Origin: Nitrosopumilus sp.
GTDB taxonomy: Archaea > Thermoproteota > Nitrososphaeria > Nitrososphaerales > Nitrosopumilaceae
Direction: 5' to 3'
Assembly: GCF_025699255.1 (NCBI RefSeq)
Contig: NZ_JAILWA010000005.1
Coordinates: 1 to 64,000 of the forward strand
DNA length: 64,000 nt
Part shown: positions 1 to 64,000 of the stretch, in pieces
How the letters are laid out: every line of letters starts with the position of its first letter
Position numbering within the stretch: the first letter of the stretch is position 1
Notes under the pieces: generated by a model
Database searches by the model: none
What the model saw: the letters and a program-made list of their open reading frames with translations, nothing else
What the model was told of the DNA's origin: nothing
Made by a program: the position numbers and the translations under genes

Positions 1-84
1 ACAGCAAAGAAAGCCGAAACTAAACCTGCAAAGAAAACAGCAAAGAAAGCCGAAACTAAACCTGCAAAGAAAACAGCAAAGAAA
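1..84 (+). repeat. 36-nt in-frame tandem repeat (Lys-rich)
   Basis: Two full copies and one partial copy of a 36-nt unit encode TAKKAETKPAKK. They lie inside the RPC34-like gene and continue beyond the left window edge. The encoded tail resembles histone H1-type AKK repeats. Confidence 0.9.
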
Positions 85-588
85 GCCGAAAAACCTATCA
101 AAGAAAAAAAATTAACTAAAAAGGAATTAGAAGAAGCTAAAAGAGAAGCTGAAAAAACACTTGAGGAAGAACTAGAAGAACAACTTTCTGATGAAGAAAT
201 TGAAAATTTCCAAATTGAAAAAGTTGACATGGAGAGATTAACAAACAAAGTTTGTGATATTTTAGCAGAAAAAGAATCTGATGGCATGCTTCAAGGAGAA
301 CTGTGGAAAAAACTTAAACTTACAAACCAGATTGGTTCAAGATTAGCATTAAAGCTTGAAAGAATGGGTACAATTACAAGAGAAAAACTTTTGGAGAACA
401 ATCGTTGGACTTACAAATTAATTTTAAAGAAAACTCCTATCAGTACACAATCAATAGAAAATGCACCATGTTTAGTGTGTCCGGTTGAACAAAAATGTTC
501 ACTTGAAGGTGAGATTAGCCCTACAAATTGCCAATTCATTGAAGATTGGGTAATTGCCGAATTGAAAAAACCTGTGAAATCTAAATGA
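1..588 (+). CDS. RPC34-like (POLR3F/hRPC39 homologue) protein, 5'-truncated
   Basis: The reading frame is open from base 1, so the start lies outside the window. The first ~28 residues are a Lys/Ala-rich repeat, followed by an acidic linker and a winged-helix segment at about residues 95-145. The C-terminus carries CLVCPVEQKC and GEISPTNC followed by an aromatic-rich tail. This closely resembles the C-terminal Fe-S region of the eukaryotic RNA polymerase III subunit RPC34/POLR3F (GEISPSNC), whose archaeal orthologues are known in Crenarchaeota and Thaumarchaeota. A role in transcription is inferred from the family. The four visible cysteines would suit a 4Fe-4S cluster. It overlaps rlmE by 4 nt (ATGA), so the two are probably co-transcribed. 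Confidence 0.72.
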   Translation, partial: TAKKAETKPAKKTAKKAETKPAKKTAKKAEKPIKEKKLTKKELEEAKREAEKTLEEELEEQLSDEEIENFQIEKVDMERLTNKVCDILAEKESDGMLQGELWKKLKLTNQIGSRLALKLERMGTITREKLLENNRWTYKLILKKTPISTQSIENAPCLVCPVEQKCSLEGEISPTNCQFIEDWVIAELKKPVKSK

Positions 589-1178
589 AACTCATAGAAG
601 CGCGAAAAGATCATTATCGCAGATTAGCTCATGAACAGGGGTTTCGAAGTAGAGCTGCATTCAAACTAAAGGAATTAAATCAATCATATCGTATTATAGG
701 ACCTGGATTTTATGTATTAGACCTTGGATGTGCTCCAGGTGGATGGACTCAAATGGCTGTAAAATTAGCGGGAAATCAAGGAAAAGTTATGGGAATTGAT
801 TTGTCTTATGTTGAAGAAATTCCTGGTGCTCATATAATTCGAGAAAATATTGAAGATGAGCATGTTGTAGATGAAGTAATGTCTTATTTTGGACGTAAAG
901 TAAATGCGGTAGTTTGTGATCTTTCTCCACAAGTTAGTGGAAATTGGTCTGTTGATCATGCAAAACAAATTTCTCTAAATTATGATTGTACTAAAATCAT
1001 GGACAAAGTTTTAGCACATAAAGGAAATGCTGTATTCAAAGTCTTTGATGGAGAATTTTCTATGGAGTTTAAAGATTACATAAAGAAAAAATTTGCAAGA
1101 ATTAATCTTACTAAACCAAAAGCTAGTAGAAAACAAAGTAGTGAATTATACTATGTTTGTTTAGGCTTTATTGGATAG
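585..1178 (+). CDS. rlmE: 23S rRNA 2'-O-ribose methyltransferase RlmE/FtsJ
   Basis: A 197-residue FtsJ/RrmJ-family SAM methyltransferase, expected to 2'-O-methylate a uridine of 23S rRNA at the peptidyl transferase centre. The SAM motif is VLDLGCAPGGW (residues 44-54). The K-D-K-E catalytic tetrad is visible as K27, D112 (VCDLSP), K152 (FKVFDG) and E187 (SSELYYVCLG). Length is normal for the family. The ATG overlaps the stop of the upstream RPC34-like gene by 4 nt. The 3' end overlaps the convergent trm1 by 11 nt. Confidence 0.92.
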   Translation: MKLIEARKDHYRRLAHEQGFRSRAAFKLKELNQSYRIIGPGFYVLDLGCAPGGWTQMAVKLAGNQGKVMGIDLSYVEEIPGAHIIRENIEDEHVVDEVMSYFGRKVNAVVCDLSPQVSGNWSVDHAKQISLNYDCTKIMDKVLAHKGNAVFKVFDGEFSMEFKDYIKKKFARINLTKPKASRKQSSELYYVCLGFIG

Positions 1179-2316
1179 TTTTAAAAATTTCTATAATTTC
1201 ATTTATGTTTGCATTAGTTCTAAATCCAGTTGGGCAAAACACTGTGGTACTAGCTAAAAAATTATTCTCTTGTAAATTTGAAATTGCTTTTTCTAATTTT
1301 GGTGGTGATGATTTCATTATTGATGCAATTTCATCTAATGTATAGTATGCTCCTGGCATTTCTGACTCATCTAAACATTTGTTAAGTATTTTTTCACAAC
1401 TTTTATCCGTTTCTAAATTTCTATTTTCTTCTAACATTTTTTGAACAAAATCTTTGTCGAAAAGTTTACCTATCCATAATGGTCCTGCTATGCTGATTTT
1501 TGATCTACATAGTTTACATTCTTGTTCTTGTTCTAATCTAATTTCTCTATGCCCACAATTTTTACAATGTAGAATATATCCTAAATTCTCTTGCTGATCT
1601 GGCCTATTTCGAACTGTGACATATGTTCGGTAATAATGCATTTCACTTTCTACAAATATTGGAATAATCTCTACTCCTAATCTTGCTGCTACTGTTCTTA
1701 GGGAACCTAGAATTAATCTAATGGCAATTTCATTCCCGTATTCTGTTCTGACTGGAACTCCTCCATATTTTCTCTTACATGCAGATTGAAAGAGGCCATT
1801 TAGGACCTGAAGATCGGTTGCTGCAGTTGAAAGAATTCCACCATGCATGGTAGCTCTTATACCACAGTCAAAAAAAGCTGCAGGCGAACCAAAAGGATCA
1901 ATATCTACTATTGACCCACGTTTCCCTTTTTTTGAATAATTGCTAAAAAATCTACATACTTCTTTTTCAGAAAATTCTATATTTTTTATTTCATTTAGAT
2001 TTGCTGAATATTCTGCCATTTTTAGCGCAGATGGGTTTAGATCATTGATTACAACTCTTTCAACATCTAGTTCATTTGCAACACGTAAACCTCTTGCTCC
2101 AATCCCTGAAAGTCCTTCTAAAAAAATTTTTGGACCTTGAAATTGTTTCAGAAATGTTGCATATACAATAATCGAAAAATCTCTATTCATTTTTGCTTTG
2201 GGGTTGAAAAATGCCGGTCTCATTGGAGGGACTTTATCCGTAATTGATTTTTTTGGGACCAACAGTTTTGTTTTTCCTTCAATTATCTCTTGAAAAGTTT
2301 CATCTGGAAATTTCAA
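1168..2316 (-). CDS. trm1: tRNA (guanine(26)-N2)-dimethyltransferase Trm1
   Basis: A 382-residue Trm1-family enzyme that dimethylates G26 of tRNA using SAM. It shows the family N-terminus (LLVPKKSITDKVPPMRPAFFNPKAK, quoted in part: PPMRPAFFNP), a SAM fold (LEGLSGIGARGLR) and the motif DIDPFGSPAAF at about residue 138. A C-terminal zinc-binding pair CKNC...CKLC follows, then a winged-helix-like tail. Start is TTG at 2316; no in-frame ATG precedes the conserved N-terminus. The gene is convergent with rlmE. Confidence 0.92.
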   Translation of the reverse strand: MKFPDETFQEIIEGKTKLLVPKKSITDKVPPMRPAFFNPKAKMNRDFSIIVYATFLKQFQGPKIFLEGLSGIGARGLRVANELDVERVVINDLNPSALKMAEYSANLNEIKNIEFSEKEVCRFFSNYSKKGKRGSIVDIDPFGSPAAFFDCGIRATMHGGILSTAATDLQVLNGLFQSACKRKYGGVPVRTEYGNEIAIRLILGSLRTVAARLGVEIIPIFVESEMHYYRTYVTVRNRPDQQENLGYILHCKNCGHREIRLEQEQECKLCRSKISIAGPLWIGKLFDKDFVQKMLEENRNLETDKSCEKILNKCLDESEMPGAYYTLDEIASIMKSSPPKLEKAISNLQENNFLASTTVFCPTGFRTNANINEIIEIFKTIQ

Positions 2317-2431
2317 TTATGTTTCAATTTTTCTAAACGTAATATGGTTTAATACTTGTGGTTCATTAATAACGAAACATAATGTTTATTCTATGATTAT
2401 ATTTTGCTATTCTAATTTTAAATTAGAGTTT

Positions 2432-2863
2432 CTAAAAGGAATTTATCTTTGATTTACAACTGTTACAATAACCATGTAATTCAAAATTACTTTTTAAAAT
2501 TAGAAATTTTGATTTTTTACTAGCTTTGATTTTAATATCTTTCAGAGTTTCTTCATCTACATCGTCAATTTTACCACATATCACGCATACCATATTGATA
2601 TGTTCATTTGTATGTGCATCAAATCTAGCCTCTCCATCTACTTCTATTTCATTAACTAGTTTCTTTTCTTTGAGTAAGTCAAGTGTTTTGTATACTGTAG
2701 ATAGACTAACCATTGGGTATTTTTTTCTTACAATCTTGTGTATTAGATCTGCACTTGGATGATCTTCTGTTTTTAATAGGTAGTCTACTATTGCCATTCT
2801 CTGAGGTGTTATTCTGCATCCATCATCTCTCAATGATTCAACGATCTGTTCTAACTGTTGCAT
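2432..2863 (-). CDS. Fur/PerR-family metalloregulator
   Basis: A 143-residue Fur-family repressor. The N-terminal winged helix (residues ~8-85) contains RITPQRMAIVDYLL and the recognition-helix signature VSLSTVYKTLDLL. The C-terminal dimerisation domain has an HTNEH metal-site segment and two CxxC pairs (CVIC and CNSC) for structural zinc. Whether it senses Fe, Mn/peroxide or Zn cannot be decided from sequence. It is divergent from a coupled set of zinc microprotein genes. Two 15-bp palindromes lie between them, so control of itself and the microproteins is a reasonable inference. Confidence 0.9.
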   Translation of the reverse strand: MQQLEQIVESLRDDGCRITPQRMAIVDYLLKTEDHPSADLIHKIVRKKYPMVSLSTVYKTLDLLKEKKLVNEIEVDGEARFDAHTNEHINMVCVICGKIDDVDEETLKDIKIKASKKSKFLILKSNFELHGYCNSCKSKINSF

Positions 2864-2907
2864 ATTACAATTAGCATATTCTTCTATTTAATATCTATTT
2901 TCTTTAA

Positions 2908-2922
2908 TAGGAATAATTCCTA
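2908..2922. promoter_or_regulatory. Putative Fur-family operator 1
   Basis: TAGGAATAATTCCTA is a perfect 7-1-7 inverted repeat in the gap between the Fur-family gene and the divergent microprotein cluster. A near-identical copy lies 34 bp further on. Operator function is inferred from symmetry, duplication and position. Confidence 0.7.
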
Positions 2923-2941
2923 ATTAATAATAACACTTAAT

Positions 2942-2956
2942 TAGGAATAGTTCCTA
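2942..2956. promoter_or_regulatory. Putative Fur-family operator 2
   Basis: TAGGAATAGTTCCTA matches operator 1 at 14 of 15 positions. It ends 9 bp before the ATG at 2965, so a bound repressor would cover the transcription start of the microprotein cluster. Confidence 0.7.
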
Positions 2957-2964
2957 TTAATAAT

Positions 2965-3138
2965 ATGCAAATACAAACGTTTCAGGATAATCAGTTAGAA
3001 TCAAACAAAAAAACCGTAAACAATGCAATTAGAATTTGTATTGAGTGTGGTAATATAGCCATTAAAATACAAAATCATGGCATATTTTGCAAAGATTGTG
3101 GTTCATTCTTTGATGTGGAGCAAAACCATGATGAATGA
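2965..3138 (+). CDS. Zinc-ribbon microprotein (57 aa)
   Basis: ATG to TGA gives 57 residues with two zinc knuckles, CIECG (C25, C28) and CKDCG (C42, C45), spaced as a single four-Cys ribbon. No secretion signal is seen. It is the first gene after the twin palindromes and overlaps the next ORF by 8-11 nt, so translational coupling is likely. Function is unknown. Metal binding is inferred from the Cys spacing. Confidence 0.6.
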   Translation: MQIQTFQDNQLESNKKTVNNAIRICIECGNIAIKIQNHGIFCKDCGSFFDVEQNHDE

Positions 3139-3301
3139 ACATTCTTGCAGAAGTGTTTGTGGATATTATGATGCTGACGCTGAATTTAGAAATTCAACAA
3201 ATAGCATATTTAGAAAATATTGTGCACTTTGCGACTTGGAATTAGTTTCTAGATATTCAAATTGTCCTTGCTGTCACAAATCCTTTGAGGTCAGATCCTA
3301 A
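3128..3301 (+). CDS. Cys-rich zinc microprotein (57 aa)
   Basis: Residues include CRSVC near the N-terminus, then CALC and CPCC, a pattern shared with the next gene (C-x3-C, CxxC, CPCC). The start is ATG 3128 or the adjacent ATG 3131; an ATG further upstream at 3077 would bury this gene deep in the preceding one. Its stop codon overlaps the next ATG by one base (TAATG). It is probably a divergent paralogue of the 3301 gene. Confidence 0.6.
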   Translation: MMNEHSCRSVCGYYDADAEFRNSTNSIFRKYCALCDLELVSRYSNCPCCHKSFEVRS

Positions 3302-3480
3302 TGGTGTATATCTGTAAAGGAGTATGTGAGAGTCTTAAAGGAGAAAAAATTCCAAATGGGTCCAAGTACGGATATGGACAAAAGAGATGTACTCTGTGTA
3401 GTATTTTTATGACTGTTTCTGGTTTTCGCTGCCCTTGTTGCAGTGCTCTTTTACGAACAAAATCAAGGGGTAAAAAATAA
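3301..3480 (+). CDS. Cys-rich microprotein of the GQKRCxxC...CPCC type (59 aa)
   Basis: A 59-residue protein with CKGVC, then GQKRCTLC, then RCPCCSALLRTKSRG and a basic tail. From memory, small thaumarchaeal proteins with GQKRC, CPCC and LRTK blocks are common and uncharacterised. The Cys pattern suggests a compact zinc or Fe-S fold. It is coupled at both ends by one-base overlaps (TAATG) with its neighbours. Confidence 0.68.
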   Translation: MVYICKGVCESLKGEKIPNGSKYGYGQKRCTLCSIFMTVSGFRCPCCSALLRTKSRGKK

Positions 3481-3620
3481 TGTCAAAAAGAATTACTATT
3501 ACATTGGATGATGAAATTTTAAAAAAATTATGTGCAAAACAAGCAACTGCAATAAAAAAATCCTCAAAATCTGTTAGTTTTTCTAAAGTAGTCAATGACA
3601 CCCTACGAAAATCCCTTTGA
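3480..3620 (+). CDS. Ribbon-helix-helix (CopG/Arc-like) mini-protein (46 aa)
   Basis: The pattern KRITITLDDEILKKL followed by a linker and SFSKVVNDTLRKSL is the beta-strand, helix, helix layout of RHH DNA-binding proteins. At 46 residues it is essentially one RHH domain. Its ATG overlaps the stop of the upstream zinc microprotein by one base. It is most likely the DNA-binding member of this coupled set. It could act as an autorepressor or as an antitoxin-like protein, but no toxin is adjacent. Confidence 0.65.
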   Translation: MSKRITITLDDEILKKLCAKQATAIKKSSKSVSFSKVVNDTLRKSL

Positions 3621-3704
3621 CTGTTTCAAAAGTATGCGGAATAACATATTCAGTTCATTCCCTCTATAAAGAAACTTTGTGTATGTTTTACAGTGTTAAA
3701 TTAG

Positions 3705-3711
3705 TTTAATA
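3705..3711 (+). promoter_or_regulatory. TATA box of rnhB (leaderless)
   Basis: TTTAATA sits about 26 bp upstream of the GTG at 3734, the spacing expected if transcription starts at the start codon. Confidence 0.5.
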
Positions 3712-3733
3712 CTTGTACTTTAAGATACAATTC

Positions 3734-4354
3734 GTGCAAATTTGTGGAATAGATGATGCAGGACGTGGTCCTATGTTGGGTCCCTTGGTGATAGCTGGAA
3801 TATCATTAGATAAAAAAAATATAAAAGAACTAAATGCTCTGGGTGTAAAAGATTCAAAAAAACTTACCCCAAAATTACGAGAAGTGCTTTACAAAAAAAT
3901 TATCAACACTGTTGATGATTATTATATCACAAAAATTTCTCCCAAATCCATTGATGCTAGTGTAAAGAAACACTGTCTAAATGACTTAGAAGCTAAATAC
4001 ATGGCAAAAGTAGTTTCAAAATTAAATCCTGATATTTCATATGTTGATTCATGCGATGTTAATCCTACTAGATTTGGAAAAGAAATTTCTAAATTATCTG
4101 ATAATCATAAGATAAAATCATATCATCGTGCAGATAGTAGATTTGTTGTAGTTTCTGCAGCATCAATTCTGGCAAAAGTCACTAGAGATAGAGCAATTAT
4201 GAGATTAAAAAAAGAACATAATTTGGGCAGTGGATATCCATCTGACTCTGTAACTGTGAAATTTGTTACAAAATATTATAAAACAAATCAAGAGATGCCC
4301 AAATTTGTGCGTAAAAGCTGGAAACCTGTACAGAAAATTATTGAAAATAATTAA
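3734..4354 (+). CDS. rnhB: Ribonuclease HII
   Basis: Endonuclease cutting the RNA strand of RNA/DNA hybrids, for primer and ribonucleotide removal. Motifs are GIDDAGRGPMLGPLVIAG at the N-terminus, VDSCDV (third acidic residue) and HRADSRFVVVSAASILAKVTRDR (fourth). The usual DEAGRGP has Asp in place of the catalytic Glu here (DDAGRGP). I choose GTG 3734 (206 aa) over the longer TTG 3713, because family members start just before GID and the TATA box spacing fits. It is convergent with the fibrillarin gene, overlapping by 4 nt. Confidence 0.9.
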   Translation: MQICGIDDAGRGPMLGPLVIAGISLDKKNIKELNALGVKDSKKLTPKLREVLYKKIINTVDDYYITKISPKSIDASVKKHCLNDLEAKYMAKVVSKLNPDISYVDSCDVNPTRFGKEISKLSDNHKIKSYHRADSRFVVVSAASILAKVTRDRAIMRLKKEHNLGSGYPSDSVTVKFVTKYYKTNQEMPKFVRKSWKPVQKIIENN

Positions 4355-5025
4355 TTTTTAAACTTTGAAATTACCATTGCATGATCCTTATCATAAGGAT
4401 GTAAATCAATAGTTTGTAAAACATCAAACATTGGTTTTAGTTTCTCAATTTCTTCTTCAACTATTCTTTTTGGCGCTTTTGTCACATCAATACTTCTAGT
4501 TTTGATAACTAAAAAGAAATAACCTCCTTTTTTTAGAAACATTTCGCAATTATCAATAGCAATTTGTGTTTGATCAGGTTGTGCAATATCTACATACACA
4601 ACATCCACTTTTCCAAACACTGAAAAATACTCTTTAGGTTTTCTTGCATCTTGTAGAATAGGAATAATATTTTTTCTATATGCCGCAACTCTGTCTAAGA
4701 AATCTCTTGCAACTCTACTTGCATGTTCTACTGCAAAAACCATTCCGTTAGGTCCTACAATATCTGATATGTGACTAACTGTGGTTCCAGTTGACGCCCC
4801 TAAATATAGAACTTGACTTTTGTTTTCAAAAGGAAAATAATCAAGATCATTCATTATTGCTGCAGCTAATTTACTCCTAAAGGGATCCCATAACCTGTAT
4901 TCAATATTTTTTTTAATGATTAATTTTTCTTTGTAAACTTGATTGCCGGGGATCAAATTTTCCGTAGCTAATTTATTTTGTCCCTCTGATTTAATCCAAA
5001 AAAATGATTTATTATCTTCTTCCAA
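4351..5025 (-). CDS. flpA: Fibrillarin-like rRNA/tRNA 2'-O-methyltransferase
   Basis: The catalytic subunit of archaeal box C/D sRNPs, using SAM to methylate ribose at guide-selected sites. Visible features are YRLWDPFRSKLAAAI, the SAM motif VLYLGASTGTTVSHI, VYVDIAQPDQ and the conserved KTRSID segment. With the TTG at 5025 the protein is 224 residues, the usual archaeal length, and overlaps the nop5 stop by 14 nt. The same frame stays open to an ATG at 5328. The extra ~100 residues would be an acidic repeat read out of frame from the nop5 tail repeat, so I treat them as probably not translated. Confidence 0.88.
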   Translation of the reverse strand: MEEDNKSFFWIKSEGQNKLATENLIPGNQVYKEKLIIKKNIEYRLWDPFRSKLAAAIMNDLDYFPFENKSQVLYLGASTGTTVSHISDIVGPNGMVFAVEHASRVARDFLDRVAAYRKNIIPILQDARKPKEYFSVFGKVDVVYVDIAQPDQTQIAIDNCEMFLKKGGYFFLVIKTRSIDVTKAPKRIVEEEIEKLKPMFDVLQTIDLHPYDKDHAMVISKFKN

Positions 5026-6430
5026 ACTTCTTTCTCTTTTTATTTGAATTTTGATTTTCTCTTCTTGGATTATCTCTATAGCTTCCTTCTCTTCTATCTC
5101 CGCCATCTCTTCTTGGATTATCTCTATAGCTTCCTTCTCTTCTATCTCCTCTCCTTCTATCTCCGCCATCTCTTCTTGGATTATCTCTATAGCTTCCTTC
5201 TCTTCTATCTCCTCTCCTTCTATCTCCGCCATCTCTTCTTGGATTATCTCTATATCCTCCTCTCCTTCTATCTCGATCTTCTCTGAAAGTTTGAGGTGGT
5301 CTGGAGTCTTTTTCAGTAGGATTTTCATATTTCTTACTTATTTCATCTACTCTGACATTGAGTTTTTCAAGTAAAGTATTGTTTAGTCCTTCTCCGTAAA
5401 CATCCACTCTAGCAGCAATTACTGCTTTTGCAGCTACTGCACGAGCAATTTTCCCTCTTTGCCATCTTGGAGCAGAATGAACCATTGCATGTTGGAATAA
5501 TAATCCGTGTTTTGGAGGTTGAGAACCTGTTTTCAATGATCTGAATAATGCTTTTTCAGCTCCTAACACTTGTATTGTACTTGCAGGAAGGGATGCGAGT
5601 CTTTTGATGCTTCCTGCTCTTCCTAGAATTCTTGCACCTACTGCAGTTCCAAGAATTGCTGAAAGATTTGGTGCAATATCTTGCATCTCTGTTTCAACAT
5701 GTTCTTCAAGTTTTTTACGTAACTCATGAAAATCTAAAACTTGTTTTGCAATTGATTGAACAATTGATAAATTAACATCTGAAATATCTCCTCCTCTACT
5801 TTTTGATGCAATTAAAGATAACATTTCTACTTTAGATTCAGGAAAACCTGCATCTTCAAAAACTTGTTTAGTTAGTGATTCTCTTTTACCTGCCATTACG
5901 ATTTGTGCATATCCGTTAATACTATCAATAATGTTGTCTAATTCTGGAAAATGTAATCCGTACCACTCTCTAAGTCTAGAACTCAATCCATTTGCTATTT
6001 TATCAATTTCATCTAGTGAATTTATTGCTTGAATGATATGTAGATCTGGACTTTGTGATACCTCTGTAACTTTTGATGAAGATAACCCTAAAGCAAATTC
6101 TCTTAATTTCCCAAGAGTATCTTGTAAGTTAGAAGCAAAACCTGAATCTACAATGATTTGAGGTTTATTTGCCTGAATTGTATCTAATTCTGATGCTTCC
6201 ATTAAATGACAATCAATAGAATATTTTTTTAAAATTGCAAGCAAAGAATCGTCACTTACAGAAAATCCTCTTTGGGTTGATGCTAGATAATTTACAAGCT
6301 CATTTAATTTTGATTCTTTGTTTTTAACTAAAAGATACTCTTTAACTGCATTTGAGAAAGGAAATGCTCTATCTAGTTTTCCATCATTGAAGACTGAGAT
6401 TCCCAATTCTGTTAAAATCACAGAATACAT
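5012..6430 (-). CDS. nop5: Nop5 (Nop56/58), box C/D sRNP scaffold
   Basis: A 472-residue scaffold that bridges fibrillarin and L7Ae on C/D guide RNAs. The N-terminal fibrillarin-binding domain is followed by a coiled coil and a Nop domain with LSAILGTAVGARILGRAGSIKRLASLPASTIQVLGAEKALF (core: GAEKALFRSL). The C-terminal ~100 residues are a basic tail of RDNPRRDGGDRRRGDRREGSY repeats, longer than usual in Archaea and RGG-like. Its 3' end overlaps the fibrillarin gene. It is divergent from pyrD across an inverted repeat. Confidence 0.93.
   Translation of the reverse strand: MYSVILTELGISVFNDGKLDRAFPFSNAVKEYLLVKNKESKLNELVNYLASTQRGFSVSDDSLLAILKKYSIDCHLMEASELDTIQANKPQIIVDSGFASNLQDTLGKLREFALGLSSSKVTEVSQSPDLHIIQAINSLDEIDKIANGLSSRLREWYGLHFPELDNIIDSINGYAQIVMAGKRESLTKQVFEDAGFPESKVEMLSLIASKSRGGDISDVNLSIVQSIAKQVLDFHELRKKLEEHVETEMQDIAPNLSAILGTAVGARILGRAGSIKRLASLPASTIQVLGAEKALFRSLKTGSQPPKHGLLFQHAMVHSAPRWQRGKIARAVAAKAVIAARVDVYGEGLNNTLLEKLNVRVDEISKKYENPTEKDSRPPQTFREDRDRRRGGYRDNPRRDGGDRRRGDRREGSYRDNPRRDGGDRRRGDRREGSYRDNPRRDGGDRREGSYRDNPRRENQNSNKKRKKFGRR
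5062..5280 (-). repeat. 63-nt tandem repeat in the nop5 3' end
   Basis: Units begin at 5062 (48 nt), 5110 (63 nt), 5173 (63 nt) and 5236 (partial). In the nop5 frame each encodes a basic RDGGDRRRGDRR block. In the overlapping frame that continues into fibrillarin, the same DNA encodes an acidic EIEGEEIEEKEAIEIIQEEM block. Unit length is a multiple of three, so all frames stay open. Confidence 0.9.
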
Positions 6431-6434
6431 GACT

Positions 6435-6484
6435 AGTTGATTCTAAACCACCTTTAAAAAAGGTACCAGAATCTAGAATCAACT
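6435..6484. promoter_or_regulatory. Inverted repeat between nop5 and pyrD
   Basis: AGTTGATTCTA (6435-6445) and TAGAATCAACT (6474-6484) are perfect 11-bp arms. Inside lies a second palindrome, ACCTTT-AAA-AAAGGT (6450-6464). The structure covers the short divergent promoter region, so an operator shared by both genes is plausible. Confidence 0.55.
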
Positions 6485-6509
6485 GTTATATTCAAACCTA
6501 AGATAATTA

Positions 6510-7427
6510 ATGAATGTGGAACCCAGTATTGCAACTTCCATCGGTCCAATTCAATTAGACAAACCTGTAATGTTAGCATCTGGAATTTTAGGCATATCTC
6601 TTGATGTTTTTAATCGACTTTACGCATCTGGCGCTGGTGCTGTTGTAACTAAATCTCTTAGCACAGCCCCTTGGGAAGGATATCCAAATCCTACTATCTT
6701 TAGTGTGAAAGGAGGTGGATGGATTAATGCTGTTGGTCTTTCTAATCCCGGAGCTGCATATTTTGCAAAAATGATAGAGCCAAACCAAGACGTTCCAATT
6801 ATTGTCAGTTTAGTAGGTTCAATACCTTCAGATTTTGAATCTATGATCAAAGAATTTGAAAAATGTAAAGTTAAAGCATATGAACTAAATTTATCTTGCC
6901 CGCATGTTGCCAAAGTTGGTTTAGAAGTTGGGGATGATCCTGGATTAGTAAAAGAAATTGTATCTACAGTTAAAAAATCTACTAATGTTCCTGTAATTGC
7001 CAAAGTTGGTTTGGGTACCAGTAATTATCTAAATACCGTAAGTACCGCAATAGATTCAGGAATTGATGCTATTACTGCAATTAACACTGTACGTGCAATG
7101 GCAATTGATGTTGAAACGAAACGACCCATACTTAGCAACAAATTTGGAGGTTTATCTGGAACTCCTATCAAACCAATTGCGTTAAGATGCGTGTATGAAA
7201 TCTCTTCCCAATATGATATTCCAATAATTGGTTGTGGTGGTATTTCTTCTTGGGAAGATGCTGTAGAATTTTTCTTGGCAGGAGCTTCTGCTGTTCAACT
7301 TGGAAGTGCAATTGGTGATAATTGGGTTGGAGTTTTTGATGACATTAACAAAGGAATACTGGATTACATGAAAAGAAAAAATTATTCTACAATCAAGGAG
7401 ATGGTGGGTCTTGCAAAGAAATCTTAA
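6510..7427 (+). CDS. pyrD: Dihydroorotate dehydrogenase, catalytic subunit (PyrDB type)
   Basis: A 305-residue FMN enzyme oxidising dihydroorotate to orotate in pyrimidine synthesis. Motifs are VMLASGILG at the N-terminus, ELNLSCPHV with the catalytic Cys region of class 1B enzymes, VIAKVG, TAINTVRAMAID, NKFGGLSGTPIKPIALR, and IIGCGGISSWEDAVEFFLAGASAVQLGSA for FMN phosphate binding. The next gene encodes the matching electron-transfer subunit and overlaps by 17 nt. A TATA-like TTATATT at 6486-6492 lies close upstream. Confidence 0.95.
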   Translation: MNVEPSIATSIGPIQLDKPVMLASGILGISLDVFNRLYASGAGAVVTKSLSTAPWEGYPNPTIFSVKGGGWINAVGLSNPGAAYFAKMIEPNQDVPIIVSLVGSIPSDFESMIKEFEKCKVKAYELNLSCPHVAKVGLEVGDDPGLVKEIVSTVKKSTNVPVIAKVGLGTSNYLNTVSTAIDSGIDAITAINTVRAMAIDVETKRPILSNKFGGLSGTPIKPIALRCVYEISSQYDIPIIGCGGISSWEDAVEFFLAGASAVQLGSAIGDNWVGVFDDINKGILDYMKRKNYSTIKEMVGLAKKS

Positions 7428-8223
7428 TCACCCAACAATTGTAACAATTGAAAAAGTTATTGAAGAAACTCCTACAGTTAGAACTCTGGTTTTTTCTGAT
7501 GATATTATGCCTAATGTTCTTCCAGGACAATTTGCCATGGTTTGGATACCTGGAGTAAATGAATTACCGATGAGTATAATGATATCCAAAGAATCTGGTA
7601 AAGCTGCATTCACTGTTAGAAAACATGGGCCTTCATCTACTGGATTGTTTAACGTACCTGTGGGTGGACAAATTGGAATTAGAGGTCCTTATGGAAATTC
7701 ATTTGATGTAAAAGAAGGCAAAATATTGTTAGTTGGTGGTGGAACTGGACTTGTTCCTATGATGCGATTACTAACTTTTCTAAAACCTACTGATGATGTT
7801 ACTGTGTTAATGGGTGCAAAATCAAAAGATGAAGTTTTCTTTGAGGAATTAGCAAACGATCTTTTGAAAAATAATCCACATCGAGTGATAGTTTCTACTG
7901 ATGATGGTAGTTATGGTGAGAAAGGATTTGTCACTGATATGGTAGAAAAATTAGTTAATGAAACCCAATTTGACGCTGTGTATGTTTGTGGTCCTGAAAT
8001 CATGATGTATAAAACCGTGCAATCCGCTCATTCTAGAAATATTTTTGTTCAAGCCAGTCTTGAGAGGATGATGAAATGTGGGGTTGGTATCTGTGGTAGT
8101 TGCTGTGTAGGTGAGGATCTTGCATGCAGAGATGGAACTGTCTTTGACGGGGAACATTTGTCAACAAATAAGGAATTTGGTCATTTACATCGTAATAAGG
8201 CTGGAATTTTAGAAAATTACTAG
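7411..8223 (+). CDS. pyrK: Dihydroorotate dehydrogenase electron-transfer subunit
   Basis: A 270-residue ferredoxin-reductase-like subunit that passes electrons from PyrD's FMN to NAD+. It has an FAD domain (LPGQFAMVWIPG, PMSIMIS), an NAD domain with LLVGGGTGLVPMMRLL, and a C-terminal 2Fe-2S motif KCGVGICGSCCVGEDLACRDG. Start is TTG at 7411 inside the pyrD 3' end. The close overlap indicates coupled translation and a 1:1 complex. Confidence 0.92.
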   Translation: MQRNLNHPTIVTIEKVIEETPTVRTLVFSDDIMPNVLPGQFAMVWIPGVNELPMSIMISKESGKAAFTVRKHGPSSTGLFNVPVGGQIGIRGPYGNSFDVKEGKILLVGGGTGLVPMMRLLTFLKPTDDVTVLMGAKSKDEVFFEELANDLLKNNPHRVIVSTDDGSYGEKGFVTDMVEKLVNETQFDAVYVCGPEIMMYKTVQSAHSRNIFVQASLERMMKCGVGICGSCCVGEDLACRDGTVFDGEHLSTNKEFGHLHRNKAGILENY

Positions 8224-8265
8224 GTTTGACTAGCAAGGTTTAAAATAAATCAGAAAATTATTTCC

Positions 8266-9999
8266 GTGAAGGGTATGGGTCATCCAAAGATAGTCTTAAC
8301 GGCTGATAGAACATTAATGTCACCGTATAGGGGATTATCACTTGCAACGTTTTTTGGATGTGCTCCAGCACTTGACCCTCATAGAGATAAAAACAGTTTT
8401 TGGTACAAGATTCTTAAAAATCAGGTCACTCCAAAAGTTCTATTTGATTTCATTTGTAATTGGTCTCCTGATATTGATGGTGTTGCAAAATATGCTCCTT
8501 ATGGACTAAGAAAATTAGAAGCTGGTTTACTTCGAGATGGTTTTAGTAGACAAGATGTAGTTGTTGCTCATCCAAATCATATTGAAAAATTTATTGGACC
8601 TGAAACTCAGGTCATTGGAACTTATGAGATGGATCCTCTTGGTATGGGTCCAGTTACTATGACATTTACTTATGGTCGAAAACAAACATCTTATGATGAA
8701 TTTTACAATGCAGAACTACATCGTAGAATAAAAGCTGCAAAAGCAAGAACTGGAAGTAAAGCAAAAGTGATTTCTGGAGCATCTGGTACTTGGCAATATA
8801 ATTACGATCCTGAAAAGATTGAAGAATTTGGAATTTATGCAATTTTAGAAGGAGAACTTGGTGGCATTGCTCCTGAAATTGATGGACATGCAGGTCGCTT
8901 CTTTAATTATTTGATTAATGGAGATTTTGAAAATATGGATCCTTTCCGCAAAAGAAGTGACTTTAAAGTTAACATTAAAGAATTTGAAAGAAACGGCAAA
9001 AAACTTCATGGAAGATTTGTTAATTTTTGGGATAGACCAGAACTAGAAGAGATTCCTGATATTGTTGAACCAAGTATGCATGGAATGGTTGAAGTAATGA
9101 GAGGATGTGGTAGAGGTTGTAAATTCTGTGATGTCACATTAAGATCTTTAAGATATTATTCTCCAGAAAAAGTCAAAAAAGAAATTGAAGTTAACATTAA
9201 GAAAGGTGGTTCTAAATCTGCATGGATTCACAGTGATGATATTTTCGTTTATGGGATGGATCCTCGAACTGCAAAAGGAATGGAACCAAACAGAGAAGCA
9301 TTAGAAGAACTATTTACTGCAATCATGTCTACTGGAGTTGAACATACCAATCCAACTCACGGTACATTGGCAGGTGCCATTGCTGATGAAAAATTAATTC
9401 CTAATTTATCCAAAATTATGAAAGCTAGTCCTGATAATATGATTGGTATTCAAGCAGGATTTGAAACTGGAAGTCTTAGGCTAATCGGTAAATATGCAGA
9501 TAGAAAACTTGCACCATATGACCCATCTGAATGGCATTGGGTTGTAAAAGAAGGTGTCAAGACTTTGAATCAGGATTATTGGATTCCTGCATTTACATTA
9601 ATTATGGGACTTGATAACGATGAGACTCCTGAAGATTCTTGGGAAACTATACAACTACTTAGTGAGTTAGAACGTGAGCAACCTGATTCTATGTTTACTG
9701 CTACTGCATTGACATTTGTTCCAATTGGCTTACTTGAAAAATCTGACTTTTTCCACATTGGAAATGAAATGACTCCTGCACAACTTGGTGTTCTTTACAA
9801 AACATGGCAACACAATTTCAAATATGGTATTCAAAAATTCATGACTAAAACTGGTTCAAAAGGCCCACAAAGATACTTCTTTAATGCAATCGCAAGATCT
9901 CTTGGAGGTGTTCCTCTTGGTGCAATGGAAAAATATGCCCGCAGGAAGAGTAAGGAACACGAAAAAGTTATTGAGACTGTTAAAGCCAAATATTGGTAG
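8266..9999 (+). CDS. Archaeal B12-binding-type radical SAM protein (COG1032-like)
   Basis: A 577-residue protein beginning with KIVLTADRTLMSPYRGLSLATFFGCAP (short form: VLTADRTLMSPY) and an N-terminal region consistent with a cobalamin-binding-like fold. The radical SAM motif GCGRGCKFCDVT (CxxxCxxC) lies near residue 284, followed by a TIM-barrel-like region with IHSDDIFVYG and GIQAGFETGS. This is a conserved archaeal family; its substrate is not known to me. Thaumarchaeal lipid-modifying radical SAM enzymes share the overall architecture, but nothing here proves such a role. It stands alone, 42 nt after pyrK. Confidence 0.75.
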   Translation: MKGMGHPKIVLTADRTLMSPYRGLSLATFFGCAPALDPHRDKNSFWYKILKNQVTPKVLFDFICNWSPDIDGVAKYAPYGLRKLEAGLLRDGFSRQDVVVAHPNHIEKFIGPETQVIGTYEMDPLGMGPVTMTFTYGRKQTSYDEFYNAELHRRIKAAKARTGSKAKVISGASGTWQYNYDPEKIEEFGIYAILEGELGGIAPEIDGHAGRFFNYLINGDFENMDPFRKRSDFKVNIKEFERNGKKLHGRFVNFWDRPELEEIPDIVEPSMHGMVEVMRGCGRGCKFCDVTLRSLRYYSPEKVKKEIEVNIKKGGSKSAWIHSDDIFVYGMDPRTAKGMEPNREALEELFTAIMSTGVEHTNPTHGTLAGAIADEKLIPNLSKIMKASPDNMIGIQAGFETGSLRLIGKYADRKLAPYDPSEWHWVVKEGVKTLNQDYWIPAFTLIMGLDNDETPEDSWETIQLLSELEREQPDSMFTATALTFVPIGLLEKSDFFHIGNEMTPAQLGVLYKTWQHNFKYGIQKFMTKTGSKGPQRYFFNAIARSLGGVPLGAMEKYARRKSKEHEKVIETVKAKYW

Positions 10000-10039
10000 T
10001 TATCCAAATACATAAATTCACTAATTCTTATTTTATAAC

Positions 10040-10222
10040 ATGGCAACACACGGTTCACTTACCAAAGCTGGTAAAGTAAGAGGACAAACACCAAAGGTTG
10101 AAGGTAGAAAAATTGTAGGCACTAGTTCTAGTGTTGGAAACAAAAGTAACTTCAAGAAAAGATTTGTTTTAGGCAGATTTCCTGGTCAAAATAAACCTGG
10201 ACAAAGAAGAAAGAGACGATAG
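10040..10222 (+). CDS. rps30e: Ribosomal protein S30e
   Basis: A 60-residue basic protein starting MATHGSLTKAGKVRGQTPK, the characteristic S30e N-terminus, with a GRFPGQNKPGQRRKRR tail. It is a small-subunit ribosomal protein of Archaea and Eukarya. The TATA-like TTTTATAA immediately before the ATG suggests a very short or absent leader. Confidence 0.93.
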   Translation: MATHGSLTKAGKVRGQTPKVEGRKIVGTSSSVGNKSNFKKRFVLGRFPGQNKPGQRRKRR

Positions 10223-10273
10223 TCCATTTTCTAAAATTTTATCATCTTACGATCATTTTCTAAAACAATAACC

Positions 10274-10304
10274 TTATAAAGTACTGGTACCGTACTATAC
10301 GGTA
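10274..10304 (+). promoter_or_regulatory. radA promoter: TATA box plus inverted repeat at the start site
   Basis: TTATAAA (10274-10280) lies about 26 bp before the ATG at 10304, indicating leaderless transcription. Between them TACCGTA-CTA-TACGGTA (10288-10304) is a perfect 7-3-7 palindrome overlapping the start codon. A repressor bound there would block initiation. Confidence 0.6.
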
Positions 10305-11503
10305 TGGTAGAAGATTTAAGATTAGATAGTTTAGAGGGCGTAGGTCCTGTAACTACAAGAAAATTATCCGATGCAGGTGTCCACAACGTCATGGATCTCA
10401 TCGTTAGAGGTCCTGTTGAAATTGCAGAAATTACTGGAATGGAAAAGGATACTGCTGAAAAAATTGTCAATAAAGCCAGACAACATCTAGTTGAAGGTGG
10501 ATTAATAGCTAAAGATTTTGTTAGTGCAAGTGAGATTTACAAATACAGACAAAGCATTGGCAAAATTACAACTGGTACAAACTGTCTTGATACTTTGTTT
10601 GATGGTGGTTTAGAAACACAAGCATTAACAGAAGTATATGGAGAGTTTGGTTGTGGTAAAACACAATTTGCACATACCATGTCAGTAATGGTTCAAAAAA
10701 GTAAAGAAGAAGGTGGTCTTGAAGGCTCTGTTTTGTATATTGATACTGAAAATACTTTCAGACCTGAAAGAATTGTAGCAATTGCACAAGCTCATGAGAT
10801 GGATCCTGAGAAAGTTTTGGATAACATAATAGTAGCACGTGCATACAACAGTGCACATCAAGTACTAATTTTAGAAGAAGCTGGTCCTGTAATTGAAGAA
10901 AACAATGTTAAACTAATTGTGGCAGATTCTGCAGTTGGATTGTTTCGTGCTGAATATCTAGGTAGAGGAACATTGTCTGTTAGACAACAAAAATTAAATC
11001 ACTTTGTACATTTGTTGTCAAGAATTGCAGAAACATACAATTGTGCTGCAATTGCAACCAATCAAGTTATGGCATCTCCTGATGTTTTCTTTGGAGATCC
11101 AACTCGACCAATTGGTGGAAATGTGGTTGCACATACCAGCACTTACAGAATCTACTTTAAGAAATCAGGTAAGAAACGAATCGCTAGAATGGTAGATAGT
11201 CCTCATCACCCTGAAGAGGAAGTGATCTTTGCTCTTGGTGAAGCAGGTATTATGGATCCTGAAGAAGCTGAGAAAAAGACAAAAAAGACTACTAAAAAAG
11301 CAGCAGCCAAAAAAACTACTAAAAAAACCAAAGAGGCTGAGGTAGAGGCTACAGTAGAAACACCTGAGGTAGAGGCTACAGTAGAAACATCTGAGGTAGA
11401 GGCTACAGTAGAAACACCTGAGGTAGAGGCTACAGTAGAAACACCTGAGGTAGAGGCTACAGTAGAAACAGAATCTGATGATTTGGATCCTGTAGAAGAG
11501 TAA
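10304..11503 (+). CDS. radA: DNA repair and recombination protein RadA
   Basis: The archaeal RecA/Rad51 homologue, which forms ATP-dependent filaments on ssDNA for strand exchange. The N-terminal helix-hairpin-helix domain (LEGVGPVTTRKLSDAGV) is followed by Walker A GEFGCGKTQ and a RecA core ending near residue 320. L2-region features (PIGGNVVAHTSTYRIYFKKSG) are intact. About 70 extra residues follow: a Lys-rich KKTTKKAAAKKTTKKTK stretch, then five EVEATVETP repeats and an acidic end. RadA is normally ~320 residues, so the tail is unusual. Confidence 0.95.
   Translation: MVEDLRLDSLEGVGPVTTRKLSDAGVHNVMDLIVRGPVEIAEITGMEKDTAEKIVNKARQHLVEGGLIAKDFVSASEIYKYRQSIGKITTGTNCLDTLFDGGLETQALTEVYGEFGCGKTQFAHTMSVMVQKSKEEGGLEGSVLYIDTENTFRPERIVAIAQAHEMDPEKVLDNIIVARAYNSAHQVLILEEAGPVIEENNVKLIVADSAVGLFRAEYLGRGTLSVRQQKLNHFVHLLSRIAETYNCAAIATNQVMASPDVFFGDPTRPIGGNVVAHTSTYRIYFKKSGKKRIARMVDSPHHPEEEVIFALGEAGIMDPEEAEKKTKKTTKKAAAKKTTKKTKEAEVEATVETPEVEATVETSEVEATVETPEVEATVETPEVEATVETESDDLDPVEE
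11339..11473 (+). repeat. 27-nt tandem repeat in the radA 3' end (5 copies)
   Basis: Five near-identical 27-nt units encode EVEATVETP (one copy ETS). They are in frame and sit after a Lys-rich linker. Copy number could vary between strains by slippage. Confidence 0.92.
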
Positions 11504-11571
11504 CCACTCTTTTTCCCACTTTTTCTATTTTACTTAAATTATAAAATATCCTTTTTGTTAATCCCTATATC

Positions 11572-12642
11572 ATGACAGATCTGTATAGGTTACTTCCAGA
11601 AGAAATGGAAGAACTTGTAATTGGTATGGGTTATCCCAGATATCGAGCAGATCAAATCTTACTTCCACTATATTACAAATTCCCAAAAGATCTTAATGAT
11701 ATTCCTCAACTCCCAAAAAAACTTAGAGAAGAATTAACTGAAGCAGGTTATACAATTGGTTCAGCAAAAGAAACTCATAGAGTTGTAAGTGATGATGGAG
11801 ATACAACAAAACTATTACTTAATTTATCAAATAATAATTCTGTAGAAACTGTTCTAATGCAATATGATCCAAAAAAGATTGGAGGCCACCCAAGATCTAC
11901 AATATGTGTTTCTACTCAAATTGGATGTGCAATGGGTTGTGTATTTTGTGCAACAGGACAAATGGGATTTGAAACAAATCTAAAAGCAGAACATATAATA
12001 TCACAAGTAATTCATTTTGCAAAACTCCTTGAACAAAGAGGAGAACATGTTACCAATTTGGTTTTCATGGGGATGGGAGAACCAATGGCTAATTATGATG
12101 AAATGATTCGAGCTGTTAAAATTCTAACACATGATAGAGGATTTGGTTTAGGTCAAAGACACATCACAATTTCTACAATTGGAATAAAATCTGGAATTGA
12201 AAAACTTGCAGACGAAAATCTTCAGATTGGTTTAGCCATTTCACTTCATGCTCCAAATAACACATTACGAAAAAAATTAGTACCTACTGCCACACCAAAT
12301 TCAGTAGAAGAAATTATTGAATTAGGGAGAAATTATTTCAAAAAAACTGGTCGTCGTGTAACATTTGAATATGCTCTTATGGCGGGAATCAATGATTCTC
12401 CTGAAATTGCAACAGAATTGGCTACCTTGTTGAAAGGCAATGGTTCTCATGTGAATTTAATTCCGATAAACCCAACAGCTGGTGATTTCCAACGTCCATC
12501 CGAGACAAATGTGCTTGAATTTGAACGAATTTTATCTAGAGCAGGAATCAACTGTACAATCAGAATTGAAAAAGGTACTGAAATTTCAGCAGCATGTGGT
12601 CAACTTAGAACCGATCTAATTAGCCAAAAATCTCCAAAATGA
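11572..12642 (+). CDS. rlmN: RlmN-type 23S rRNA/tRNA adenine C2-methyltransferase
   Basis: A 356-residue radical SAM methyltransferase of the RlmN/Cfr family, expected to methylate C2 of adenine in 23S rRNA (A2503 in E. coli numbering) and perhaps tRNA. The cluster motif CAMGCVFCATG is clear, as are MGMGEPMANYDEM, ISTIGI, LAISLHAPNN and the C-terminal catalytic Cys in AACGQL. The family is mainly bacterial but has some archaeal members, so ancient transfer is possible. It is flanked by informational genes. Confidence 0.9.
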   Translation: MTDLYRLLPEEMEELVIGMGYPRYRADQILLPLYYKFPKDLNDIPQLPKKLREELTEAGYTIGSAKETHRVVSDDGDTTKLLLNLSNNNSVETVLMQYDPKKIGGHPRSTICVSTQIGCAMGCVFCATGQMGFETNLKAEHIISQVIHFAKLLEQRGEHVTNLVFMGMGEPMANYDEMIRAVKILTHDRGFGLGQRHITISTIGIKSGIEKLADENLQIGLAISLHAPNNTLRKKLVPTATPNSVEEIIELGRNYFKKTGRRVTFEYALMAGINDSPEIATELATLLKGNGSHVNLIPINPTAGDFQRPSETNVLEFERILSRAGINCTIRIEKGTEISAACGQLRTDLISQKSPK

Positions 12643-12685
12643 TGTTCTAAGTCTTAAAATAGGGCTTTCGAAGGTTTTACACTAA

Positions 12686-12985
12686 ATGGCAACTAAGAAA
12701 TCCCATGGTCGTTCACATGGATTTAAGCATAAATCTAGATCCGTAATGAAGAAAAAGGCACCGCGAGGAGTCTCATTCCTATTGCGTGAATACCAAGAAG
12801 GTCAACAAGCACTTGTCATTATTGATCCAAGACAGCATAAAGGATTACCACATAGAAGATACCATGGAAAAGTTGGTGTTATTACAAATGTTGGTAGACG
12901 AGCAATCACACTAGATGTAAAATTAGGTGAGAAATCGAAAACCTTAATCACTAGATTGGATCACATTAAACCATTCGGTGTATAA
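12686..12985 (+). CDS. rpl21e: Ribosomal protein L21e
   Basis: A 99-residue large-subunit protein with the family layout KSHGRSHGFKHKSRSVMKKK, YHGKVGVITNVGRRAITLDV and LITRLDHIKP. It begins the conserved archaeal cluster L21e-rpoF-DUF655-rsmA. The rpoF ATG follows its stop after one base. Confidence 0.95.
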   Translation: MATKKSHGRSHGFKHKSRSVMKKKAPRGVSFLLREYQEGQQALVIIDPRQHKGLPHRRYHGKVGVITNVGRRAITLDVKLGEKSKTLITRLDHIKPFGV

Positions 12986-12986
12986 T

Positions 12987-13313
12987 ATGGAAGAAGTAAA
13001 AAAGAAACAAGCTATTTCTCTTTCAGAGGTAAAAGAAATTTTAGGTAAAGTTGATGTTGAAGAAATGGATCAAATTCAACGTTGGACCTATGATTATGTT
13101 TCAAAATTTGTATCAACAGAACCTAAAGATGCAAAAGAAATGAAAAAACAATTAATCAAAGAATGTGAGTTAACAGAAGATGAAGCTGTTGAGATAGTTA
13201 ACATTAGACCTACAAGTTTAGCTGAATTACGCTCCTTCACTTTCGGTTGGAAAAAATTAATTCTCGCAGAAACATTGGAAAAAATGCTCAAAATAATTAA
13301 GGAGCATTCGTAA
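12987..13313 (+). CDS. rpoF: RNA polymerase subunit Rpo4/RpoF (Rpb4-like)
   Basis: A 108-residue Rpb4 homologue that pairs with Rpo7 to form the polymerase stalk. Seen features are EEMDQIQRWTYDYVSKF and DEAVEIVNIRPTSLAELRSF, typical of the HRDC-like fold. I choose the ATG at 12987, one base after the rpl21e stop, over the in-frame GTG at 12978, which lies within rpl21e. Confidence 0.92.
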   Translation: MEEVKKKQAISLSEVKEILGKVDVEEMDQIQRWTYDYVSKFVSTEPKDAKEMKKQLIKECELTEDEAVEIVNIRPTSLAELRSFTFGWKKLILAETLEKMLKIIKEHS

Positions 13314-13334
13314 GTTCTTTAGGAGCATTCTATT

Positions 13335-13901
13335 TTGTATAGGGCACAACCCCCACCTAGAAAGTATGAAGAGTATGCGTATGTTTTAGATTTTAATCCT
13401 CGAGGAAAATCCTCTACAGTTAGAGGAAGAGATGGAATAATAATTACTGCCATTGGAGAAGATAGATTAACTATTTTAGAAATTCTTGGAATTCCAAACT
13501 CTACATTTGAGATTGGAGAAAAAATTTACATTGGTAAAGAAGGACGAACCAAAGTTTTGTCTGTTTTAGGAAAAATGGATTATGATCGAATTTCTTCATC
13601 TGCTCAAAGTGAACTTGATAATGTTGTAGAAAAAATTGTCACAGACAATGAAGAAAAATTTGTTACATATCTAAACAATGCACAACCACTGACTCCTAGG
13701 ATTCATGCACTTGAATTAATTCCTGGAATTGGAAAAACATACATGAAAACTATGCTTGAAGAAAGAGAAAAACAAAAGTTTGAAAGCTATCAAGATTTAC
13801 AAGAACGTGTTGGGTTTAAGGAACCAATAAAACATATTTCAGAACGTATAATGGATGAAATAACTGGCGAAAGCCGTATGAATCTCTTTGTTAAGAGATG
13901 A
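13335..13901 (+). CDS. DUF655 protein (OB-like and helix-hairpin-helix)
   Basis: A 188-residue member of the archaeal DUF655 family. The N-terminal part (YAYVLDFNPRGKS to EKIYIGK) fits an OB-like nucleic-acid fold. The C-terminal part has the hairpin LELIPGIGKTYMKTML. Start is TTG at 13335. In many archaea the gene sits between rpoF and rsmA, as here, suggesting a link to transcription or ribosome assembly. Biochemical function is unknown. It overlaps rsmA by 4 nt. Confidence 0.85.
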   Translation: MYRAQPPPRKYEEYAYVLDFNPRGKSSTVRGRDGIIITAIGEDRLTILEILGIPNSTFEIGEKIYIGKEGRTKVLSVLGKMDYDRISSSAQSELDNVVEKIVTDNEEKFVTYLNNAQPLTPRIHALELIPGIGKTYMKTMLEEREKQKFESYQDLQERVGFKEPIKHISERIMDEITGESRMNLFVKR

Positions 13902-14605
13902 TAAAACGAAAACGATTAGGACAACACTTTCTAAAATCTGATTCTATAGCTAAATTCATAGTATCTGAGGCCAATATTTCAAAAAATGATGTTGTTTTTG
14001 AAGTTGGAATTGGACAGGGAATTTTAACTCCCTTACTGTGTAAAAATGCTAAAAAAGTAATTTCTGTAGATTTAGATGAATCTTTAGTAAAAAATGCAAA
14101 ATCCAAGTATTCTGAAATTGAGAATCTTGTTTTGAAGTCTGGTGATGGTTTTAAGAAAAAAGACATTTTCACCATTTTTGTATCTAATCTTCCTTATTCT
14201 AGGAGTAGGGATGCAATTGAATGGTTAGCGAGAACTTCTTTTTCTCATGGTGTAATAATGGTTCAAAAAGAATTTGCAGAGAAACTTCTTACTACGTCAT
14301 CAAAGACTAGAAAAGCTATAAGCATTATTGCAACACATGGGTTTGAAATTACTTTTTTATCTAAAGTTGGAAAAAATAATTTTTCCCCTCCTCCAAAAGT
14401 AGATTCTGTACTTCTTAAAATAGTCAAAAAAAATAATATGACTAAAGATCTTGTTCAAACAATAAATAAAATTTTTTCATATAGACGAAAAACTGTAAAA
14501 AATATTTTAAAACAATTCAATAAAGAAACTCTAATAGATAAACGAGTAGATGATCTTTCTGGAGACGAAATAATAAATCTTGCAAACAAAATACTTGAAA
14601 AATGA
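13898..14605 (+). CDS. rsmA: 16S rRNA dimethyladenosine transferase RsmA/KsgA/Dim1
   Basis: A 235-residue SAM enzyme that dimethylates two adjacent adenosines near the 3' end of 16S rRNA. It has KRLGQHFLKS at the N-terminus, VFEVGIGQGILT (SAM motif), the catalytic NLPYS and a C-terminal helical domain with FSYRRKTVKNIL. Slightly shorter than bacterial KsgA. Coupled to DUF655 upstream and overlapping the HemK-like gene downstream. Confidence 0.92.
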   Translation: MIKRKRLGQHFLKSDSIAKFIVSEANISKNDVVFEVGIGQGILTPLLCKNAKKVISVDLDESLVKNAKSKYSEIENLVLKSGDGFKKKDIFTIFVSNLPYSRSRDAIEWLARTSFSHGVIMVQKEFAEKLLTTSSKTRKAISIIATHGFEITFLSKVGKNNFSPPPKVDSVLLKIVKKNNMTKDLVQTINKIFSYRRKTVKNILKQFNKETLIDKRVDDLSGDEIINLANKILEK

Positions 14606-15113
14606 TGAATATCCTCCATCTGAGGATACATTTTTTATTGCTGAAAATATTGAAAATGAAAAAGGTCGCTTTGCTTTAGATGTTGGGAGTGGTTCAGGAT
14701 ATTTGACAAATTTACTTTCTGAGAATTTCTTTTATGTTGTAGGAACTGATGTTAATTTTGATGTGCTAAAAAATCAAACTTACAAAACTGAAAATATAGT
14801 TTGTTGCAATGGTTCGGATGCATTAAAAATTAAATTTGATTTTATTGTATGTAATTTACCATATCTTGCAACTGACGAAATTATAGATATTGCAACAGAT
14901 GGAGGTGCAGAAGGATTTGAAATTCCTAAAAAAATATTTGATTCTGTAATTTGTAATTTAACTGAGGATGGAAAATTTATTTTTATCACTTCGTCTTTGT
15001 CTAACTATCAAAAATTGATAGAATATGCTCAAAAATTAGGTTTGAAAGCAAGAATTTTGGCAAAAAAGAAACTATTTTTTGAAGAGTTAATTCTAGTCGA
15101 AACTACTAGGTGA
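14595..15113 (+). CDS. HemK/Mtq2-like N5-glutamine methyltransferase
   Basis: A ~172-residue SAM methyltransferase with PPSEDTFFIAEN, ALDVGSGSGYLT and the catalytic NLPY motif of HemK-family enzymes. Archaeal and eukaryal Mtq2-type members methylate the GGQ glutamine of release factor aRF1. The start is uncertain: TTG 14595 or TTG 14580, both overlapping rsmA. The first places the YPPSEDT motif close to the N-terminus, as in relatives. Confidence 0.82.
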   Translation: MKNDEYPPSEDTFFIAENIENEKGRFALDVGSGSGYLTNLLSENFFYVVGTDVNFDVLKNQTYKTENIVCCNGSDALKIKFDFIVCNLPYLATDEIIDIATDGGAEGFEIPKKIFDSVICNLTEDGKFIFITSSLSNYQKLIEYAQKLGLKARILAKKKLFFEELILVETTR

Positions 15114-16166
15114 TTATTTTCTTAATTTTTCTTTAGCATATGTGATAATTGCATCTGTCATTTGTGTAGTTGACGCATTTCCACCAATATCCCATGTCAC
15201 TGCTTTTCCCTCATTGATTACTTGTTCTGTTGCAGCAAATATTGCATCTCTGACATCTCTTTCACCCATATAGTCTGCCATCCAAGCTCCTGACAAGACA
15301 GTTGCAGTTGGATTTACTTTATTTTGCCCTGCAAATTGTGGAGCACTTCCATGTGCAGCTTCAAACATTGCATAATTATCACCTATGTTTGCAGAATAAA
15401 TTAATCCAATTGATCCTACAAGAGCTGATGCTAATTCTGAAATAATATCCATAAACAAATTTGTACTAACTAATACTGAATTATTAAATTGCTCAGTTGC
15501 AATAACCATCTGTTGTGCCATGTTGTCGATGTAAATTTCAGATAGCTCAATTCCGGTTCCTTCTACTGCCTTTTGCGCTTCATCCCAAAATATTCCATCT
15601 GTTTGCTTTAGGATATTTCTTTTTGTAACTGCAACCATTTTTTTCATATTAAATTTATTTGCCCAATCTACTGATGAATCCAGCAATCTTCTACTGCCTT
15701 GTCTTGTAATCTTTCTAATTGCAATTGCTGCATCATCTGTAATTTTTGCTTCAACTCCTGTATAGAGACCTTCAGTAGCTTCTCTAAAACACACACAGTC
15801 TAATTTTCTATCCGGTGTTAATCTATCATATGTTTTGGTTGGTCTAATATTTGCATAAAGATCAAATTTTTGTCTTAATGTAACTGCCACACTTCTGGGT
15901 GCTCCTGGAACTGGGATTGTAGTAGTTGGACCTTTAAAACAACAATCTGATTCCTCTAATGTTTTCATAGTTGCATCAGGAATGTATGATGCATCTTTTC
16001 TACCATTTTTGTCCCATTGTTCTGAACCTGCTTCACAAAGAACTAATTCTGATTGAAAATTGCATTCCTTAAGGACTTTGAGCATTGAATCCACAACTTC
16101 AGGTCCAATACCGTCTCCTTTCATCACAGCAGCTTTTTTACTCAAAACTGCATGAATTTGAGACAT
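15114..16166 (-). CDS. Isocitrate/isopropylmalate dehydrogenase family, probably isocitrate dehydrogenase
   Basis: A 350-residue beta-decarboxylating dehydrogenase. Seen are GDGIGPEVVDSM, the substrate-loop FREATEGLYTGVEAKI, the catalytic Tyr/Lys region, DNMAQQMV and AAHGSAPQFAGQNKVNP. The loop resembles isocitrate dehydrogenases (RENTEGLYSG) more than isopropylmalate enzymes, so isocitrate to 2-oxoglutarate is most likely. Homoisocitrate dehydrogenase is not excluded. No leucine genes are adjacent. It is convergent with the HemK-like gene. Confidence 0.78.
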   Translation of the reverse strand: MSQIHAVLSKKAAVMKGDGIGPEVVDSMLKVLKECNFQSELVLCEAGSEQWDKNGRKDASYIPDATMKTLEESDCCFKGPTTTIPVPGAPRSVAVTLRQKFDLYANIRPTKTYDRLTPDRKLDCVCFREATEGLYTGVEAKITDDAAIAIRKITRQGSRRLLDSSVDWANKFNMKKMVAVTKRNILKQTDGIFWDEAQKAVEGTGIELSEIYIDNMAQQMVIATEQFNNSVLVSTNLFMDIISELASALVGSIGLIYSANIGDNYAMFEAAHGSAPQFAGQNKVNPTATVLSGAWMADYMGERDVRDAIFAATEQVINEGKAVTWDIGGNASTTQMTDAIITYAKEKLRK

Positions 16167-16257
16167 TTATTATTTAATTCTACCTTGAATCTAAGAAATC
16201 TTTTTACATATTTTCTATAGTGATGATTTAATACCTAATTTGTTAACTAGTTACTAA

Positions 16258-17004
16258 ATGCAGATAGTTCAAATCTCTGATCTACATGTAGGGTCTCAAT
16301 TCTTACAAGATAAGTTTGATACATTAGTTGATGAAGTAAATCAATTAAATCCTGATGTAATCATCATCACTGGCGATTTGACAAATGAGGGACTGATGAA
16401 AGAATATGAGAAATGTAAATCTCTTTTAACAAAATTCAAAACAAAAAAAATTATTACAATTAGTGGAAATCATGATTATAGAAATACAGGCTATCTATTA
16501 TTCAAAAAATTTTTTCCATTTGAAACTGTAAATGAATTGGGAGATGATGTTGTTTTGGTAACTGTTGGAACCGCTAGGCCTGATAGAAATGAAGGTGAAG
16601 TAGGATACAGACAAAATTTATGGTTAGAAAGAACTATGAAGAAATACAAAGATAAAGTCAAGATTGTTGCTATGCACCATCATTTGATTGCAATTCCTGA
16701 TACTGGTTCTGATCAGCTAACTGTTGTTGACGCTGGTGATGTTCTAAGAACTATTTTAGATTCAAAAGTTGATGTTGTGTTATGTGGTCATAAGCACAGA
16801 CCTTGGGCTTGGAATTTCAGATCTCTTACTGTTGTAAATGCAGGTACTGCTACATCTGAAAGAGTTAGAGGCTTTTTTGAGAATACTTACAATATACTTA
16901 CCATTGTTGATAAAAAAGTTCAGGTTGATCTCAAGATTGTTGGTGGAAAAAGACTTCCAATTGATGATATTGTGAATAATTATAGCCAATTTCGCGACGA
17001 ATGA
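16258..17004 (+). CDS. Calcineurin-like metallophosphoesterase
   Basis: A 248-residue phosphoesterase with the full metal-site set: DLHVG, GDLTNEG, GNHDYR, AMHHH and CGHKHRP. It most resembles cAMP phosphodiesterase/CpdA-type enzymes, but the substrate cannot be read from sequence. It is probably a cytosolic enzyme with a dinuclear metal centre. It stands alone just before tRNA-Ser. Confidence 0.82.
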   Translation: MQIVQISDLHVGSQFLQDKFDTLVDEVNQLNPDVIIITGDLTNEGLMKEYEKCKSLLTKFKTKKIITISGNHDYRNTGYLLFKKFFPFETVNELGDDVVLVTVGTARPDRNEGEVGYRQNLWLERTMKKYKDKVKIVAMHHHLIAIPDTGSDQLTVVDAGDVLRTILDSKVDVVLCGHKHRPWAWNFRSLTVVNAGTATSERVRGFFENTYNILTIVDKKVQVDLKIVGGKRLPIDDIVNNYSQFRDE

Positions 17005-17037
17005 ATTTATTTACAGATTAATTCTAGGGCTCATTAT

Positions 17038-17124
17038 GCGGGGATCGCCTAGCCTGGTAGGGCGTAGGATTGCTAATCCTATGTCCGCAAGGACACGGGG
17101 GTTCAAATCCCCCTCCCCGCGCCA
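17038..17124 (+). tRNA. tRNA-Ser(GCT)
   Basis: Acceptor GCGGGGA pairs with TCCCCGC. The anticodon stem TAGGA/TCCTA closes a TTGCTAA loop giving anticodon GCT. The long variable arm TGTCCGCAAGGACA marks a class II tRNA, and the T arm is GGGGG/CCCCC around TTCAAAT. The discriminator G is at 17121 and CCA appears encoded to 17124. A TATA-like TTTATTTA about 28 bp upstream is consistent with a promoter. Confidence 0.95.
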
Positions 17125-17159
17125 TTAAAACTTAATAGACCGATTCGAGAAGTTTTTTC

Positions 17160-17321
17160 ATGGGACGAAGAAAAACACAAAAAATCATTCGTACTGGTCC
17201 AAAAAATGCTACTACTGGAATGTGTCCTATTTGTAAAACAATTGGTAAAATTTTCATTCTTGGCTCTCCAGGTGAAGAGAGAGCAAAATGTGAAAAATGT
17301 CGTCAAGAATTTGAGTTATAG
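17160..17321 (+). CDS. Elf1-like zinc-ribbon protein (53 aa)
   Basis: A 53-residue protein beginning MGRRKTQKIIR, with CPIC and CEKC knuckles 24 residues apart. The MGRRK start plus a four-Cys ribbon resembles the transcription elongation factor Elf1 and its short archaeal relatives. The assignment is tentative. It follows tRNA-Ser by 35 nt. Confidence 0.55.
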   Translation: MGRRKTQKIIRTGPKNATTGMCPICKTIGKIFILGSPGEERAKCEKCRQEFEL

Positions 17322-17394
17322 TTCAAAAAGCTAGCCTGTCCGTCAAAATATTTACCCATAACTTTTTAAGACAATTTTTTCCAGAAAGATAATC

Positions 17395-17565
17395 ATGAGT
17401 TCAGAAGCTGAAACTATCTATGAGCGAGTTGCAAAACTTGAAGATGAAATTGCATTGCTCAGAAGTGAAGTAGATATTCTAAAACGAGCATTGAGAAATA
17501 AAATTGCCCGTCATGAAATATCAATGATCAAGAAAGGAACTGACGTAGATTCTATCATTGATTAA
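17395..17565 (+). CDS. Small coiled-coil protein (56 aa)
   Basis: ATG to TAA encodes 56 residues with a heptad-like stretch from YERVAKLEDEIALLRSEVD through ILKRALR. No known domain is recognised. Codon use is like its neighbours. Its last 4 nt overlap the convergent SirB1-like gene. Confidence 0.6.
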   Translation: MSSEAETIYERVAKLEDEIALLRSEVDILKRALRNKIARHEISMIKKGTDVDSIID

Positions 17566-18380
17566 TTTTTTGTCTTTATACTTCTAATCAATTCTAAAAT
17601 AAAATCTACATCTTCTGCATTTGGATTGATCTCCAAATATTTATTCAGATATTTTAAAGCTCTTTCAGAATTTTGTAATCTTTCTTCTAAAATTCCTTTA
17701 TCTCTAATATCTTCTGGGGATTCTGGTTCAATTGCTAATACCATATTGACACAACGTAATGCTTTTTCATAAACAAAAGATTGGACATAAGAGTTTTTTA
17801 AATTTCTTGTAAGACGAACTAAAATCTGTTCTGTTTTCACTTCATCAAGAAATTCTGGTTGAAATTCCAATTGACCTCCATAATTTGCATCCAAAATATC
17901 TTGTAAATCATCTACATCAAGTAATCGTCCATCATAAAATGGATCTAATATCATTTCTTCATTGTATTTTACTAAGATATGACTGGGAAAACCTACAATC
18001 TTGAGATCTAAACCAATAAACTTTGCAATTTCTACATAAAGAATAGAAATTGTAATTGGAAGTCCTGTTTTTTTGTCAATTACTTCATTTAGAAAATTAT
18101 TTTTTGGATTATAGTAATCATCGTCATCTCCACTAAAACCTAGATTTTCAAAAAGATGCTCATTTAACATTGAAATTAAATATGTTGGATTTTTAACATC
18201 GCTGATTGATTCTTTTAGAGATTTACCAATTCGATTTATCTTTTTTACATATTCATCCACATCAAGATCTGGATATTCTAAAATTTGAGCAAATTTTAGA
18301 CATTTTTCAACTAAGTTGAAACCTGGATTATTTACAAATGAAACCCATTCTGCAACTAATGGATCAAATTTTTCTTCCAA
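17562..18380 (-). CDS. SirB1-like transglutaminase-fold protein with TPR-like tail
   Basis: A 272-residue protein. The middle contains KKTGLPITISILYVEIAKFIGLDLKIVGFPSHILVKY and ILDPFYDGRLLD, the signature of the SirB1/transglutaminase-like family. The C-terminal third has TPR-like helices (RALKYLNKYLEINPNAED). The family is widespread but its activity is poorly defined. The catalytic Cys of true transglutaminases is not evident. It lies 3 nt downstream of the 407-aa gene, so co-transcription is likely. Confidence 0.75.
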   Translation of the reverse strand: MEEKFDPLVAEWVSFVNNPGFNLVEKCLKFAQILEYPDLDVDEYVKKINRIGKSLKESISDVKNPTYLISMLNEHLFENLGFSGDDDDYYNPKNNFLNEVIDKKTGLPITISILYVEIAKFIGLDLKIVGFPSHILVKYNEEMILDPFYDGRLLDVDDLQDILDANYGGQLEFQPEFLDEVKTEQILVRLTRNLKNSYVQSFVYEKALRCVNMVLAIEPESPEDIRDKGILEERLQNSERALKYLNKYLEINPNAEDVDFILELIRSIKTKN

Positions 18381-18383
18381 TTG

Positions 18384-19607
18384 TTACAAACTCAGTTTTT
18401 TAAGATATAGTTGAGGATCTTTAAGTTCTCTAGTGTTTGGAGGAATTTCTATCATTTTTTTGAATGTATCTTTGCCTAGTTTTTCATACACGATTTCTGT
18501 AAAATCTTTACCCATGTTTTTTCTAACTTGATATGATGAAAAATCTGTTCCCATAAACGTCGAAAGATAATTCTGAAAATCTTTATCCTCTTTTAAGATG
18601 CTCTCAATTGCAAAAGCAGCCATGCCTTCCATAGCAGTAAACGCGGCATGATGTTGTTGAATTGGAACAAGCCATTTTTTGTAAATGTCTAATAATTCTG
18701 GTATTAATTCTCCAATTTTTGGATCTATTTCAACATGTGTAAATGTCATTACATCTGGTCCAATTTGTTCAATTAAGAAATGATCTGGATTCAAAAAGAA
18801 AAACAGGTTTGCTTTTTTTGCAAATGGAAAATCATCTGGAACTGCTTGTAATTGACAATATTCTGATAATTTATTCACCACTTCTGTATCTAATGATAAG
18901 ATAATTTTTGCTAACTCTTCATTAATTTTATTGACTTCTGTTGCAGCATTTTTGTTTACTTGTTGTAGGTTTTCTTGAGTAGAATGAATTAACTCTTCTA
19001 ATACTGTCATTTTAACTGCTCCCAGATACCCTGAATTAACATTTTCAAATCGTAATTCGTATGGTTCCCCCTGTTTATGGAGAATTATTTGTGGATACCT
19101 AGATAAAATAAATTTGTTTAAATAAATTACAGAATCAAGATAATCTCCATACGTTGTTGTGATTTTAGAAATGTACTGTATTGCATATGTTGAATATACT
19201 AAATATTTTGCAGTGTCTTGTTGCATAAGCTCTGCAATTTTTTTAAGATCTTCTTTTGCTACTGCATTAAATAATTCTGAAACAAATTCTTTTGATTCAT
19301 TATCTGCAAATACTTTATTTCCCTTAATTCTTTTTAATTCTGCTAACTCTGGAAATTTTAATACTATGTTGTCTGGAACTTTAACGCCTAAAAATCCTTC
19401 AACTTTGTCTTTAAAATTAGGAAATACTGAATTAGCAATTTCATCTAATTCTTTGAATTGAACTTTATTTGAAATGTCCTCTTTGGCTTTAACTGCTAAT
19501 TCAATAATCTCTTTTTCCTCGTTTAATTCCACTGCTAATTGACCAAATAATGCCTCTGCAAACTCTTGAAATTCTCCCATTTTGCATAAAATCTGAAAAT
19601 ACTCCAT
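18384..19607 (-). CDS. Conserved hypothetical protein (407 aa)
   Basis: No domain recognised. The protein is mostly helical with acidic stretches, has no signal peptide, and contains LEELIHSTQEN and QQHHAAFTAMEGMAAFAIES. The first is not a canonical HExxH motif. A second possible start is the ATG nine codons in (MGEFQEF). It is followed closely by the SirB1-like gene on the same strand, so the two may act together. Confidence 0.6.
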   Translation of the reverse strand: MEYFQILCKMGEFQEFAEALFGQLAVELNEEKEIIELAVKAKEDISNKVQFKELDEIANSVFPNFKDKVEGFLGVKVPDNIVLKFPELAELKRIKGNKVFADNESKEFVSELFNAVAKEDLKKIAELMQQDTAKYLVYSTYAIQYISKITTTYGDYLDSVIYLNKFILSRYPQIILHKQGEPYELRFENVNSGYLGAVKMTVLEELIHSTQENLQQVNKNAATEVNKINEELAKIILSLDTEVVNKLSEYCQLQAVPDDFPFAKKANLFFFLNPDHFLIEQIGPDVMTFTHVEIDPKIGELIPELLDIYKKWLVPIQQHHAAFTAMEGMAAFAIESILKEDKDFQNYLSTFMGTDFSSYQVRKNMGKDFTEIVYEKLGKDTFKKMIEIPPNTRELKDPQLYLKKLSL

Positions 19608-19675
19608 TTAAGATTATCTTGATTTTTTTATCAAACAAATAATTAATTCAAAAATTATGATACTATTATCTGAAA

Positions 19676-20548
19676 ATGTTTGAATCTAGTCTTGAATTTT
19701 TGAGATGTGTTAGATGTTGTTCAAAATTAGAATTAAATGTACTTAAGAGTGATAAAGAAATTCTAGAGGGAATTTTAGAATGCAAAAAATGCAATTCTAA
19801 ATTCCCAATTGTTGAGAAAATTCCAATTCTTTGGGATAATTTTTCCAATTATTTATCTTCACGTAGAAAATTAGGTGGCCAGATTTATCAGTTAATTGAA
19901 AATCATACATTAAAACAATTTTGTAAAACATCTCTATCACAAATTCATCAATTTGAAGATGATAGAACTCAACTTGAAGAACGATGGTCAAAAATTTATC
20001 AAACTAGCAAATCCTCAATATTTTATTCACAAATTAAAAAAAATATTGATTTGACAAAAAAATCTAATTTAGTTTTAGAATATGGTTGTTCAATCGGTAT
20101 AATGACTTCTTCTTTAGCTGAATCAAATAGAATTGTTTTTGGAATTGATAGATCATTTGCTGCATTAAGAGTGGCAAAAAAATTCTGTAAAAACAATCTT
20201 GATTATGTTGTAGCTGATTTTCTTTCACCTGTATTTGGAAAATTACAATTTGATCTAGTTTTGGCATTAAATGTATTAGAACTAGTTGAACCTCTGAAAT
20301 TATTGACTCATATTTCAAAACAAATTTCTACTGGTCGATTCATAATTAGTGATCCTTATGATTTTGAACGAGGAATGAATTCTGTAAAAAACCCATTAGA
20401 TGAAAAATCATTAAGAATGAATTTGAAGAAATTAGGCTTTAAAATCACCTCAAACACAAAGTCTCCTTCTCACATTACTTGGAATTTGAAATTAAATTCG
20501 CGTGCTACACTAAATTATGATGTTGATTTGATTATTGGTGAAAAATAG
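19676..20548 (+). CDS. SAM-dependent methyltransferase with N-terminal Trm112-like zinc ribbon
   Basis: A 290-residue protein. The first ~55 residues (LRCVRCCSKLEL, LECKKCNSKFPIVEKIPIL) form a four-Cys Trm112/UPF0434-like ribbon. The rest is a class I methyltransferase fold with LVLEYGCSIGIMTSSLA and LVLALNVLEL. The substrate is unknown. It is divergent from the 407-aa gene. Confidence 0.75.
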   Translation: MFESSLEFLRCVRCCSKLELNVLKSDKEILEGILECKKCNSKFPIVEKIPILWDNFSNYLSSRRKLGGQIYQLIENHTLKQFCKTSLSQIHQFEDDRTQLEERWSKIYQTSKSSIFYSQIKKNIDLTKKSNLVLEYGCSIGIMTSSLAESNRIVFGIDRSFAALRVAKKFCKNNLDYVVADFLSPVFGKLQFDLVLALNVLELVEPLKLLTHISKQISTGRFIISDPYDFERGMNSVKNPLDEKSLRMNLKKLGFKITSNTKSPSHITWNLKLNSRATLNYDVDLIIGEK

Positions 20549-20568
20549 AACTATTCTATATTAGAAAA

Positions 20569-20694
20569 TCACATATCTATTCTGGTATTTTTTGATTGTT
20601 CTTTTAATTTATGAAACCATGACTTTGTTTTTTGATTGATTTCGGACATTAATTCATCCATCTCTTTATGATATAATTCGTTTGAATCTGTCAT
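20569..20694 (-). CDS. Small hypothetical protein (41 aa)
   Basis: ATG to TGA encodes 41 residues (MTDSNELYHKEMDELMSEIN then a basic helix). A purine-rich GGGGGGAATGGG precedes the start. It is predicted helical and charged with no known family. It occupies the otherwise empty gap 20549-20783. Confidence 0.4.
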   Translation of the reverse strand: MTDSNELYHKEMDELMSEINQKTKSWFHKLKEQSKNTRIDM

Positions 20695-20783
20695 CCCATT
20701 CCCCCCAAAATATTAAATCAAAAAATTTTTGTTCTGAAATTATTTAGAAATTTGTCATATTCTATTTGCACAAACAACTCAAA

Positions 20784-21260
20784 CTAAATCAAATCTTTCC
20801 AAATTCCTTGAAAATCATCACTAGGTACAACTGACACAATTTTGATTTTCCCTAAAGGCCACAGATCTTGCCTCTTATCGTAATATGTGAATTCTCCTTC
20901 TTTGTCTGGATATATCGTAATGGTATCTTGTTGGCCTGGTTCTAATAGTTCTGTTTGAACATTGAATCCGTCAATGTAAAGTCTATGTAATGTTGTTCCA
21001 TTATTGATCACAGTTAGAATATATGCAAATGATGTTCGAGAAAATAATGTGGGATTTATATCTCCTTTAATCCCTTTAACTCCTCTAACTTCTGTAATAC
21101 CATTAATGTCTTCAAAAACTATTGTTTGTTCTACTGTTTCGGCCCAAAATATGTCTACATGTCTTACATTTCCCTGTCCTACAAACCCTATGATTGCAGC
21201 TAATCCAATCATGCCTGCAATCATTGCTCCAATAATCAAGATCTTATCATTTGATTTCAA
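20784..21260 (-). CDS. Membrane-anchored extracellular protein, cupredoxin-like fold possible
   Basis: A 158-residue protein with one N-terminal membrane segment (IGAMIAGMIGLAAIIGFVG) and a beta-rich outer domain. The LEPGQQDTITIYPDKEGEFTYYD segment looks like the PGQ/GEF strands of cupredoxins, but the usual Cys-His-Met copper ligands are missing. Function is unknown. The next two genes on this strand encode other membrane-associated proteins. Confidence 0.55.
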   Translation of the reverse strand: MKSNDKILIIGAMIAGMIGLAAIIGFVGQGNVRHVDIFWAETVEQTIVFEDINGITEVRGVKGIKGDINPTLFSRTSFAYILTVINNGTTLHRLYIDGFNVQTELLEPGQQDTITIYPDKEGEFTYYDKRQDLWPLGKIKIVSVVPSDDFQGIWKDLI

Positions 21261-21331
21261 TTCTATATGTTAACTTGTATTTTCTAGTTTAAGAAACTAG
21301 TTAAAATTTTGTATTTCTGATAAAGTGAAAA

Positions 21332-21631
21332 TTATTTTTCTTTATTTTTATTATCTCGAATTGCATCATACATTGCAAGAAACTGTTCAGGTTCGTTAAG
21401 TCTATAGTTCTTTTCAAGATTTTGAATTTCTTGGTGCGATAAAGATTCTCCTTTATTATTATAGTATTCTTTAATTATTTCTGAGGGTGTTTTTTTGATG
21501 TTGTATTTTTGAAGAGTTTGATTAATGGATTTTTTTGCCATCAGATCTCTTAATACAAATTTATGAATAAGATAAGATGATAGTCCAATTATTGCAACTA
21601 TGAGTATGGGTATTATGATTATTGAAGCCAT
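21332..21631 (-). CDS. Small single-pass membrane protein (99 aa)
   Basis: An N-terminal hydrophobic segment (IIIIPILIVAIIGLSSYLI) is followed by a charged cytoplasmic-type helix region. No family recognised. It starts 4 nt after the stop of the SPFH gene on the same strand, so it is probably its co-transcribed partner. Confidence 0.6.
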   Translation of the reverse strand: MASIIIIPILIVAIIGLSSYLIHKFVLRDLMAKKSINQTLQKYNIKKTPSEIIKEYYNNKGESLSHQEIQNLEKNYRLNEPEQFLAMYDAIRDNKNKEK

Positions 21632-21635
21632 CTAT

Positions 21636-22499
21636 CTATGGGTTTGTCGGAATTTGTATAAATGGTGTTCCGCCCTCTCCTACAACTAGAGGCAATTTAC
21701 CGTCCCATGCTTGTGTTTTTAGCCAATCTAGATAATTTGGATTTTCGGCAAGTGCTTTGTTGATGATTGCAATTGCTTCGGCCTCACCTTTTGCTTCGGC
21801 AATGTTGGCATTTGCTACCCCTATGGCGTTGGCCTCTCTCTGTCTTGCCTCTACTTCAATTCTTCTCAAGTCATTTTCCGCTTTGAGTGCATTTTGTTCC
21901 GCCTCTACTTTAGATTCGATTGCTTGAGCAAATAATGGTGAGAACTCAAAATCTGTAATTGAAATAACTTCTGTTACCACATTAAATTGATTTAATCTAT
22001 CACGAATAGATGATTCTATATCATCTTTAACTAAAGGTCTTTTTGTAATTAGTTCTTCAGCATTATATCTTGCAGTTACTTGTTTTACCGTCTCTTCAAT
22101 TGCTGGCTGAATCACTCTGTCCTCATAATCTAATCCTAGATTCTTGTATAGTCTGTGCACTGATTCTTTATCTGGGTGATAGTTTACAGTAACAGTAGTT
22201 TCTACTGTTTGCAAATCTCTTGATGCACTTCTAGCATCGTTTGCATACTTTAGTGTACGAACTTCAATATTGACTACTTCGTCTTGGAATGGGACAACAA
22301 AATGCAGACCCTCGTCAAGTGGTGGCTGTGTCAAATCAACTGCATTCCAATGAAGCAAAACTCCTCTGTGACCAGAATCTACTATCTTAACCGATGCTGT
22401 TGCCACTACGCCTATTATAATTAAAATGATGATTGCTGCTACCACTCCTTTGGCAGCACTCATGTTGACATTGACTTTAGGTGATTGATACTTTGACAA
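21636..22499 (-). CDS. SPFH/prohibitin-like membrane protein
   Basis: A 287-residue prohibitin/stomatin-family protein. One N-terminal membrane helix (VVAAIIILIIIGVVATA) is followed by the SPFH core (VDSGHRGVLLHWNAVD, GLHFVVPF) and a long coiled coil rich in Glu/Ala (EAEQNALKAENDLRRIEVEARQ, shown in part: RRIEVEARQREANAIG). Such proteins form membrane-bound rings that scaffold or restrain proteases. A partner in the cell cannot be named. Confidence 0.88.
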   Translation of the reverse strand: MSKYQSPKVNVNMSAAKGVVAAIIILIIIGVVATASVKIVDSGHRGVLLHWNAVDLTQPPLDEGLHFVVPFQDEVVNIEVRTLKYANDARSASRDLQTVETTVTVNYHPDKESVHRLYKNLGLDYEDRVIQPAIEETVKQVTARYNAEELITKRPLVKDDIESSIRDRLNQFNVVTEVISITDFEFSPLFAQAIESKVEAEQNALKAENDLRRIEVEARQREANAIGVANANIAEAKGEAEAIAIINKALAENPNYLDWLKTQAWDGKLPLVVGEGGTPFIQIPTNP

Positions 22500-22601
22500 G
22501 TGTTTACCGTATGTATTTACTACTATTATACCATATTACGGATCTATCAATATCAATTTGATCTCTTAACAAATTTATGAGATCTATGCATCTGTAAACC
22601 C

Positions 22602-23018
22602 ATGGCAGATCCCAACTTTTCTTGGATTTATATCATAATTTTCTTGGCAATTCCTTTAGCAAGAATCATTCCTCGCATTTTAGCAAAAAGAGGAATAGGA
22701 AAAAAATTCTCTCAACCTAATATACAAAACGAATCCTCTGATTTTGCTGATAATAAATTCGATATGTCAGAAAAAACCAAAATCGAGCATTCTAAACCTC
22801 AATCAAAAAATGATCTTGTTTTAGGTGCATTGCACAGAGGTTCAAAAACATTTGAAAACATTCAAAAAAATACTGGACTAGATAATCAAGAACTTGATTC
22901 TATCTTGGAACATTTGGAGAATGATGGATTGCTTAAGGTTGTTCACAAACAGGGATTATTTGGTCCTAAAACCGAACTTTATCCTACTGATAAAGGGTTT
23001 AAGGAATATTACTCTTAA
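22602..23018 (+). CDS. Membrane-anchored winged-helix protein (138 aa)
   Basis: The N-terminus is a hydrophobic helix (FSWIYIIIFLAIPLARIIP). After a polar linker comes a winged-helix domain (residues ~68-135: LVLGALHRGSKTFENIQKNTGL, then LEHLENDGLLKV, as pieces). The layout is a DNA-binding domain tethered to the membrane. Target genes are unknown. It is divergent from the SPFH gene, which could be regulated by it. Confidence 0.65.
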   Translation: MADPNFSWIYIIIFLAIPLARIIPRILAKRGIGKKFSQPNIQNESSDFADNKFDMSEKTKIEHSKPQSKNDLVLGALHRGSKTFENIQKNTGLDNQELDSILEHLENDGLLKVVHKQGLFGPKTELYPTDKGFKEYYS

Positions 23019-23131
23019 CCTTCTCTAAATTTTCAAAAATAAGCCCCTACACGAAAGAGTATTTTGTTGAGGATCTAATTTAATTCTGGACATGGAAATG
23101 GCTTAAATTTCATAATGTTCTTTATACATTA

Positions 23132-23563
23132 ATGACAGATAATGATAAACTATCAAATGAAAAAGATGCATCCATCTGTGATGTTTTAAAATCTGATACT
23201 TCAGAAATAATCAAAAAATTAGAATCTCAGACTCCTTTGATATTTCAGAATTATTCTAATCTATATTCACAATATCTTCACATGTGGGATGATCTTTTTG
23301 GAACTTGCTACATATCAGAAAAAGAATTCTTTGACAAACTCAATATTGATCCTATTGTGCTAAAACAAATTAAGAAAAACTCTGAATCAATAAAGAAAAG
23401 TTCTCTAGAAATTATAGATATGAATTCAAAGTTTTGGGATGAATATTTCAAAATGAGAATTTCAGCAGTTAAATCATATGATTCTTTCTTGCATTCTATG
23501 ATGGAATCTTATGCCAAAATGATTTCACAGTTTAATCAACCATCTAATAAAAACAAAAAATAG
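23132..23563 (+). CDS. Helical hypothetical protein (143 aa)
   Basis: Almost entirely helical, with aromatic-rich repeats (NYSNLYSQYLHMWDDLFG, FWDEYFKMR) and a polar Asn/Lys tail. The pattern loosely recalls phasin/PhaE-like proteins, but I see no PHA synthase nearby and do not assign this. Confidence 0.5.
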   Translation: MTDNDKLSNEKDASICDVLKSDTSEIIKKLESQTPLIFQNYSNLYSQYLHMWDDLFGTCYISEKEFFDKLNIDPIVLKQIKKNSESIKKSSLEIIDMNSKFWDEYFKMRISAVKSYDSFLHSMMESYAKMISQFNQPSNKNKK

Positions 23564-23650
23564 GATCACTTTTTCTCTTGTTCAAAAACCAAACATTGCC
23601 TTTTTTGGTAAAAATCATTTTTCATCAAACTCTTTAAAGTATAATTAATT

Positions 23651-25669
23651 ATGAAATACATGAAATCAATTTGGGCAATAATTCCTTTGATATTATTAGG
23701 GATTGTAGGAATACAGGAATCTCTTTCTGAAGAGATGAACTCAGAACCAAACTCTTTTGTTACTCAATCTGAATTAAAAGAAATGGTTGAGGCATGGATG
23801 TCGAATCCAGATAAAGATGACACTGATCAACGTCTAGAAATTATGAAAGCATATTATGCGTTTGAAGAAACAGGAAATGTTCTATCATATGATCGAGACG
23901 GATTAGTTTTGATGAATCAGATCAGAAAGATGGTTAGTCTAGATCTCCCAAAAGTTGAGCTAGACCAATTGAGACATCAAGTACGTGTAGAATTGGGATT
24001 AGAAATGCCATCAGAAGAAAAGATTTTGTATGTTGATTCAAAACTAGTTGATTGTGTAGGTGTTGGCAAGCAAAAATGCATGCAAATTCGTGAAAATGAA
24101 AATTCTGATTGGCAAAATTTTTACAATTCAATAGAAGGATTTACGTATTCTGAAGGAAAATCTTACAAGATTTCTGTAAAGGTTTCTGATGTTGAAAATC
24201 CTCCTGCAGATGCATCAAGTAAAAAATATGAGCTAATGGATATTCTTGAAACAAGATCTTATTCCAAACATATTCCATACCAAGGTAATTGTGCACCTGG
24301 GTTTGTTTCTCTCGGGAAAATTTGTGTACTAAATGATAGATGTGGTCCTGGCGCATATCCTGGTAAAGTTTGTGTAATGGATGGAGAAAAACAACCCTAT
24401 CTTAGACCTTCACAACAAAGCAATGCAGGAATTCCTGCAAAAGATGTGATTTGTGCTGAAGATAGAAAACTGATGTTCAAATCAGATGCAACTCCAGTTT
24501 GTGTAAAACCAAAATCTATAGATAAATTAGAACAGAGAGGGTGGTATTCCGAAATTCCTGTTATTGCATGTACTTTAGAATATGCTCCAGTTTGTGGTGT
24601 TAATGAAAAAACTTATGGGAATATGTGTGCATTAAATGCAGATCATGTTGCAATGAAAAATAAAGGCGAATGCAAAGTATCTGAAAACCTCACACCATGT
24701 ACATCTGATTGGAGACCTGTTTGTGGAGTTGATGGTATTACTTATGGTAACATGTGTATGCTTGACAGTGCTGGCATCCAATTAGATTATTCTGGAGAAT
24801 GTTCTGATACCATAAAAGAAACAATGGGAATATTTGAAAAAACCTATGAATATACTACTAAACCACCTACCATTGATTCTGATAAAGGATACTTTGTAAC
24901 AGAAATTGCTGATGGTGTCTATTGGTTGATTGGCAGCGGTTACCAAACGATGTTTCTAACTACTGGAGAAGGTGTTGTTGCCTTTGATGCACCAAAACCA
25001 ATTGGAGAAAAATATTTGGCTGCAATCAGTGAAGTAACTTCAGAACCTATCACTCATATGATTTACTCTCACCATCATCAGGATCATACCGGAGCAGCAG
25101 GTGTTATATTTCCTGAAAATATAACATACATTGCACACAAAGATGCTGCAGACTTGTTAGTATCTGACAATGATCCTAATCGTCCTATTCCAAACATGGT
25201 TCTTGAAGGTGATTTCAACTCTTTAGAGATTGGCAATAAAACTATTGAGTTGTATGACATTGGGAATTTTCATTCTAAAGGAAATTTGTTGATACTCTTA
25301 CCACAACATGACGTCGCAATGTTAGTTGATTTGATACGCCCTGCAGAATCTCCTTACCGAGCGTTTGGAGTGACCCCTGACATTGATTTGTACCTGAAAT
25401 CTCATGATGATTTACAAGAATTTGACTTTCAAGTTCTGATTTCTGGTCATACTGGACTATTAGCAACAAAAGAGCATATTGAGACAAATAAAATATTCAC
25501 CTTATCTGTCATGGAAAATGCAAAGAACGCCTTAGATTCATTGAATTCAGATCCTATTGAGACCTGTACAACTAATTCAATCAATCAATGGGAAGGAAAA
25601 TTGGGAAATTTGGATGCGTTTATGACTGATCATTGTACTGTCATGATTGAATATTTGCAACAAAAATAA
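23651..25669 (+). CDS. Secreted DUF4377-double Kazal-metallo-beta-lactamase fusion protein
   Basis: A 672-residue exported protein with a signal-like N-terminus (IWAIIPLILLGIVGI). Order: a helical region to ~120; a DUF4377-type domain at ~125-205 (VDCVGVGKQKCMQIREN, NPPADAS); a Cys-rich part with GIPAKDVIC; two Kazal-type modules at ~307-341 and ~350-384 (PVCGVNEKTYGNMC, PVCGVDGITYGNMC). A metallo-beta-lactamase domain follows from ~415, with the metal motif HHHQDH at 474-479. The combination suggests an extracellular hydrolase, perhaps protease-protected. The substrate is unknown. Confidence 0.82.
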   Translation: MKYMKSIWAIIPLILLGIVGIQESLSEEMNSEPNSFVTQSELKEMVEAWMSNPDKDDTDQRLEIMKAYYAFEETGNVLSYDRDGLVLMNQIRKMVSLDLPKVELDQLRHQVRVELGLEMPSEEKILYVDSKLVDCVGVGKQKCMQIRENENSDWQNFYNSIEGFTYSEGKSYKISVKVSDVENPPADASSKKYELMDILETRSYSKHIPYQGNCAPGFVSLGKICVLNDRCGPGAYPGKVCVMDGEKQPYLRPSQQSNAGIPAKDVICAEDRKLMFKSDATPVCVKPKSIDKLEQRGWYSEIPVIACTLEYAPVCGVNEKTYGNMCALNADHVAMKNKGECKVSENLTPCTSDWRPVCGVDGITYGNMCMLDSAGIQLDYSGECSDTIKETMGIFEKTYEYTTKPPTIDSDKGYFVTEIADGVYWLIGSGYQTMFLTTGEGVVAFDAPKPIGEKYLAAISEVTSEPITHMIYSHHHQDHTGAAGVIFPENITYIAHKDAADLLVSDNDPNRPIPNMVLEGDFNSLEIGNKTIELYDIGNFHSKGNLLILLPQHDVAMLVDLIRPAESPYRAFGVTPDIDLYLKSHDDLQEFDFQVLISGHTGLLATKEHIETNKIFTLSVMENAKNALDSLNSDPIETCTTNSINQWEGKLGNLDAFMTDHCTVMIEYLQQK

Positions 25670-25790
25670 TCAAAAAATTTAGAGCCTCAAACACTTGCAT
25701 AAAGAACAATTTATGAGTTAAAAATAGAATATCTTTGTTGTGGGAAAGATATTTCTCATTGACTTTTCTAATATCAAAAGAACATAGATT

Positions 25791-27584
25791 ATGACAGCTG
25801 GAGTAACTGATTTTCTTGCATTGTTAGCATTGTTGTTAGGCGGTGGAATGATTGGCGCAGGAATAATGAAAAAAATAAAATTTCCAACTATTATTGGATT
25901 TATTTTAATTGGAATGATTGCAGGACCATATGGTTTAGGTGTTGTTGAAGATGTTGAACTTATCAATCTTTTAGCAGAACTTGGAATTATTATTTTATTA
26001 TTTGTAGTTGGATTGGAATTTAGTTTACAGAAATTACGTAAAGCAGGAATTAAAGCAATCATTGTGGGAATGTCTGAATTGTCAATAATGTTTTTTTTGG
26101 CGTACATTGGAGCTTTTTCTTTTGGTTGGTCTCATTTGGAAGCTCTTTATCTTGCAGGAATATTGTCAATAAGCAGCACTGCAATTTCTTTGAGAATAAT
26201 GAGAGACCTCAAATTAGTTAAGACAAAAGAATTTGATACAATAATTACTATTTTAATCGTAGAAGATCTTGCAGCTGTATTACTTTTAGTAATTTTAGGA
26301 AATGCATCTGCAGGTGCAGAACTTGATTTTACCGGAGTTGGAATTTTAGTATTACAAAGTTTAACTTTCTTTGTAATAGCGCTGGGATTAGGAATAAAAC
26401 TAATTCCGAAACTTTTAGAAAAAATCCATGACTTGGATATTCCTGAAGGGCCATTTATCACCGCACTCGCATTGGGATTTGGTTTAGCAGTACTGGCACA
26501 TTTTCTTGGTCAGAGTTCTGCAATTGGGGCATTTATCATGGGGATGATCATTGCATCCTCAAAACATTCAGAACATATTATTCAAAAAGTGCTACCTCTA
26601 AGAGACTTTTTCGGAGTAATTTTCTTTGTATCTATTGGAATGTTGGTAAACATTATGGCCATTCCAGAAGTTGCATTGATCTCTATACCTATCATAATAC
26701 TTGGCGTAATTGGAAAGTTTGTAGGAAACTTTTTCGGATCTTCAATTGGTGGGCATGATGTAACAGGCGCATCTACAATAGGCTCTGTAATGGTGCCTCG
26801 TGGAGAATTCTCATTCATCATGGCAAAACAGGCAGTAGATAGTGGTGCTGTAAGAGACATGTTGTATCCAGTTACAATGCTTGTAACTCTGGCAACTATG
26901 CTATGTATGCCATTGTTGTTGAAGATTTTCCCCACACTTGCAAATCCTCGTAGCTTGATACCTATGAAATTATTTAATCCAATTTTCATCACAGGCAGAT
27001 TTTTCAATAAACTATTAGATACATCTGAGGATGACAATCAATTCAATAAACTACTCAGATCAAACGGTCCAAAGTTTTTTGTAAATCTGATGATTGTTAT
27101 TGCAATCTTGGCAATCATTGATTACTTTAATGATGATATTGTTACTACCATCAATCAATTAGGAATTCCTTTAGCAATTGAACCTGAATTACTACTAACA
27201 ATTGTAAGTGTTTTGTTAATCATTTATCCAATTATTGCAATGCTTGGAAAAATTGAAAAATTTGTTACTAGTTTGTCTGATATTTTATCTACAAAATTAA
27301 TACCTGCTGACACAAAACAACTAGAGGAAAAACCACTGCATAGATTGTTACGTGATATTTTCTTTATAGGATTAATTTTGATATTGATTGCTGTTATTCA
27401 ACCATATATTGGCGATATTGAATATTTACCATTTTTACCATTTCTTATTTCTGGAATTGGTCTTGCAGTAGCAATATTGTTAATTGCTGACGCTGTATTT
27501 GTATTTCAAAAATTATCTCATGGACACATTATGGAAAGTCTAATGAAAGATGACGAAACTCATGATTTAGATAAAGATGTTTGA
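25791..27584 (+). CDS. CPA2-family cation/H+ antiporter (KefB-like) with extra C-terminal helices
   Basis: A 597-residue transporter. The first ~390 residues are a CPA2 exchanger with TIIGFILIGMIAGPYG, the ion-binding VEDLAAV and GMIIASSKHSEHI. Unlike compact family members, about 200 further residues contain four more likely membrane helices. No TrkA-N domain is present. K+/H+ or Na+/H+ exchange cannot be separated from sequence. It is convergent with another CPA2 gene. Confidence 0.85.
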   Translation: MTAGVTDFLALLALLLGGGMIGAGIMKKIKFPTIIGFILIGMIAGPYGLGVVEDVELINLLAELGIIILLFVVGLEFSLQKLRKAGIKAIIVGMSELSIMFFLAYIGAFSFGWSHLEALYLAGILSISSTAISLRIMRDLKLVKTKEFDTIITILIVEDLAAVLLLVILGNASAGAELDFTGVGILVLQSLTFFVIALGLGIKLIPKLLEKIHDLDIPEGPFITALALGFGLAVLAHFLGQSSAIGAFIMGMIIASSKHSEHIIQKVLPLRDFFGVIFFVSIGMLVNIMAIPEVALISIPIIILGVIGKFVGNFFGSSIGGHDVTGASTIGSVMVPRGEFSFIMAKQAVDSGAVRDMLYPVTMLVTLATMLCMPLLLKIFPTLANPRSLIPMKLFNPIFITGRFFNKLLDTSEDDNQFNKLLRSNGPKFFVNLMIVIAILAIIDYFNDDIVTTINQLGIPLAIEPELLLTIVSVLLIIYPIIAMLGKIEKFVTSLSDILSTKLIPADTKQLEEKPLHRLLRDIFFIGLILILIAVIQPYIGDIEYLPFLPFLISGIGLAVAILLIADAVFVFQKLSHGHIMESLMKDDETHDLDKDV

Positions 27585-27607
27585 TTTATTTCATTAATTT
27601 TTTGAAT

Positions 27608-28822
27608 CTATTTGGATTCTGTTCTAAATGAGTTTCTTAACAAAATTGGTGCAATGAAAATAGTTGCCAATATTACAAAGATTATCGTAGAATAAATTTC
27701 ATCAGAAAGTATTTGGAATGCTAATCCAATTCCTGCAACAATAAATGCAACTTCTCCTCTGGCAATCATTCCATACCCAATCAAAAAACCACTTTTCTTA
27801 TTTTTGAGCAAAATTGAGGCTGGAATTCCACATCCAAGAACCTTTGAAAACACTGCTATTCCTAAAATCACTGAAAATAAAACCCAGTTAATAGAAGATA
27901 TTTGTGAAATATCTACATGCGCACCAATTACAGCAAAAAATAATGGAGCCACAATCGTCTTTAATCTTCCAACAAACTCACGCACTTGAATAGCTAATTT
28001 GGAACCAGCTAATCCCATACCTGCAGCAAATGCCCCTACAATAGGATTTAATCCAAGACTAGATGCAATTGCAGCCAAACCAAATGCAGAGCCTAATGCA
28101 ATACCTTGTCTTGTTCCTCTAGCTTCTAGTGTTGTTGGATGTGTTTTTGAAACCAAATGAACTATTTTGGGTAACAGGTATACTGCTCCTAACAAAATTA
28201 AAATCCAATATCCTATCTCTGTAACTGTCATTATTACAACTGACTCTAATGTTGGAATTGTTTTCAAAACAACTATGGAAATTACTGCTGAAAGAATTGC
28301 AAGACCTAATACGTCATCTAATACTGCTGCATTTACCAGAATGTTTCCTTCTTGTGTTTTTTCTTTTCCAAGTTCTTCTAAAATTACAACAGAAACTGCT
28401 ATACTTGTTGCACTGATTGCAGCACCTATTAGTATCGCAACAGTCCAATCAAATCCCATCCAAAGTACAATAAAATATCCTGCAACAAGTGGAACCATAA
28501 CACCAAACACTCCAACTATTGCAGCTTTTGGACCTGCTTTAATTAGATCATGAAATGTAAAGTGTAATCCTGCAGAAAACAAAATAATGATTCCAGATAT
28601 CTGCCATAATCCCATCATTACCTCATTTAGTTCTACAATAGGTCTTTCAAAAATTGGAATTATCCCACCCAATGCGGTTGGACCTAGAATCATTCCTGCA
28701 AAGACAAATCCTATAATTTCTGGGATTTTAAAATGAGAACATAATCTTCCCAAAAGTAATGCTGGTAAGACTAGAAATAAAATTCCAATAATTGTTGGTA
28801 CTACATCAAATTCTGCAACCAT
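27608..28822 (-). CDS. CPA2-family Na+/H+ antiporter (NapA-like)
   Basis: A 404-residue exchanger with about 12-13 membrane helices. Seen are PEIIGFVFAGMILGPTALGG and the paired-acid motif NAAVLDDVLGLAIL typical of electrogenic Na+/H+ antiporters, against VEDLAAV in the convergent neighbour. It likely extrudes Na+ using the proton gradient. No regulatory C-terminal domain. Confidence 0.85.
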   Translation of the reverse strand: MVAEFDVVPTIIGILFLVLPALLLGRLCSHFKIPEIIGFVFAGMILGPTALGGIIPIFERPIVELNEVMMGLWQISGIIILFSAGLHFTFHDLIKAGPKAAIVGVFGVMVPLVAGYFIVLWMGFDWTVAILIGAAISATSIAVSVVILEELGKEKTQEGNILVNAAVLDDVLGLAILSAVISIVVLKTIPTLESVVIMTVTEIGYWILILLGAVYLLPKIVHLVSKTHPTTLEARGTRQGIALGSAFGLAAIASSLGLNPIVGAFAAGMGLAGSKLAIQVREFVGRLKTIVAPLFFAVIGAHVDISQISSINWVLFSVILGIAVFSKVLGCGIPASILLKNKKSGFLIGYGMIARGEVAFIVAGIGLAFQILSDEIYSTIIFVILATIFIAPILLRNSFRTESK

Positions 28823-29002
28823 TCATTAGTCACCAATAATTTTCTAATAAAACTCTGATTCTTATTTGCAGAGGTGAAATTTGATGTTGTGCCTAATTTA
28901 CTTCCTTTCTCTTCTATTTTTTCCTAGATTTTAGTTCAAAAATATATAAAATCTATATAATTACACTCGTTTTACTCTAGAATTCTATTAGTCTATGTAT
29001 AT
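28823..29002. other. Intergenic, no gene seen
   Basis: Upstream of the NapA-like gene. AT-rich, with TATA-like stretches (AATATATAAAATCTATATAA near 28944); no ORF or repeat that I can support. Confidence 0.4.
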
Positions 29003-29137
29003 TCAAATATCTTCATGTCTCTCAATTTTCTTAACAAACGTAATTGGTTTTTCATTATCATCATTCTGTAAATTCTCTTCGTGATGTAATGCATCTTCAA
29101 TATCGTCTATGATCTCTTTTTTTCTTTTAGAATTCAT
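29003..29137 (-). CDS. Small charged protein (44 aa)
   Basis: ATG to TGA encodes MNSKRKKEIIDDIEDALHHE followed by more charged residues. A purine-rich stretch precedes the ATG. Function unknown. It lies in the otherwise empty 28823-29284 gap. Confidence 0.4.
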   Translation of the reverse strand: MNSKRKKEIIDDIEDALHHEENLQNDDNEKPITFVKKIERHEDI

Positions 29138-29284
29138 CTGTAATCCCTCTCTATATTGTTCTTAATAGATATCAATTTCATTTCTAGAGTAACATTGTTC
29201 TTAAAATAAATCACATTTGATATTCATTGTTGAGAATTACATGATTTTGTAATAAATAAGACTGAGAAATCATATTATCATAGC

Positions 29285-30604
29285 ATGGTCATAAAATCTT
29301 TCAAATTCACCACTCCTCAAATCACATATCTCATCAAGAAAAAATTATGGGCTCAGGTGATTATTGCATTGTTTTTAGGTTTAGCATTAGGAATAGTTTT
29401 GGGACCTGAAGTTGGGATATTTGAAAAAGAAACTGCAGAAATAATCACTGATTGGTTATCTATCCCTGCAAATCTATTTCTAAAAATTATTCAAATGATA
29501 ATTGTACCATTAATTTTTGCCTCCATCATTAGAGGTCTAACATCATCAGGTAGTATGGAACAACTCCAAAAATTAGGTCTAGGAGCTGCATTATACTTTG
29601 TTGCAACAACTGCAATTGCACTTACTATTGGAATTCTTGTTGTAACGATGATTGCACCTGGAGATTTTATTGATAGCTCTTTGATAAGAGAAAGTTTTGA
29701 TATTGAATCTACTGAACCAATTGAACAATCTGAATTATCAATAAATGATATTCCAAGTAGTATATTGGGAGTAATTCCTAGTAATCCTTTAGCATCATTC
29801 ATGTCCGGTGAAATGCTAAGCATCATTGTATTTGCATTAATTGTTGGCGTCTCAATGATTACTTTACCAAAGGAAAGCTCAAAACCCATTCTTGATTTGT
29901 TAGAATCTGTACAAAAAATCACCATGAAAGTTGTATCATGGGCAATGCGTTTAGCTCCTTTTGCTGCTTTTGGTCTTATGGCAGGTATTACATCCAAACT
30001 AGGTCTATCTGCACTAACTGGTCTTGGTGCATATATGGGAACTGTGATAATAGGTCTTTTTGCAATGTTGTTAATTTACATCATTATTATCAAAATTTTT
30101 GCAAAGAGACCAATACGTTCTACGTTGGCTATGATGAAAGATGCACAACTTTTAGCATTTTCCACTTCTAGTTCAGCTGCAGTAATGCCTGTATCAATTA
30201 AAACTGCCGAGGAAAAACTAAAAGTCAAACCCAAAGTTTCCCAATTTATCATTCCTTTAGGAGCGACTATTAACATGGATGGTACTGCTCTTTATCAAAT
30301 CGTAGCAGTATTTTTCTTGGCACAACTTTTCAGTATTGATTTAGGATTTACTACTATTCTTTTGATTTCATTAACTGCACTTGCAGCATCAATTGGTGCA
30401 CCTTCAGCACCTGGAACTGGTATTGTAATTTTATCTACCATACTCATTGCCGCAGGAATACCTCCAGTTGCAGTGGTATTACTTTTAGGCGTAGATAGAG
30501 TTCTTGATATGACTAGAACAATGGTAAATGTTACAGGAGATCTTACTGCCTGTCTGTTCTTTGACAAGAGAACCAGTGTAAGTGAACCGATTAAAGAAAA
30601 GTAG
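29285..30604 (+). CDS. Dicarboxylate/amino acid:cation symporter (GltP/DctA family)
   Basis: A 439-residue DAACS transporter. The hallmark segments are all present: SSSAAVMPVSIKTAEE (serine-rich hairpin 1), PLGATINMDGTALYQ (unwound TM7 NMDGT), GAPSAPGTGIVILS (hairpin 2) and DRVLDMTRTMVNVTGDL (TM8). The Arg/Asp pattern in TM8 (DMTRT) bears on selectivity but does not settle aspartate/glutamate against C4-dicarboxylate. It probably imports organic acids with Na+ or H+. Confidence 0.9.
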   Translation: MVIKSFKFTTPQITYLIKKKLWAQVIIALFLGLALGIVLGPEVGIFEKETAEIITDWLSIPANLFLKIIQMIIVPLIFASIIRGLTSSGSMEQLQKLGLGAALYFVATTAIALTIGILVVTMIAPGDFIDSSLIRESFDIESTEPIEQSELSINDIPSSILGVIPSNPLASFMSGEMLSIIVFALIVGVSMITLPKESSKPILDLLESVQKITMKVVSWAMRLAPFAAFGLMAGITSKLGLSALTGLGAYMGTVIIGLFAMLLIYIIIIKIFAKRPIRSTLAMMKDAQLLAFSTSSSAAVMPVSIKTAEEKLKVKPKVSQFIIPLGATINMDGTALYQIVAVFFLAQLFSIDLGFTTILLISLTALAASIGAPSAPGTGIVILSTILIAAGIPPVAVVLLLGVDRVLDMTRTMVNVTGDLTACLFFDKRTSVSEPIKEK

Positions 30605-30696
30605 ATTTTTGTTGAGAACTTGAAAACTTCCTCTAATCAATTTTCATCTGTGGTAATTGTCTTGTGTTTTTTATAACTAATTGAGTTGATGAAATC

Positions 30697-31545
30697 ATGA
30701 AACATGCCTTAGATTATAAAAATTCACCAAGAACAATAAAATTTGAATCTAATCTTGCTGAAGTTTTAAAAAAAATTATTGATGAAAAAAAGAGTAGGCT
30801 TTTAGTTACAGAAAATGATAAAATCACAGGTATTGTAACTGAAAAAGATTTGGGTGTCTTTCTTCTAACAAATGATACTGAAAAAAAATTAGATGAGATT
30901 CCGTTATCTACAATTATGAAAAAAATAATTTCTGTTGATGAACACACTAGTATGATAGAATGTGCTGAAATAATGCTTACAAAATCTATTGGTTCTTTAG
31001 TAGTAAAATCTGGAGATGATGTTGTTGGAATATTAACAAAAACCGATCTTGTGAGGTATTATACTAAAACACATTCTGGTGAGAAAATTGTTGGAGAATA
31101 CATGTCTCCTTATTATGCATGGCAATATTCTGACACTCCTCTATACAAAGTAGTTTTGAAAATGATTGATGAAAAGATCTCTCGAGTAATACTGCGAAAT
31201 CATGATGAAATACCTGTAGGGATCATAACCTTTCGAGATTTATTCGCATTGGCATTAAAACAAGGAAACTATGAAGATGTCCTTGACAATACGGATCCAA
31301 TAATATCTGTAATATTTCCCAGAAAGGGATTCATTTCAGAATCTGGATTTGGTGGAAGTGTAAAGGCTGATGATGTTATGAGTAAAGATATTGTTTCTGT
31401 GAATTATGATGATGATCTGGCAAAAACTGGAAAAATACTATTGGAGAAAAACATCAATGGGGCAGGAGTATTATCTAGACATGGAAATATTGTTGGAATC
31501 ATTAGTAAAACTGACATCGTTAAAGCTGTGGCATTTTTAAAATAA
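30697..31545 (+). CDS. Four-CBS-domain protein
   Basis: A 282-residue soluble protein made of four CBS domains in two Bateman pairs. Repeating signatures are ITGIVTEKDL, VVGILTKTDLVRYY, PVGIITFRDLFAL and IVGIISKTDIVKA. Such proteins sense adenosine nucleotides or SAM. It sits between a transporter and a UspA gene, so a stress- or energy-sensing role is possible. No effector domain is attached. Confidence 0.88.
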   Translation: MKHALDYKNSPRTIKFESNLAEVLKKIIDEKKSRLLVTENDKITGIVTEKDLGVFLLTNDTEKKLDEIPLSTIMKKIISVDEHTSMIECAEIMLTKSIGSLVVKSGDDVVGILTKTDLVRYYTKTHSGEKIVGEYMSPYYAWQYSDTPLYKVVLKMIDEKISRVILRNHDEIPVGIITFRDLFALALKQGNYEDVLDNTDPIISVIFPRKGFISESGFGGSVKADDVMSKDIVSVNYDDDLAKTGKILLEKNINGAGVLSRHGNIVGIISKTDIVKAVAFLK

Positions 31546-31585
31546 ATTTCAATTCTTCTTTTTCTTTTTTTGATATTCAAATTTA

Positions 31586-32056
31586 CTATTTGATATTTTC
31601 AATATCAATTAATGTTACAGGACATGTAACATTTTCTACTATTTTTCTAGATACACTTCCAAGAGACAATAATTTCTTCATTCCTTTTAATTTTCTTCTC
31701 TTTGACATGACTATAAGATCCACATTTTCTTTCTCTACTATATCCAAAATATGTTCTGCTGCATTTCCAATTACTACTTTAACTTCTGAAGTAATTCCTT
31801 TTTCTTTACATTGATGAGATATTTTTTCCATCTTTTTATCCATGTCTTTTCTAATTGATTCATTTGCCTCATCAATACTTTTGAATAGGTCTTCTCGTTC
31901 GGATGATGATAATGCAAATGATGGTGGATATTGCATTTCTTCTACAACATGTAAAATTATAATTTTTGAAGATTCATTTGCAGCATAAATTGCATGCTTT
32001 AACGATTCATCTCCTTCTGGAGTGCCTCCATGCGGTACTAGAATTGTCTTATACAT
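31586..32056 (-). CDS. Universal stress protein UspA family
   Basis: A 156-residue Usp with the N-terminal ILVPHGGTPEGDES strand and the ATP-type loop VIGNAAEHILDIVEKENVDLIVMSKR...LGSVSRKIVENVTCPVTLID. The G-2x-G-9x-G(S/T) pattern is only approximate. It is convergent with the CBS gene. A shortened copy of this gene occurs at 41807-41935. Confidence 0.88.
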   Translation of the reverse strand: MYKTILVPHGGTPEGDESLKHAIYAANESSKIIILHVVEEMQYPPSFALSSSEREDLFKSIDEANESIRKDMDKKMEKISHQCKEKGITSEVKVVIGNAAEHILDIVEKENVDLIVMSKRRKLKGMKKLLSLGSVSRKIVENVTCPVTLIDIENIK

Positions 32057-32088
32057 AATTTGACATTGATTATTATGTAAATAAACTA

Positions 32089-32226
32089 TTAGACTTCTCC
32101 AATATCTATGGATTCAAAACTTGTTCCCTTGCATTGAGGACATTCTGAAATGATTGTCACTCTAGTTTTTTTTGAGAATACATTTCCACATGTTTTGCAC
32201 ACCCTTAGTTCTTCTAACAATACCAT
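32089..32226 (-). CDS. Zinc-ribbon microprotein (45 aa)
   Basis: Encodes VCKTCGNVFSKKT and SECPQCKGTSFES in 45 residues, a rubredoxin-like CxxC...CPxC ribbon. No partner is apparent. It is upstream of the uspA gene on the same strand. Confidence 0.55.
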   Translation of the reverse strand: MVLLEELRVCKTCGNVFSKKTRVTIISECPQCKGTSFESIDIGEV

Positions 32227-32435
32227 ATCTTCTAAGATAAATTTTCAAATAATTTAATGTATTTAGGAAAATCATCTTTGAAAACAGGATTTGAAATCAA
32301 ATTCCCAACATTCTGCAAAGTGAATTATGTGAAGGCAGACCCACTTTAGAAAACGAGACAAACTACAATGAATAGCAGCTGTCTTATCACTAATTCACTT
32401 GTATGTTGTACTCTATTCAAATTATTAAGATCCTT

Positions 32436-32470
32436 GCTAGTTGATATGATCCTAAATCAAGTCAACTAGC
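32436..32470. repeat. Inverted repeat GCTAGTTGA-N17-TCAACTAGC
   Basis: Perfect 9-bp arms at 32436-32444 and 32462-32470, in the gap 32227-32512 that holds no gene I can support. It may be an operator or a hairpin. Confidence 0.5.
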
Positions 32471-32512
32471 TTGTTCTTTATCTCTTAGAATAATGTAGTG
32501 TAATTGTTAAAA

Positions 32513-32617
32513 ATGAAGTACAATTGTAGAGAATGCAAGTTCAAATGGGAAGGAAGTACTGATTCATTTTATGCTGTATTGGAACATGAAAAAACCCATC
32601 AAAATTTGACAAAATAA
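32513..32617 (+). CDS. C2H2-type mini zinc finger, family B (34 aa)
   Basis: MKYNCRECKFKWEGS is followed by a short spacer and LEHEKTH: CxxC and HxxxH ligands in 34 residues. The layout K-Y-x-C-x2-C-x-F-x-W ... H-E-K-x-H is the same in the genes at 50138 and 50337, so this is a repeated family. Confidence 0.58.
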   Translation: MKYNCRECKFKWEGSTDSFYAVLEHEKTHQNLTK

Positions 32618-32657
32618 TTAGATAGAATGTTTCACATTGGATAGTAGAATGAAGTTG

Positions 32658-32677
32658 TGTGTGCCGGGGGCGAGTTT
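32658..32677 (+). repeat. 20-nt copy of the tRNA-Met 3' end (possible att site)
   Basis: tgtgtgccgggggcgagttt is identical to 56399-56418, which spans the last 16 nt of the minus-strand tRNA-Met gene plus 4 nt beyond its 3' end. No other tRNA part is present here. It is strongly GC-rich against an AT-rich background. Confidence 0.75.
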
Positions 32678-32684
32678 TGTGAAA

Positions 32685-32698
32685 TTAGTTTGATGCCG
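32685..32698 (+). repeat. 14-nt motif TTAGTTTGATGCCG, copy 1
   Basis: Near-identical copies occur at 52328-52341 and 56253-56266, each with one mismatch and in the same orientation. This copy lies 8 nt right of the tRNA fragment. Confidence 0.5.
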
Positions 32699-32797
32699 TC
32701 TCTCCTTTGAGCATGAATTTGATGATTTTTACCCTGATTTTTGGTAATTATGAGAACACTTTATGAATCCCAATCCGATAAAACAGTTTGATTCTGA

Positions 32798-34444
32798 TTG
32801 CTGTCTCAAAAGAACAAAAAATTCACGTGGTATGCAATAACAGCTGGAGTGATAATTTTACTGATGGCTATCACTATTGAAATTTACAGTATAGAGGAAG
32901 AAAATATCAAAACTACCATTATAAAAAACCAAATTACAATCCAAGAAATTATCACAAAGTCTATTTCTAAGAATATTACATCTGAATTAGAATTAATTGT
33001 ATTTGAGCTATCTTTACTTGCAGAATATGATGAGTTACAACATGATCTTGGTACAGAAGAATCAAATCAATTGATAGCTCAAACGTTTAGTCGATTAAAC
33101 TCCATATCTCCCACTGCACAAATCCTCGCATTAGATGAGAATTTTGTAGTTCTTTCTCAGGCAAGCAAAAACCATGACTCTTTTGTTGGAGCAACTGTCA
33201 AAGGATTATCAGAACTGATTGATTCAGAAAATGATGGAATAAAATCTGAACCAAAAATCCTGTCAATTGATACGTCTCTGTTTGACGAACCTGAAATTGC
33301 AATAACGTTTCCAGTAATTGATAAACAAACAAACATCTCCAAGGGATTGCTACTTGTAACCTTCCCGTCTAGTGAATTTTTCAAAAGACATGGAAATATC
33401 TATGATGTAGAATCACAATTTCTAATGGTGATGGATGAAAACAATGTGTTACTCATTCATCCTAATATGGAAAATGTGGGGAAAAACTTCTTTGAAGATG
33501 AAATCCAACAAAACATCAATCACAATTCGCTCTTAAATGAGCACATTTTACATGTTTTAGAAGGTAATTTATCAACTATAATTTTTACATTAGATGATAA
33601 CATTGGTGAGAGGATAAATTCTGCAATACCTGTTACTGTAAATGGAAAACATGAGTTTATGTTTGGAGTAGTCACACCTACCCAGTCAATCAATCAAGAG
33701 ATTGATGAAATAATCTTTTTCACAAAAATTCAGACTGTTTTCTTGCTGTTATCTACAATTACTGTCTTGTTGATCTTTTTGTTAAAACGTACACAGAACT
33801 TTAAAAAAGAAAAGCTTACTGTTATCGGGCAGCTCTCATCTAACATTGCTCATGATATACGCAATCCATTGGGAACAATAAAAAATGCAGGAGTTATAAT
33901 CGGAAAAGAAAATGACTCCGAAAATGAAATTATCTCAAGAGAACTAAACCGCATTAACCTATCTGTACGACGCATTTCACACCAAATTGAAGAGGTGTTA
34001 AACTATGTCAGAACAACACCTTTGATATTAAAACCCCATTCAGTAAACCAAACTCTTCAGGAGGCAATAGATGCATTAGACGTGCCATCAAATATCAAAA
34101 TTAACATTCCTAAAAATGATGTAACCATAAAGTTTGATCATGAAAAGATGCTAATAGTGTTTGTAAACATAATTCTAAATGCAATACAATCAATTGGCAA
34201 AGATGATGGGACTGTTGCAATTATCTTAACTGAGACCTCCTCTTATGTAACAATAATATTTGAAAATTCTGGTCCAAACATTCCTAGAAAAGATTTGAAG
34301 CATATTTTTGATACGTTGTTTACTACCAAGCTGGAGGGTACAGGACTTGGCCTTTCTAGCTGTAAAAACATTGTAGAACAACATAAAGGAACAATACAGG
34401 CATCTACAGATCCCGTGATATTTTCAGTTAGGTTGCCAAAATGA
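32798..34444 (+). CDS. Membrane sensor histidine kinase with dCache-like domain
   Basis: A 548-residue kinase. TM1 is at ~10-30, an extracellular dCache-like sensor at ~31-305, and TM2 at ~311-329. The phosphoacceptor helix has H352 in SSNIAHDIRNPLGT. The ATPase has the N box IILNAIQSI and the G box GTGLGLSSC. Start is TTG 32798, the first in-frame start after a stop. It is followed after 39 nt by a receiver, so the pair forms a two-component system. The ligand is unknown. Confidence 0.88.
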   Translation: MLSQKNKKFTWYAITAGVIILLMAITIEIYSIEEENIKTTIIKNQITIQEIITKSISKNITSELELIVFELSLLAEYDELQHDLGTEESNQLIAQTFSRLNSISPTAQILALDENFVVLSQASKNHDSFVGATVKGLSELIDSENDGIKSEPKILSIDTSLFDEPEIAITFPVIDKQTNISKGLLLVTFPSSEFFKRHGNIYDVESQFLMVMDENNVLLIHPNMENVGKNFFEDEIQQNINHNSLLNEHILHVLEGNLSTIIFTLDDNIGERINSAIPVTVNGKHEFMFGVVTPTQSINQEIDEIIFFTKIQTVFLLLSTITVLLIFLLKRTQNFKKEKLTVIGQLSSNIAHDIRNPLGTIKNAGVIIGKENDSENEIISRELNRINLSVRRISHQIEEVLNYVRTTPLILKPHSVNQTLQEAIDALDVPSNIKINIPKNDVTIKFDHEKMLIVFVNIILNAIQSIGKDDGTVAIILTETSSYVTIIFENSGPNIPRKDLKHIFDTLFTTKLEGTGLGLSSCKNIVEQHKGTIQASTDPVIFSVRLPK

Positions 34445-34483
34445 ATATTCCATTATTTACCAGTCCAAAATTGAGGAGAAAAG

Positions 34484-34846
34484 ATGTCAAATCCTAGAAT
34501 TTTGTTAGTTGATGATGACACTCAGTTTTTGGAGGCTACAGAATACATGCTAAAATATGAAAATTATGAGGTAATTACTGCCAAAAACGGGGAGGAAGCC
34601 ATCAAAAAATACAAAGAATCTAGTCCAGATATTGTTTTGATGGACTTGAAGATGCCCATAATGAACGGATATGATGCATTTTTTAGAATCAAAAGAGATG
34701 ATCCTGATGCAAAAATTGTCTTTACATCTTCATATGCTATCAACAATGAGGAATTTGCAAAGGCAGAGGATTCAGGTTTGTTTGGTTTGCTTACAAAGCC
34801 CTTTGATCTTAATGAATTAAACGACATTATTGATTCCAAAAGTTGA
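34484..34846 (+). CDS. Stand-alone response regulator (CheY-like receiver)
   Basis: A 120-residue receiver domain with the acidic pair at D10-D12, phosphorylation site D54 in VLMDLKMP, the switch Thr/Ser in VFTSSY and the conserved Lys in LTKPFD. No output domain, so it must act through protein contacts. It is the likely partner of the upstream histidine kinase. Confidence 0.9.
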   Translation: MSNPRILLVDDDTQFLEATEYMLKYENYEVITAKNGEEAIKKYKESSPDIVLMDLKMPIMNGYDAFFRIKRDDPDAKIVFTSSYAINNEEFAKAEDSGLFGLLTKPFDLNELNDIIDSKS

Positions 34847-34848
34847 TT

Positions 34849-35700
34849 CTATTTTCCTATCTCTGATTTTTTTAAAACATTGTATCTTTCATAATAATAT
34901 TTTTTTGATTCTCTAAAAAAAACCAGAAACCATTTTTTCAACTCTGCATCTTCTTCAAATATTTTATTTAAACTGTATATCTTGCTTTTCTCTTTTTGAA
35001 TCGGCTGATATAGCAAATTGATATAAAACCAATATGATATCTGTTCTGCAAGTTTTTCTTCTGAAATGTTTTCAAAATTTCTTTGATATTTTATGTGCAC
35101 ATATGACATTAATTCATAAAATGGAATTCCTTGTTGGACTTGAATTTGAGGATTGTCTGCAAGTAATCCGTTTGCCAACAATTTGATTCCGTATATCTTG
35201 TCTCCTATTTTTGATTTGACAGATTCCCACTTGCCAAAAACTTTTGGTAGAACGTTGTGGTATTTTTCTGCAATTTTATCCATCTCTTTTTTATCTAGGT
35301 CTAACACATCAATGCAATACAAAATACCGTACAGTGATAGTCTGTACTTGTCAGCTACTCCTGTCTTGAAACTCTTCCCGTCTTTTACTGCCAACCCTAA
35401 ATCTAAAATTCCATCTGAATGTCTTCCTTTTTCTTTTCTGCCAATTAACAGTCTTCTGTAAATTTTTTCACGTTCGCGCAGTTTGGATGTGTCGTTTGGT
35501 ATGGATATCTTTGCCAAATCCCAAGTCGTCATCGGTTCATTTTTACTCATTATTTTTAGCAGACTCTGAACATTTTGTTGGTGCTTGCTTAATGCTGATT
35601 TCTTTTTTTCTGGTGAACCATAATGTGCATGTGCATTGGGGCGGAGATACAGTTTGTAATTTTGTAAATTTCCATATGTCACATCATTTTCTAAAGGCAT
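34849..35700 (-). CDS. Winged-helix-like regulator of unknown type (283 aa)
   Basis: Residues ~40-135 look like a winged helix (LLKIMSKNEPMTTWDLAKISI, in pieces; then KYRLSLYGILYCIDVL). The C-terminal half is helical and rich in aromatics and Lys. No family recognised. A palindrome overlaps its start codon and a GTTATATATAAC TATA box lies ~26 bp upstream, suggesting a leaderless, possibly self-regulated gene. It is convergent with the response regulator, 2 nt apart. Confidence 0.6.
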   Translation of the reverse strand: MPLENDVTYGNLQNYKLYLRPNAHAHYGSPEKKKSALSKHQQNVQSLLKIMSKNEPMTTWDLAKISIPNDTSKLREREKIYRRLLIGRKEKGRHSDGILDLGLAVKDGKSFKTGVADKYRLSLYGILYCIDVLDLDKKEMDKIAEKYHNVLPKVFGKWESVKSKIGDKIYGIKLLANGLLADNPQIQVQQGIPFYELMSYVHIKYQRNFENISEEKLAEQISYWFYINLLYQPIQKEKSKIYSLNKIFEEDAELKKWFLVFFRESKKYYYERYNVLKKSEIGK

Positions 35701-35732
35701 ACCGATATACGGTATCTCTTGTTATATATAAC
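35699..35732 (-). promoter_or_regulatory. Promoter of the 283-aa gene: palindrome and TATA box
   Basis: ATACCG-ATATA-CGGTAT (35699-35715) overlaps the start codon. GTTATATATAAC (35721-35732) is a TATA box at leaderless distance. The half-sites TACCG/CGGTA are also those of the radA start-site palindrome, with different spacing. Confidence 0.55.
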
Positions 35733-35749
35733 TCAGGCACAATAATTCC

Positions 35750-35917
35750 ATGAAGCAGCAAATCATGCACAACTGGCAACACTCGCCTTCTGAAATTCAG
35801 GTTGCAAGCAACCCTGTAAAAGCAGTGCAAAAACACTTGCAACAAACAAAACAAGTTACATTCTCTGTTGAGGATCTAATGGGTCTATCTTGGGTTTTGT
35901 TTGAGGAGAGAAATTAA
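35750..35917 (+). CDS. Small hypothetical protein (55 aa)
   Basis: ATG to TAA encodes 55 residues, Gln/Lys-rich, ending FSVEDLMGLSWVLFEERN. Divergent from the 283-aa regulator. The next ATG follows one base after its stop, and four ORFs in a row are coupled this way. Confidence 0.5.
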   Translation: MKQQIMHNWQHSPSEIQVASNPVKAVQKHLQQTKQVTFSVEDLMGLSWVLFEERN

Positions 35918-35918
35918 A

Positions 35919-36023
35919 ATGCCTGTACAATCCTTGTCCCCTAATAATCAGATTGTATGTGACATGATGATTTGTCGTAGACAACTGCACCGACTAGCCA
36001 ATAATGAGGAGATGATTAGATGA
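35919..36023 (+). CDS. Small hypothetical protein (34 aa)
   Basis: Encodes MPVQSLSPNNQIVCDMMICR and a basic C-terminus. Overlaps the next ORF by 4 nt (ATGA). No family recognised. Confidence 0.42.
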   Translation: MPVQSLSPNNQIVCDMMICRRQLHRLANNEEMIR

Positions 36024-36208
36024 ATCCTTTGGACAACAGATTTTTCCCCAGAGGAGGATTTTCATCTTCACAATGGAACTGCAAAAAAACAAATGATGAC
36101 AATCTGATGCATACCTCTTGTAAGAGTCATCTATACTGTGATGATTTCAAAAAGCATCAAAACAAGTCAAAAAGTCATCTGAGATTTGAGTGTGGTTTGT
36201 CAGCATGA
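36020..36208 (+). CDS. Small Cys/His-containing protein (62 aa)
   Basis: Starts with ATGA overlapping the previous stop. Contains WNCKKTN, TSCKSHLYCDDFKKHQNKSKSH and FECG, a loose Cys/His set that could bind zinc. Overlaps the next gene's ATG by 4 nt. Confidence 0.45.
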   Translation: MNPLDNRFFPRGGFSSSQWNCKKTNDDNLMHTSCKSHLYCDDFKKHQNKSKSHLRFECGLSA

Positions 36209-36684
36209 GTGTAATTTCTGCTTCTAACCCCTTGAGAACTTGTAACTCTGGATACGCAAAAAGTTTAGCAACATTGTGTTTTTTTGGAATGATGTTGAGC
36301 ATGTCTGTTTTTTTGTTTGACGTGCCAGTGTTTGCAGAGACATCTCAAACTACAACATTGAAATTGGATGATGAGTTAAGTCTTGAAAAAACTGTAACTG
36401 TCATGAGTATTCCTGAAGACAATACCCTGCCATGGGGCGCAGTCAAAGGCAAAGTCAATGATCCTGCTCAAGGATATCCTGTGATTATCCAATTCTTCAA
36501 ATCAGTAGAAGACGATCCTATTCATGTTGCACAGGTAAATTTGAGAGGTGATGACTCTTTTGAATACAAGTTTCGAGTGTTGTCAATAGATGAAGGCAAT
36601 GTAAACCGTTTTTTTGAAGGTGACTATGTTGTAAAAATCTTCAAGGTGGTAAATACACCAAGAGATGATCTAGACCATGTCTAG
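36205..36684 (+). CDS. Secreted beta-sandwich protein (159 aa)
   Basis: The ATG at 36205 overlaps the previous stop (ATGA), preferred over the upstream frame start at 36190. A signal peptide is clear (LCFFGMMLSMSVFLFDVPVFAETS). The mature part (WGAVKGKVNDPAQGYPVIIQFFKS ... FEGDYVVKIFK) looks like an Ig-like or carboxypeptidase-regulatory beta-sandwich common in thaumarchaeal exported proteins. It ends the four-gene coupled set. Confidence 0.65.
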   Translation: MSVISASNPLRTCNSGYAKSLATLCFFGMMLSMSVFLFDVPVFAETSQTTTLKLDDELSLEKTVTVMSIPEDNTLPWGAVKGKVNDPAQGYPVIIQFFKSVEDDPIHVAQVNLRGDDSFEYKFRVLSIDEGNVNRFFEGDYVVKIFKVVNTPRDDLDHV

Positions 36685-36736
36685 ATTCTCTTCATCTATT
36701 TTTTTATATTCTATGTAATTTTTATTTAATTTCTTC

Positions 36737-38314
36737 TCATAACAATGTGATCATTACCAATCCTGCATCATTTGGAACAAATCTTATCATTGTGATTTTT
36801 TCTCCCAAAACATCTCTTTCTATACTAATGTCTTCTGGAAGGTGACCGTCTACTGTCACAATCATTTTTGCAGTAACAAATTCTTGTGGAACATACATTG
36901 CAACATACTGTGGTCTGTCAATAGAAAACGAGATGATTCCAGCTTCTGGGATGAATTTAAAGTCCGAAATCTTTGCTGGACTTTGTATGTCGATTACCTT
37001 TACAGTACCTTCAATAAACTGAGGTTGAAATTTTTCTCTTGTATCTTCTGTTAGTGGTGTAACCTCATATTTTTCTGAATCTTGAATCTCTAACCTTAAT
37101 CCTTCAATGCAGTATTTCTGACCTTGATCATCTTCAATCAGTTTGCATGATTTTGAACCATTTTCCATGTCATGGTTAGTGAAAAATGCTAATGTTGTTC
37201 CTGTAGACATGTTGCACTCTATAAAATCAATATCGCTTAATTCAGACTCGTTGCAAAGATCAGACATTGTTTCTTCTGTTATACCATTTCTTGTTAACAT
37301 GTTGTCAGTGTATTGCATCATGACTCCTTTGACACATAATCGGTTTTGATAAAATGACATGTCATGACACATTTCCAATGAAGAAGACAGGTCATCACCA
37401 AAATAGTGAACTAATCCATGTCCTAATCCGTGAATGCAGTCTTGATAGTTTGAAGAGCCTATCAATTCATTACAAATTGTTTTGTAGTCTGATGGAAGGG
37501 ATTGATTTTTTTCTTGTACATCATGAAAATATGCAGCCAATACGCCGTGATAATATCCACCTCTACACATGGTACCATCAATACCAATCAGATTTTCAAT
37601 TACATTTGGTTTTTCAGTAAATGCAACATGTCCTATCTCATGAGAAACAAAGTGACAATCATCTATCGTGCCAATCTTGGATAGTGCTATTGACAGCTCA
37701 AGTGCATCCGTGTTGTTTTCCTCCTGTTCTGCAAGCTTGCCAAAAAACTGAGAGTAGCATACAAGGCGTAGTGTTCCATCATCCATGTCTGCACATGTAC
37801 GTATATCCTGCAGATATCTAATGGCTAGGGCTTCAGAAGATAACAAAGGAATGGAATCTTCTTCGTCTAAAATTCCATCATTATCATCATCAGGGTCTTG
37901 AGATGAACCTATGCCATCAAAGTCAAAATCTGCCCAATCAGCAGGATCTGTATCAAATTGGTCAAGAGAATCTGAAATTCCATCATTATCATCATCAGTA
38001 TCTTTGTTGTCTCCTATCAAATCAAAGTCAAAATCTGCCCAATCAGTAGGATCTGTGTCAAACAAATCTATATCATCTGAAATTCCATCATTATCATCAT
38101 CAGTATCACATTCATCCCCTAGTTTGTCAAAGTCAAAATCAGCCTGATCAGAATTTGAATTTGTGGGGCAATTATCGATGGAATCTATGACTCCGTCTTT
38201 GTCTGAATCTGCAAAAGATATGATTTCAGACCATGCTAAAAATGAAATTCCCATACTGATGATCAGTAAACCTAACAGTAGTTTGATTTTTTTATTAACT
38301 AAAAATGCAGTCAA
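36737..38314 (-). CDS. Secreted thrombospondin type 3-repeat protein with Cys/His-rich domain
   Basis: A 525-residue exported protein. After a signal/anchor helix (LLLGLLIISMGISFLAW), residues ~33-150 are Asp-rich calcium-binding repeats (DSDKDGVIDSIDNCP, DDDNDGISD). The next ~250 residues are rich in Cys and His and contain CHFVSHEIGHVAF, which includes an HExxH-type sequence, and GLGHGLVHYFG. The C-terminus is a beta domain. A metal-dependent activity is possible but no peptidase family is recognised. Confidence 0.7.
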   Translation of the reverse strand: MTAFLVNKKIKLLLGLLIISMGISFLAWSEIISFADSDKDGVIDSIDNCPTNSNSDQADFDFDKLGDECDTDDDNDGISDDIDLFDTDPTDWADFDFDLIGDNKDTDDDNDGISDSLDQFDTDPADWADFDFDGIGSSQDPDDDNDGILDEEDSIPLLSSEALAIRYLQDIRTCADMDDGTLRLVCYSQFFGKLAEQEENNTDALELSIALSKIGTIDDCHFVSHEIGHVAFTEKPNVIENLIGIDGTMCRGGYYHGVLAAYFHDVQEKNQSLPSDYKTICNELIGSSNYQDCIHGLGHGLVHYFGDDLSSSLEMCHDMSFYQNRLCVKGVMMQYTDNMLTRNGITEETMSDLCNESELSDIDFIECNMSTGTTLAFFTNHDMENGSKSCKLIEDDQGQKYCIEGLRLEIQDSEKYEVTPLTEDTREKFQPQFIEGTVKVIDIQSPAKISDFKFIPEAGIISFSIDRPQYVAMYVPQEFVTAKMIVTVDGHLPEDISIERDVLGEKITMIRFVPNDAGLVMITLL

Positions 38315-38447
38315 CTAGAGTCCTACCCATCAACATAGATATTTTTGTTTTTAAATTAAAAATTATTTAAATTCAATATGGGTTGATCTTATTTTAAACA
38401 AAGTCAATTCACACATATCTTAAATACTTCTGTTTTGTCTCTCCGAT

Positions 38448-38531
38448 ATGAAATGTCAATGTACTGATAATTCTGTGTGTATGTTTCATTATATCATCCA
38501 AAACCCTAATTCAGTATTACCAAAAAACTGA
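38448..38531 (+). CDS. Possible Cys microprotein (27 aa)
   Basis: Encodes MKCQCTDNSVCMFHYIIQNP and a few more residues. A TATA-like CTTAAATAC lies ~25 bp upstream. It lies in the 38315-38670 gap, which holds nothing else I can support. Confidence 0.28.
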   Translation: MKCQCTDNSVCMFHYIIQNPNSVLPKN

Positions 38532-38670
38532 ATTTCATTTAACCCATACAAACCAACTACGCCTGTGAGTCTTATTCTGTTCAAAAATTTATTCCCAAAT
38601 TAGATTCTGAATAAAAACAAAAGTATCTTTGTGTATCAATGGTTTTATTTGCAGATGGTTTTATCAAAAT

Positions 38671-40086
38671 ATGAAACCTTTTCTTATTTTTCTTTTTTTG
38701 GTATTATTTACTGGTTTAATTTCTTCTACTGCCTTTGCAAACATAGATTCTCCACGAAAACAAATGGAAAATGGCATAGCTGCAGAAGATGTTGTGTGTA
38801 AAAAAGAATTACAATTAATGATTCGAAGTAATGGAACTGCAATATGTGTAAAATTACTCTCTGTAGAAAAATGGATTGACTCAAAAAGGGCAGAAATTGT
38901 AGATGTTTCTCTTAGAGATGTAGAAAATGACAAGGAAGAAACATTAGAGGAAGTCCAAATAGATACAGACATTTCCCCTGAAAAAATCATGATACAGTCT
39001 GCACGTGATACGTATGTTTTAGGTTCTACAATGGTTTTTACAGGAGAATCTGTGCCAAACACAAGTCTTGAGGTAGAACTAGAAGATTCCAAAGGCAATA
39101 AGGTTTACGCCGATATTTTAGAGATTGATGATTCTGGTCTAGTACGTTTTGAGATAAAAACTGATGATTCTTTTACTCAAGGGGCATATTTTTTAATTTT
39201 AAAACAAGAAGATGACTCTGAAATAGTGCCTATCCAAATTGGTGAATCGACAGGAGAAATTGCAGCTGTTATTGAACAATTCCACTTTGATTTTGACTCA
39301 AAAGCTTCAATTGAAATTTTTGGACCTGTTTCATCAAATATCTCATTAACGGTTTTTGACTTTCGTGATAATGTACGTTTTGAGGATACAATACTGCTTG
39401 ACAAAACAGGCTATGCTGAATATTTGCTTGATCTTTCAGGCTACAAAAAAGGGAATTATTACTTAGCACTGAACCATGCTTCTGAAGAAACAATTGAGGA
39501 GTTTACAGTTGGACTGGGTGTAGGAACTGCACCTATTGAAATCCAAGTAGATGATAATTATTACAAAATTGGTGAAACAGTTCTTCTAATTGGAAAATCC
39601 TCAGACAATACACGAATTAGAATAGACTTGATTGATCCTACTGGAGAAGTTATTGATAAAATTGAATATTATACTGATAATGATGGTAAATTCACATATC
39701 CATTAGAGCTTTCACTTGGAAAACAAAACGGATTGTGGAGAATTCAGGTTAGCAATGGTGAAAGACTTTCTGAAGTAACCTTTGAGGTGGTAGGAGAAGA
39801 AAAAATCCTAACTGTAAAATTAGATAAAGACGAACCATACAGACATGGGGAATTTGTAACCATTTCAGGAACAGGAATAAATTCAGAATCTCAAGCTATA
39901 ATTCAGATTACGTCTCCTGAAAAAAACTTTGAATTAATTCCAGAGGTTACAAAAGATGGTACTTTTTCTGAAATATGGCAAGTTCCAGAATCTTTGACTC
40001 CTGACACTTATACTGTGATAGTTGATGACGGTATCAATAATGCTACGACCAAACTTCAAATCACATACAAAATTGAAATGGATTAA
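38671..40086 (+). CDS. Secreted multi-Ig-like protein (471 aa)
   Basis: The ATG at 38671 gives a standard signal peptide (FLIFLFLVLFTGLISSTAFA). Next is a conserved module (GIAAEDVVC, LMIRSNGTAICVK) also found in the Kazal/MBL protein at 23651. Four or so macroglobulin/Ig-like beta domains follow (YVLGSTMVFTGES, YKIGETVLLIGKSSDNT, YRHGEFVTISGTG). It is probably a cell-surface protein; ligand unknown. It is convergent with pitA, overlapping by 4 nt. Confidence 0.7.
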   Translation: MKPFLIFLFLVLFTGLISSTAFANIDSPRKQMENGIAAEDVVCKKELQLMIRSNGTAICVKLLSVEKWIDSKRAEIVDVSLRDVENDKEETLEEVQIDTDISPEKIMIQSARDTYVLGSTMVFTGESVPNTSLEVELEDSKGNKVYADILEIDDSGLVRFEIKTDDSFTQGAYFLILKQEDDSEIVPIQIGESTGEIAAVIEQFHFDFDSKASIEIFGPVSSNISLTVFDFRDNVRFEDTILLDKTGYAEYLLDLSGYKKGNYYLALNHASEETIEEFTVGLGVGTAPIEIQVDDNYYKIGETVLLIGKSSDNTRIRIDLIDPTGEVIDKIEYYTDNDGKFTYPLELSLGKQNGLWRIQVSNGERLSEVTFEVVGEEKILTVKLDKDEPYRHGEFVTISGTGINSESQAIIQITSPEKNFELIPEVTKDGTFSEIWQVPESLTPDTYTVIVDDGINNATTKLQITYKIEMD

Positions 40087-41069
40087 ACAAACAAGTGAAT
40101 CAGATATGTAAAACCAATTCCCATTAATGCCGCACCAGGGATGGTGATGAGCCAAGAAAATACTATCTGTCTGCTGACTTTCCATCTTACGGCACGTTTT
40201 CTTCTTGCAGCACCTGAACCCATTATTGTTCCAGTAATTGCATGTGTGGTACTAGCAGGAATACCCAATACTGCAAATATTGCAAGCATTAATCCTCCAC
40301 CAGTTTCTGCTGCAAATCCCTGATATGGTCGAAGTTTAGTAATTTTTACACCCAAAGTTTTGATTACTTTGTATCCTCCAAAGAAGGTACCCAAACCCAT
40401 GGCAGTTGCAGCAGCAAAAATTACCCATAATGGCATATCTAGTTCAGGAATCATTCCTGCTGAAAATAGAATTAATACAATAATACCCATGGTCTTTTGT
40501 CCGTCATTTGCTCCATGAGTTAAAGCAAACCAAGCTGAAGAGATAATTTGTAATTTACCAAACGTTTTGTTGACAGGTCCTGGCTTGTAATTAGCAAATA
40601 TTGTAATTATCAAAGTTGTTAACAATAGACCGAAAATAATTCCGCCAATTGGGGCAATTACAATTCCTGCAAATACTTTGGTTAATCCCCCATAAACTAG
40701 TTTTTCAAATCCTAACCCTGCAATACCTGCCCCCATTATTCCACCAACTAACGAATGACTGTTTGAAATTGGCAATCCAAAATAAGTACAAAGAGTACTC
40801 CATCCTATTGCTCCTGCCAATCCACCCACAATCATGTAAACAGTAATGTCATCAGGACTGACTATTCCTTTTGCAATGGTAGTTGCAACTGCAACCCCGA
40901 AAACAAAGGGTCCGATGAAATTCATTGCAGCAGACAAGCCTACAGCATGAATTGGTTTTAGAACACGGGTTCCAATTACAGTTGCAACAGAATTTGCAGA
41001 ATCATTAAAACCATTTACAAAATCAAAGATTAATGCAACAATGATTGCACCTATTGCTATCTCTATCAT
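40083..41069 (-). CDS. pitA: Low-affinity inorganic phosphate transporter (PitA family)
   Basis: A 328-residue PiT permease with the two inverted signature repeats, GFNDSANSVATVIGTRVL near the N-terminus and THGANDGQKTMGIIVL in the second half, and about 10 membrane helices. It moves phosphate (or metal-phosphate) with H+ or Na+. It lies directly downstream of a DUF47/PhoU-like gene, the usual partner arrangement. Confidence 0.93.
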   Translation of the reverse strand: MIEIAIGAIIVALIFDFVNGFNDSANSVATVIGTRVLKPIHAVGLSAAMNFIGPFVFGVAVATTIAKGIVSPDDITVYMIVGGLAGAIGWSTLCTYFGLPISNSHSLVGGIMGAGIAGLGFEKLVYGGLTKVFAGIVIAPIGGIIFGLLLTTLIITIFANYKPGPVNKTFGKLQIISSAWFALTHGANDGQKTMGIIVLILFSAGMIPELDMPLWVIFAAATAMGLGTFFGGYKVIKTLGVKITKLRPYQGFAAETGGGLMLAIFAVLGIPASTTHAITGTIMGSGAARRKRAVRWKVSRQIVFSWLITIPGAALMGIGFTYLIHLFV

Positions 41070-41078
41070 TTTGCCATC

Positions 41079-41720
41079 TCATGTATATTTTAGAACAATA
41101 TCTTCAATGACATCTGCAACATCAACACATCTGTCTGATGCTGTTTCCATCGTTTCATAGATGTCTTTTAGCTTGATGATTTTGATTGGATCATCGGTTT
41201 CAAATAGTTCTTTGATTGCCTCTCTGTACAAATCATCTACCGTGTGTTCAATATCGCTTGTATTTCTACAATGTTCAATCATGTCTCTGGGATTTTTGAT
41301 ACGTTGTAGCTTTGAAACCATGTACTCAACTTCTTTTGTGGCTTTAACCAGTTCATGAGCCATCTCAACAGTATATGGGGGAGGGGTGGTGATTTTATAG
41401 CTGTAAACTCTGGCAGCAATTCCATCCATAAAGTCAATCACATCATCAATTTTAGATGCAATTCTTTGCATGTCTTCACGATCTAGTGGAGTGATGAATG
41501 TCTTGTTTAACTCAGAAAAAATATCTCGTGTCAAAACATCCGCTTCAGTTTCAAGTTCGTGAATCTTTTTTCCTTGTTCTATATCTGATAGATCTTCAAA
41601 TAAAACCACCACTGCTTCAGAGGTTTCAACTGCTTTTTTTGCCAAATCATCTAGAATTTTTAATAGTTCTTTTTCATTGGATTTTATCCATGATAACCAT
41701 TGACCCATGAATTGTTGCAA
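41079..41720 (-). CDS. DUF47/PhoU-like phosphate transport regulator
   Basis: A 213-residue helical protein of the DUF47 family with ETEADVLTRDIFSELNKTFITPLDREDMQRIASKIDDVIDFMDGIA (short: PLDREDMQRIASKIDD) and the matching C-terminal helix pair. Members accompany PitA transporters and probably bind metal through the Glu/Asp clusters. Start may be TTG 41720 or the ATG four codons later (41708). Confidence 0.9.
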   Translation of the reverse strand: MQQFMGQWLSWIKSNEKELLKILDDLAKKAVETSEAVVVLFEDLSDIEQGKKIHELETEADVLTRDIFSELNKTFITPLDREDMQRIASKIDDVIDFMDGIAARVYSYKITTPPPYTVEMAHELVKATKEVEYMVSKLQRIKNPRDMIEHCRNTSDIEHTVDDLYREAIKELFETDDPIKIIKLKDIYETMETASDRCVDVADVIEDIVLKYT

Positions 41721-41806
41721 AAATTATGTAATTAAAGACTAATCTATGGCATCTATGTGTAACTATATAGGTCAGCGATCAAATATAATTTGATTTGAGA
41801 ACACAA

Positions 41807-41935
41807 CTACAAATTTTCTACGTCTATTAATGTGACAGGACAATTTACATTTTCAACTATTTTTCTCGACACACTTCCTAACGATAGTATCTTTTTTACT
41901 CCTTTTAGTTTTCTAGTTAATTTTGGATATTGCAT
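41807..41935 (-). pseudogene. Internally deleted uspA remnant (42 codons)
   Basis: The frame reads MQYPKL, then RKLKGVKKILSLGSVSRK and ENVNCPVTLIDVENL. The complete UspA at 31586 has MQYP near residue 47 and RKLKGMKKLLSLGSVSRK near its C-terminus. So the N-terminus and about 70 middle residues are missing while the ends of the deletion are joined in frame. It occupies the gap 41721-42021. Confidence 0.75.
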
Positions 41936-42021
41936 TATTCATGAATATTAAAACAATTAGTAGAACTAATTCTAATTATTTCTACGAATTCCTCTTAAGT
42001 AATTTTTAATTTTTATGTTCA

Positions 42022-42858
42022 ATGACAAAACTACTTCCTGCCTTCATTATTACTGCTATAATCACGCTATCTGCATTTACTCCAAATGCTCTTGCTCAGT
42101 CTGATTTTAACAAAATTGAAGGCAGTGACATACAAAACAATCCTGTCTTTCGAGACATTCTTGACAAAATAGAATTTTCAAAAAAACAATATCTGAAATC
42201 CCAAGAAGAGAAGATTGCACGTGATAAACATCAAAAATTCATTGATGAACAACGTATTGCTGCTCAAGAATCAACAAAACAAGAACTTCAAAGAATGGAA
42301 AAAAATTATGAAGAATTTACGCCTAGAAATGCATTTGCAAAATATGTTTCGAGTCTGAATGCAACAAATCATGACATTTTCTGGGATCAATTTGACTATC
42401 TACAAACAAAAATATCTTTAGCAAAAGATGCCCGAGATTTAGTTCTTAGTCAGGGAGGCACATATTTTGACGCAATGAAGAAATATGTTGAATTTGCAAA
42501 AATGCCAAAAGTTGAAATGCAAAATATCGTCAGAGAACTCAACATAAAACATAACCTTGCACAAAGTGACATACAATCACATTTTGATATTAATGGCAAA
42601 CTTCCAAGATACGAAAATGATCTTGAAACTCCCTGTTATGGATGTGATGCTAAAATTTCCAAAGTAAAAATTAATTCCGAACAATCAGTTCCAATAAAGA
42701 GAACGTCACTTGATTCAAAACCTACACAAATAGATAATCTAAGAGAATCCCTTTCTGAAATTCAAAACAATTTCTTAAAGTCAAAAAATGTCATAGAACA
42801 AAAGAAGATGGTATTTGAGATGAATAAAATTGTCAAAACTATTCAGGATCTTAAATGA
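42022..42858 (+). CDS. Secreted coiled-coil protein (278 aa)
   Basis: A signal peptide (LLPAFIITAIITLSAFTPNALAQ, in brief: AFTPNALAQ at the cleavage site) precedes a long helical region (EEKIARDKHQKFIDEQRIA) and a C-terminal helix pair, with one CYGC motif near residue 205. No known family. A T-rich stretch after the stop is a likely terminator. Confidence 0.6.
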   Translation: MTKLLPAFIITAIITLSAFTPNALAQSDFNKIEGSDIQNNPVFRDILDKIEFSKKQYLKSQEEKIARDKHQKFIDEQRIAAQESTKQELQRMEKNYEEFTPRNAFAKYVSSLNATNHDIFWDQFDYLQTKISLAKDARDLVLSQGGTYFDAMKKYVEFAKMPKVEMQNIVRELNIKHNLAQSDIQSHFDINGKLPRYENDLETPCYGCDAKISKVKINSEQSVPIKRTSLDSKPTQIDNLRESLSEIQNNFLKSKNVIEQKKMVFEMNKIVKTIQDLK

Positions 42859-42868
42859 TCTATCTTCA

Positions 42869-42911
42869 TTTTTTATTTTTGTAATTTGATTTACAGTCCA
42901 AATATTCTTTT
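42869..42911 (+). repeat. ~43-bp T-rich repeat, copy 1 (terminator-like)
   Basis: Begins TTTTTTATTTTTGTAATTTG and continues to AAATATTC; matches copy 2 at 43323-43364 except for a small indel. It follows the stop of the 278-aa gene, as expected for an archaeal T-tract terminator. Confidence 0.65.
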
Positions 42912-42945
42912 TTTATTCTAGATAAAAAATAAAGACCTCAAGAGA

Positions 42946-43020
42946 CTATTTCTTTTTTGAAGCCTTGGTTGTTTTTTTTGCTGCTGTTTTTTTAATGGTT
43001 GTTTTTTTGGCTGTTGCCAT
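42946..43020 (-). CDS. Lys-rich histone-H1-tail-like peptide (24 aa)
   Basis: Encodes MATAKKTTIKKTAAKKTTKA plus SKKK. Composition and KKT/AKK spacing are like the Lys-rich segments in the RPC34-like protein and RadA in this window. Such a polycation would bind nucleic acids. It is small enough that expression needs proof. Confidence 0.45.
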   Translation of the reverse strand: MATAKKTTIKKTAAKKTTKASKKK

Positions 43021-43269
43021 GAAACCTGTACAAAACAGTTGGATTTCTATAGGTGAAATTAACAAAATTACACAAAATGAGTACTATCCAGATAACAAAT
43101 TTTCAAGATCATATTGTGGGGGATAGTGGTGTGATTACTGTAGGAATACCCTGAAATGAAAATTAGGATTCTTGATTTTATCTAGATTGACATGAATAGC
43201 TATTTTGATATTGATTTGTCAAAGAATATTCAGATTCAAAATTAACTACTTTTTTACAAATAAAGCAAC
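43021..43269. other. Intergenic, no gene seen
   Basis: AT-rich spacer between the Lys-rich peptide and the 16-aa ORF. No repeat or ORF that I can support. Confidence 0.4.
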
Positions 43270-43320
43270 ATGATAAAAAAATTCTTTGAATTTATCTGGG
43301 ATTTAATATCAGGAAACTGA
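43270..43320 (+). CDS. Possible 16-aa amphipathic peptide
   Basis: Encodes MIKKFFEFIWDLISGN, an amphipathic helix. A second copy of the terminator-like repeat begins 2 nt after its stop. Could be a chance ORF. Confidence 0.25.
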   Translation: MIKKFFEFIWDLISGN

Positions 43321-43322
43321 TA

Positions 43323-43364
43323 TTTTTTATTTTTGTAATTTGATTTTAGTCCAAATATTCTCTT
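43323..43364 (+). repeat. ~43-bp T-rich repeat, copy 2 (terminator-like)
   Basis: Second copy of the element at 42869, starting just after the stop of the 16-aa ORF. Confidence 0.65.
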
Positions 43365-43522
43365 TTTCTTCTATATGCCCACCCATTTTGTTTATAAACA
43401 AAATTAGATTTTTTAAAATTTTGAGTCAAACTAGTATACTCAATCCATTTGATGGCTCAAAATCTCTTCAATAACAGTTCAATTTTCTAAGATTAATATT
43501 TTCAATAACTTTTTCTTCAATT

Positions 43523-44566
43523 ATGTTGGAGAAATCTTTTGATGAAGAACTTGTAGATATTATGAACAAGTCTGCTTTGGCATTAATGATATCAATTGGT
43601 CATCGAACAAAACTTTTTGATATTATCTCTGAACTTCCACCATCTACAAGTAATGATATTGCAGCAAAGGCTGGCCTTAATGAAAGGTATGTTCGAGAAT
43701 GGCTAGGTGCACTAGTCACTGCAAGAATAATTGATTATGATCCTGAACCTAAACTATACTCTATCTCTAAAGAAAAGGCTGACCTTCTTACCCGTAATGG
43801 CTCTTTTAATTTTGCAACATCAATGCAATTTATTCCTGTAATGGCAAATGTTGAAGAACAAATCCTTGACTGTTTTAAGAATGGCGGTGGAGTTCCATAC
43901 GAATCATTTCATAGATTCCATGATGTAATGGCAGAAGATAGTAATCAGACAGTATTGTCTGAATTAATTGATGGAATTTTACCTATTGTTCCAGGATTAA
44001 CTGATTTGCTTAAACAACAAATCAAAGTACTGGATGTGGGATGTGGAAGTGGAAAAGCAATTAATCTAATGGCAAAAACATTTCCTTCTTCTCATTTTAT
44101 TGGATATGATTTTTCAAATGAAGCAATTCAAAATGCAAAAAATGAATCTCAAAAACTAGGAATCTCTAATACCTCTTTTGAAAAACAAGATGCAGCAAAC
44201 TTTGATCATCATGAACAATTTGATTTAATCACTGCTTTTGATGCAATTCATGACCAGGCAGATCCCGAAAAAGTTCTCAAAAATATTCGAAATTCCCTAA
44301 AACCTGATGGTGTTTTCTTGATGCAAGACATTGCTGGTTCCTCAAATCTTGAAAATAACATGGCTCATCCTTTTGCACCATTTCTGTATACCATATCTTG
44401 TCTTCACTGCATGACTGTTTCTCTATCCCTTGATGGAAAGGGGTTAGGTGCAATGTGGGGAAAAGAACTTGCTACTCAAATGCTAAAAGATGCTGGATTC
44501 TCGAGTGTTGAAGTAAAACAACTCCCTCATGATCCGATGAATTATTTCTATGTCGCAAAACCATGA
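43523..44566 (+). CDS. Winged-helix plus SAM methyltransferase protein (Rv2258c-like)
   Basis: A 347-residue protein. Residues ~10-95 form a winged-helix/dimerisation domain (STSNDIAAKAGLNERYVREWLGAL). A class I methyltransferase domain follows with VLDVGCGSGKAINLMA and ITAFDAIHDQADP. The architecture is that of small-molecule O-/C-methyltransferases. The substrate is unknown. It overlaps the downstream SnoaL-like gene by 4 nt. Confidence 0.8.
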   Translation: MLEKSFDEELVDIMNKSALALMISIGHRTKLFDIISELPPSTSNDIAAKAGLNERYVREWLGALVTARIIDYDPEPKLYSISKEKADLLTRNGSFNFATSMQFIPVMANVEEQILDCFKNGGGVPYESFHRFHDVMAEDSNQTVLSELIDGILPIVPGLTDLLKQQIKVLDVGCGSGKAINLMAKTFPSSHFIGYDFSNEAIQNAKNESQKLGISNTSFEKQDAANFDHHEQFDLITAFDAIHDQADPEKVLKNIRNSLKPDGVFLMQDIAGSSNLENNMAHPFAPFLYTISCLHCMTVSLSLDGKGLGAMWGKELATQMLKDAGFSSVEVKQLPHDPMNYFYVAKP

Positions 44567-44943
44567 CAGACCAAGAATTAATAAAAAATTTCTATATTGC
44601 TTTTAAAAATAAAGAGAATGATTTCTCAAAGTTTTGTCATGATGATATAGAATGGATAACAATGGATGGAATGCCAAGTGGTGGAAGATATGTTGGCATA
44701 AAATCTATTTTTGAGGAATATTTCCCAAAAATGTTATCTCATTTCAAAGAATTTCATACCATTCCAGAACAATTTCTTGATTTCAAAGATCATGTGATGG
44801 TCACTGGAAAATATCGTGGAATATCATTCAAAAACAAAGAATTTGATGTGTCTTTCTCTCATGTATATTTAATCAAACAAAACAAAATAGTTCAATTTAG
44901 ACAATTTACCGACACAAAAATTATTCGAGATTCTTTGAATTAA
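44563..44943 (+). CDS. SnoaL/NTF2-like protein (126 aa)
   Basis: A cone-shaped NTF2-like fold: DQELIKNFYIAFKNKE, WITMDGMPSGGRYVGIKSIFEEYFP and a terminal QFRQFTDTKII strand. Such proteins bind or isomerise small hydrophobic compounds. Coupling to the methyltransferase suggests they modify the same molecule. Confidence 0.75.
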   Translation: MTDQELIKNFYIAFKNKENDFSKFCHDDIEWITMDGMPSGGRYVGIKSIFEEYFPKMLSHFKEFHTIPEQFLDFKDHVMVTGKYRGISFKNKEFDVSFSHVYLIKQNKIVQFRQFTDTKIIRDSLN

Positions 44944-45608
44944 TTTAAAAATATTTTGTGAATGCTTTCTTTAGTGATGTTAAGTTTGTAAATTTCATCA
45001 TTTTTTAAAACAAAGATTCTGTCATGCATCAAAAACAACTCAATCATGTCAGTTATGTCTGATTTTGACAAATCACTTGCTTTGTATGGACAAAACATCA
45101 ATCCTGGTAGTCTTGTCATATCATAAGTTCTTTCTAACTCCATTGCATGGGAAAATGAATGTTCTGCAATATCTGTTATGACAAAATCTACACAACAAAG
45201 AGGTTTTTTCTCTGATGATTTTACTATGTTTTGAATTATTTTATTACAATATTTTGAACCATCTTTTCCATGAGGCTTATATGGTTTGATTGTTCCATTA
45301 AACCAATCAAGTTTTGAAAGTGTTTTTTCTGTACTGTGTTTTGGTGGAATTGCATATGACCTAAACCATTCAGTTTCATTTGTCATTCTATCAAGAGATT
45401 TGAGAAAACTTTCAATTGATTTCTCATCTGAATAAATCAACAAGTCATGAACATGCGGTGTTGGTGCTTTTTTATCAAGCCATTGTTCCACTGCATCTTT
45501 TACTATGCTATTTATTGAAACTCCCATCTGCTCTGCTTTTTTTCCAAGCTCTGAATGAGTTGAATTATCAAATCCACGAATTAGAATGTCTTTTGCCAAT
45601 GTTATCAT
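44940..45608 (-). CDS. RHH-type regulator with C-terminal sensory-like domain (222 aa)
   Basis: Residues 1-45 (DILIRGFDNSTHSELGKKAEQMGVSINSIVKDAV, in short FDNSTHSELG...MGVSINSIV) match the ribbon-helix-helix pattern of FitA/Arc-like repressors. The remaining ~175 residues contain CCVDF, GLMFCPYKASD and LFLMHDRIFVLKND, faintly like the MEDS/DcmR sensor family; this is a weak match. It is divergent from osmC, and two 18-bp palindromes lie between, the likely binding sites. Confidence 0.65.
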   Translation of the reverse strand: MITLAKDILIRGFDNSTHSELGKKAEQMGVSINSIVKDAVEQWLDKKAPTPHVHDLLIYSDEKSIESFLKSLDRMTNETEWFRSYAIPPKHSTEKTLSKLDWFNGTIKPYKPHGKDGSKYCNKIIQNIVKSSEKKPLCCVDFVITDIAEHSFSHAMELERTYDMTRLPGLMFCPYKASDLSKSDITDMIELFLMHDRIFVLKNDEIYKLNITKESIHKIFLN

Positions 45609-45631
45609 TGATGATTATAACTATATAAATT

Positions 45632-45649
45632 ATGATATCATGATAGCAT
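45632..45649. promoter_or_regulatory. Operator-like palindrome 1 upstream of osmC
   Basis: ATGATATCATGATAGCAT, one mismatch from the second copy 37 bp away. Confidence 0.65.
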
Positions 45650-45668
45650 TTAGAGTAATGTTAATATA

Positions 45669-45686
45669 ATGATATCATGATATCAT
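45669..45686. promoter_or_regulatory. Operator-like palindrome 2 at the osmC start
   Basis: ATGATATCATGATATCAT is a perfect 18-bp palindrome built of two overlapping ATGATATCAT units. It ends 3 nt before the osmC ATG. RHH proteins typically bind such tandem short palindromes. Confidence 0.7.
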
Positions 45687-45689
45687 TAT

Positions 45690-46259
45690 ATGCAAACAGC
45701 AAAACTTGAAACAAAAATAGTAAACGGTGTGGACGTCAATCAACTTTTTGATACGATTGAACACATCAAAGAACACAAAGAAATTGCAAAGTTCAATTTC
45801 TGTGCAAAAAACAAGTGGATCCGAGGAACTGAAAACCGTACCACTGTAAATGAATATTATGGCGCTTGCAAGACTCACAAAAGAAGCAAACTTCATGTGT
45901 TTGTAAAAGACGAACCCGAAATTTTGCTAGGCAATGACAACGGTGCAAATCCTGTTGAATATCTATTAGCAGGGTTAGCCGGCTGTGTTACAACTAGTTT
46001 GGTTTGTCATGCAGCAGCTAGAGGAATCAAGATTGATTCAATTGAATCTACACTTGAAGGTGACATTGATCTGCAGGGATTATTACATATTGACAAGTCA
46101 GTGAATCCTGGATATCGTGGAATAGATATCAAATTCAAGATAGAGTCTGATGCCTCAGATGAAACGCTGCAAGAGCTAATTGATCTTGCAAAAAATGTCT
46201 CCCCTGTAGCCAACACTGTCTCACGACCTACCCCAATTAATGTGAGATTAGAAAAGTAG
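45690..46259 (+). CDS. OsmC/Ohr-family protein
   Basis: A 189-residue OsmC-like protein with NPVEYLLAGLAGCVTTSLVCHAAARGI, where both reactive cysteines are in place (C in AGC and in VCH), and GYRGIDIKFKIESDA. Family members reduce organic hydroperoxides. The pair with a divergent RHH regulator suggests an inducible stress unit. It is followed by a 45-aa ORF and a winged-helix gene. Confidence 0.85.
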   Translation: MQTAKLETKIVNGVDVNQLFDTIEHIKEHKEIAKFNFCAKNKWIRGTENRTTVNEYYGACKTHKRSKLHVFVKDEPEILLGNDNGANPVEYLLAGLAGCVTTSLVCHAAARGIKIDSIESTLEGDIDLQGLLHIDKSVNPGYRGIDIKFKIESDASDETLQELIDLAKNVSPVANTVSRPTPINVRLEK

Positions 46260-46262
46260 GTG

Positions 46263-46400
46263 ATGATTTTGGTGAGTGTTTTACAGAAAACTAGTGTTCA
46301 TACATCAACAAAATATTATGATATGTTTGATGCTATGGAACAATGTCATTTAGTAAAATACGATGATCCAAATTCTATTCTTTTGGGAGCATGCAAATGA
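46263..46400 (+). CDS. Small protein between osmC and wHTH gene (45 aa)
   Basis: The ATG is preceded by TAGGTG, which overlaps the osmC stop and provides a GGTG ribosome-binding site. Encodes MILVSVLQKTSVHTSTKYYD and onward to LLGACK. Its end overlaps the next gene. Function unknown. Confidence 0.5.
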   Translation: MILVSVLQKTSVHTSTKYYDMFDAMEQCHLVKYDDPNSILLGACK

Positions 46401-46723
46401 ACAATATAACTCTGCGTTCAATTCATACAGAGTCTCATCCAGAGACAAAAATAATTTTTTGGTATCTATTTGCAACATCAAAAGGGGCCAAAACACGAAT
46501 TCGAATCATGAATTTAATACAAAACCAACCCTACAACACTCATCAAATCTCTCAAGAATTGATGATGGATTACAAGGCAATTAAACATCATATGGAAATT
46601 TTAGAAAAAAATAACATTATTGGAAAGTTTAACGCTCAATACGGTGCGACATTTTATCTATCTTCTATTTTTGAAAAAAATAAAATCCTCTTTGATGAGA
46701 TTGTATCAAGGATTTCTGTATAA
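46397..46723 (+). CDS. ArsR-like winged-helix transcription factor (~108 aa)
   Basis: Contains ATSKGAKTRIRIMNLIQNQPYNTHQISQEL (helix-turn-helix, short: YNTHQISQELMMDYKAIKHH) and a wing, GKFNAQYGATFYLSS. The start is ATG 46397 (ATGA overlap) or 46391. No sensing Cys pattern is obvious. It could control the following cupredoxin gene or the osmC unit. Confidence 0.7.
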   Translation: MNNITLRSIHTESHPETKIIFWYLFATSKGAKTRIRIMNLIQNQPYNTHQISQELMMDYKAIKHHMEILEKNNIIGKFNAQYGATFYLSSIFEKNKILFDEIVSRISV

Positions 46724-46803
46724 TTTTTTTAAAATACAATTTGGGTATTATTCTGGGATTATTTGGTAAAAACATCTTAAACAATATTGAAGTTTATTTT
46801 TCA

Positions 46804-48081
46804 ATGACAAGAACGAAACTTATGGGAATGTCTGTAACAATTCTATCAATATCTTTGATGGCTTTGTTTGTTCAACCTTCAGAAAATGTCTCACAAGAAG
46901 TGTTTGCAGAACAAAATTCTATGATACAAGATTCTATACCAATGATAGGGCAGATTCAATCACAAGAAAACATTTCAGTAGAATTCAATGTGCCTGAAAT
47001 AATTGTAGCAGGGAAATTAGTTCCAATTAACGCAAAAGTTGTTGATTCCAATCTCGATGCAAATCTTTCACATACTGATTGGGCATATGCAATAATTGGT
47101 CTTAATGGAGAAATTGTTCATAAAACCACCACACTTCATGGGCATTTTGGAGTAATGAACTTTAAAGATAGTTTTCCTGAAGCTGGAACATATACGATAA
47201 AGTATACTGTGTCCTCATCTGGACCTTTCATGCTTGGGTTACCAATACCCGAACTAGGTCAAACAAGAGCAGTAGTATCAGGAGACATATTGAAATTTGA
47301 GCAAGACCCAAAGAACAATTTTGGTTCAAGAACCTTTGAATTTTCAGTAGATGTAGTTAATCAAGGAAAAACTATTGCTTTAGCAGGTTCTCAACCTGAT
47401 ACTGAAGTCTTAGTTAAGTTCACTACAAAACCTGAAAGAATTGTTGTAGGACAACCAACTACTATACTCATTGACGTAAATGATGCAAAAACTGGAGAAG
47501 ATGCAACCCATGTAGATGGCCAGTTGACTATTAGCAGAGGATACTATCATTATCCATCATCTTCTGCAGACCAACCCGATGCACCAATTCCATTACATGG
47601 TGCATATCATGGTCACAAAGGTGCAATGGCAACTACACATACATTTTCACAACCCGGAACATACTTGATTACAGCAGATTTGAGTTCCATACCCTACTCA
47701 ATACCAAATTTTGGTGAATCCTCAACCCTATTTGTAATTCAAGTTCATGAAAATGAGGAGACCTCTCAAATCATGCAAAGCATGAGACCTGTAGAAAATG
47801 TAAAAGAAAATGCCGTTGACATTGTAGGATTGGAATCTCCATTTTATGTTCCAAATATGATCAAAGTGACTTCTGGCCAAACTATTACCTTTGATAATGT
47901 GGATGGAAATCAACACACTGTCACATCTGTTAAATCTGGAACTACTGAATTTGATGGAAAGTTTGATAGCAGTCTTTTGCAACCTGGAGAAAAGTTTGAT
48001 CTAACTCTCAATGAGAAAGGAACGTATGACTATTTTTGTGCACTGCATACTAGTATGCAAGGAACAATCATAGTTTCCTAA
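46804..48081 (+). CDS. Secreted protein with C-terminal plastocyanin-like copper domain (425 aa)
   Basis: ATG 46804 gives the signal peptide (LMGMSVTILSISLMALFV). Two or more beta-sandwich domains follow. The last ~85 residues are a cupredoxin (SPFYVPNMIKVTSGQTITFDNVDGNQHTV, in parts) with type 1 copper ligands H (NQHTV), C, H and M in YFCALHTSMQG. It is probably a cell-surface electron carrier or copper protein, as is common in ammonia oxidisers. Its 3' end overlaps the convergent microprotein operon by 14 nt. Confidence 0.82.
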   Translation: MTRTKLMGMSVTILSISLMALFVQPSENVSQEVFAEQNSMIQDSIPMIGQIQSQENISVEFNVPEIIVAGKLVPINAKVVDSNLDANLSHTDWAYAIIGLNGEIVHKTTTLHGHFGVMNFKDSFPEAGTYTIKYTVSSSGPFMLGLPIPELGQTRAVVSGDILKFEQDPKNNFGSRTFEFSVDVVNQGKTIALAGSQPDTEVLVKFTTKPERIVVGQPTTILIDVNDAKTGEDATHVDGQLTISRGYYHYPSSSADQPDAPIPLHGAYHGHKGAMATTHTFSQPGTYLITADLSSIPYSIPNFGESSTLFVIQVHENEETSQIMQSMRPVENVKENAVDIVGLESPFYVPNMIKVTSGQTITFDNVDGNQHTVTSVKSGTTEFDGKFDSSLLQPGEKFDLTLNEKGTYDYFCALHTSMQGTIIVS

Positions 48082-48253
48082 TTTTCTTTTTTTTATTTTT
48101 CTGACTATCATAATCTGCAATGCATTTGCTACAAAGATAAGCAGGATCAGTAAGGAGATTGATGCTAGCTTGTAGGTTATCTTTTGATTTACAGCACATG
48201 CAAAATTTTTCTTTATTTGCTTTCTTTTTCACTTGTATCGAACAATTACTCAT
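48068..48253 (-). CDS. Cys-rich microprotein (61 aa)
   Basis: Contains KEKFCMCCKSKDN and AYLCSKCIADYDS (CxxCC...CxxC) and a Lys-rich end. Last of three overlapping Cys-rich genes on this strand; overlaps the previous one by 8 nt. Confidence 0.6.
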   Translation of the reverse strand: MSNCSIQVKKKANKEKFCMCCKSKDNLQASINLLTDPAYLCSKCIADYDSQKNKKKKIRKL

Positions 48254-48470
48254 TACTCATATTAGAAGTGTGACTAGGATCATTTCTAACTGCTTCTCTG
48301 GCCCTCTTTTCAATATTTACAATAAATGAATCTCTACACCCTTGAGAACAAAATTTTTCTCTATCCCCTTCAAAAGATTTTCCACAATGTACACAAATCA
48401 TTTCCATTTTTCTATGATTCATCTCACACCTCATAAAAATAGATGGTTTACTCGGATTATCTTCTTTCAT
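48246..48470 (-). CDS. Zinc-finger microprotein (74 aa)
   Basis: Contains MICVHCGKSFEGDREKFCSQGCRDSF, a C-x2-C-x12-C-x3-C finger (quoted parts: CVHCG, FCSQGC) resembling MYM/DUF2116-type treble clefs. Also an N-terminal RCEMNHRKME. Overlaps its neighbours by 4 and 8 nt. Confidence 0.65.
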   Translation of the reverse strand: MKEDNPSKPSIFMRCEMNHRKMEMICVHCGKSFEGDREKFCSQGCRDSFIVNIEKRAREAVRNDPSHTSNMSNE

Positions 48471-48652
48471 GCAGTCATTTGTTTTTGCTGATGTTTGATG
48501 GCACTAACAGTATACAATATGTTATCTCCTTCAGGCATTGGGTTTGCACACTGACCACATTCAGGCAATATCACAGTTGCATCATAATCAATTTCTCCTA
48601 TGGTTTTTCCACAGCTTCTACAACAAACTGATTTTGTATCATAAATATTCAT
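48467..48652 (-). CDS. Zinc-ribbon microprotein (61 aa)
   Basis: The ATG at 48652 is preceded at 6 nt by GGTGA, a good ribosome-binding site, and so is preferred over the ATG at 48679. Contains VCCRSCGKTIG and PECGQCANPMPEG, a four-Cys ribbon. First gene of the three-gene coupled operon. Confidence 0.65.
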   Translation of the reverse strand: MNIYDTKSVCCRSCGKTIGEIDYDATVILPECGQCANPMPEGDNILYTVSAIKHQQKQMTA

Positions 48653-48771
48653 TTTTTCACCTTTTGAATATTCTACCATGATTTTGATATTAAAGGAGGA
48701 GAGAAATTGATTTCATTTAGAATCAAGTCAACTTGTTATCTCTTTAATTCCATCATCTCATAATATCACCC

Positions 48772-49152
48772 ATGAACAAAGTAAAACTTGTAGATCAAGA
48801 AAAATTCCTAAATAGCATCATGAATGTTTCAGCAAACATACGATATGTCATGATTTATGATTTGAAAGGAAATGTGATTCATAAACGTAAAATGGATGGA
48901 GTGACAGATTTGCTAACAGAAGAAGAAAATAAAACTGCTTTAAAGCACACTATAGAGTCTTGGAACTTTAGAAATACAATTTCAGAAAAAATTGGAAATG
49001 CAAATTATACACTACAGGTATATGACAACTTGATGAGATGTATTTTTCCATTTGGTGAGGAAATGCTTCTCATAGTTACACTGGATAATGCTGGAGGTCC
49101 AAATAATATTATTCATAGGATCCAGACCATCTTGTCAGGGCATTTGAAGTAA
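48772..49152 (+). CDS. Hypothetical protein, roadblock/longin-like (126 aa)
   Basis: A soluble alpha/beta protein: NIRYVMIYDLKGNVIHKRKMDGV, then a helix, then MRCIFPFGEEMLLIVTLDN. The strand-strand-helix layout recalls roadblock/LC7 folds, but I cannot assign a family with certainty. Thaumarchaea carry many paralogues of this kind. It is divergent from the zinc-microprotein operon. Confidence 0.58.
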   Translation: MNKVKLVDQEKFLNSIMNVSANIRYVMIYDLKGNVIHKRKMDGVTDLLTEEENKTALKHTIESWNFRNTISEKIGNANYTLQVYDNLMRCIFPFGEEMLLIVTLDNAGGPNNIIHRIQTILSGHLK

Positions 49153-49162
49153 TATTGCAACC

Positions 49163-49261
49163 ATGAATACAGCTAGATCCTACTATCAAAAAATTTGCTC
49201 AGACTGTAAGAGAGTGCATTGCAGAGAAGGATGTAATTGTGATTGTCATTGGGAACCTTAA
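49163..49261 (+). CDS. Cys-rich microprotein, family A (32 aa)
   Basis: Encodes ...KICSDCKRVHCREGCNCDCHWEP: seven Cys and two His in 32 residues. The CxxC...CxCxC layout recurs at 50245 and 50504. It follows the 126-aa gene by 10 nt. Confidence 0.55.
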   Translation: MNTARSYYQKICSDCKRVHCREGCNCDCHWEP

Positions 49262-49268
49262 GATAATT

Positions 49269-49388
49269 TTGGCAAATAGTTTACTGACTACAAAAACTTG
49301 TTATCACGATGCTAAAGTCAAGATGGCAGGATACAAGGATATGTATGAATGCACACGTTGCCACAAATTTATCCACTTATCAAATTAA
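49269..49388 (+). CDS. Small Cys/His peptide (21-39 aa)
   Basis: TTG 49269 or ATG 49323 starts a frame ending MYECTRCHKFIHLSN, with one CxxCH knuckle. Start uncertain; chance ORF not excluded. Confidence 0.32.
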   Translation: MANSLLTTKTCYHDAKVKMAGYKDMYECTRCHKFIHLSN

Positions 49389-49467
49389 AAATTTGATAAA
49401 TAAATTGTAGATTCATCTACTATTTGGGATTAGGTGATATATTTTCCAATCTGACTCTTATTCTCAT

Positions 49468-49617
49468 TCATTCACCGTGAACTCGAAGATCCTTATCAAT
49501 ATCCAAAATTTTCCATTTTTTGCCAAACAAGGTTAGCGTTTCAAATTCTTTCATCTTGTTTACAAGATGTTTTGGCAAATCATCAAAACTATCATATTTC
49601 ACCAATTTTTTCAGCAT
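49468..49617 (-). CDS. Small hypothetical protein (49 aa)
   Basis: Encodes LVKYDSFDDLPKHLVNKMKE, then LTLFGKKWKILDIDKDLRVHGE. A coherent alpha/beta look and no Cys. Overlaps the ORF at 49592 by 26 nt. Confidence 0.45.
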   Translation of the reverse strand: MLKKLVKYDSFDDLPKHLVNKMKEFETLTLFGKKWKILDIDKDLRVHGE

Positions 49618-49675
49618 TATTTTCCCAGCAGGTAAATCTTATCTCTACTGCTTCAAGGAACTCCTCATCAGGCAT
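49592..49675 (-). CDS. Possible small ORF (27 aa)
   Basis: Encodes MPDEEFLEAVEIRFTCWENN and a few residues more. It may be a fragment of a longer gene, since the frame upstream (WKEICLKNT) is also protein-like. Confidence 0.25.
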   Translation of the reverse strand: MPDEEFLEAVEIRFTCWENNAEKIGEI

Positions 49676-49715
49676 TGTGTTTTTTAAACAAATTTCTTTC
49701 CAATCTTGCTTGAAA

Positions 49716-49901
49716 TTATGAGACGTTTAAGTGCTGAATTTCCTGATTTACCTGTTCTGATACAGTCTTTTCATTAGATAATGCATCACGATATTTCAAG
49801 AATGTTACAGTATCCATTTTAGCTTGGAAAAATAGAAATTCTAATTCTAATCTTTTTAATCGATTCATCTCTGCTAATTCTTCTTCTATTCTTTTTGACA
49901 T
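49716..49901 (-). CDS. Small coiled-coil protein (61 aa)
   Basis: Encodes MSKRIEEELAEMNRLKRLEL followed by an aromatic helix and Glu/Gln-rich end. No family recognised. Confidence 0.5.
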   Translation of the reverse strand: MSKRIEEELAEMNRLKRLELEFLFFQAKMDTVTFLKYRDALSNEKTVSEQVNQEIQHLNVS

Positions 49902-50023
49902 AATTGTATTAGAAAATCATTGCACTTAAGGATGCATATTTTTTTGCATTGTTGATAATCTGTATTAATCCTTGGATTTTGCCATATTACGTCGGTATAT
50001 ATCAGAGATAAACTAGATAAAGT

Positions 50024-50137
50024 ATGTTTAAAAAAATACTTGGAAAATTGAAATTTGGTTCTTACAAAACTAAAGCCACTGACGTAAATTCATTTGCAGA
50101 ATCTGAGACAAAGAATCCAGAGGATTTAGAAAAGTAA
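50024..50137 (+). CDS. Small basic protein at the head of the microprotein cluster (37 aa)
   Basis: Encodes MFKKILGKLKFGSYKTKATD and an acidic end; amphipathic N-terminus. Its stop touches the TTG of the next ORF. A TATA-like ATATATC lies ~25 bp upstream. Confidence 0.45.
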   Translation: MFKKILGKLKFGSYKTKATDVNSFAESETKNPEDLEK

Positions 50138-50245
50138 TTGACATATCATTGCAAATATTGTAGTTTTACTTGGGATCCAGTGGAAGGTAATATACAAAAA
50201 TTACTTTTACATGAAAAGACTCACAAAGAGAGAGTTTTAGCATAA
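50138..50245 (+). CDS. C2H2-type mini zinc finger, family B (35 aa)
   Basis: Start is TTG 50138, immediately after the preceding stop. YHCKYCSFTWDP then LLHEKTH: CxxC plus HxxxH. Same family as 32513 and 50337. Overlaps the next ATG by one base. Confidence 0.58.
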   Translation: MTYHCKYCSFTWDPVEGNIQKLLLHEKTHKERVLA

Positions 50246-50340
50246 TGGTAATTTGTAATAAATGCTATAACGAACATCATGATCAATGTATGGGGAAAGC
50301 TGGAATGTTTGATTGCGAGTGCAAGTGTTTTAAAAAATGA
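50245..50340 (+). CDS. Cys-rich microprotein, family A (31 aa)
   Basis: Encodes VICNKCYNEHHDQCMGKAG then DCECKCFKK: CxxC, HH, C and CxCxC. Start overlaps the previous stop (TAATG), end overlaps the next start (ATGA). Confidence 0.58.
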   Translation: MVICNKCYNEHHDQCMGKAGMFDCECKCFKK

Positions 50341-50468
50341 AATATCAATGCTCTGAATGCGATTTTCATTGGATTGGTACCTCATATACCTTTGATGAGG
50401 TACGCGAACACGAAAAAATCCACTTGAAAAAGAATAAACCTAAAACAATTAGGACTAATTTTTCATAA
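50337..50468 (+). CDS. C2H2-type mini zinc finger, family B (43 aa)
   Basis: MKYQCSECDFHWIGTSYTFD then VREHEKIH and a basic tail. CxxC and HxxxH ligands; closely parallels 32513 over the whole finger. Confidence 0.62.
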   Translation: MKYQCSECDFHWIGTSYTFDEVREHEKIHLKKNKPKTIRTNFS

Positions 50469-50503
50469 AAAAAGGGGAAATACTATAACATACTTGGTGA
50501 TGT

Positions 50504-50599
50504 GTGTCAAATCAACTATACTGTGAAGTATGTCACAAACTAAAATATCCAAGATTTGCCAATCAAAGTAAATGCGAATGCAAGGAATCTATTCTTTAA
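50504..50599 (+). CDS. Cys-rich microprotein, family A (31 aa)
   Basis: GTG start with GGTGA five nt upstream. Encodes LYCEVCHKLKYPRFANQSKC then ECKESIL: CxxCH and CxC. Confidence 0.5.
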   Translation: MSNQLYCEVCHKLKYPRFANQSKCECKESIL

Positions 50600-50641
50600 T
50601 TTAAAAATCTGACTTAATAGCAATGAAGTGTTACATAATTC

Positions 50642-50890
50642 ATGAAGATTAGAAAAAATATGACAAAAGAAAAATGGAAATCTGAAAAGGAAGTTTTGAA
50701 ATCTCAAAAGGCCATGCTAAAAGCTAGCGAAGCGGAAATTGATGCAAAAAGAACTGCAACAAAAATTGGTAGTCCGCAAAGACTTGCCCTAACAAAAAAA
50801 CGAAAAGCAATCAAAATCAAATTAGACAAATGGAAAGCTAAAATGTCATTATGGAAAGCCGAAAAAGCTATTTGGGATTCAAAACACTAG
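50642..50890 (+). CDS. Lys-rich coiled-coil protein (82 aa)
   Basis: A highly basic helix with Trp/Lys repeats (TKEKWKSEKEVLKSQKAMLK, KLDKWKAKMSLWKAEKAIW). No signal peptide. Nucleic-acid binding is possible from charge alone. It is the last plus-strand gene of the microprotein cluster. Confidence 0.55.
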   Translation: MKIRKNMTKEKWKSEKEVLKSQKAMLKASEAEIDAKRTATKIGSPQRLALTKKRKAIKIKLDKWKAKMSLWKAEKAIWDSKH

Positions 50891-50972
50891 TTACACTTAG
50901 CACAGATTAGAATAAAAAAATCATAATCCAAAATGTTTCTAATTTATGTAAATAATAAAAAGAAATTTGTTG

Positions 50973-51122
50973 CTAACCGAAGATTCCGCTAGCAACAGAG
51001 TATGCTCCAATTCCAATTCCCATTACTACACCGATTCCCATGCAGATGAGGTCGAATTTTACAACCTTTTTGAAGGGAGCATGAACCATTTTATCCCAAT
51101 TTGAGATTTGTTGTGATTTCAT
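50973..51122 (-). CDS. Small membrane protein (49 aa)
   Basis: A basic N-terminus (WDKMVHAPFKKVVKFD) and one glycine-rich membrane helix (LICMGIGVVMGIGIGAYSVA). It resembles small single-pass subunits of membrane complexes, but I cannot name one. Two palindromes lie in its upstream region. Confidence 0.6.
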   Translation of the reverse strand: MKSQQISNWDKMVHAPFKKVVKFDLICMGIGVVMGIGIGAYSVASGIFG

Positions 51123-51164
51123 GATTATTGTTAGTTCTAGTTAGCAATAGAGTATAGTAAGCTT

Positions 51165-51189
51165 GTCAGCTGACTTGTCAACATGTTGA
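51165..51189. promoter_or_regulatory. Two adjacent palindromes
   Basis: GTCAGCTGAC (51165-51174) and TCAACATGTTGA (51178-51189) are perfect palindromes between the divergent small membrane gene (51122) and the zinc microprotein gene (51272). Confidence 0.5.
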
Positions 51190-51271
51190 TTTTTATTTTT
51201 TAATTAGCTTTATCTAATTAGCTTCTTCTAATTTTAGAACGATTTTTAAATAATTTTTACTAAACTATTAC

Positions 51272-51451
51272 ATGAACAACAAATCATGTCAAATATGTTC
51301 TTCTTCATTAGAAGTTGAAAGCACATGCAAATTTTGTGATGAACCAACACGACTATTTTGTCATACATGTGGTGTAATGGCTGAAAAAACAGCACATCCA
51401 GCTTGTATGGTAATTGATGTAAATAGAATGTTGTTGGAAACTACACAATAA
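51272..51451 (+). CDS. Double zinc-knuckle microprotein (59 aa)
   Basis: Four Cys pairs: CQIC, CKFC, CHTC and a final HPAC. The layout (C-x2-C, x9-11, C-x2-C, x8, C-x2-C, H, C) matches the protein at 55832, so they are paralogues. B-box or double-ribbon fold likely. Confidence 0.65.
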   Translation: MNNKSCQICSSSLEVESTCKFCDEPTRLFCHTCGVMAEKTAHPACMVIDVNRMLLETTQ

Positions 51452-51516
51452 TTTTTTCATTTTTTATTCCTGTAAATGTTAATTCAAAATTATGTTTGAT
51501 AAAATACCCCAAATTT

Positions 51517-51609
51517 TTAATGCTTTGTGATGTCTTCTCCGCAATGTATGCAAAAATATGTTCCATTTGCACTCCAATAATGTTCACACTCTAAATTTTT
51601 CACATTCAT
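51517..51609 (-). CDS. Zinc microprotein (30 aa)
   Basis: Encodes NVKNLECEHYWSANGTYFCI then HCGEDITKH: a CxH plus CxxCG site in 30 residues. It lies in the 51452-51804 gap, where I see nothing else. Confidence 0.42.
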   Translation of the reverse strand: MNVKNLECEHYWSANGTYFCIHCGEDITKH

Positions 51610-51804
51610 TTTCTAAAAAATCCTCATAAGAACAAATGTATGCAAAATTTACAACATATTGAGTGATAAATATTTGATAAAATCAAGTAGGGATTTAGGA
51701 CAATGTTTTCTGATTAATTCTTAGGTATTAGATTGAATAACGTTTTAAAAATGATTTTAGTTTCTAGGTGTTCAATTCTTAAGTCATAATGGTGTATTGG
51801 ATTT

Positions 51805-52257
51805 ATGGAAAACATTACAATCAAAAAAATATCTAAAAATGATATTCCGATAATTCTTGGATTGTTATATGATCTAGGACGTCCAAAACCACAAAAAGAT
51901 TCTGATGTTGATTCATTTAAAAAATTAGTAATGACATATGTCACAGATTCAGACAAACAAATTCTTGCTGCAGTTTATAATGATGTGAAAATTGTTGGCA
52001 TGATAAGTATGATGTTTTTATCTAGATTAAATCGTGACACCTTGGAGATGTATGTTCCAGAGTTGGTAGTTCTTGAAAAATATCATAATCAAGGAATAGG
52101 AAAAAAACTAATTAATTCTTGTATTGAATTTGCAAAAGAAAAAAATTGCCATAGAATTAGACTTGAATCTGGAAATTCACGAAAAAACTCTCATGAATTC
52201 TACAAACATTTAGGATTTGTACAATCTGCATTTTCATTTACAAAGGATTTGGATTAA
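51805..52257 (+). CDS. GNAT-family N-acetyltransferase
   Basis: A 150-residue acetyl-CoA transferase with VPELVVLEKYHNQGIGKKLINSCIEFAKE (core: NQGIGKKL, the CoA pyrophosphate loop) and EFYKHLGFV at the end. The acceptor could be a small amine or protein. Stand-alone gene. Confidence 0.85.
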   Translation: MENITIKKISKNDIPIILGLLYDLGRPKPQKDSDVDSFKKLVMTYVTDSDKQILAAVYNDVKIVGMISMMFLSRLNRDTLEMYVPELVVLEKYHNQGIGKKLINSCIEFAKEKNCHRIRLESGNSRKNSHEFYKHLGFVQSAFSFTKDLD

Positions 52258-52327
52258 CATTAAAAATTAGGACAATCTTTTATGACTGATCTTTGTTTTT
52301 TATAAAACTCTGAACGGGTGTGTGTAA

Positions 52328-52341
52328 TTGGTTTGATGCCG
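52328..52341 (+). repeat. 14-nt motif, copy 2 (TTGGTTTGATGCCG)
   Basis: One mismatch from the copy at 32685. It lies 60 bp upstream of the 805-aa gene and just before a TATA-like GTTTATAAAG. Confidence 0.5.
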
Positions 52342-52401
52342 CTCCATTTTGTTTATAAAGAAATCCTAATTTTTTAATTAGTATATCTTTGAAACAAATC
52401 T

Positions 52402-54819
52402 ATGAAAATATTTTTTCTTGTATTTTTTGGAATAATTTTAGTTTCTCAAAGTTTTATCCTCTCGTATGGTCAATGGACTGATTACAACGAACATGATCCT
52501 GGAATTTCTCAAAATGTGATGCCTGAGTGGTTTAAAACAAATGCAAAGTGGTGGCAAGATGGACTTATTTCTGATGCTGATATGATAAATGCCCTAGAAA
52601 GTTTGATTGAGCAAGATGTCATTCCTCTTGATAACTTTTTGAAAGACTCTTCTGGAATTGAACATCAGGCGGGTGTACAAAAAGGTGGAACTTTCTACAT
52701 TCCAAGTTATCAAAAAGATGTCTTTGGTTTTTGGAGTGAAGGTCTAGTATCTGATGGTGAAATTGTAAATTCTATCGGTCATCTTATTGGTGAAGGAATA
52801 ATTGATTCAGAAATAATTAGAGAAAAACGAACAAGTTTTTCAGAAATTTCAGGCTTGGAAATTGAATCTCCTCCAATTGATTATCGCTCAGGATCTGAAG
52901 ATGTTTCTGTAACAAAAATGCCTGGATTAAAAAAATACGCTGATATTACATTAAAGCGTGGTACAGTTTCTGCAATCAATGAAGCACAACAATGGAATAA
53001 ACTTGCATCTGAAATGCTTTTCAAACTAAAAGATGGTGAAGAAAAGATTCACAAAAAAAGTTATGAAAATTCTTTACTGATGTATTCTGAATCAAAAACG
53101 TTTGAACATTTGAACCAAATGTTGATTTACAAAGAAAAAAGTGAAAATGCACAAAGTGATGCGTTACTAGCTGTTGAAAATTACAAGAAAATAAAGGAAC
53201 TGTCTGAACTTACTGAAGATGAGTATTTGCAAATAGAACGTGATCTTCCTTTGGAATTTGATTTAGAAATTATTGATTCTATAACAAATGAATCTGAATA
53301 TTTTGAGGCTTTGGAAAAAATTCAAGAATTTGCAGAAAATGCCTTACGTAAGGCTGAAGAGTCAGTAATTCAACTAAAACAGCAAGCTGATGAAGAATAT
53401 CCTCGAACTCATCCTGATTTTATTTGGGATCCCACATACAATTATGATTCTTCTTTGGGAACAACATCTACTGGTATTAAATGGATTGATTTGAAACTCA
53501 TATTGGATTCAAATGATCAAAGAGATTCTACAGTGAAGATAAGGACACCATTTTTGCTTGAACGGTTGTTTGATCCTTCAATTATTCAAACTCATTCCAT
53601 GATTGAACAACTTGATGAAAATCCATTTGACTCTACTTACAAACTAGATTCTACAGATCTCTACCAATATCCTGAAGATGTGGCAAGAATTTTACAATCT
53701 ATAATTATTATTGGCCCTCATGATACCTCAAACTTTTGGTTACCTGTATCATTTACAACCACTGTGTTCATCTCGAATTCATCAATCCAAATTGCAATTT
53801 TTGATTCTGACGGAAATAATATTTCTGATTTTGTAGAGATAATGTCAAATGATGACCATCAAATCATCTTTTTACCTGCTGAACATGATTTGGTTTTCAT
53901 CTCTCTTACTAATCCGAATTCTGATTACACTACATTTGAAACTGCCATAGAGTATTCTGAAATTACGTCCAATCCTGAATTAGTAATGACTCCTATTGAT
54001 TCACCTTTAATTGAGTTTGGAACAAACACTCCTCTCTATGAAATTCCACCTGGTTTTGATGCTGTATATTCTTCATTTGATGATTTCTCATCTGCTGAAT
54101 TTGAATATGAATCTGAAATGTCATTGATGGATTATTTGAAAAATGAACAACTATTCTTCTCTGAATGTCTTTTACCTCCTGCAGGAAGTACTCTAAGTGG
54201 ACCAACCCCTCCTGAAAAATCTAGACATAATGCAAACTATTGTGGTATTAGCGCATTTATTCATTCTATGGAAACGACTTTCCCCGGAGCATTATCTCAT
54301 GATATCAGAACAAACTCTGCACAATGGGACAGGCTAGGAGATAACCTAGATCACTCTAACACTTTTGGTGAAAGAGGGGGAAAGTTTGTTGAAAATGTCA
54401 ACAAGAATTTTGGAAACAAAGTCATTACTGGCAATGGAAAGAAATATTGTGCAGCTGAAATTGAAGACACAACTCCTGCTAATCTTGAAGCATGGAACGA
54501 TATTTGCAATGTCAAAATGTTAGTCTATGATATCCCTTCATTTGGTCATTGGGTTGACCTCACATCAATTAGCGGAAATAAAATAACTTATCAGGATTAT
54601 GGTCATAACCATCCTGCAACTTTTGATGGTAAAGTGGTTGATTTTTCAAACTCTAATTTGGGAGGACCTATGAAAGATCATTTTAGAGGAAACAATGCAA
54701 AGGCAGGAGATGGATTTTTTGAATCTGTACAGTTTTACGCTGTTTGTGAATGTGATAAAAATTCCTCATCCAAAATGCCTACAAAAAATTCCAAGGGACA
54801 GACTCTAAAATTAGAATAA
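52402..54819 (+). CDS. Large secreted protein with possible C39/papain-like peptidase domain (805 aa)
   Basis: The signal peptide is clear (IFFLVFFGIILVSQSFILSYG). Residues ~30-140 hold two copies of the WFKTNAKWWQDGLISDADMINALESLIEQDVI type repeat (short: AKWWQDGLISD; FGFWSEGLVSD) typical of thaumarchaeal exported proteins. A coiled-coil region follows to ~345, then a beta-rich middle. The C-terminal ~180 residues contain NYCGISAFIHSM and FGHWVDLTSI...YQDYGHN. The Cys, His and Asp order fits a papain/C39-like cysteine peptidase. That function is inference. Confidence 0.68.
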   Translation: MKIFFLVFFGIILVSQSFILSYGQWTDYNEHDPGISQNVMPEWFKTNAKWWQDGLISDADMINALESLIEQDVIPLDNFLKDSSGIEHQAGVQKGGTFYIPSYQKDVFGFWSEGLVSDGEIVNSIGHLIGEGIIDSEIIREKRTSFSEISGLEIESPPIDYRSGSEDVSVTKMPGLKKYADITLKRGTVSAINEAQQWNKLASEMLFKLKDGEEKIHKKSYENSLLMYSESKTFEHLNQMLIYKEKSENAQSDALLAVENYKKIKELSELTEDEYLQIERDLPLEFDLEIIDSITNESEYFEALEKIQEFAENALRKAEESVIQLKQQADEEYPRTHPDFIWDPTYNYDSSLGTTSTGIKWIDLKLILDSNDQRDSTVKIRTPFLLERLFDPSIIQTHSMIEQLDENPFDSTYKLDSTDLYQYPEDVARILQSIIIIGPHDTSNFWLPVSFTTTVFISNSSIQIAIFDSDGNNISDFVEIMSNDDHQIIFLPAEHDLVFISLTNPNSDYTTFETAIEYSEITSNPELVMTPIDSPLIEFGTNTPLYEIPPGFDAVYSSFDDFSSAEFEYESEMSLMDYLKNEQLFFSECLLPPAGSTLSGPTPPEKSRHNANYCGISAFIHSMETTFPGALSHDIRTNSAQWDRLGDNLDHSNTFGERGGKFVENVNKNFGNKVITGNGKKYCAAEIEDTTPANLEAWNDICNVKMLVYDIPSFGHWVDLTSISGNKITYQDYGHNHPATFDGKVVDFSNSNLGGPMKDHFRGNNAKAGDGFFESVQFYAVCECDKNSSSKMPTKNSKGQTLKLE

Positions 54820-54863
54820 TTGATTGCATTTTGATTTAAAAATTCAAATTTCTATGATCTTAA

Positions 54864-55067
54864 TTATCTTGATTCGATAAAAACCACATCAACAAGATCA
54901 TTGTTGCTTCTCTTAGTTATAGTATCTCTACTTGCGTTGTGGAAATTTTGCAGATGTGCTTTTCTTGTCTTTATCCCATATTCTCTACATAGCCTGCAAA
55001 AGTAGGTTACCTGTCTTTGAGATCTAGGCATTGATTGTTTTTCATATTCTAAAATTGCAGTTTGCAT
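54864..55067 (-). CDS. Single C2H2 zinc-finger protein (67 aa)
   Basis: VTYFCRLCREYGIKTRKAHLQNFH gives C-x2-C-x12-H-x4-H, flanked by basic segments. It is divergent from hsp20 across a perfect palindrome, so it may be a regulator of that promoter. Confidence 0.65.
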   Translation of the reverse strand: MQTAILEYEKQSMPRSQRQVTYFCRLCREYGIKTRKAHLQNFHNASRDTITKRSNNDLVDVVFIESR

Positions 55068-55099
55068 GGGATGTGATAATAAACCAGATATTTTAATAT

Positions 55100-55115
55100 T
55101 GTCATAAATATGACA
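55100..55115. promoter_or_regulatory. Palindrome TGTCATA-AA-TATGACA upstream of hsp20
   Basis: A perfect 7-2-7 inverted repeat in the divergent promoter region. Extra half-sites TGTCA occur at 55119 and 55157. TATATATTG-type TATA sequences lie near 55150. Confidence 0.65.
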
Positions 55116-55191
55116 TATTGTCAGGTATAGATAATATATGCATAATTTTTATATATTGTCATCACTATTACATTAATTTGGTGATTAAAAG

Positions 55192-55683
55192 ATGTTTGAT
55201 GACCACTTTGAAAAAACATTTCGAAGATTATCGAGCCCCTTTTTTTCAATGGGAGATGTTTTCGAAAATCCAAATGGAACAGTCCAAACTTTTGAACCAT
55301 ACTACTATGGTTATGTGAAGACTGTAGGTGAAGATGGTATTCCCCATGTAACAGAATGGGGCAATACAAAACCATCTAGTTCTCTTGCAGATTCTACAGT
55401 GAGAGATCCATACGTTGACGTTTCAGTCAATGAGCAAGAACATACTCTCAAGATAGTATCTGAGATGCCAGGAATTGAAAAGTCTGACATCAAACTAAAT
55501 GTGTCAGATAAACTGGTATTGTTTTCAGCCGAACATGGCGATAGAAAATACAAAAAGAAAATTCCTCTACCCTCAAAAGTAGATGAAAATTCTGCCAAAG
55601 CCAAATATACAAACGGAGTCTTGGAGCTGACAATATCTCTTGCCAAGGAAAAACCTCAGGGCAAGTTGGTGTCAGTGGAATAA
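55192..55683 (+). CDS. Small heat shock protein Hsp20
   Basis: A 163-residue alpha-crystallin-type chaperone. The ACD has DPYVDVSVNEQEHTLKIVSEMPGIEKSDIKLNV (short: EMPGIEKSDIKL), KKKIPLPSKVDENSAKAKYTNGVLELTI with the A-x-x-x-NGVL signature, and a short tail. It binds unfolding proteins under stress. The next gene starts 12 nt later behind a GGAGG site, suggesting an operon with three small proteins. Confidence 0.92.
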   Translation: MFDDHFEKTFRRLSSPFFSMGDVFENPNGTVQTFEPYYYGYVKTVGEDGIPHVTEWGNTKPSSSLADSTVRDPYVDVSVNEQEHTLKIVSEMPGIEKSDIKLNVSDKLVLFSAEHGDRKYKKKIPLPSKVDENSAKAKYTNGVLELTISLAKEKPQGKLVSVE

Positions 55684-55695
55684 CTGGAGGGAAAA

Positions 55696-55821
55696 ATGAT
55701 GGATTATAATTCATCCCTAAAGCAAGTCAAAGACTCTTTCAAATCTTCTATGGAGAGAGTTTCCTCAGAATGTGAGGAAGTTTTTTCCAAATGGAAGTTT
55801 GGCAGGAGAAACTTTCCCTGA
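55696..55821 (+). CDS. Small hypothetical protein after hsp20 (41 aa)
   Basis: Preceded by CTGGAGGG, a strong ribosome-binding site 7 nt from the ATG. Encodes MMDYNSSLKQVKDSFKSSME and a basic Trp-containing end. Predicted helix; unknown function. Confidence 0.55.
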   Translation: MMDYNSSLKQVKDSFKSSMERVSSECEEVFSKWKFGRRNFP

Positions 55822-55831
55822 TGTGAAAAAA

Positions 55832-56014
55832 ATGCCAGACACTTTGTGTAGACAATGTGGTGGTGAACTAGATACAGAAAAGCAATGCTTGCATTGCCAT
55901 CAACCAGTTCAGCTAGTTTGTACAAAATGTTTGCAACCCACAGAAGTTAGATTTCACAGTCAATGCATGTACAGTGAGGAGATGTTATGTCACACAGTCG
56001 CAGCACTTGCATAA
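55832..56014 (+). CDS. Double zinc-knuckle microprotein (60 aa)
   Basis: Contains CRQCGGELDTEKQCLHCHQP, then CTKC and FHSQC. Same ligand layout as 51272. Starts possible at ATG 55832 or GTG 55823; the longer frame from 55772 would lie inside the previous gene. Third gene of the hsp20 unit. Confidence 0.62.
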   Translation: MPDTLCRQCGGELDTEKQCLHCHQPVQLVCTKCLQPTEVRFHSQCMYSEEMLCHTVAALA

Positions 56015-56157
56015 GTCATAGAACACCTGATTCAAACATATGGGGAGTCCCTTCCTCTCCATATGTTCCAATTTTTATGGGTATATGTCATAGATGTTGG
56101 GCAAACAATGTCCAAGTAACATTGACTGAATCATGTGAGATATTTTGTAGTAAATGA
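55987..56157 (+). CDS. Small Cys-containing protein (56 aa)
   Basis: Overlaps the previous gene by 28 nt. Contains TCISHRTP, GICHRCWANN and SCEIFCSK, with CxxC and CxxxC pairs at the end. Likely zinc-binding; unknown function. Confidence 0.45.
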   Translation: MSHSRSTCISHRTPDSNIWGVPSSPYVPIFMGICHRCWANNVQVTLTESCEIFCSK

Positions 56158-56402
56158 TGAAAAATAACTTTCATGTCTATCTGCGTCCATTTTCATCCCC
56201 AAAACAATAACTGAGTCCACATGAAGTTGAACTCATTTGCGGTGTTGAAGTTTTAGTTTGATACCGTAAAAAACTGCCTAGTTTTGCATAGTTGTATACT
56301 CTGATTGGGTTTCAAACTATGTATTTTCCAAAAATGGCATAGTTTGGCATAGTTTTGAACCTGTAATGTGAGATCTTGCACTTGATGTTGTAGAATTTTG
56401 TG
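56158..56402. other. Intergenic with GCATAGTTTTG-like repeats
   Basis: No gene seen. Contains short repeats of GCATAGTTTTG/GCATAGTTTGG (near 56285-56355) and, at 56253-56266, the third copy of the 14-nt motif (TTAGTTTGATACCG). Confidence 0.45.
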
Positions 56403-56418
56403 TGCCGGGGGCGAGTTT
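56399..56418 (+). repeat. 20-nt repeat at tRNA-Met 3' end (matches 32658-32677)
   Basis: Covers the 3' acceptor and part of the T arm of tRNA-Met plus 4 nt beyond it. The second copy lies 23.7 kb to the left in the same orientation. Confidence 0.75.
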
Positions 56419-56517
56419 CGAACTCGCGACCTCCAGATTATGAGTATTGCCTTAGTTGGAGAACCGTTAGAGTTTACCAATTTAACTGGCACTCTAACCA
56501 GGCTGAGCTACCCCGGC
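56403..56517 (-). tRNA. Elongator tRNA-Met(CAT) with ~40-nt intron
   Basis: Acceptor GCCGGGG pairs with CCCCGGC and discriminator A; D arm GCTCAGCCTGGTTAGAGT; T arm GCGAG-TTCGAAA-CTCGC. CTCATAATCTGG provides anticodon CAT and the 3' stem intact. The 5' anticodon strand CCAG is split from ACTCATAA by ~40 nt, so an intron lies upstream of the anticodon, near position 30/31. CCA is not encoded. The exact splice sites were not proven by a bulge-helix-bulge fold. Confidence 0.85.
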
Positions 56518-56554
56518 ATAATTAATGCCTAAAAATTTGGGAAATTAAATGATT

Positions 56555-58222
56555 CTAATTTTGTTTTATTTCATTCCAAGACGCATTCTCATTTTTTACC
56601 CAGAGGAATTTCTTTTGTAGTGCTGATGTGTACAATTTTTCCCATTCGGCACCAACTTCATCAGTCCATGCCTTAAAGACACGTGGATCAATGTAATTTC
56701 TTAAAGATGTGCCGATGTTGTAATCTTTAGTTTTTTCAGATAAATCGATTTGCAACTCTAATTTTTCCAGTCTTTCTTTGTGTTTTGTTTTTTGCTTTTT
56801 AATTTGTTCATTTAATGTCTTGATTCTTTTTGTTTTGCTTTTCTTTTGAGTTTCTGTTTTAGGCTCACTTGATTCTACCTTTCTGAGAGTTTCTTGTGTT
56901 TTCTTCCAAACTTGATCTTTTTCTACCTTTTTGAGAGTATCTCGTTTCTTTTGTAATGATTGCTCAAATGTTTTTGGAATTGTTCTTTTATGATTACACA
57001 TCATAGCAGCTTCAAGATTTGCCAATTTTGCATGGTATATTTTCTCAGTTGCAGTCTTGCCTTTCATATTATCGTGTTTGATAAGATAGTCTTTGACTAC
57101 TGTTGTTGCTAGATATGTTCTGAACACTTTTGCCGTGAGACCTTTTACAATACTAGAATAGTATTGATTAACATGTCTTGATGTGATATCGTCAAAAATT
57201 TCATCCTTTGGTTTTTTCTTTTCAACTAGTTTCTTGAGATTTTCATGAAACTGTTTATCGTGACCTTCTGCAACTACTGTCTCTTGCCATCTGACACTAT
57301 CTTTACCTAGGAAATCAAATTCAATGGAATTTGGTGTGATTTTGATATGTTCTTTTCTTAGGGTTGTAGCACCTACTGTATCAGCTTCATCTGGATCTTT
57401 CTCGTCTCCCACTCTCATTGCAGTTCTATAAATTAAATAACATGCAGTAGCAATCCTACTGATTTTAGGATCTTTACTTTTCATGTCTTTGACAATTCTG
57501 TCTTTGATTTTTTCAATTTCTCTTGCAAGTTTAACAGCTTTTTCGTACTTTTCTTTGTCTCTGTCTTGTTTTAGTCCTGCAGTATCTGCCAGCCAGACGT
57601 ATTTTCTTTTTTGTGTAAGAAAGTCCATCCAACTAGCTAACCACATTGAATTTTTATCATGAATGATCTTTCCCCATTTCCCTTCTGGAACTTTGGCTTC
57701 TTTTCCAAGGTTTAATGTGACATCTTTTGCAGTAACTCTTGGTTTCCATCTTCCTCTCAGTGGATGTTCTCCTCTTCCGATAAATATTCCAGGTGGTTCT
57801 GCCATGTAATTTCCAACTTCAACTTCTTTTCCGTCCATGATGGCGATTCCATATTTTGCCTTTAATTTTTCTCGTAATTCTTTTCTTTTTGCAGCAAGGG
57901 ATTTCTTTTCTTCCTTACTCATCATCTCTTTGAGATCTTTTTCTTTGTCAACAATTTTGTATGCGTTTGAAAAATCAATATCTTCATAAGATATTTTTTT
58001 AAATTTAGAATCTAACGTTTTTGCAAAATCTGCTGTAAAGTTTTTCTGAAAAACTTTGTCTTGTGCATACGGGGTGTCTTTCTTTTTTGCCCATTGATAC
58101 ACCATTTCTTCCTGGTTTAGATCAAGATTTACTGTCTCTCCTTTTATCTTGATCTTGATTCCTTGAGCCTCGTATGCAGGCGGAAACAAAATTCCATTAT
58201 GTTGCAGAGTTTTCCATTTCAT
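56555..58222 (-). CDS. DNA topoisomerase IB (eukaryal type)
   Basis: A 555-residue type IB topoisomerase, relaxing supercoils through a 3'-phosphotyrosine. The N-terminal core (GIFIGRGEHPLRGRWKPRV, in part) and the catalytic core (TAMRVGDEKDPDEADTVGATTLR, in part; TSRHVNQYYSSI; AKVFRTYLATTVV) are present. After a coiled-coil linker comes the active-site Tyr in GTSLRNYIDPRV. This enzyme is a hallmark of Thaumarchaeota among Archaea. It is next to, not part of, the putative island. Confidence 0.95.
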   Translation of the reverse strand: MKWKTLQHNGILFPPAYEAQGIKIKIKGETVNLDLNQEEMVYQWAKKKDTPYAQDKVFQKNFTADFAKTLDSKFKKISYEDIDFSNAYKIVDKEKDLKEMMSKEEKKSLAAKRKELREKLKAKYGIAIMDGKEVEVGNYMAEPPGIFIGRGEHPLRGRWKPRVTAKDVTLNLGKEAKVPEGKWGKIIHDKNSMWLASWMDFLTQKRKYVWLADTAGLKQDRDKEKYEKAVKLAREIEKIKDRIVKDMKSKDPKISRIATACYLIYRTAMRVGDEKDPDEADTVGATTLRKEHIKITPNSIEFDFLGKDSVRWQETVVAEGHDKQFHENLKKLVEKKKPKDEIFDDITSRHVNQYYSSIVKGLTAKVFRTYLATTVVKDYLIKHDNMKGKTATEKIYHAKLANLEAAMMCNHKRTIPKTFEQSLQKKRDTLKKVEKDQVWKKTQETLRKVESSEPKTETQKKSKTKRIKTLNEQIKKQKTKHKERLEKLELQIDLSEKTKDYNIGTSLRNYIDPRVFKAWTDEVGAEWEKLYTSALQKKFLWVKNENASWNEIKQN

Positions 58223-58297
58223 ATCATTTCACTAAAATTGTGGACTTTGATGAAATTCTATCCTATCTGTATATCAATTTAGCGTACAAGTACGATG

Positions 58298-59128
58298 TCA
58301 GCTAGGAAATAGCTCTTTACTCATGTATTTTTCAAATTCTAGGTCTGTTTTCATCTTTTTTGCCTCCATAAACATCGCAGCATCAGTACCTACCACGTAT
58401 CTAGGCAACATTTCATCATCATGAATTGCTTTCATAACCACATCTGCTACTTGCGAAGGCGCAGTTCCCATTTCTACCATCATTTTCAGTCCTGCTAAAA
58501 TATTGTCTGTTAATGTCTTGTATTTTGGATCTATTTTTGATTCTGGAACTTTCATTGAATTAAAAAAGTTTGTTTTGATAACTCCTGGCTCTATCATGGT
58601 GGTCTTGATTCCAAATTGACCAAGCTCATATCTTAGACATTCTCCTAATCCTTCCAATGCAAATTTTGAGCTGATATAAGCTGGAGAACCTGGTAATCCC
58701 ATTCGTCCTACAACTGAACTGATGTTAATTATCTTGCCAGAATTTTGTTTTCGCATAATTGGGGCAACTTCTTGAATTATTCTTACAATGCTAAAAAAAT
58801 TTGTTTCAAACTGTTTTCTAAAATCATCTACTGCTAGATCCTCAGTACATCCAAACTGACCATATCCTGCATTGTTAACTAGTACGTCTAATCTTCCACT
58901 ATCTTCAATGATTTTTTTAATTGCAGAAATGATTGATTCTTCTTTATCTACATCCAATTCAATTACTTCTATTGGAAGATTTTCTTTTTCTGCTGCATGT
59001 TTTAACTCTCCTGATTTTTTAACATCTCTCATACTTGCAAATGTATGATATCCTTCTCTTGCTAGTGATAACGCAGTCTCTAAACCGATTCCGGATGAAC
59101 TGCCTGTGACAAGAGCAACTTTTTCCAT
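58298..59128 (-). CDS. Short-chain dehydrogenase/reductase
   Basis: A 276-residue classical SDR: cofactor motif TGSSSGIGLETA, NNAGYG, catalytic Ser in INISSVVG, and Y-x3-K in YISSKFALEG. The acidic or basic residue that would fix NAD or NADP is not obvious. The substrate is unknown. Confidence 0.88.
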   Translation of the reverse strand: MEKVALVTGSSSGIGLETALSLAREGYHTFASMRDVKKSGELKHAAEKENLPIEVIELDVDKEESIISAIKKIIEDSGRLDVLVNNAGYGQFGCTEDLAVDDFRKQFETNFFSIVRIIQEVAPIMRKQNSGKIINISSVVGRMGLPGSPAYISSKFALEGLGECLRYELGQFGIKTTMIEPGVIKTNFFNSMKVPESKIDPKYKTLTDNILAGLKMMVEMGTAPSQVADVVMKAIHDDEMLPRYVVGTDAAMFMEAKKMKTDLEFEKYMSKELFPS

Positions 59129-59170
59129 ATTGATTGTAAATTCTTGTTATATTTATCCCATTTTGATTAA

Positions 59171-61681
59171 TTACACAAGTGGCTTGTCTCCTTCAAGAGG
59201 ATCAACCAATTCTGTTTTCTCTCCATCATTTATCCGCTCCAAAATCTCTAATGCTGAATGTTTGTGAAGATATTCATTGTTGTTTCCACATCTGTATGAA
59301 AATGTACATCTGGGACAACCTGATTCATTTTTGCATGGGCATTCTTTGACAATAAACATACTTCTTTCTAATGATTTTTCAAATCTGTCGTAAAGGGCTT
59401 TACTGGCTCCGCTGCCTCCAATTGCTCCATCGTAAATGAAAATTAAGCCTGAGGTGCCTAATGATATGCCTCCTAAATCTTGAGAAACCCCTCCTGTTAT
59501 CATGTTGCTGCCCTCAATTACTACATGTTCTGTTGCATGATATCCACTAGCTTCAGTATATTCTTCATCTTCTGCTTCATCCATTGTTTTCATTGGTCTT
59601 GGTGCATGAAATACAATTCCCTTTGTAATAAAATCATATTCTAATGGGATGTCTAGTTGAACTTTTTCTCCCTGAGTGATTTCTTGCCCTAACTCTATGT
59701 TGACATAACCGTATACTTTTTTCTCAATATGTAATTTACAAAACGCAATTTCTATGCCATTAGCTTTTCTTCTCTCGTAGATGGTTTCAATTGTTGGCCA
59801 TTCTTCAGTTAATGACTTTGTATAGTATGGATAATCTCTTGGAATTCTTTCCAATTCTACATAATTGTTTTTTGGATAATCAAATTCTTTCACCCTATAA
59901 CGAATTCCAGCTAGAAAATAGATTGCATCTTTATGTAATTCTTCTAATGCGATTGGCAACACTCTGTCTCCAACTTTTTTTCCATCTAAGAAAATATCAA
60001 TTGATTTTCCAATCCCTCTGATGCTGTATTCGTTTAGCATTGAATTAATTTTATCAAAATTTGGAATTATTCTATTATTGAATTCTTTTAAATTTTCATT
60101 TATGATGTGACGTTCTATAATCTCTTGGTGTTCTTTAAGCTCATGTTTTGATATTGGTCTATCACATGCCATTGCTAAAACCTGAAATTCTTCCACAAAG
60201 GGGTTTTTGGGATCTATGTATGTTTTTTCAATATCTTCAAAATAATCATCAGGATGATTTTTGTAATATTGTGATATCGGATCATTTCCTAATGCTAAGA
60301 ATGCATATCCTCTTTGTCCTTTTCTTGCAGCTCTTCCTATCCTTTGAATTAGTCTATTCACTGGAATTGTTGATGATATTACACAGTCGACATTTCCTAC
60401 GTCTATGCCTAATTCAAGCGTAGGTGTGCATGAAATTGCTTGCAGTTTATCTTCTTTGAATTGTTTCTCAACTGATGTTCTATAATTTGCCATTAAACCA
60501 GCTCGATGAACTTTGATGTTTACTTTTTGTCTTTTTGCCTGCATTGCTAGAAGTTCTGAGTTTAGATGAGAGTTGTTAAACACCATTGTCTTATGATTTT
60601 TCTGGGTGAGTTTTTTTGTTAATTCTACCATAAGTGCCCTTTGTGTTCGAAGAGATGGAAATAACATTGCAAAATCTGTTTTTCCTTTTTTGCCCGAACC
60701 TTGAATCTTATTCATTTTTTCTCCAAATAATTTTTGACAAAATTCTTTTGCATCATCAAGTGTTGCTGATGCTGCGACAAATTGTAGTTTGTTAGTACAA
60801 ATCCTCTTTAATCGTTTTATGATGTAATGTACATTTGTTCCAAAAATTCCTGAATATACATGGGCTTCATCTGTTACAAGAATTCTAACTGATGTTAACA
60901 ATGTTGAAAACTTTGTTTGGTGCCACATGTGATAATGTAGTACATCAAAATTTGTAATTAGTATTTGAGGAGGATTGTCTATTATTTCTCTTCTTTCATT
61001 TATTTTAGTATCTCCATCAAAGACTTTTACTTCAACATCAATTTTTTCTGCAAATTTTTGGATTTTTGGATATTGATCACGTGATAATGCTTTTGTGGGA
61101 TATACAAAAATTGCAAAAACATTTCCTTCGTTTGCATCTTTTTTTATTCTTTGAATAACGGGAATCAAAAATGCTTCAGTTTTCCCAGATGCTGTAGGTG
61201 CTTCTATGATCACATTTTCTCCAAATGAAATTTCTTCAATTGCTTCTTGTTGGAATTTATAAAATTGCTCAATTTTTAATTCTGTGAGATGTTGTGTTAT
61301 TGATTCATCTAGTCCTAAATCTTCTACTTTACAGCCCATTTTAGGCTCAGGATTACTCAATATTTTGTATTGTGAAATGTAATCTTTTTTTGAATAAAGA
61401 ATTTCCTCAGTGATTTTGTCTGGCTTGTTTTTGCCAATCATTTCTTTAATTTCGCTTTCTCCTCTTACGATTCCTTCATCTTTTAGTCCTTCAGACAATC
61501 CTTCTTTTGTGACTAATCCCTTGTCGAATCTGGATAAGAATTCAAGAAAAACCTCGTCTACATTTTTTGAGAATTCCAACAAATCCTCGATCCCACATTT
61601 TTCACATGAGACGTGCATTTTTTTGTTGAATGTTTTTTGGATTTCAATTTTTGATTTGCATTTGGGACATGAAAATTTCAA
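59171..61681 (-). CDS. DEAD/DEAH-box helicase with DUF1998 (Hrq1/MrfA-like)
   Basis: An 836-residue SF2 helicase. N-terminal zinc ribbon CPKC...CEKC, Walker A APTASGKTEA, DEAH box TDEAHVYSG, motif VI QRIGRAARKGQ, and a C-terminal DUF1998 domain with four Cys (CPC, CPRCTFSYRCG). Hrq1/MrfA relatives unwind DNA 3'-5' in crosslink and damage repair. Start is TTG 61681. No nuclease is adjacent. Confidence 0.88.
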   Translation of the reverse strand: MKFSCPKCKSKIEIQKTFNKKMHVSCEKCGIEDLLEFSKNVDEVFLEFLSRFDKGLVTKEGLSEGLKDEGIVRGESEIKEMIGKNKPDKITEEILYSKKDYISQYKILSNPEPKMGCKVEDLGLDESITQHLTELKIEQFYKFQQEAIEEISFGENVIIEAPTASGKTEAFLIPVIQRIKKDANEGNVFAIFVYPTKALSRDQYPKIQKFAEKIDVEVKVFDGDTKINERREIIDNPPQILITNFDVLHYHMWHQTKFSTLLTSVRILVTDEAHVYSGIFGTNVHYIIKRLKRICTNKLQFVAASATLDDAKEFCQKLFGEKMNKIQGSGKKGKTDFAMLFPSLRTQRALMVELTKKLTQKNHKTMVFNNSHLNSELLAMQAKRQKVNIKVHRAGLMANYRTSVEKQFKEDKLQAISCTPTLELGIDVGNVDCVISSTIPVNRLIQRIGRAARKGQRGYAFLALGNDPISQYYKNHPDDYFEDIEKTYIDPKNPFVEEFQVLAMACDRPISKHELKEHQEIIERHIINENLKEFNNRIIPNFDKINSMLNEYSIRGIGKSIDIFLDGKKVGDRVLPIALEELHKDAIYFLAGIRYRVKEFDYPKNNYVELERIPRDYPYYTKSLTEEWPTIETIYERRKANGIEIAFCKLHIEKKVYGYVNIELGQEITQGEKVQLDIPLEYDFITKGIVFHAPRPMKTMDEAEDEEYTEASGYHATEHVVIEGSNMITGGVSQDLGGISLGTSGLIFIYDGAIGGSGASKALYDRFEKSLERSMFIVKECPCKNESGCPRCTFSYRCGNNNEYLHKHSALEILERINDGEKTELVDPLEGDKPLV

Positions 61682-61775
61682 GATCTATTTAGCTAGAGAA
61701 GATTCATGATTTATTGGTTGATGAGGTTTATGACCCATGACATTATTAAGATAGGACGGAGTGTTGAATTTAAAA

Positions 61776-62552
61776 ATGAAAAAAATAGAAATTAACAAAA
61801 TTTACAATCAAAATTGTATAGAAGGAATGAGTTTAATTCCTAAAAATAAAATTGACCTTGTCATTACTGATCCGCCATTCGCTATTGATTTTAAGGCAAA
61901 AAAGGCAAATTATAACAGAACCTCGTCTAGAGTATTATCTGGCTATAATGAGATAAAGCCTCAAGACTATTATGATTTTACATTTGATTGGATGAGTGAG
62001 GTATATCGAATTCTAAAAGATTCTGGAAGCATGTATGTTTTTTCTGGATGGAATAATCTAAAGGATATTTTACGTGTATTGGATGATGTTGGATTTACCA
62101 CTGTAAATCATATAATTTGGAAATACCAATTTGGTGTTGTTACTAAAAGAAAATTTGTAACTTCCCACTATCACTGTCTTTATGTTTGTAAAAATGATAA
62201 GAAACGAAAATTCTTTCCCTTTACTAGATTCAAAAAAGATGATAAAACTAAAGATGGACGCAGCCTTCATTATAAAGACAAAGAAGATGTTTGGAATATC
62301 AAAAGGGAATACTGGACAGGAGATGAAAAAACCCCCACGAAACTTCCTTCTGAAATAATTCAAAAATTATTAGAATATTCAAGTGAAAAAAATGATCTTA
62401 TATTTGATCCATTTCTTGGTTCTGGACAAGTGGCAGTAGTAAGCAAGTCTCTTAAGAGAAAGTTTCTGGGATTTGAAATTGTTCCAGATTATTACAAATT
62501 TGCTAAAAAACGACTTGATACTGATAGTTACAGGATCAAAAAGTCAAAATAA
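61776..62552 (+). CDS. Orphan N4/N6 DNA methyltransferase (beta-class order)
   Basis: A ~258-residue site-specific DNA methylase. The catalytic motif IV is DPPF and motif I is DPFLGSGQVAVV, in the order IV...I of beta-class enzymes (N6-adenine or N4-cytosine). No restriction gene is adjacent, so it is probably a solitary methylase. Start is ATG 61776 or GTG 61761. Confidence 0.88.
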   Translation: MKKIEINKIYNQNCIEGMSLIPKNKIDLVITDPPFAIDFKAKKANYNRTSSRVLSGYNEIKPQDYYDFTFDWMSEVYRILKDSGSMYVFSGWNNLKDILRVLDDVGFTTVNHIIWKYQFGVVTKRKFVTSHYHCLYVCKNDKKRKFFPFTRFKKDDKTKDGRSLHYKDKEDVWNIKREYWTGDEKTPTKLPSEIIQKLLEYSSEKNDLIFDPFLGSGQVAVVSKSLKRKFLGFEIVPDYYKFAKKRLDTDSYRIKKSK

Positions 62553-62900
62553 TTATTTTTTCTCTTCTACTTCATCTGTTCTTTTTTGACCAATTTTTGA
62601 AGCAATACTTTGTCGCAACTCATCATCTGTCTTGCCTTCAATTTTCACTCCTGCTGATTTTGCAATCATTTCTAATTTCTCACGTTCTGATTCAACTGGA
62701 CCTGAAATTTTGGGAGTTTCTTCTGTGACTTCTTTCATCTGCTCTTGAATTTCGTTTTTAGCTTTGTTATATTCATTGACTGCTTTTCCCATTTTCTTTG
62801 CTGCTCCTGGAAGTTTACCTGTTCCCAAAATCAAAACCAGCGCTACAAAAATTATAATCATCCATTCACTTCCACCAATGTTTAGTGAATTTTCTAACAT
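62553..62900 (-). CDS. tatA: Twin-arginine translocase subunit TatA
   Basis: A 115-residue TatA/E: a short membrane helix (WMIIIFVALVLILGTGKLP), the FG-like LPGAAKKMGKAVNEYN amphipathic helix, and a charged C-terminal extension. It forms the pore for folded protein export. It is convergent with the methylase gene. tatC is not in the window. Confidence 0.9.
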   Translation of the reverse strand: MLENSLNIGGSEWMIIIFVALVLILGTGKLPGAAKKMGKAVNEYNKAKNEIQEQMKEVTEETPKISGPVESEREKLEMIAKSAGVKIEGKTDDELRQSIASKIGQKRTDEVEEKK

Positions 62901-63025
62901 GTTTTGATGATCTTTAATTTGAAATTAAACCTAATGTCTCAATCTATGCCTAAATTAGTAATTTATTGAATATCATTACTGAGAAGGACTAATTGATTTA
63001 AATAAATTCAGAACTATGAATTCTT

Positions 63026-63340
63026 ATGAAAAAAATCGAAGCGATTGTTCGAACTGATTTAAAAGATGCAGTTATTGCTGCAATCAAAAAAGTTGGTGTT
63101 GGCGGTGTAACTGTACATCAAGTTCAAGGGCAAGGTGCTCAGGATCCTCCTTTGGTTGGACAGTTCTTCAGCAGAGATATGATAATCTGTGTTGTTGATG
63201 ATCCTAAACTGGATGAAATCTTAGATGCAATAGCAAATGTTGCTTGTACTGGAACTAAAGGAGATGGCAAAGTCTTTGTGACTCCTATTGATGATGCACT
63301 TGATCTTTGCACTAAAAAACGTGGAACAATGGATATCTAA
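63026..63340 (+). CDS. P-II-family nitrogen/energy regulator with short T-loop
   Basis: A 104-residue P-II protein with KKIEAIVRTDLKDAVIAAIKKVGVGGVTVHQVQG at the start, and B-/C-loop regions ACTGTKGDGKVFVTPIDDALDLCTKKRG (short: TGTKGDGKVFV). The T-loop (GQGAQDPPLVGQFF) is several residues shorter than in GlnB/GlnK and lacks the usual uridylylated Tyr. Trimeric 2-oxoglutarate/nucleotide sensing is expected from the family. Its targets are unknown, and no amt gene is adjacent. Confidence 0.85.
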   Translation: MKKIEAIVRTDLKDAVIAAIKKVGVGGVTVHQVQGQGAQDPPLVGQFFSRDMIICVVDDPKLDEILDAIANVACTGTKGDGKVFVTPIDDALDLCTKKRGTMDI

Positions 63341-63342
63341 TT

Positions 63343-64000
63343 TTAGATTCTCTGTGGTTCTAGTTTCTTTCTCGCATTTATTGCAAATAGTGAAACACCA
63401 ATTCCTATGATACAAAAGACAACATATGGTGTTTCATTTCCAAATGACTGTGTAATGGGACCTCCTATGGTTGGTCCTATAGCCCATCCCATACCAAATA
63501 TTGTTTCATATGCACCAATAATTTTACCTGAAATTCCTTTACGTGTTTTACTCAAAATTATTTCTAATGTTAATGGGAAAAATATGCTAAATCCAAACCC
63601 CATCAAAACTAAAGCTATTCCAAAAGTAATAATTGAATCTGCAACGACTGATAGTGCCAATCCTGCAGAAACTGCTATTGTTCCTGCAATCAACGTTTGA
63701 CTCGTTCTTCTTGCAAATTTTCCTACCAGTGCAAGAGATGCCACACGTGAGATTCCAAAAATAAAATACAATAACAAAATGTCTGATGCAGACATTCCGT
63801 TGTCATTGAGAAAAGCTGGATATATTGTTAGAATAATTCCAAAAGATGAAGTACAAAATATCAACAAAATAATTACTTCGGGAAATCGTTTCATTTCCTT
63901 AATTGATGAAAATGAAAATCTTTCATGATGTTTTTTTACGCTCTTTTGTGATGCTAATAGAGAGGTGATTATTGCTGCAGCGAGGATAAATGCTGCAATT
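63343..64000 (-). CDS. MFS transporter, N-terminus beyond window
   Basis: The frame is open through the right window edge. At least 219 C-terminal residues form about seven membrane helices (SFGIILTIYPAFLNDNGMSASDILLLYFIFGISR and MGFGFSIFFPLTLEIILSKTRKGISGKIIGAYETIFG, in parts). The ATG at 63894 is therefore internal. The GK.IGAYE motif fits multidrug/sugar-type MFS. The substrate is unknown. It is convergent with the P-II gene. Confidence 0.82.
   Translation of the reverse strand, partial: IAAFILAAAIITSLLASQKSVKKHHERFSFSSIKEMKRFPEVIILLIFCTSSFGIILTIYPAFLNDNGMSASDILLLYFIFGISRVASLALVGKFARRTSQTLIAGTIAVSAGLALSVVADSIITFGIALVLMGFGFSIFFPLTLEIILSKTRKGISGKIIGAYETIFGMGWAIGPTIGGPITQSFGNETPYVVFCIIGIGVSLFAINARKKLEPQRI

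Follow-up and report, generated by a model that had tools for sequence, protein, structure and literature searches.

The 64,000-nucleotide stretch of DNA analyzed here (the window) carries a genuine, conserved, and translationally coupled operon of four microprotein genes, C-B1-A-B2, with a conserved promoter of its own. We put at about even odds (a probability near 0.5) that its products bind zinc and serve the expanded TFB/TBP/Alba machinery as an accessory module, all produced together from the operon's promoter; metal binding is predicted from invariant Cys and His residues. Ammonia-oxidizing archaea (AOA), which rank with the most numerous cells of the ocean, have many TFB and TBP copies, and a set of unannotated, conserved, putative zinc microproteins that lies next to such genes and has its own promoter is a concrete, testable candidate for selecting among them. 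The repeated presence of such an operon near spare TFB, TBP, and Alba copies points to a level of gene control in archaea that has been overlooked. Literature searches returned no account of the operon or its microproteins.

Architecture of the operon

An earlier note on this DNA had listed five ORFs of 31-43 aa, starting at 49163, 50138, 50245, 50337, and 50504, and a solo relative at 32513; all are present at those coordinates (Table 1). It had also described 50138, 50245, and 50337 as coupled through TAATG and ATGA junctions, and this reading holds: B1 and A meet in TAATG (50243-50247), with a 1-nt overlap, and A and B2 in ATGA (50337-50340), with a 4-nt overlap. What had been overlooked is a fourth coupled gene, C, whose stop codon is flush with the start codon of B1 (gap of 0 nt). 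That start codon is TTG in the window copy and ATG in relatives. A reading of the region as non-coding RNA was dropped, as an Rfam scan of 48500-51500 returned no match.

Table 1. Features of the operon and related elements in the window
Feature	Position	Strand	Remarks
Solo family B copy, 34 aa	32513..32617	+	Without C or A
Family D, 32 aa, six Cys and one His	49163..49261	+	CxxC-x4-C-x3-CxCxCH
Coil protein, 61 aa, MSKRIEEELAEMNRLKRLELEFLFF...	49716..49901	-	No known family
Dedicated promoter core ACGTCGGTATATA (consensus RCRYCRGTATWTA, BRE/TATA-like)	49989..50001	+	~23 nt 5' of the C start codon
Family C microprotein, 37 aa, MFKKILGKLKFGSYKTKATDVNSFAESETKNPEDLEK	50024..50137	+	N-terminus basic amphipathic, tail polar
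Family B copy B1, 35 aa, single C2H2-like zinc finger (predicted)	50138..50245	+	CxxC-x16-HxxxH
Family A, 31 aa, CNKCYNEHHDQCMGKAGMFDCECKCFKK	50245..50340	+	dN/dS 0.20; 80 unique homologues
Family B copy B2, 43 aa, single C2H2-like zinc finger (predicted)	50337..50468	+	Beta-beta-alpha in the AlphaFold model
Family E, 31 aa, four Cys, YCExCHKLK..KCEC	50504..50599	+	GTG start

Distribution, gene order, and selection

Homologues of A and B occur across one archaeal family, the Nitrosopumilaceae, which bears out the earlier argument that these ORFs are not due to chance. B was found in 22 of 61 relatives with a four-sequence B profile and A in 19 of 61 with a single A sequence as the query, and in this first survey 19 of 20 clear A matches started within ~15 nt of a B stop codon. 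A survey of 398 genomes from the phylum found A in 41, B in 34, and both in 27, all of them in one family. The named genome records gave 66 A loci, labeled Nitrosopumilus, Nitrosarchaeum, Nitrosotalea, Nitrosopumilaceae, or unclassified Thaumarchaeota, with two of the 66 labeled Nitrososphaeraceae. A and B co-occur across relatives, and they do so as neighbors; the lack of co-occurrence that the earlier note had named as refuting its reading was not seen.

Pooling unique genes from all loci read gave 51 C, 95 B, and 80 A genes. Nearly every C (50/51) lies directly upstream of a B, more constantly paired with it than any other gene, and B lies upstream of half of the A genes (40/80), the remaining 40 having no B upstream. 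Junction gaps cluster overall at -4, -1, 0, and +1: those between C and B at -4, 0, and +1, those between B and A most often at -1 (TAATG, n=21), and four of the five cases of B after A at -4 (ATGA). The full order of the window, C-B-A-B, recurs at L154, L155, L069, and L070. The system is therefore not the two-component unit proposed in the earlier note: the pair seen most often is C-B, many A genes stand alone, and D and E lie nearby. The loci had been picked via A or B, and C was consequently also searched for alone in 20 genomes. All 28 matches were upstream of a B, 27 of them within ~25 nt and one at 242 nt; comparison by eye found no C in the searched genomes without a B match (G021, G162, G323, and G033). 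One C gene (L164, 2734) has an expanded KDKSKDKSKDD / CCSS repeat tail.

The earlier note had set a dN/dS near 1 against its own reading. Pooled values were 0.20 for A, 0.42 for B, and 0.45 for C (simple Nei-Gojobori, pairs with unsaturated differences); a high dS (0.77-0.97) and the pooling of paralogues make them rough, but they are still well below 1 and indicate purifying selection. Third codon positions vary most.

The protein families

Family B follows the pattern Y-x-C-x2-C-x-F-x-W...H-E-K-x-H, and its ligands C5, C8, H25, and H29 do not vary in either of two alignments (21 and 25 sequences). The AlphaFold model is beta-beta-alpha (E2-4, E11-13, H20-32), with pLDDT >90 for residues 1-30. 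Foldseek matches to solved structures were mostly C2H2 fingers, and their weakness (E above 4) is what a chain of 30 residues would be expected to give; against the Pfam C2H2 models nothing rose above cut-off (best E ~0.06-0.1). Judged by its ligands and predicted fold, B is C2H2-like and is placed in no named Pfam family. Like the classical C2H2 finger, including the prokaryotic Ros type, it has CxxC...HxxxH, an aromatic core, and a predicted beta-beta-alpha fold. However, the whole B protein is one finger of 29-43 aa, where Ros is a larger protein; its x16 spacing is longer than the usual x12, and it has a conserved F-x-W and HEKTH. B1 also gave a rubredoxin-like match that did not reach the cut-off (E 0.019); we discarded it, as B1 has only two Cys and its relatives are predicted to fold as C2H2. 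Some B proteins (L169, L189) have a natural C-terminal extension with two extra CxxC pairs.

The "family A" of the earlier note, defined by CxxC...CxCxC, lumped three families together: A (50245), D (49163), and E (50504). Nor is CxCxC fixed in A, where the last Cys slides by one to give CxCxC or CxCxxC. The motif of A is CxxC-x4-HH..C..CxC; C4, C7, H12, C15, C24, and C26 are invariant, with QCMGKAGMF between, and zinc binding would be expected of A as it is of B. D (CSDCKRxxCxxGCNCDCHWEP) shares CxC motifs with A, and both have six Cys and 1-2 His in ~31 residues. A search of 20 genomes yielded 37 D copies, spread over 17 of them, with ~16 of the copies within 1 kb of a B when compared by eye. 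E has 13 members including the window ORF; they were sought only in loci already collected, so the linkage of E to B and A is not an unbiased result.

No convincing known family was found for A, C, D, or E (Pfam for A, D, and E; NCBIfam, PHROGs, and PADLOC for all four), and assignment of the operon proteins to a known domain was likewise abandoned for want of a convincing Pfam, NCBIfam, or PHROG match. PDB profile searches gave chance-level matches only, and the predicted model of A (pLDDT 59) was not usable. By these comparisons, A, C, D, and E are four protein families absent from every library searched. Ordinary gene callers may overlook them because they are only ~29-38 aa long. Decaying A copies, with Cys lost or truncated, stand beside intact C and B at L083 (5633) and L155 (6758), which suggests that some copies can do without A.

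A dedicated promoter

The consensus given in Table 1 has exactly two matches in the 1.65 Mb genome, C5:49989 and C15:15954, each 5' of a C gene, while the reversed-pattern control gave none in the same genome. In most loci, an element near AATTACGCCGGTATATATC lies ~20-40 nt 5' of the C start codon, and this closeness makes it probable that the operon mRNA is leaderless. Over 24 other genomes the whole pattern is not rare: it matched 35 times, only a little more often than the reversed control. There, the stricter GTATATA form nearly always lies 5' of C or B, and it was not found in those of the 24 genomes that have no B match. The solo A genes of Nitrosarchaeum have a similar element, ACGTCGGTATTTATC.

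The match on the C15 contig of the same genome belongs to a second C-B unit with a promoter as in the window (L007, 15720-15966). The same contig has an Alba-B-A run (L007, 18472-18958).

Linkage to TFB, TBP, and Alba genes

When neighboring ORFs were clustered, TFB and TBP were the most frequent families, with Alba next; the TFB, TBP, Alba, and LSm identities were confirmed with Pfam. Several arrangements recur. Alba-B-A-coil-TFB runs on one strand at L065, L068, L073, L077, L156, and L158, and in Alba-B runs B starts immediately after the Alba stop codon. A-coil-TFB-B is found at L157 and TFB-LSm-B-A at L081 and L100. Solo A genes are divergent from TBP, often with TFB behind, at L067, L076, L078, L088, L090, L113, L116, and L119. 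CBA clusters face TBP-TFB at L103, L124, and L161 and are divergent from it at L155, and C-B stands beside other TFBs at L173, L189, L190, and L169.

Up to 1 kb from A clusters, TFB, TBP, and Alba genes have a density of 0.26 per kb; farther out in these loci, at the control distance of 4-8 kb, it is ~0.02 per kb, about ten times lower. The window's own genome has 8 TFB, 3 TBP, and 4 Alba genes (15 in 1649 kb), so chance alone would place one within 1 kb of ~2.5% of sites. Once loci that shared two neighbors had been collapsed, 14 of 46 site groups had a TFB, TBP, or Alba gene in at least half of their members (p ~4e-12 at the 2.5% background), a value that is optimistic because some site groups are still related and not fully independent; with a looser collapse on one shared neighbor, nearly all loci fall into one group. 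In a TFB tree, the neighboring TFBs span at least five clades, which argues against a single duplicated segment. Clusters without TFB, TBP, or Alba within 2 kb number 56 of 89 with A and 31 of 42 without A. The 64-kb window itself has no TFB, TBP, or Alba gene; the sole hint of a TFB link for this copy is the coil homologue on the opposite strand, whose relatives elsewhere sit between A and TFB.

This repeated linkage favors a function on the nucleic-acid side, one of the two options (metal or nucleic-acid binding) raised in the earlier note. AOA have 4-11 TFB and 2-5 TBP copies (PMC7554672). These copies have been proposed as global regulators, and a TFB switch accompanies N. maritimus biofilms (PMC7554672, PMC12448741).

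Proposed function and alternatives

If the operon is an accessory module of this machinery, C, B, and A would be produced together from one, probably leaderless, mRNA. B would contact DNA (or TFB/TBP) through its single C2H2 finger, and A would be a second small Cys/His zinc module made with it. C, as a basic amphipathic-helix peptide, would tether or dimerize B. Against the proposal, a lone C2H2 finger is usually a weak DNA binder. Together, the products may modulate the action of particular TFB/TBP/Alba paralogues at promoters, and the private core promoter could let the operon respond to one TFB/TBP pair or to its own B. We infer the joint complex, the contact with DNA or TFB, the autoregulation, and the role in transcription from gene content and context. 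A more specific form of the proposal, in which a C-B-A(-B) complex redirects specific TFB/TBP/Alba paralogues and one such pair recognizes the RCRYCRGTATATA core promoter, is speculative and somewhat doubtful. If true, it would describe an archaeal promoter-selectivity device built wholly of 30-43 residue zinc proteins.

The Cys- and His-rich make-up of A and D and their CxC motifs would also fit metallothionein-like or copper/zinc chaperone peptides, with A, D, and E buffering metal, B serving as a sensor or second ligand, and the operon responding to Cu or Zn. AOA are strongly copper-dependent, and a cupredoxin gene with a plastocyanin-like C-terminal domain lies ~2 kb 5' of the operon (46741-48081, + strand). 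However, cupredoxins are abundant in the genomes of this group, so a single nearby one proves little, and the identified recurring neighbors include no metal transporter, chaperone, or CopC/CopD, whereas TFB, TBP, and Alba do recur. Short and Cys-rich as A and D are, neither matched a metallothionein model above cut-off in Pfam or NCBIfam, and A has one compact six-Cys set with an invariant His and strongly conserved non-Cys residues (QCMGKAGMF) of a kind that typical metallothionein-type chelator peptides lack. With B a C2H2-like finger as well, metal buffering seems to us unlikely. Mobility would account differently for the linkage: a fast-turning module (a selfish element, an anti-element regulator, or toxin-like peptides) may accumulate with duplicated genes such as TFB. 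B varies in site and in copy number (1-7 per genome), degenerate copies exist at L083 and L155, an HNH gene and a ribbon-helix-helix-like gene lie near the C15 copy, and B-like proteins are encoded on three viral contigs, of which one also has a portal-like gene. Those contigs have no A relative, though, B2 matched none of 50,697 phage records, and a PADLOC match was absent. The linkage extends over the different TFB clades with fixed gene orders repeated, and A is strongly conserved by its dN/dS, all of which makes a mobile module decidedly improbable.

Independent zinc microproteins that bind nucleic acid or RNA as stress adaptors, and that do not interact directly with TFB, TBP, or Alba, could lie near those genes simply because such regions are rich in regulatory genes; LSm is among the neighbors too. 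Such proteins have a precedent in the C(P)XCG mu-proteins of Haloferax volcanii, which are, like the window microproteins, archaeal, shorter than 70 aa, and predicted to have a single zinc site, and several of whose deletion mutants have stress or biofilm phenotypes (PMC6562870, PMC10716476, PMC11241148); swarming phenotypes are also described for these one-domain zinc-finger proteins (PMC6562870). The Haloferax proteins are of a two-motif C(P)XCG type, however, whereas B is C2H2-like, and a pair of CPxCG/CxxCG motifs is absent from every sequence in the alignments of A, B, C, D, and E. The available portions of those descriptions mention neither a coupled multi-microprotein operon nor linkage to TFB, TBP, or Alba. 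The same-strand runs with Alba and TFB, in which the Alba stop codon abuts the B start, also speak against independent proteins, and we hold this to be the least probable of the alternatives. By its description, Brz, the zinc-finger bop regulator of Halobacterium salinarum, is a comparably tiny archaeal zinc protein that regulates transcription; it is reported from a single intergenic gene, whereas the window genes form a coupled set (Tarasov 2008, via PMC6562870).

Viral and other small Cys-rich genes

A viral origin was rejected: IMG/VR held no A relative and only three weak B relatives (47-55% identity), and B2 had none in the phage records. An anti-phage defense system was likewise rejected, as PADLOC gave no match for A, B2, C, D, E, or the coil protein. 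The three IMG/VR contigs (L129, L130, and L131, from 8001) encode a B-like finger followed by a CxFCGC motif. The portal-like gene is on L131, and a B relative may therefore be carried by a tailed virus.

Other small Cys-rich genes lie on either side of the operon. On the minus strand at 48068-48679, less than 2 kb away, three overlapping Cys-rich ORFs of 61, 74, and 70 aa make up a further coupled group of putative small zinc proteins; the second of the three bears a weak resemblance to a treble clef (zf-FCS/DUF2116). On the plus strand at 51272-51451 lies a Cys-rich protein of 59 aa, whose relatives are conserved near C-B clusters (L083, L169, L173, L189, L190) and near solo A genes (L066, L075).
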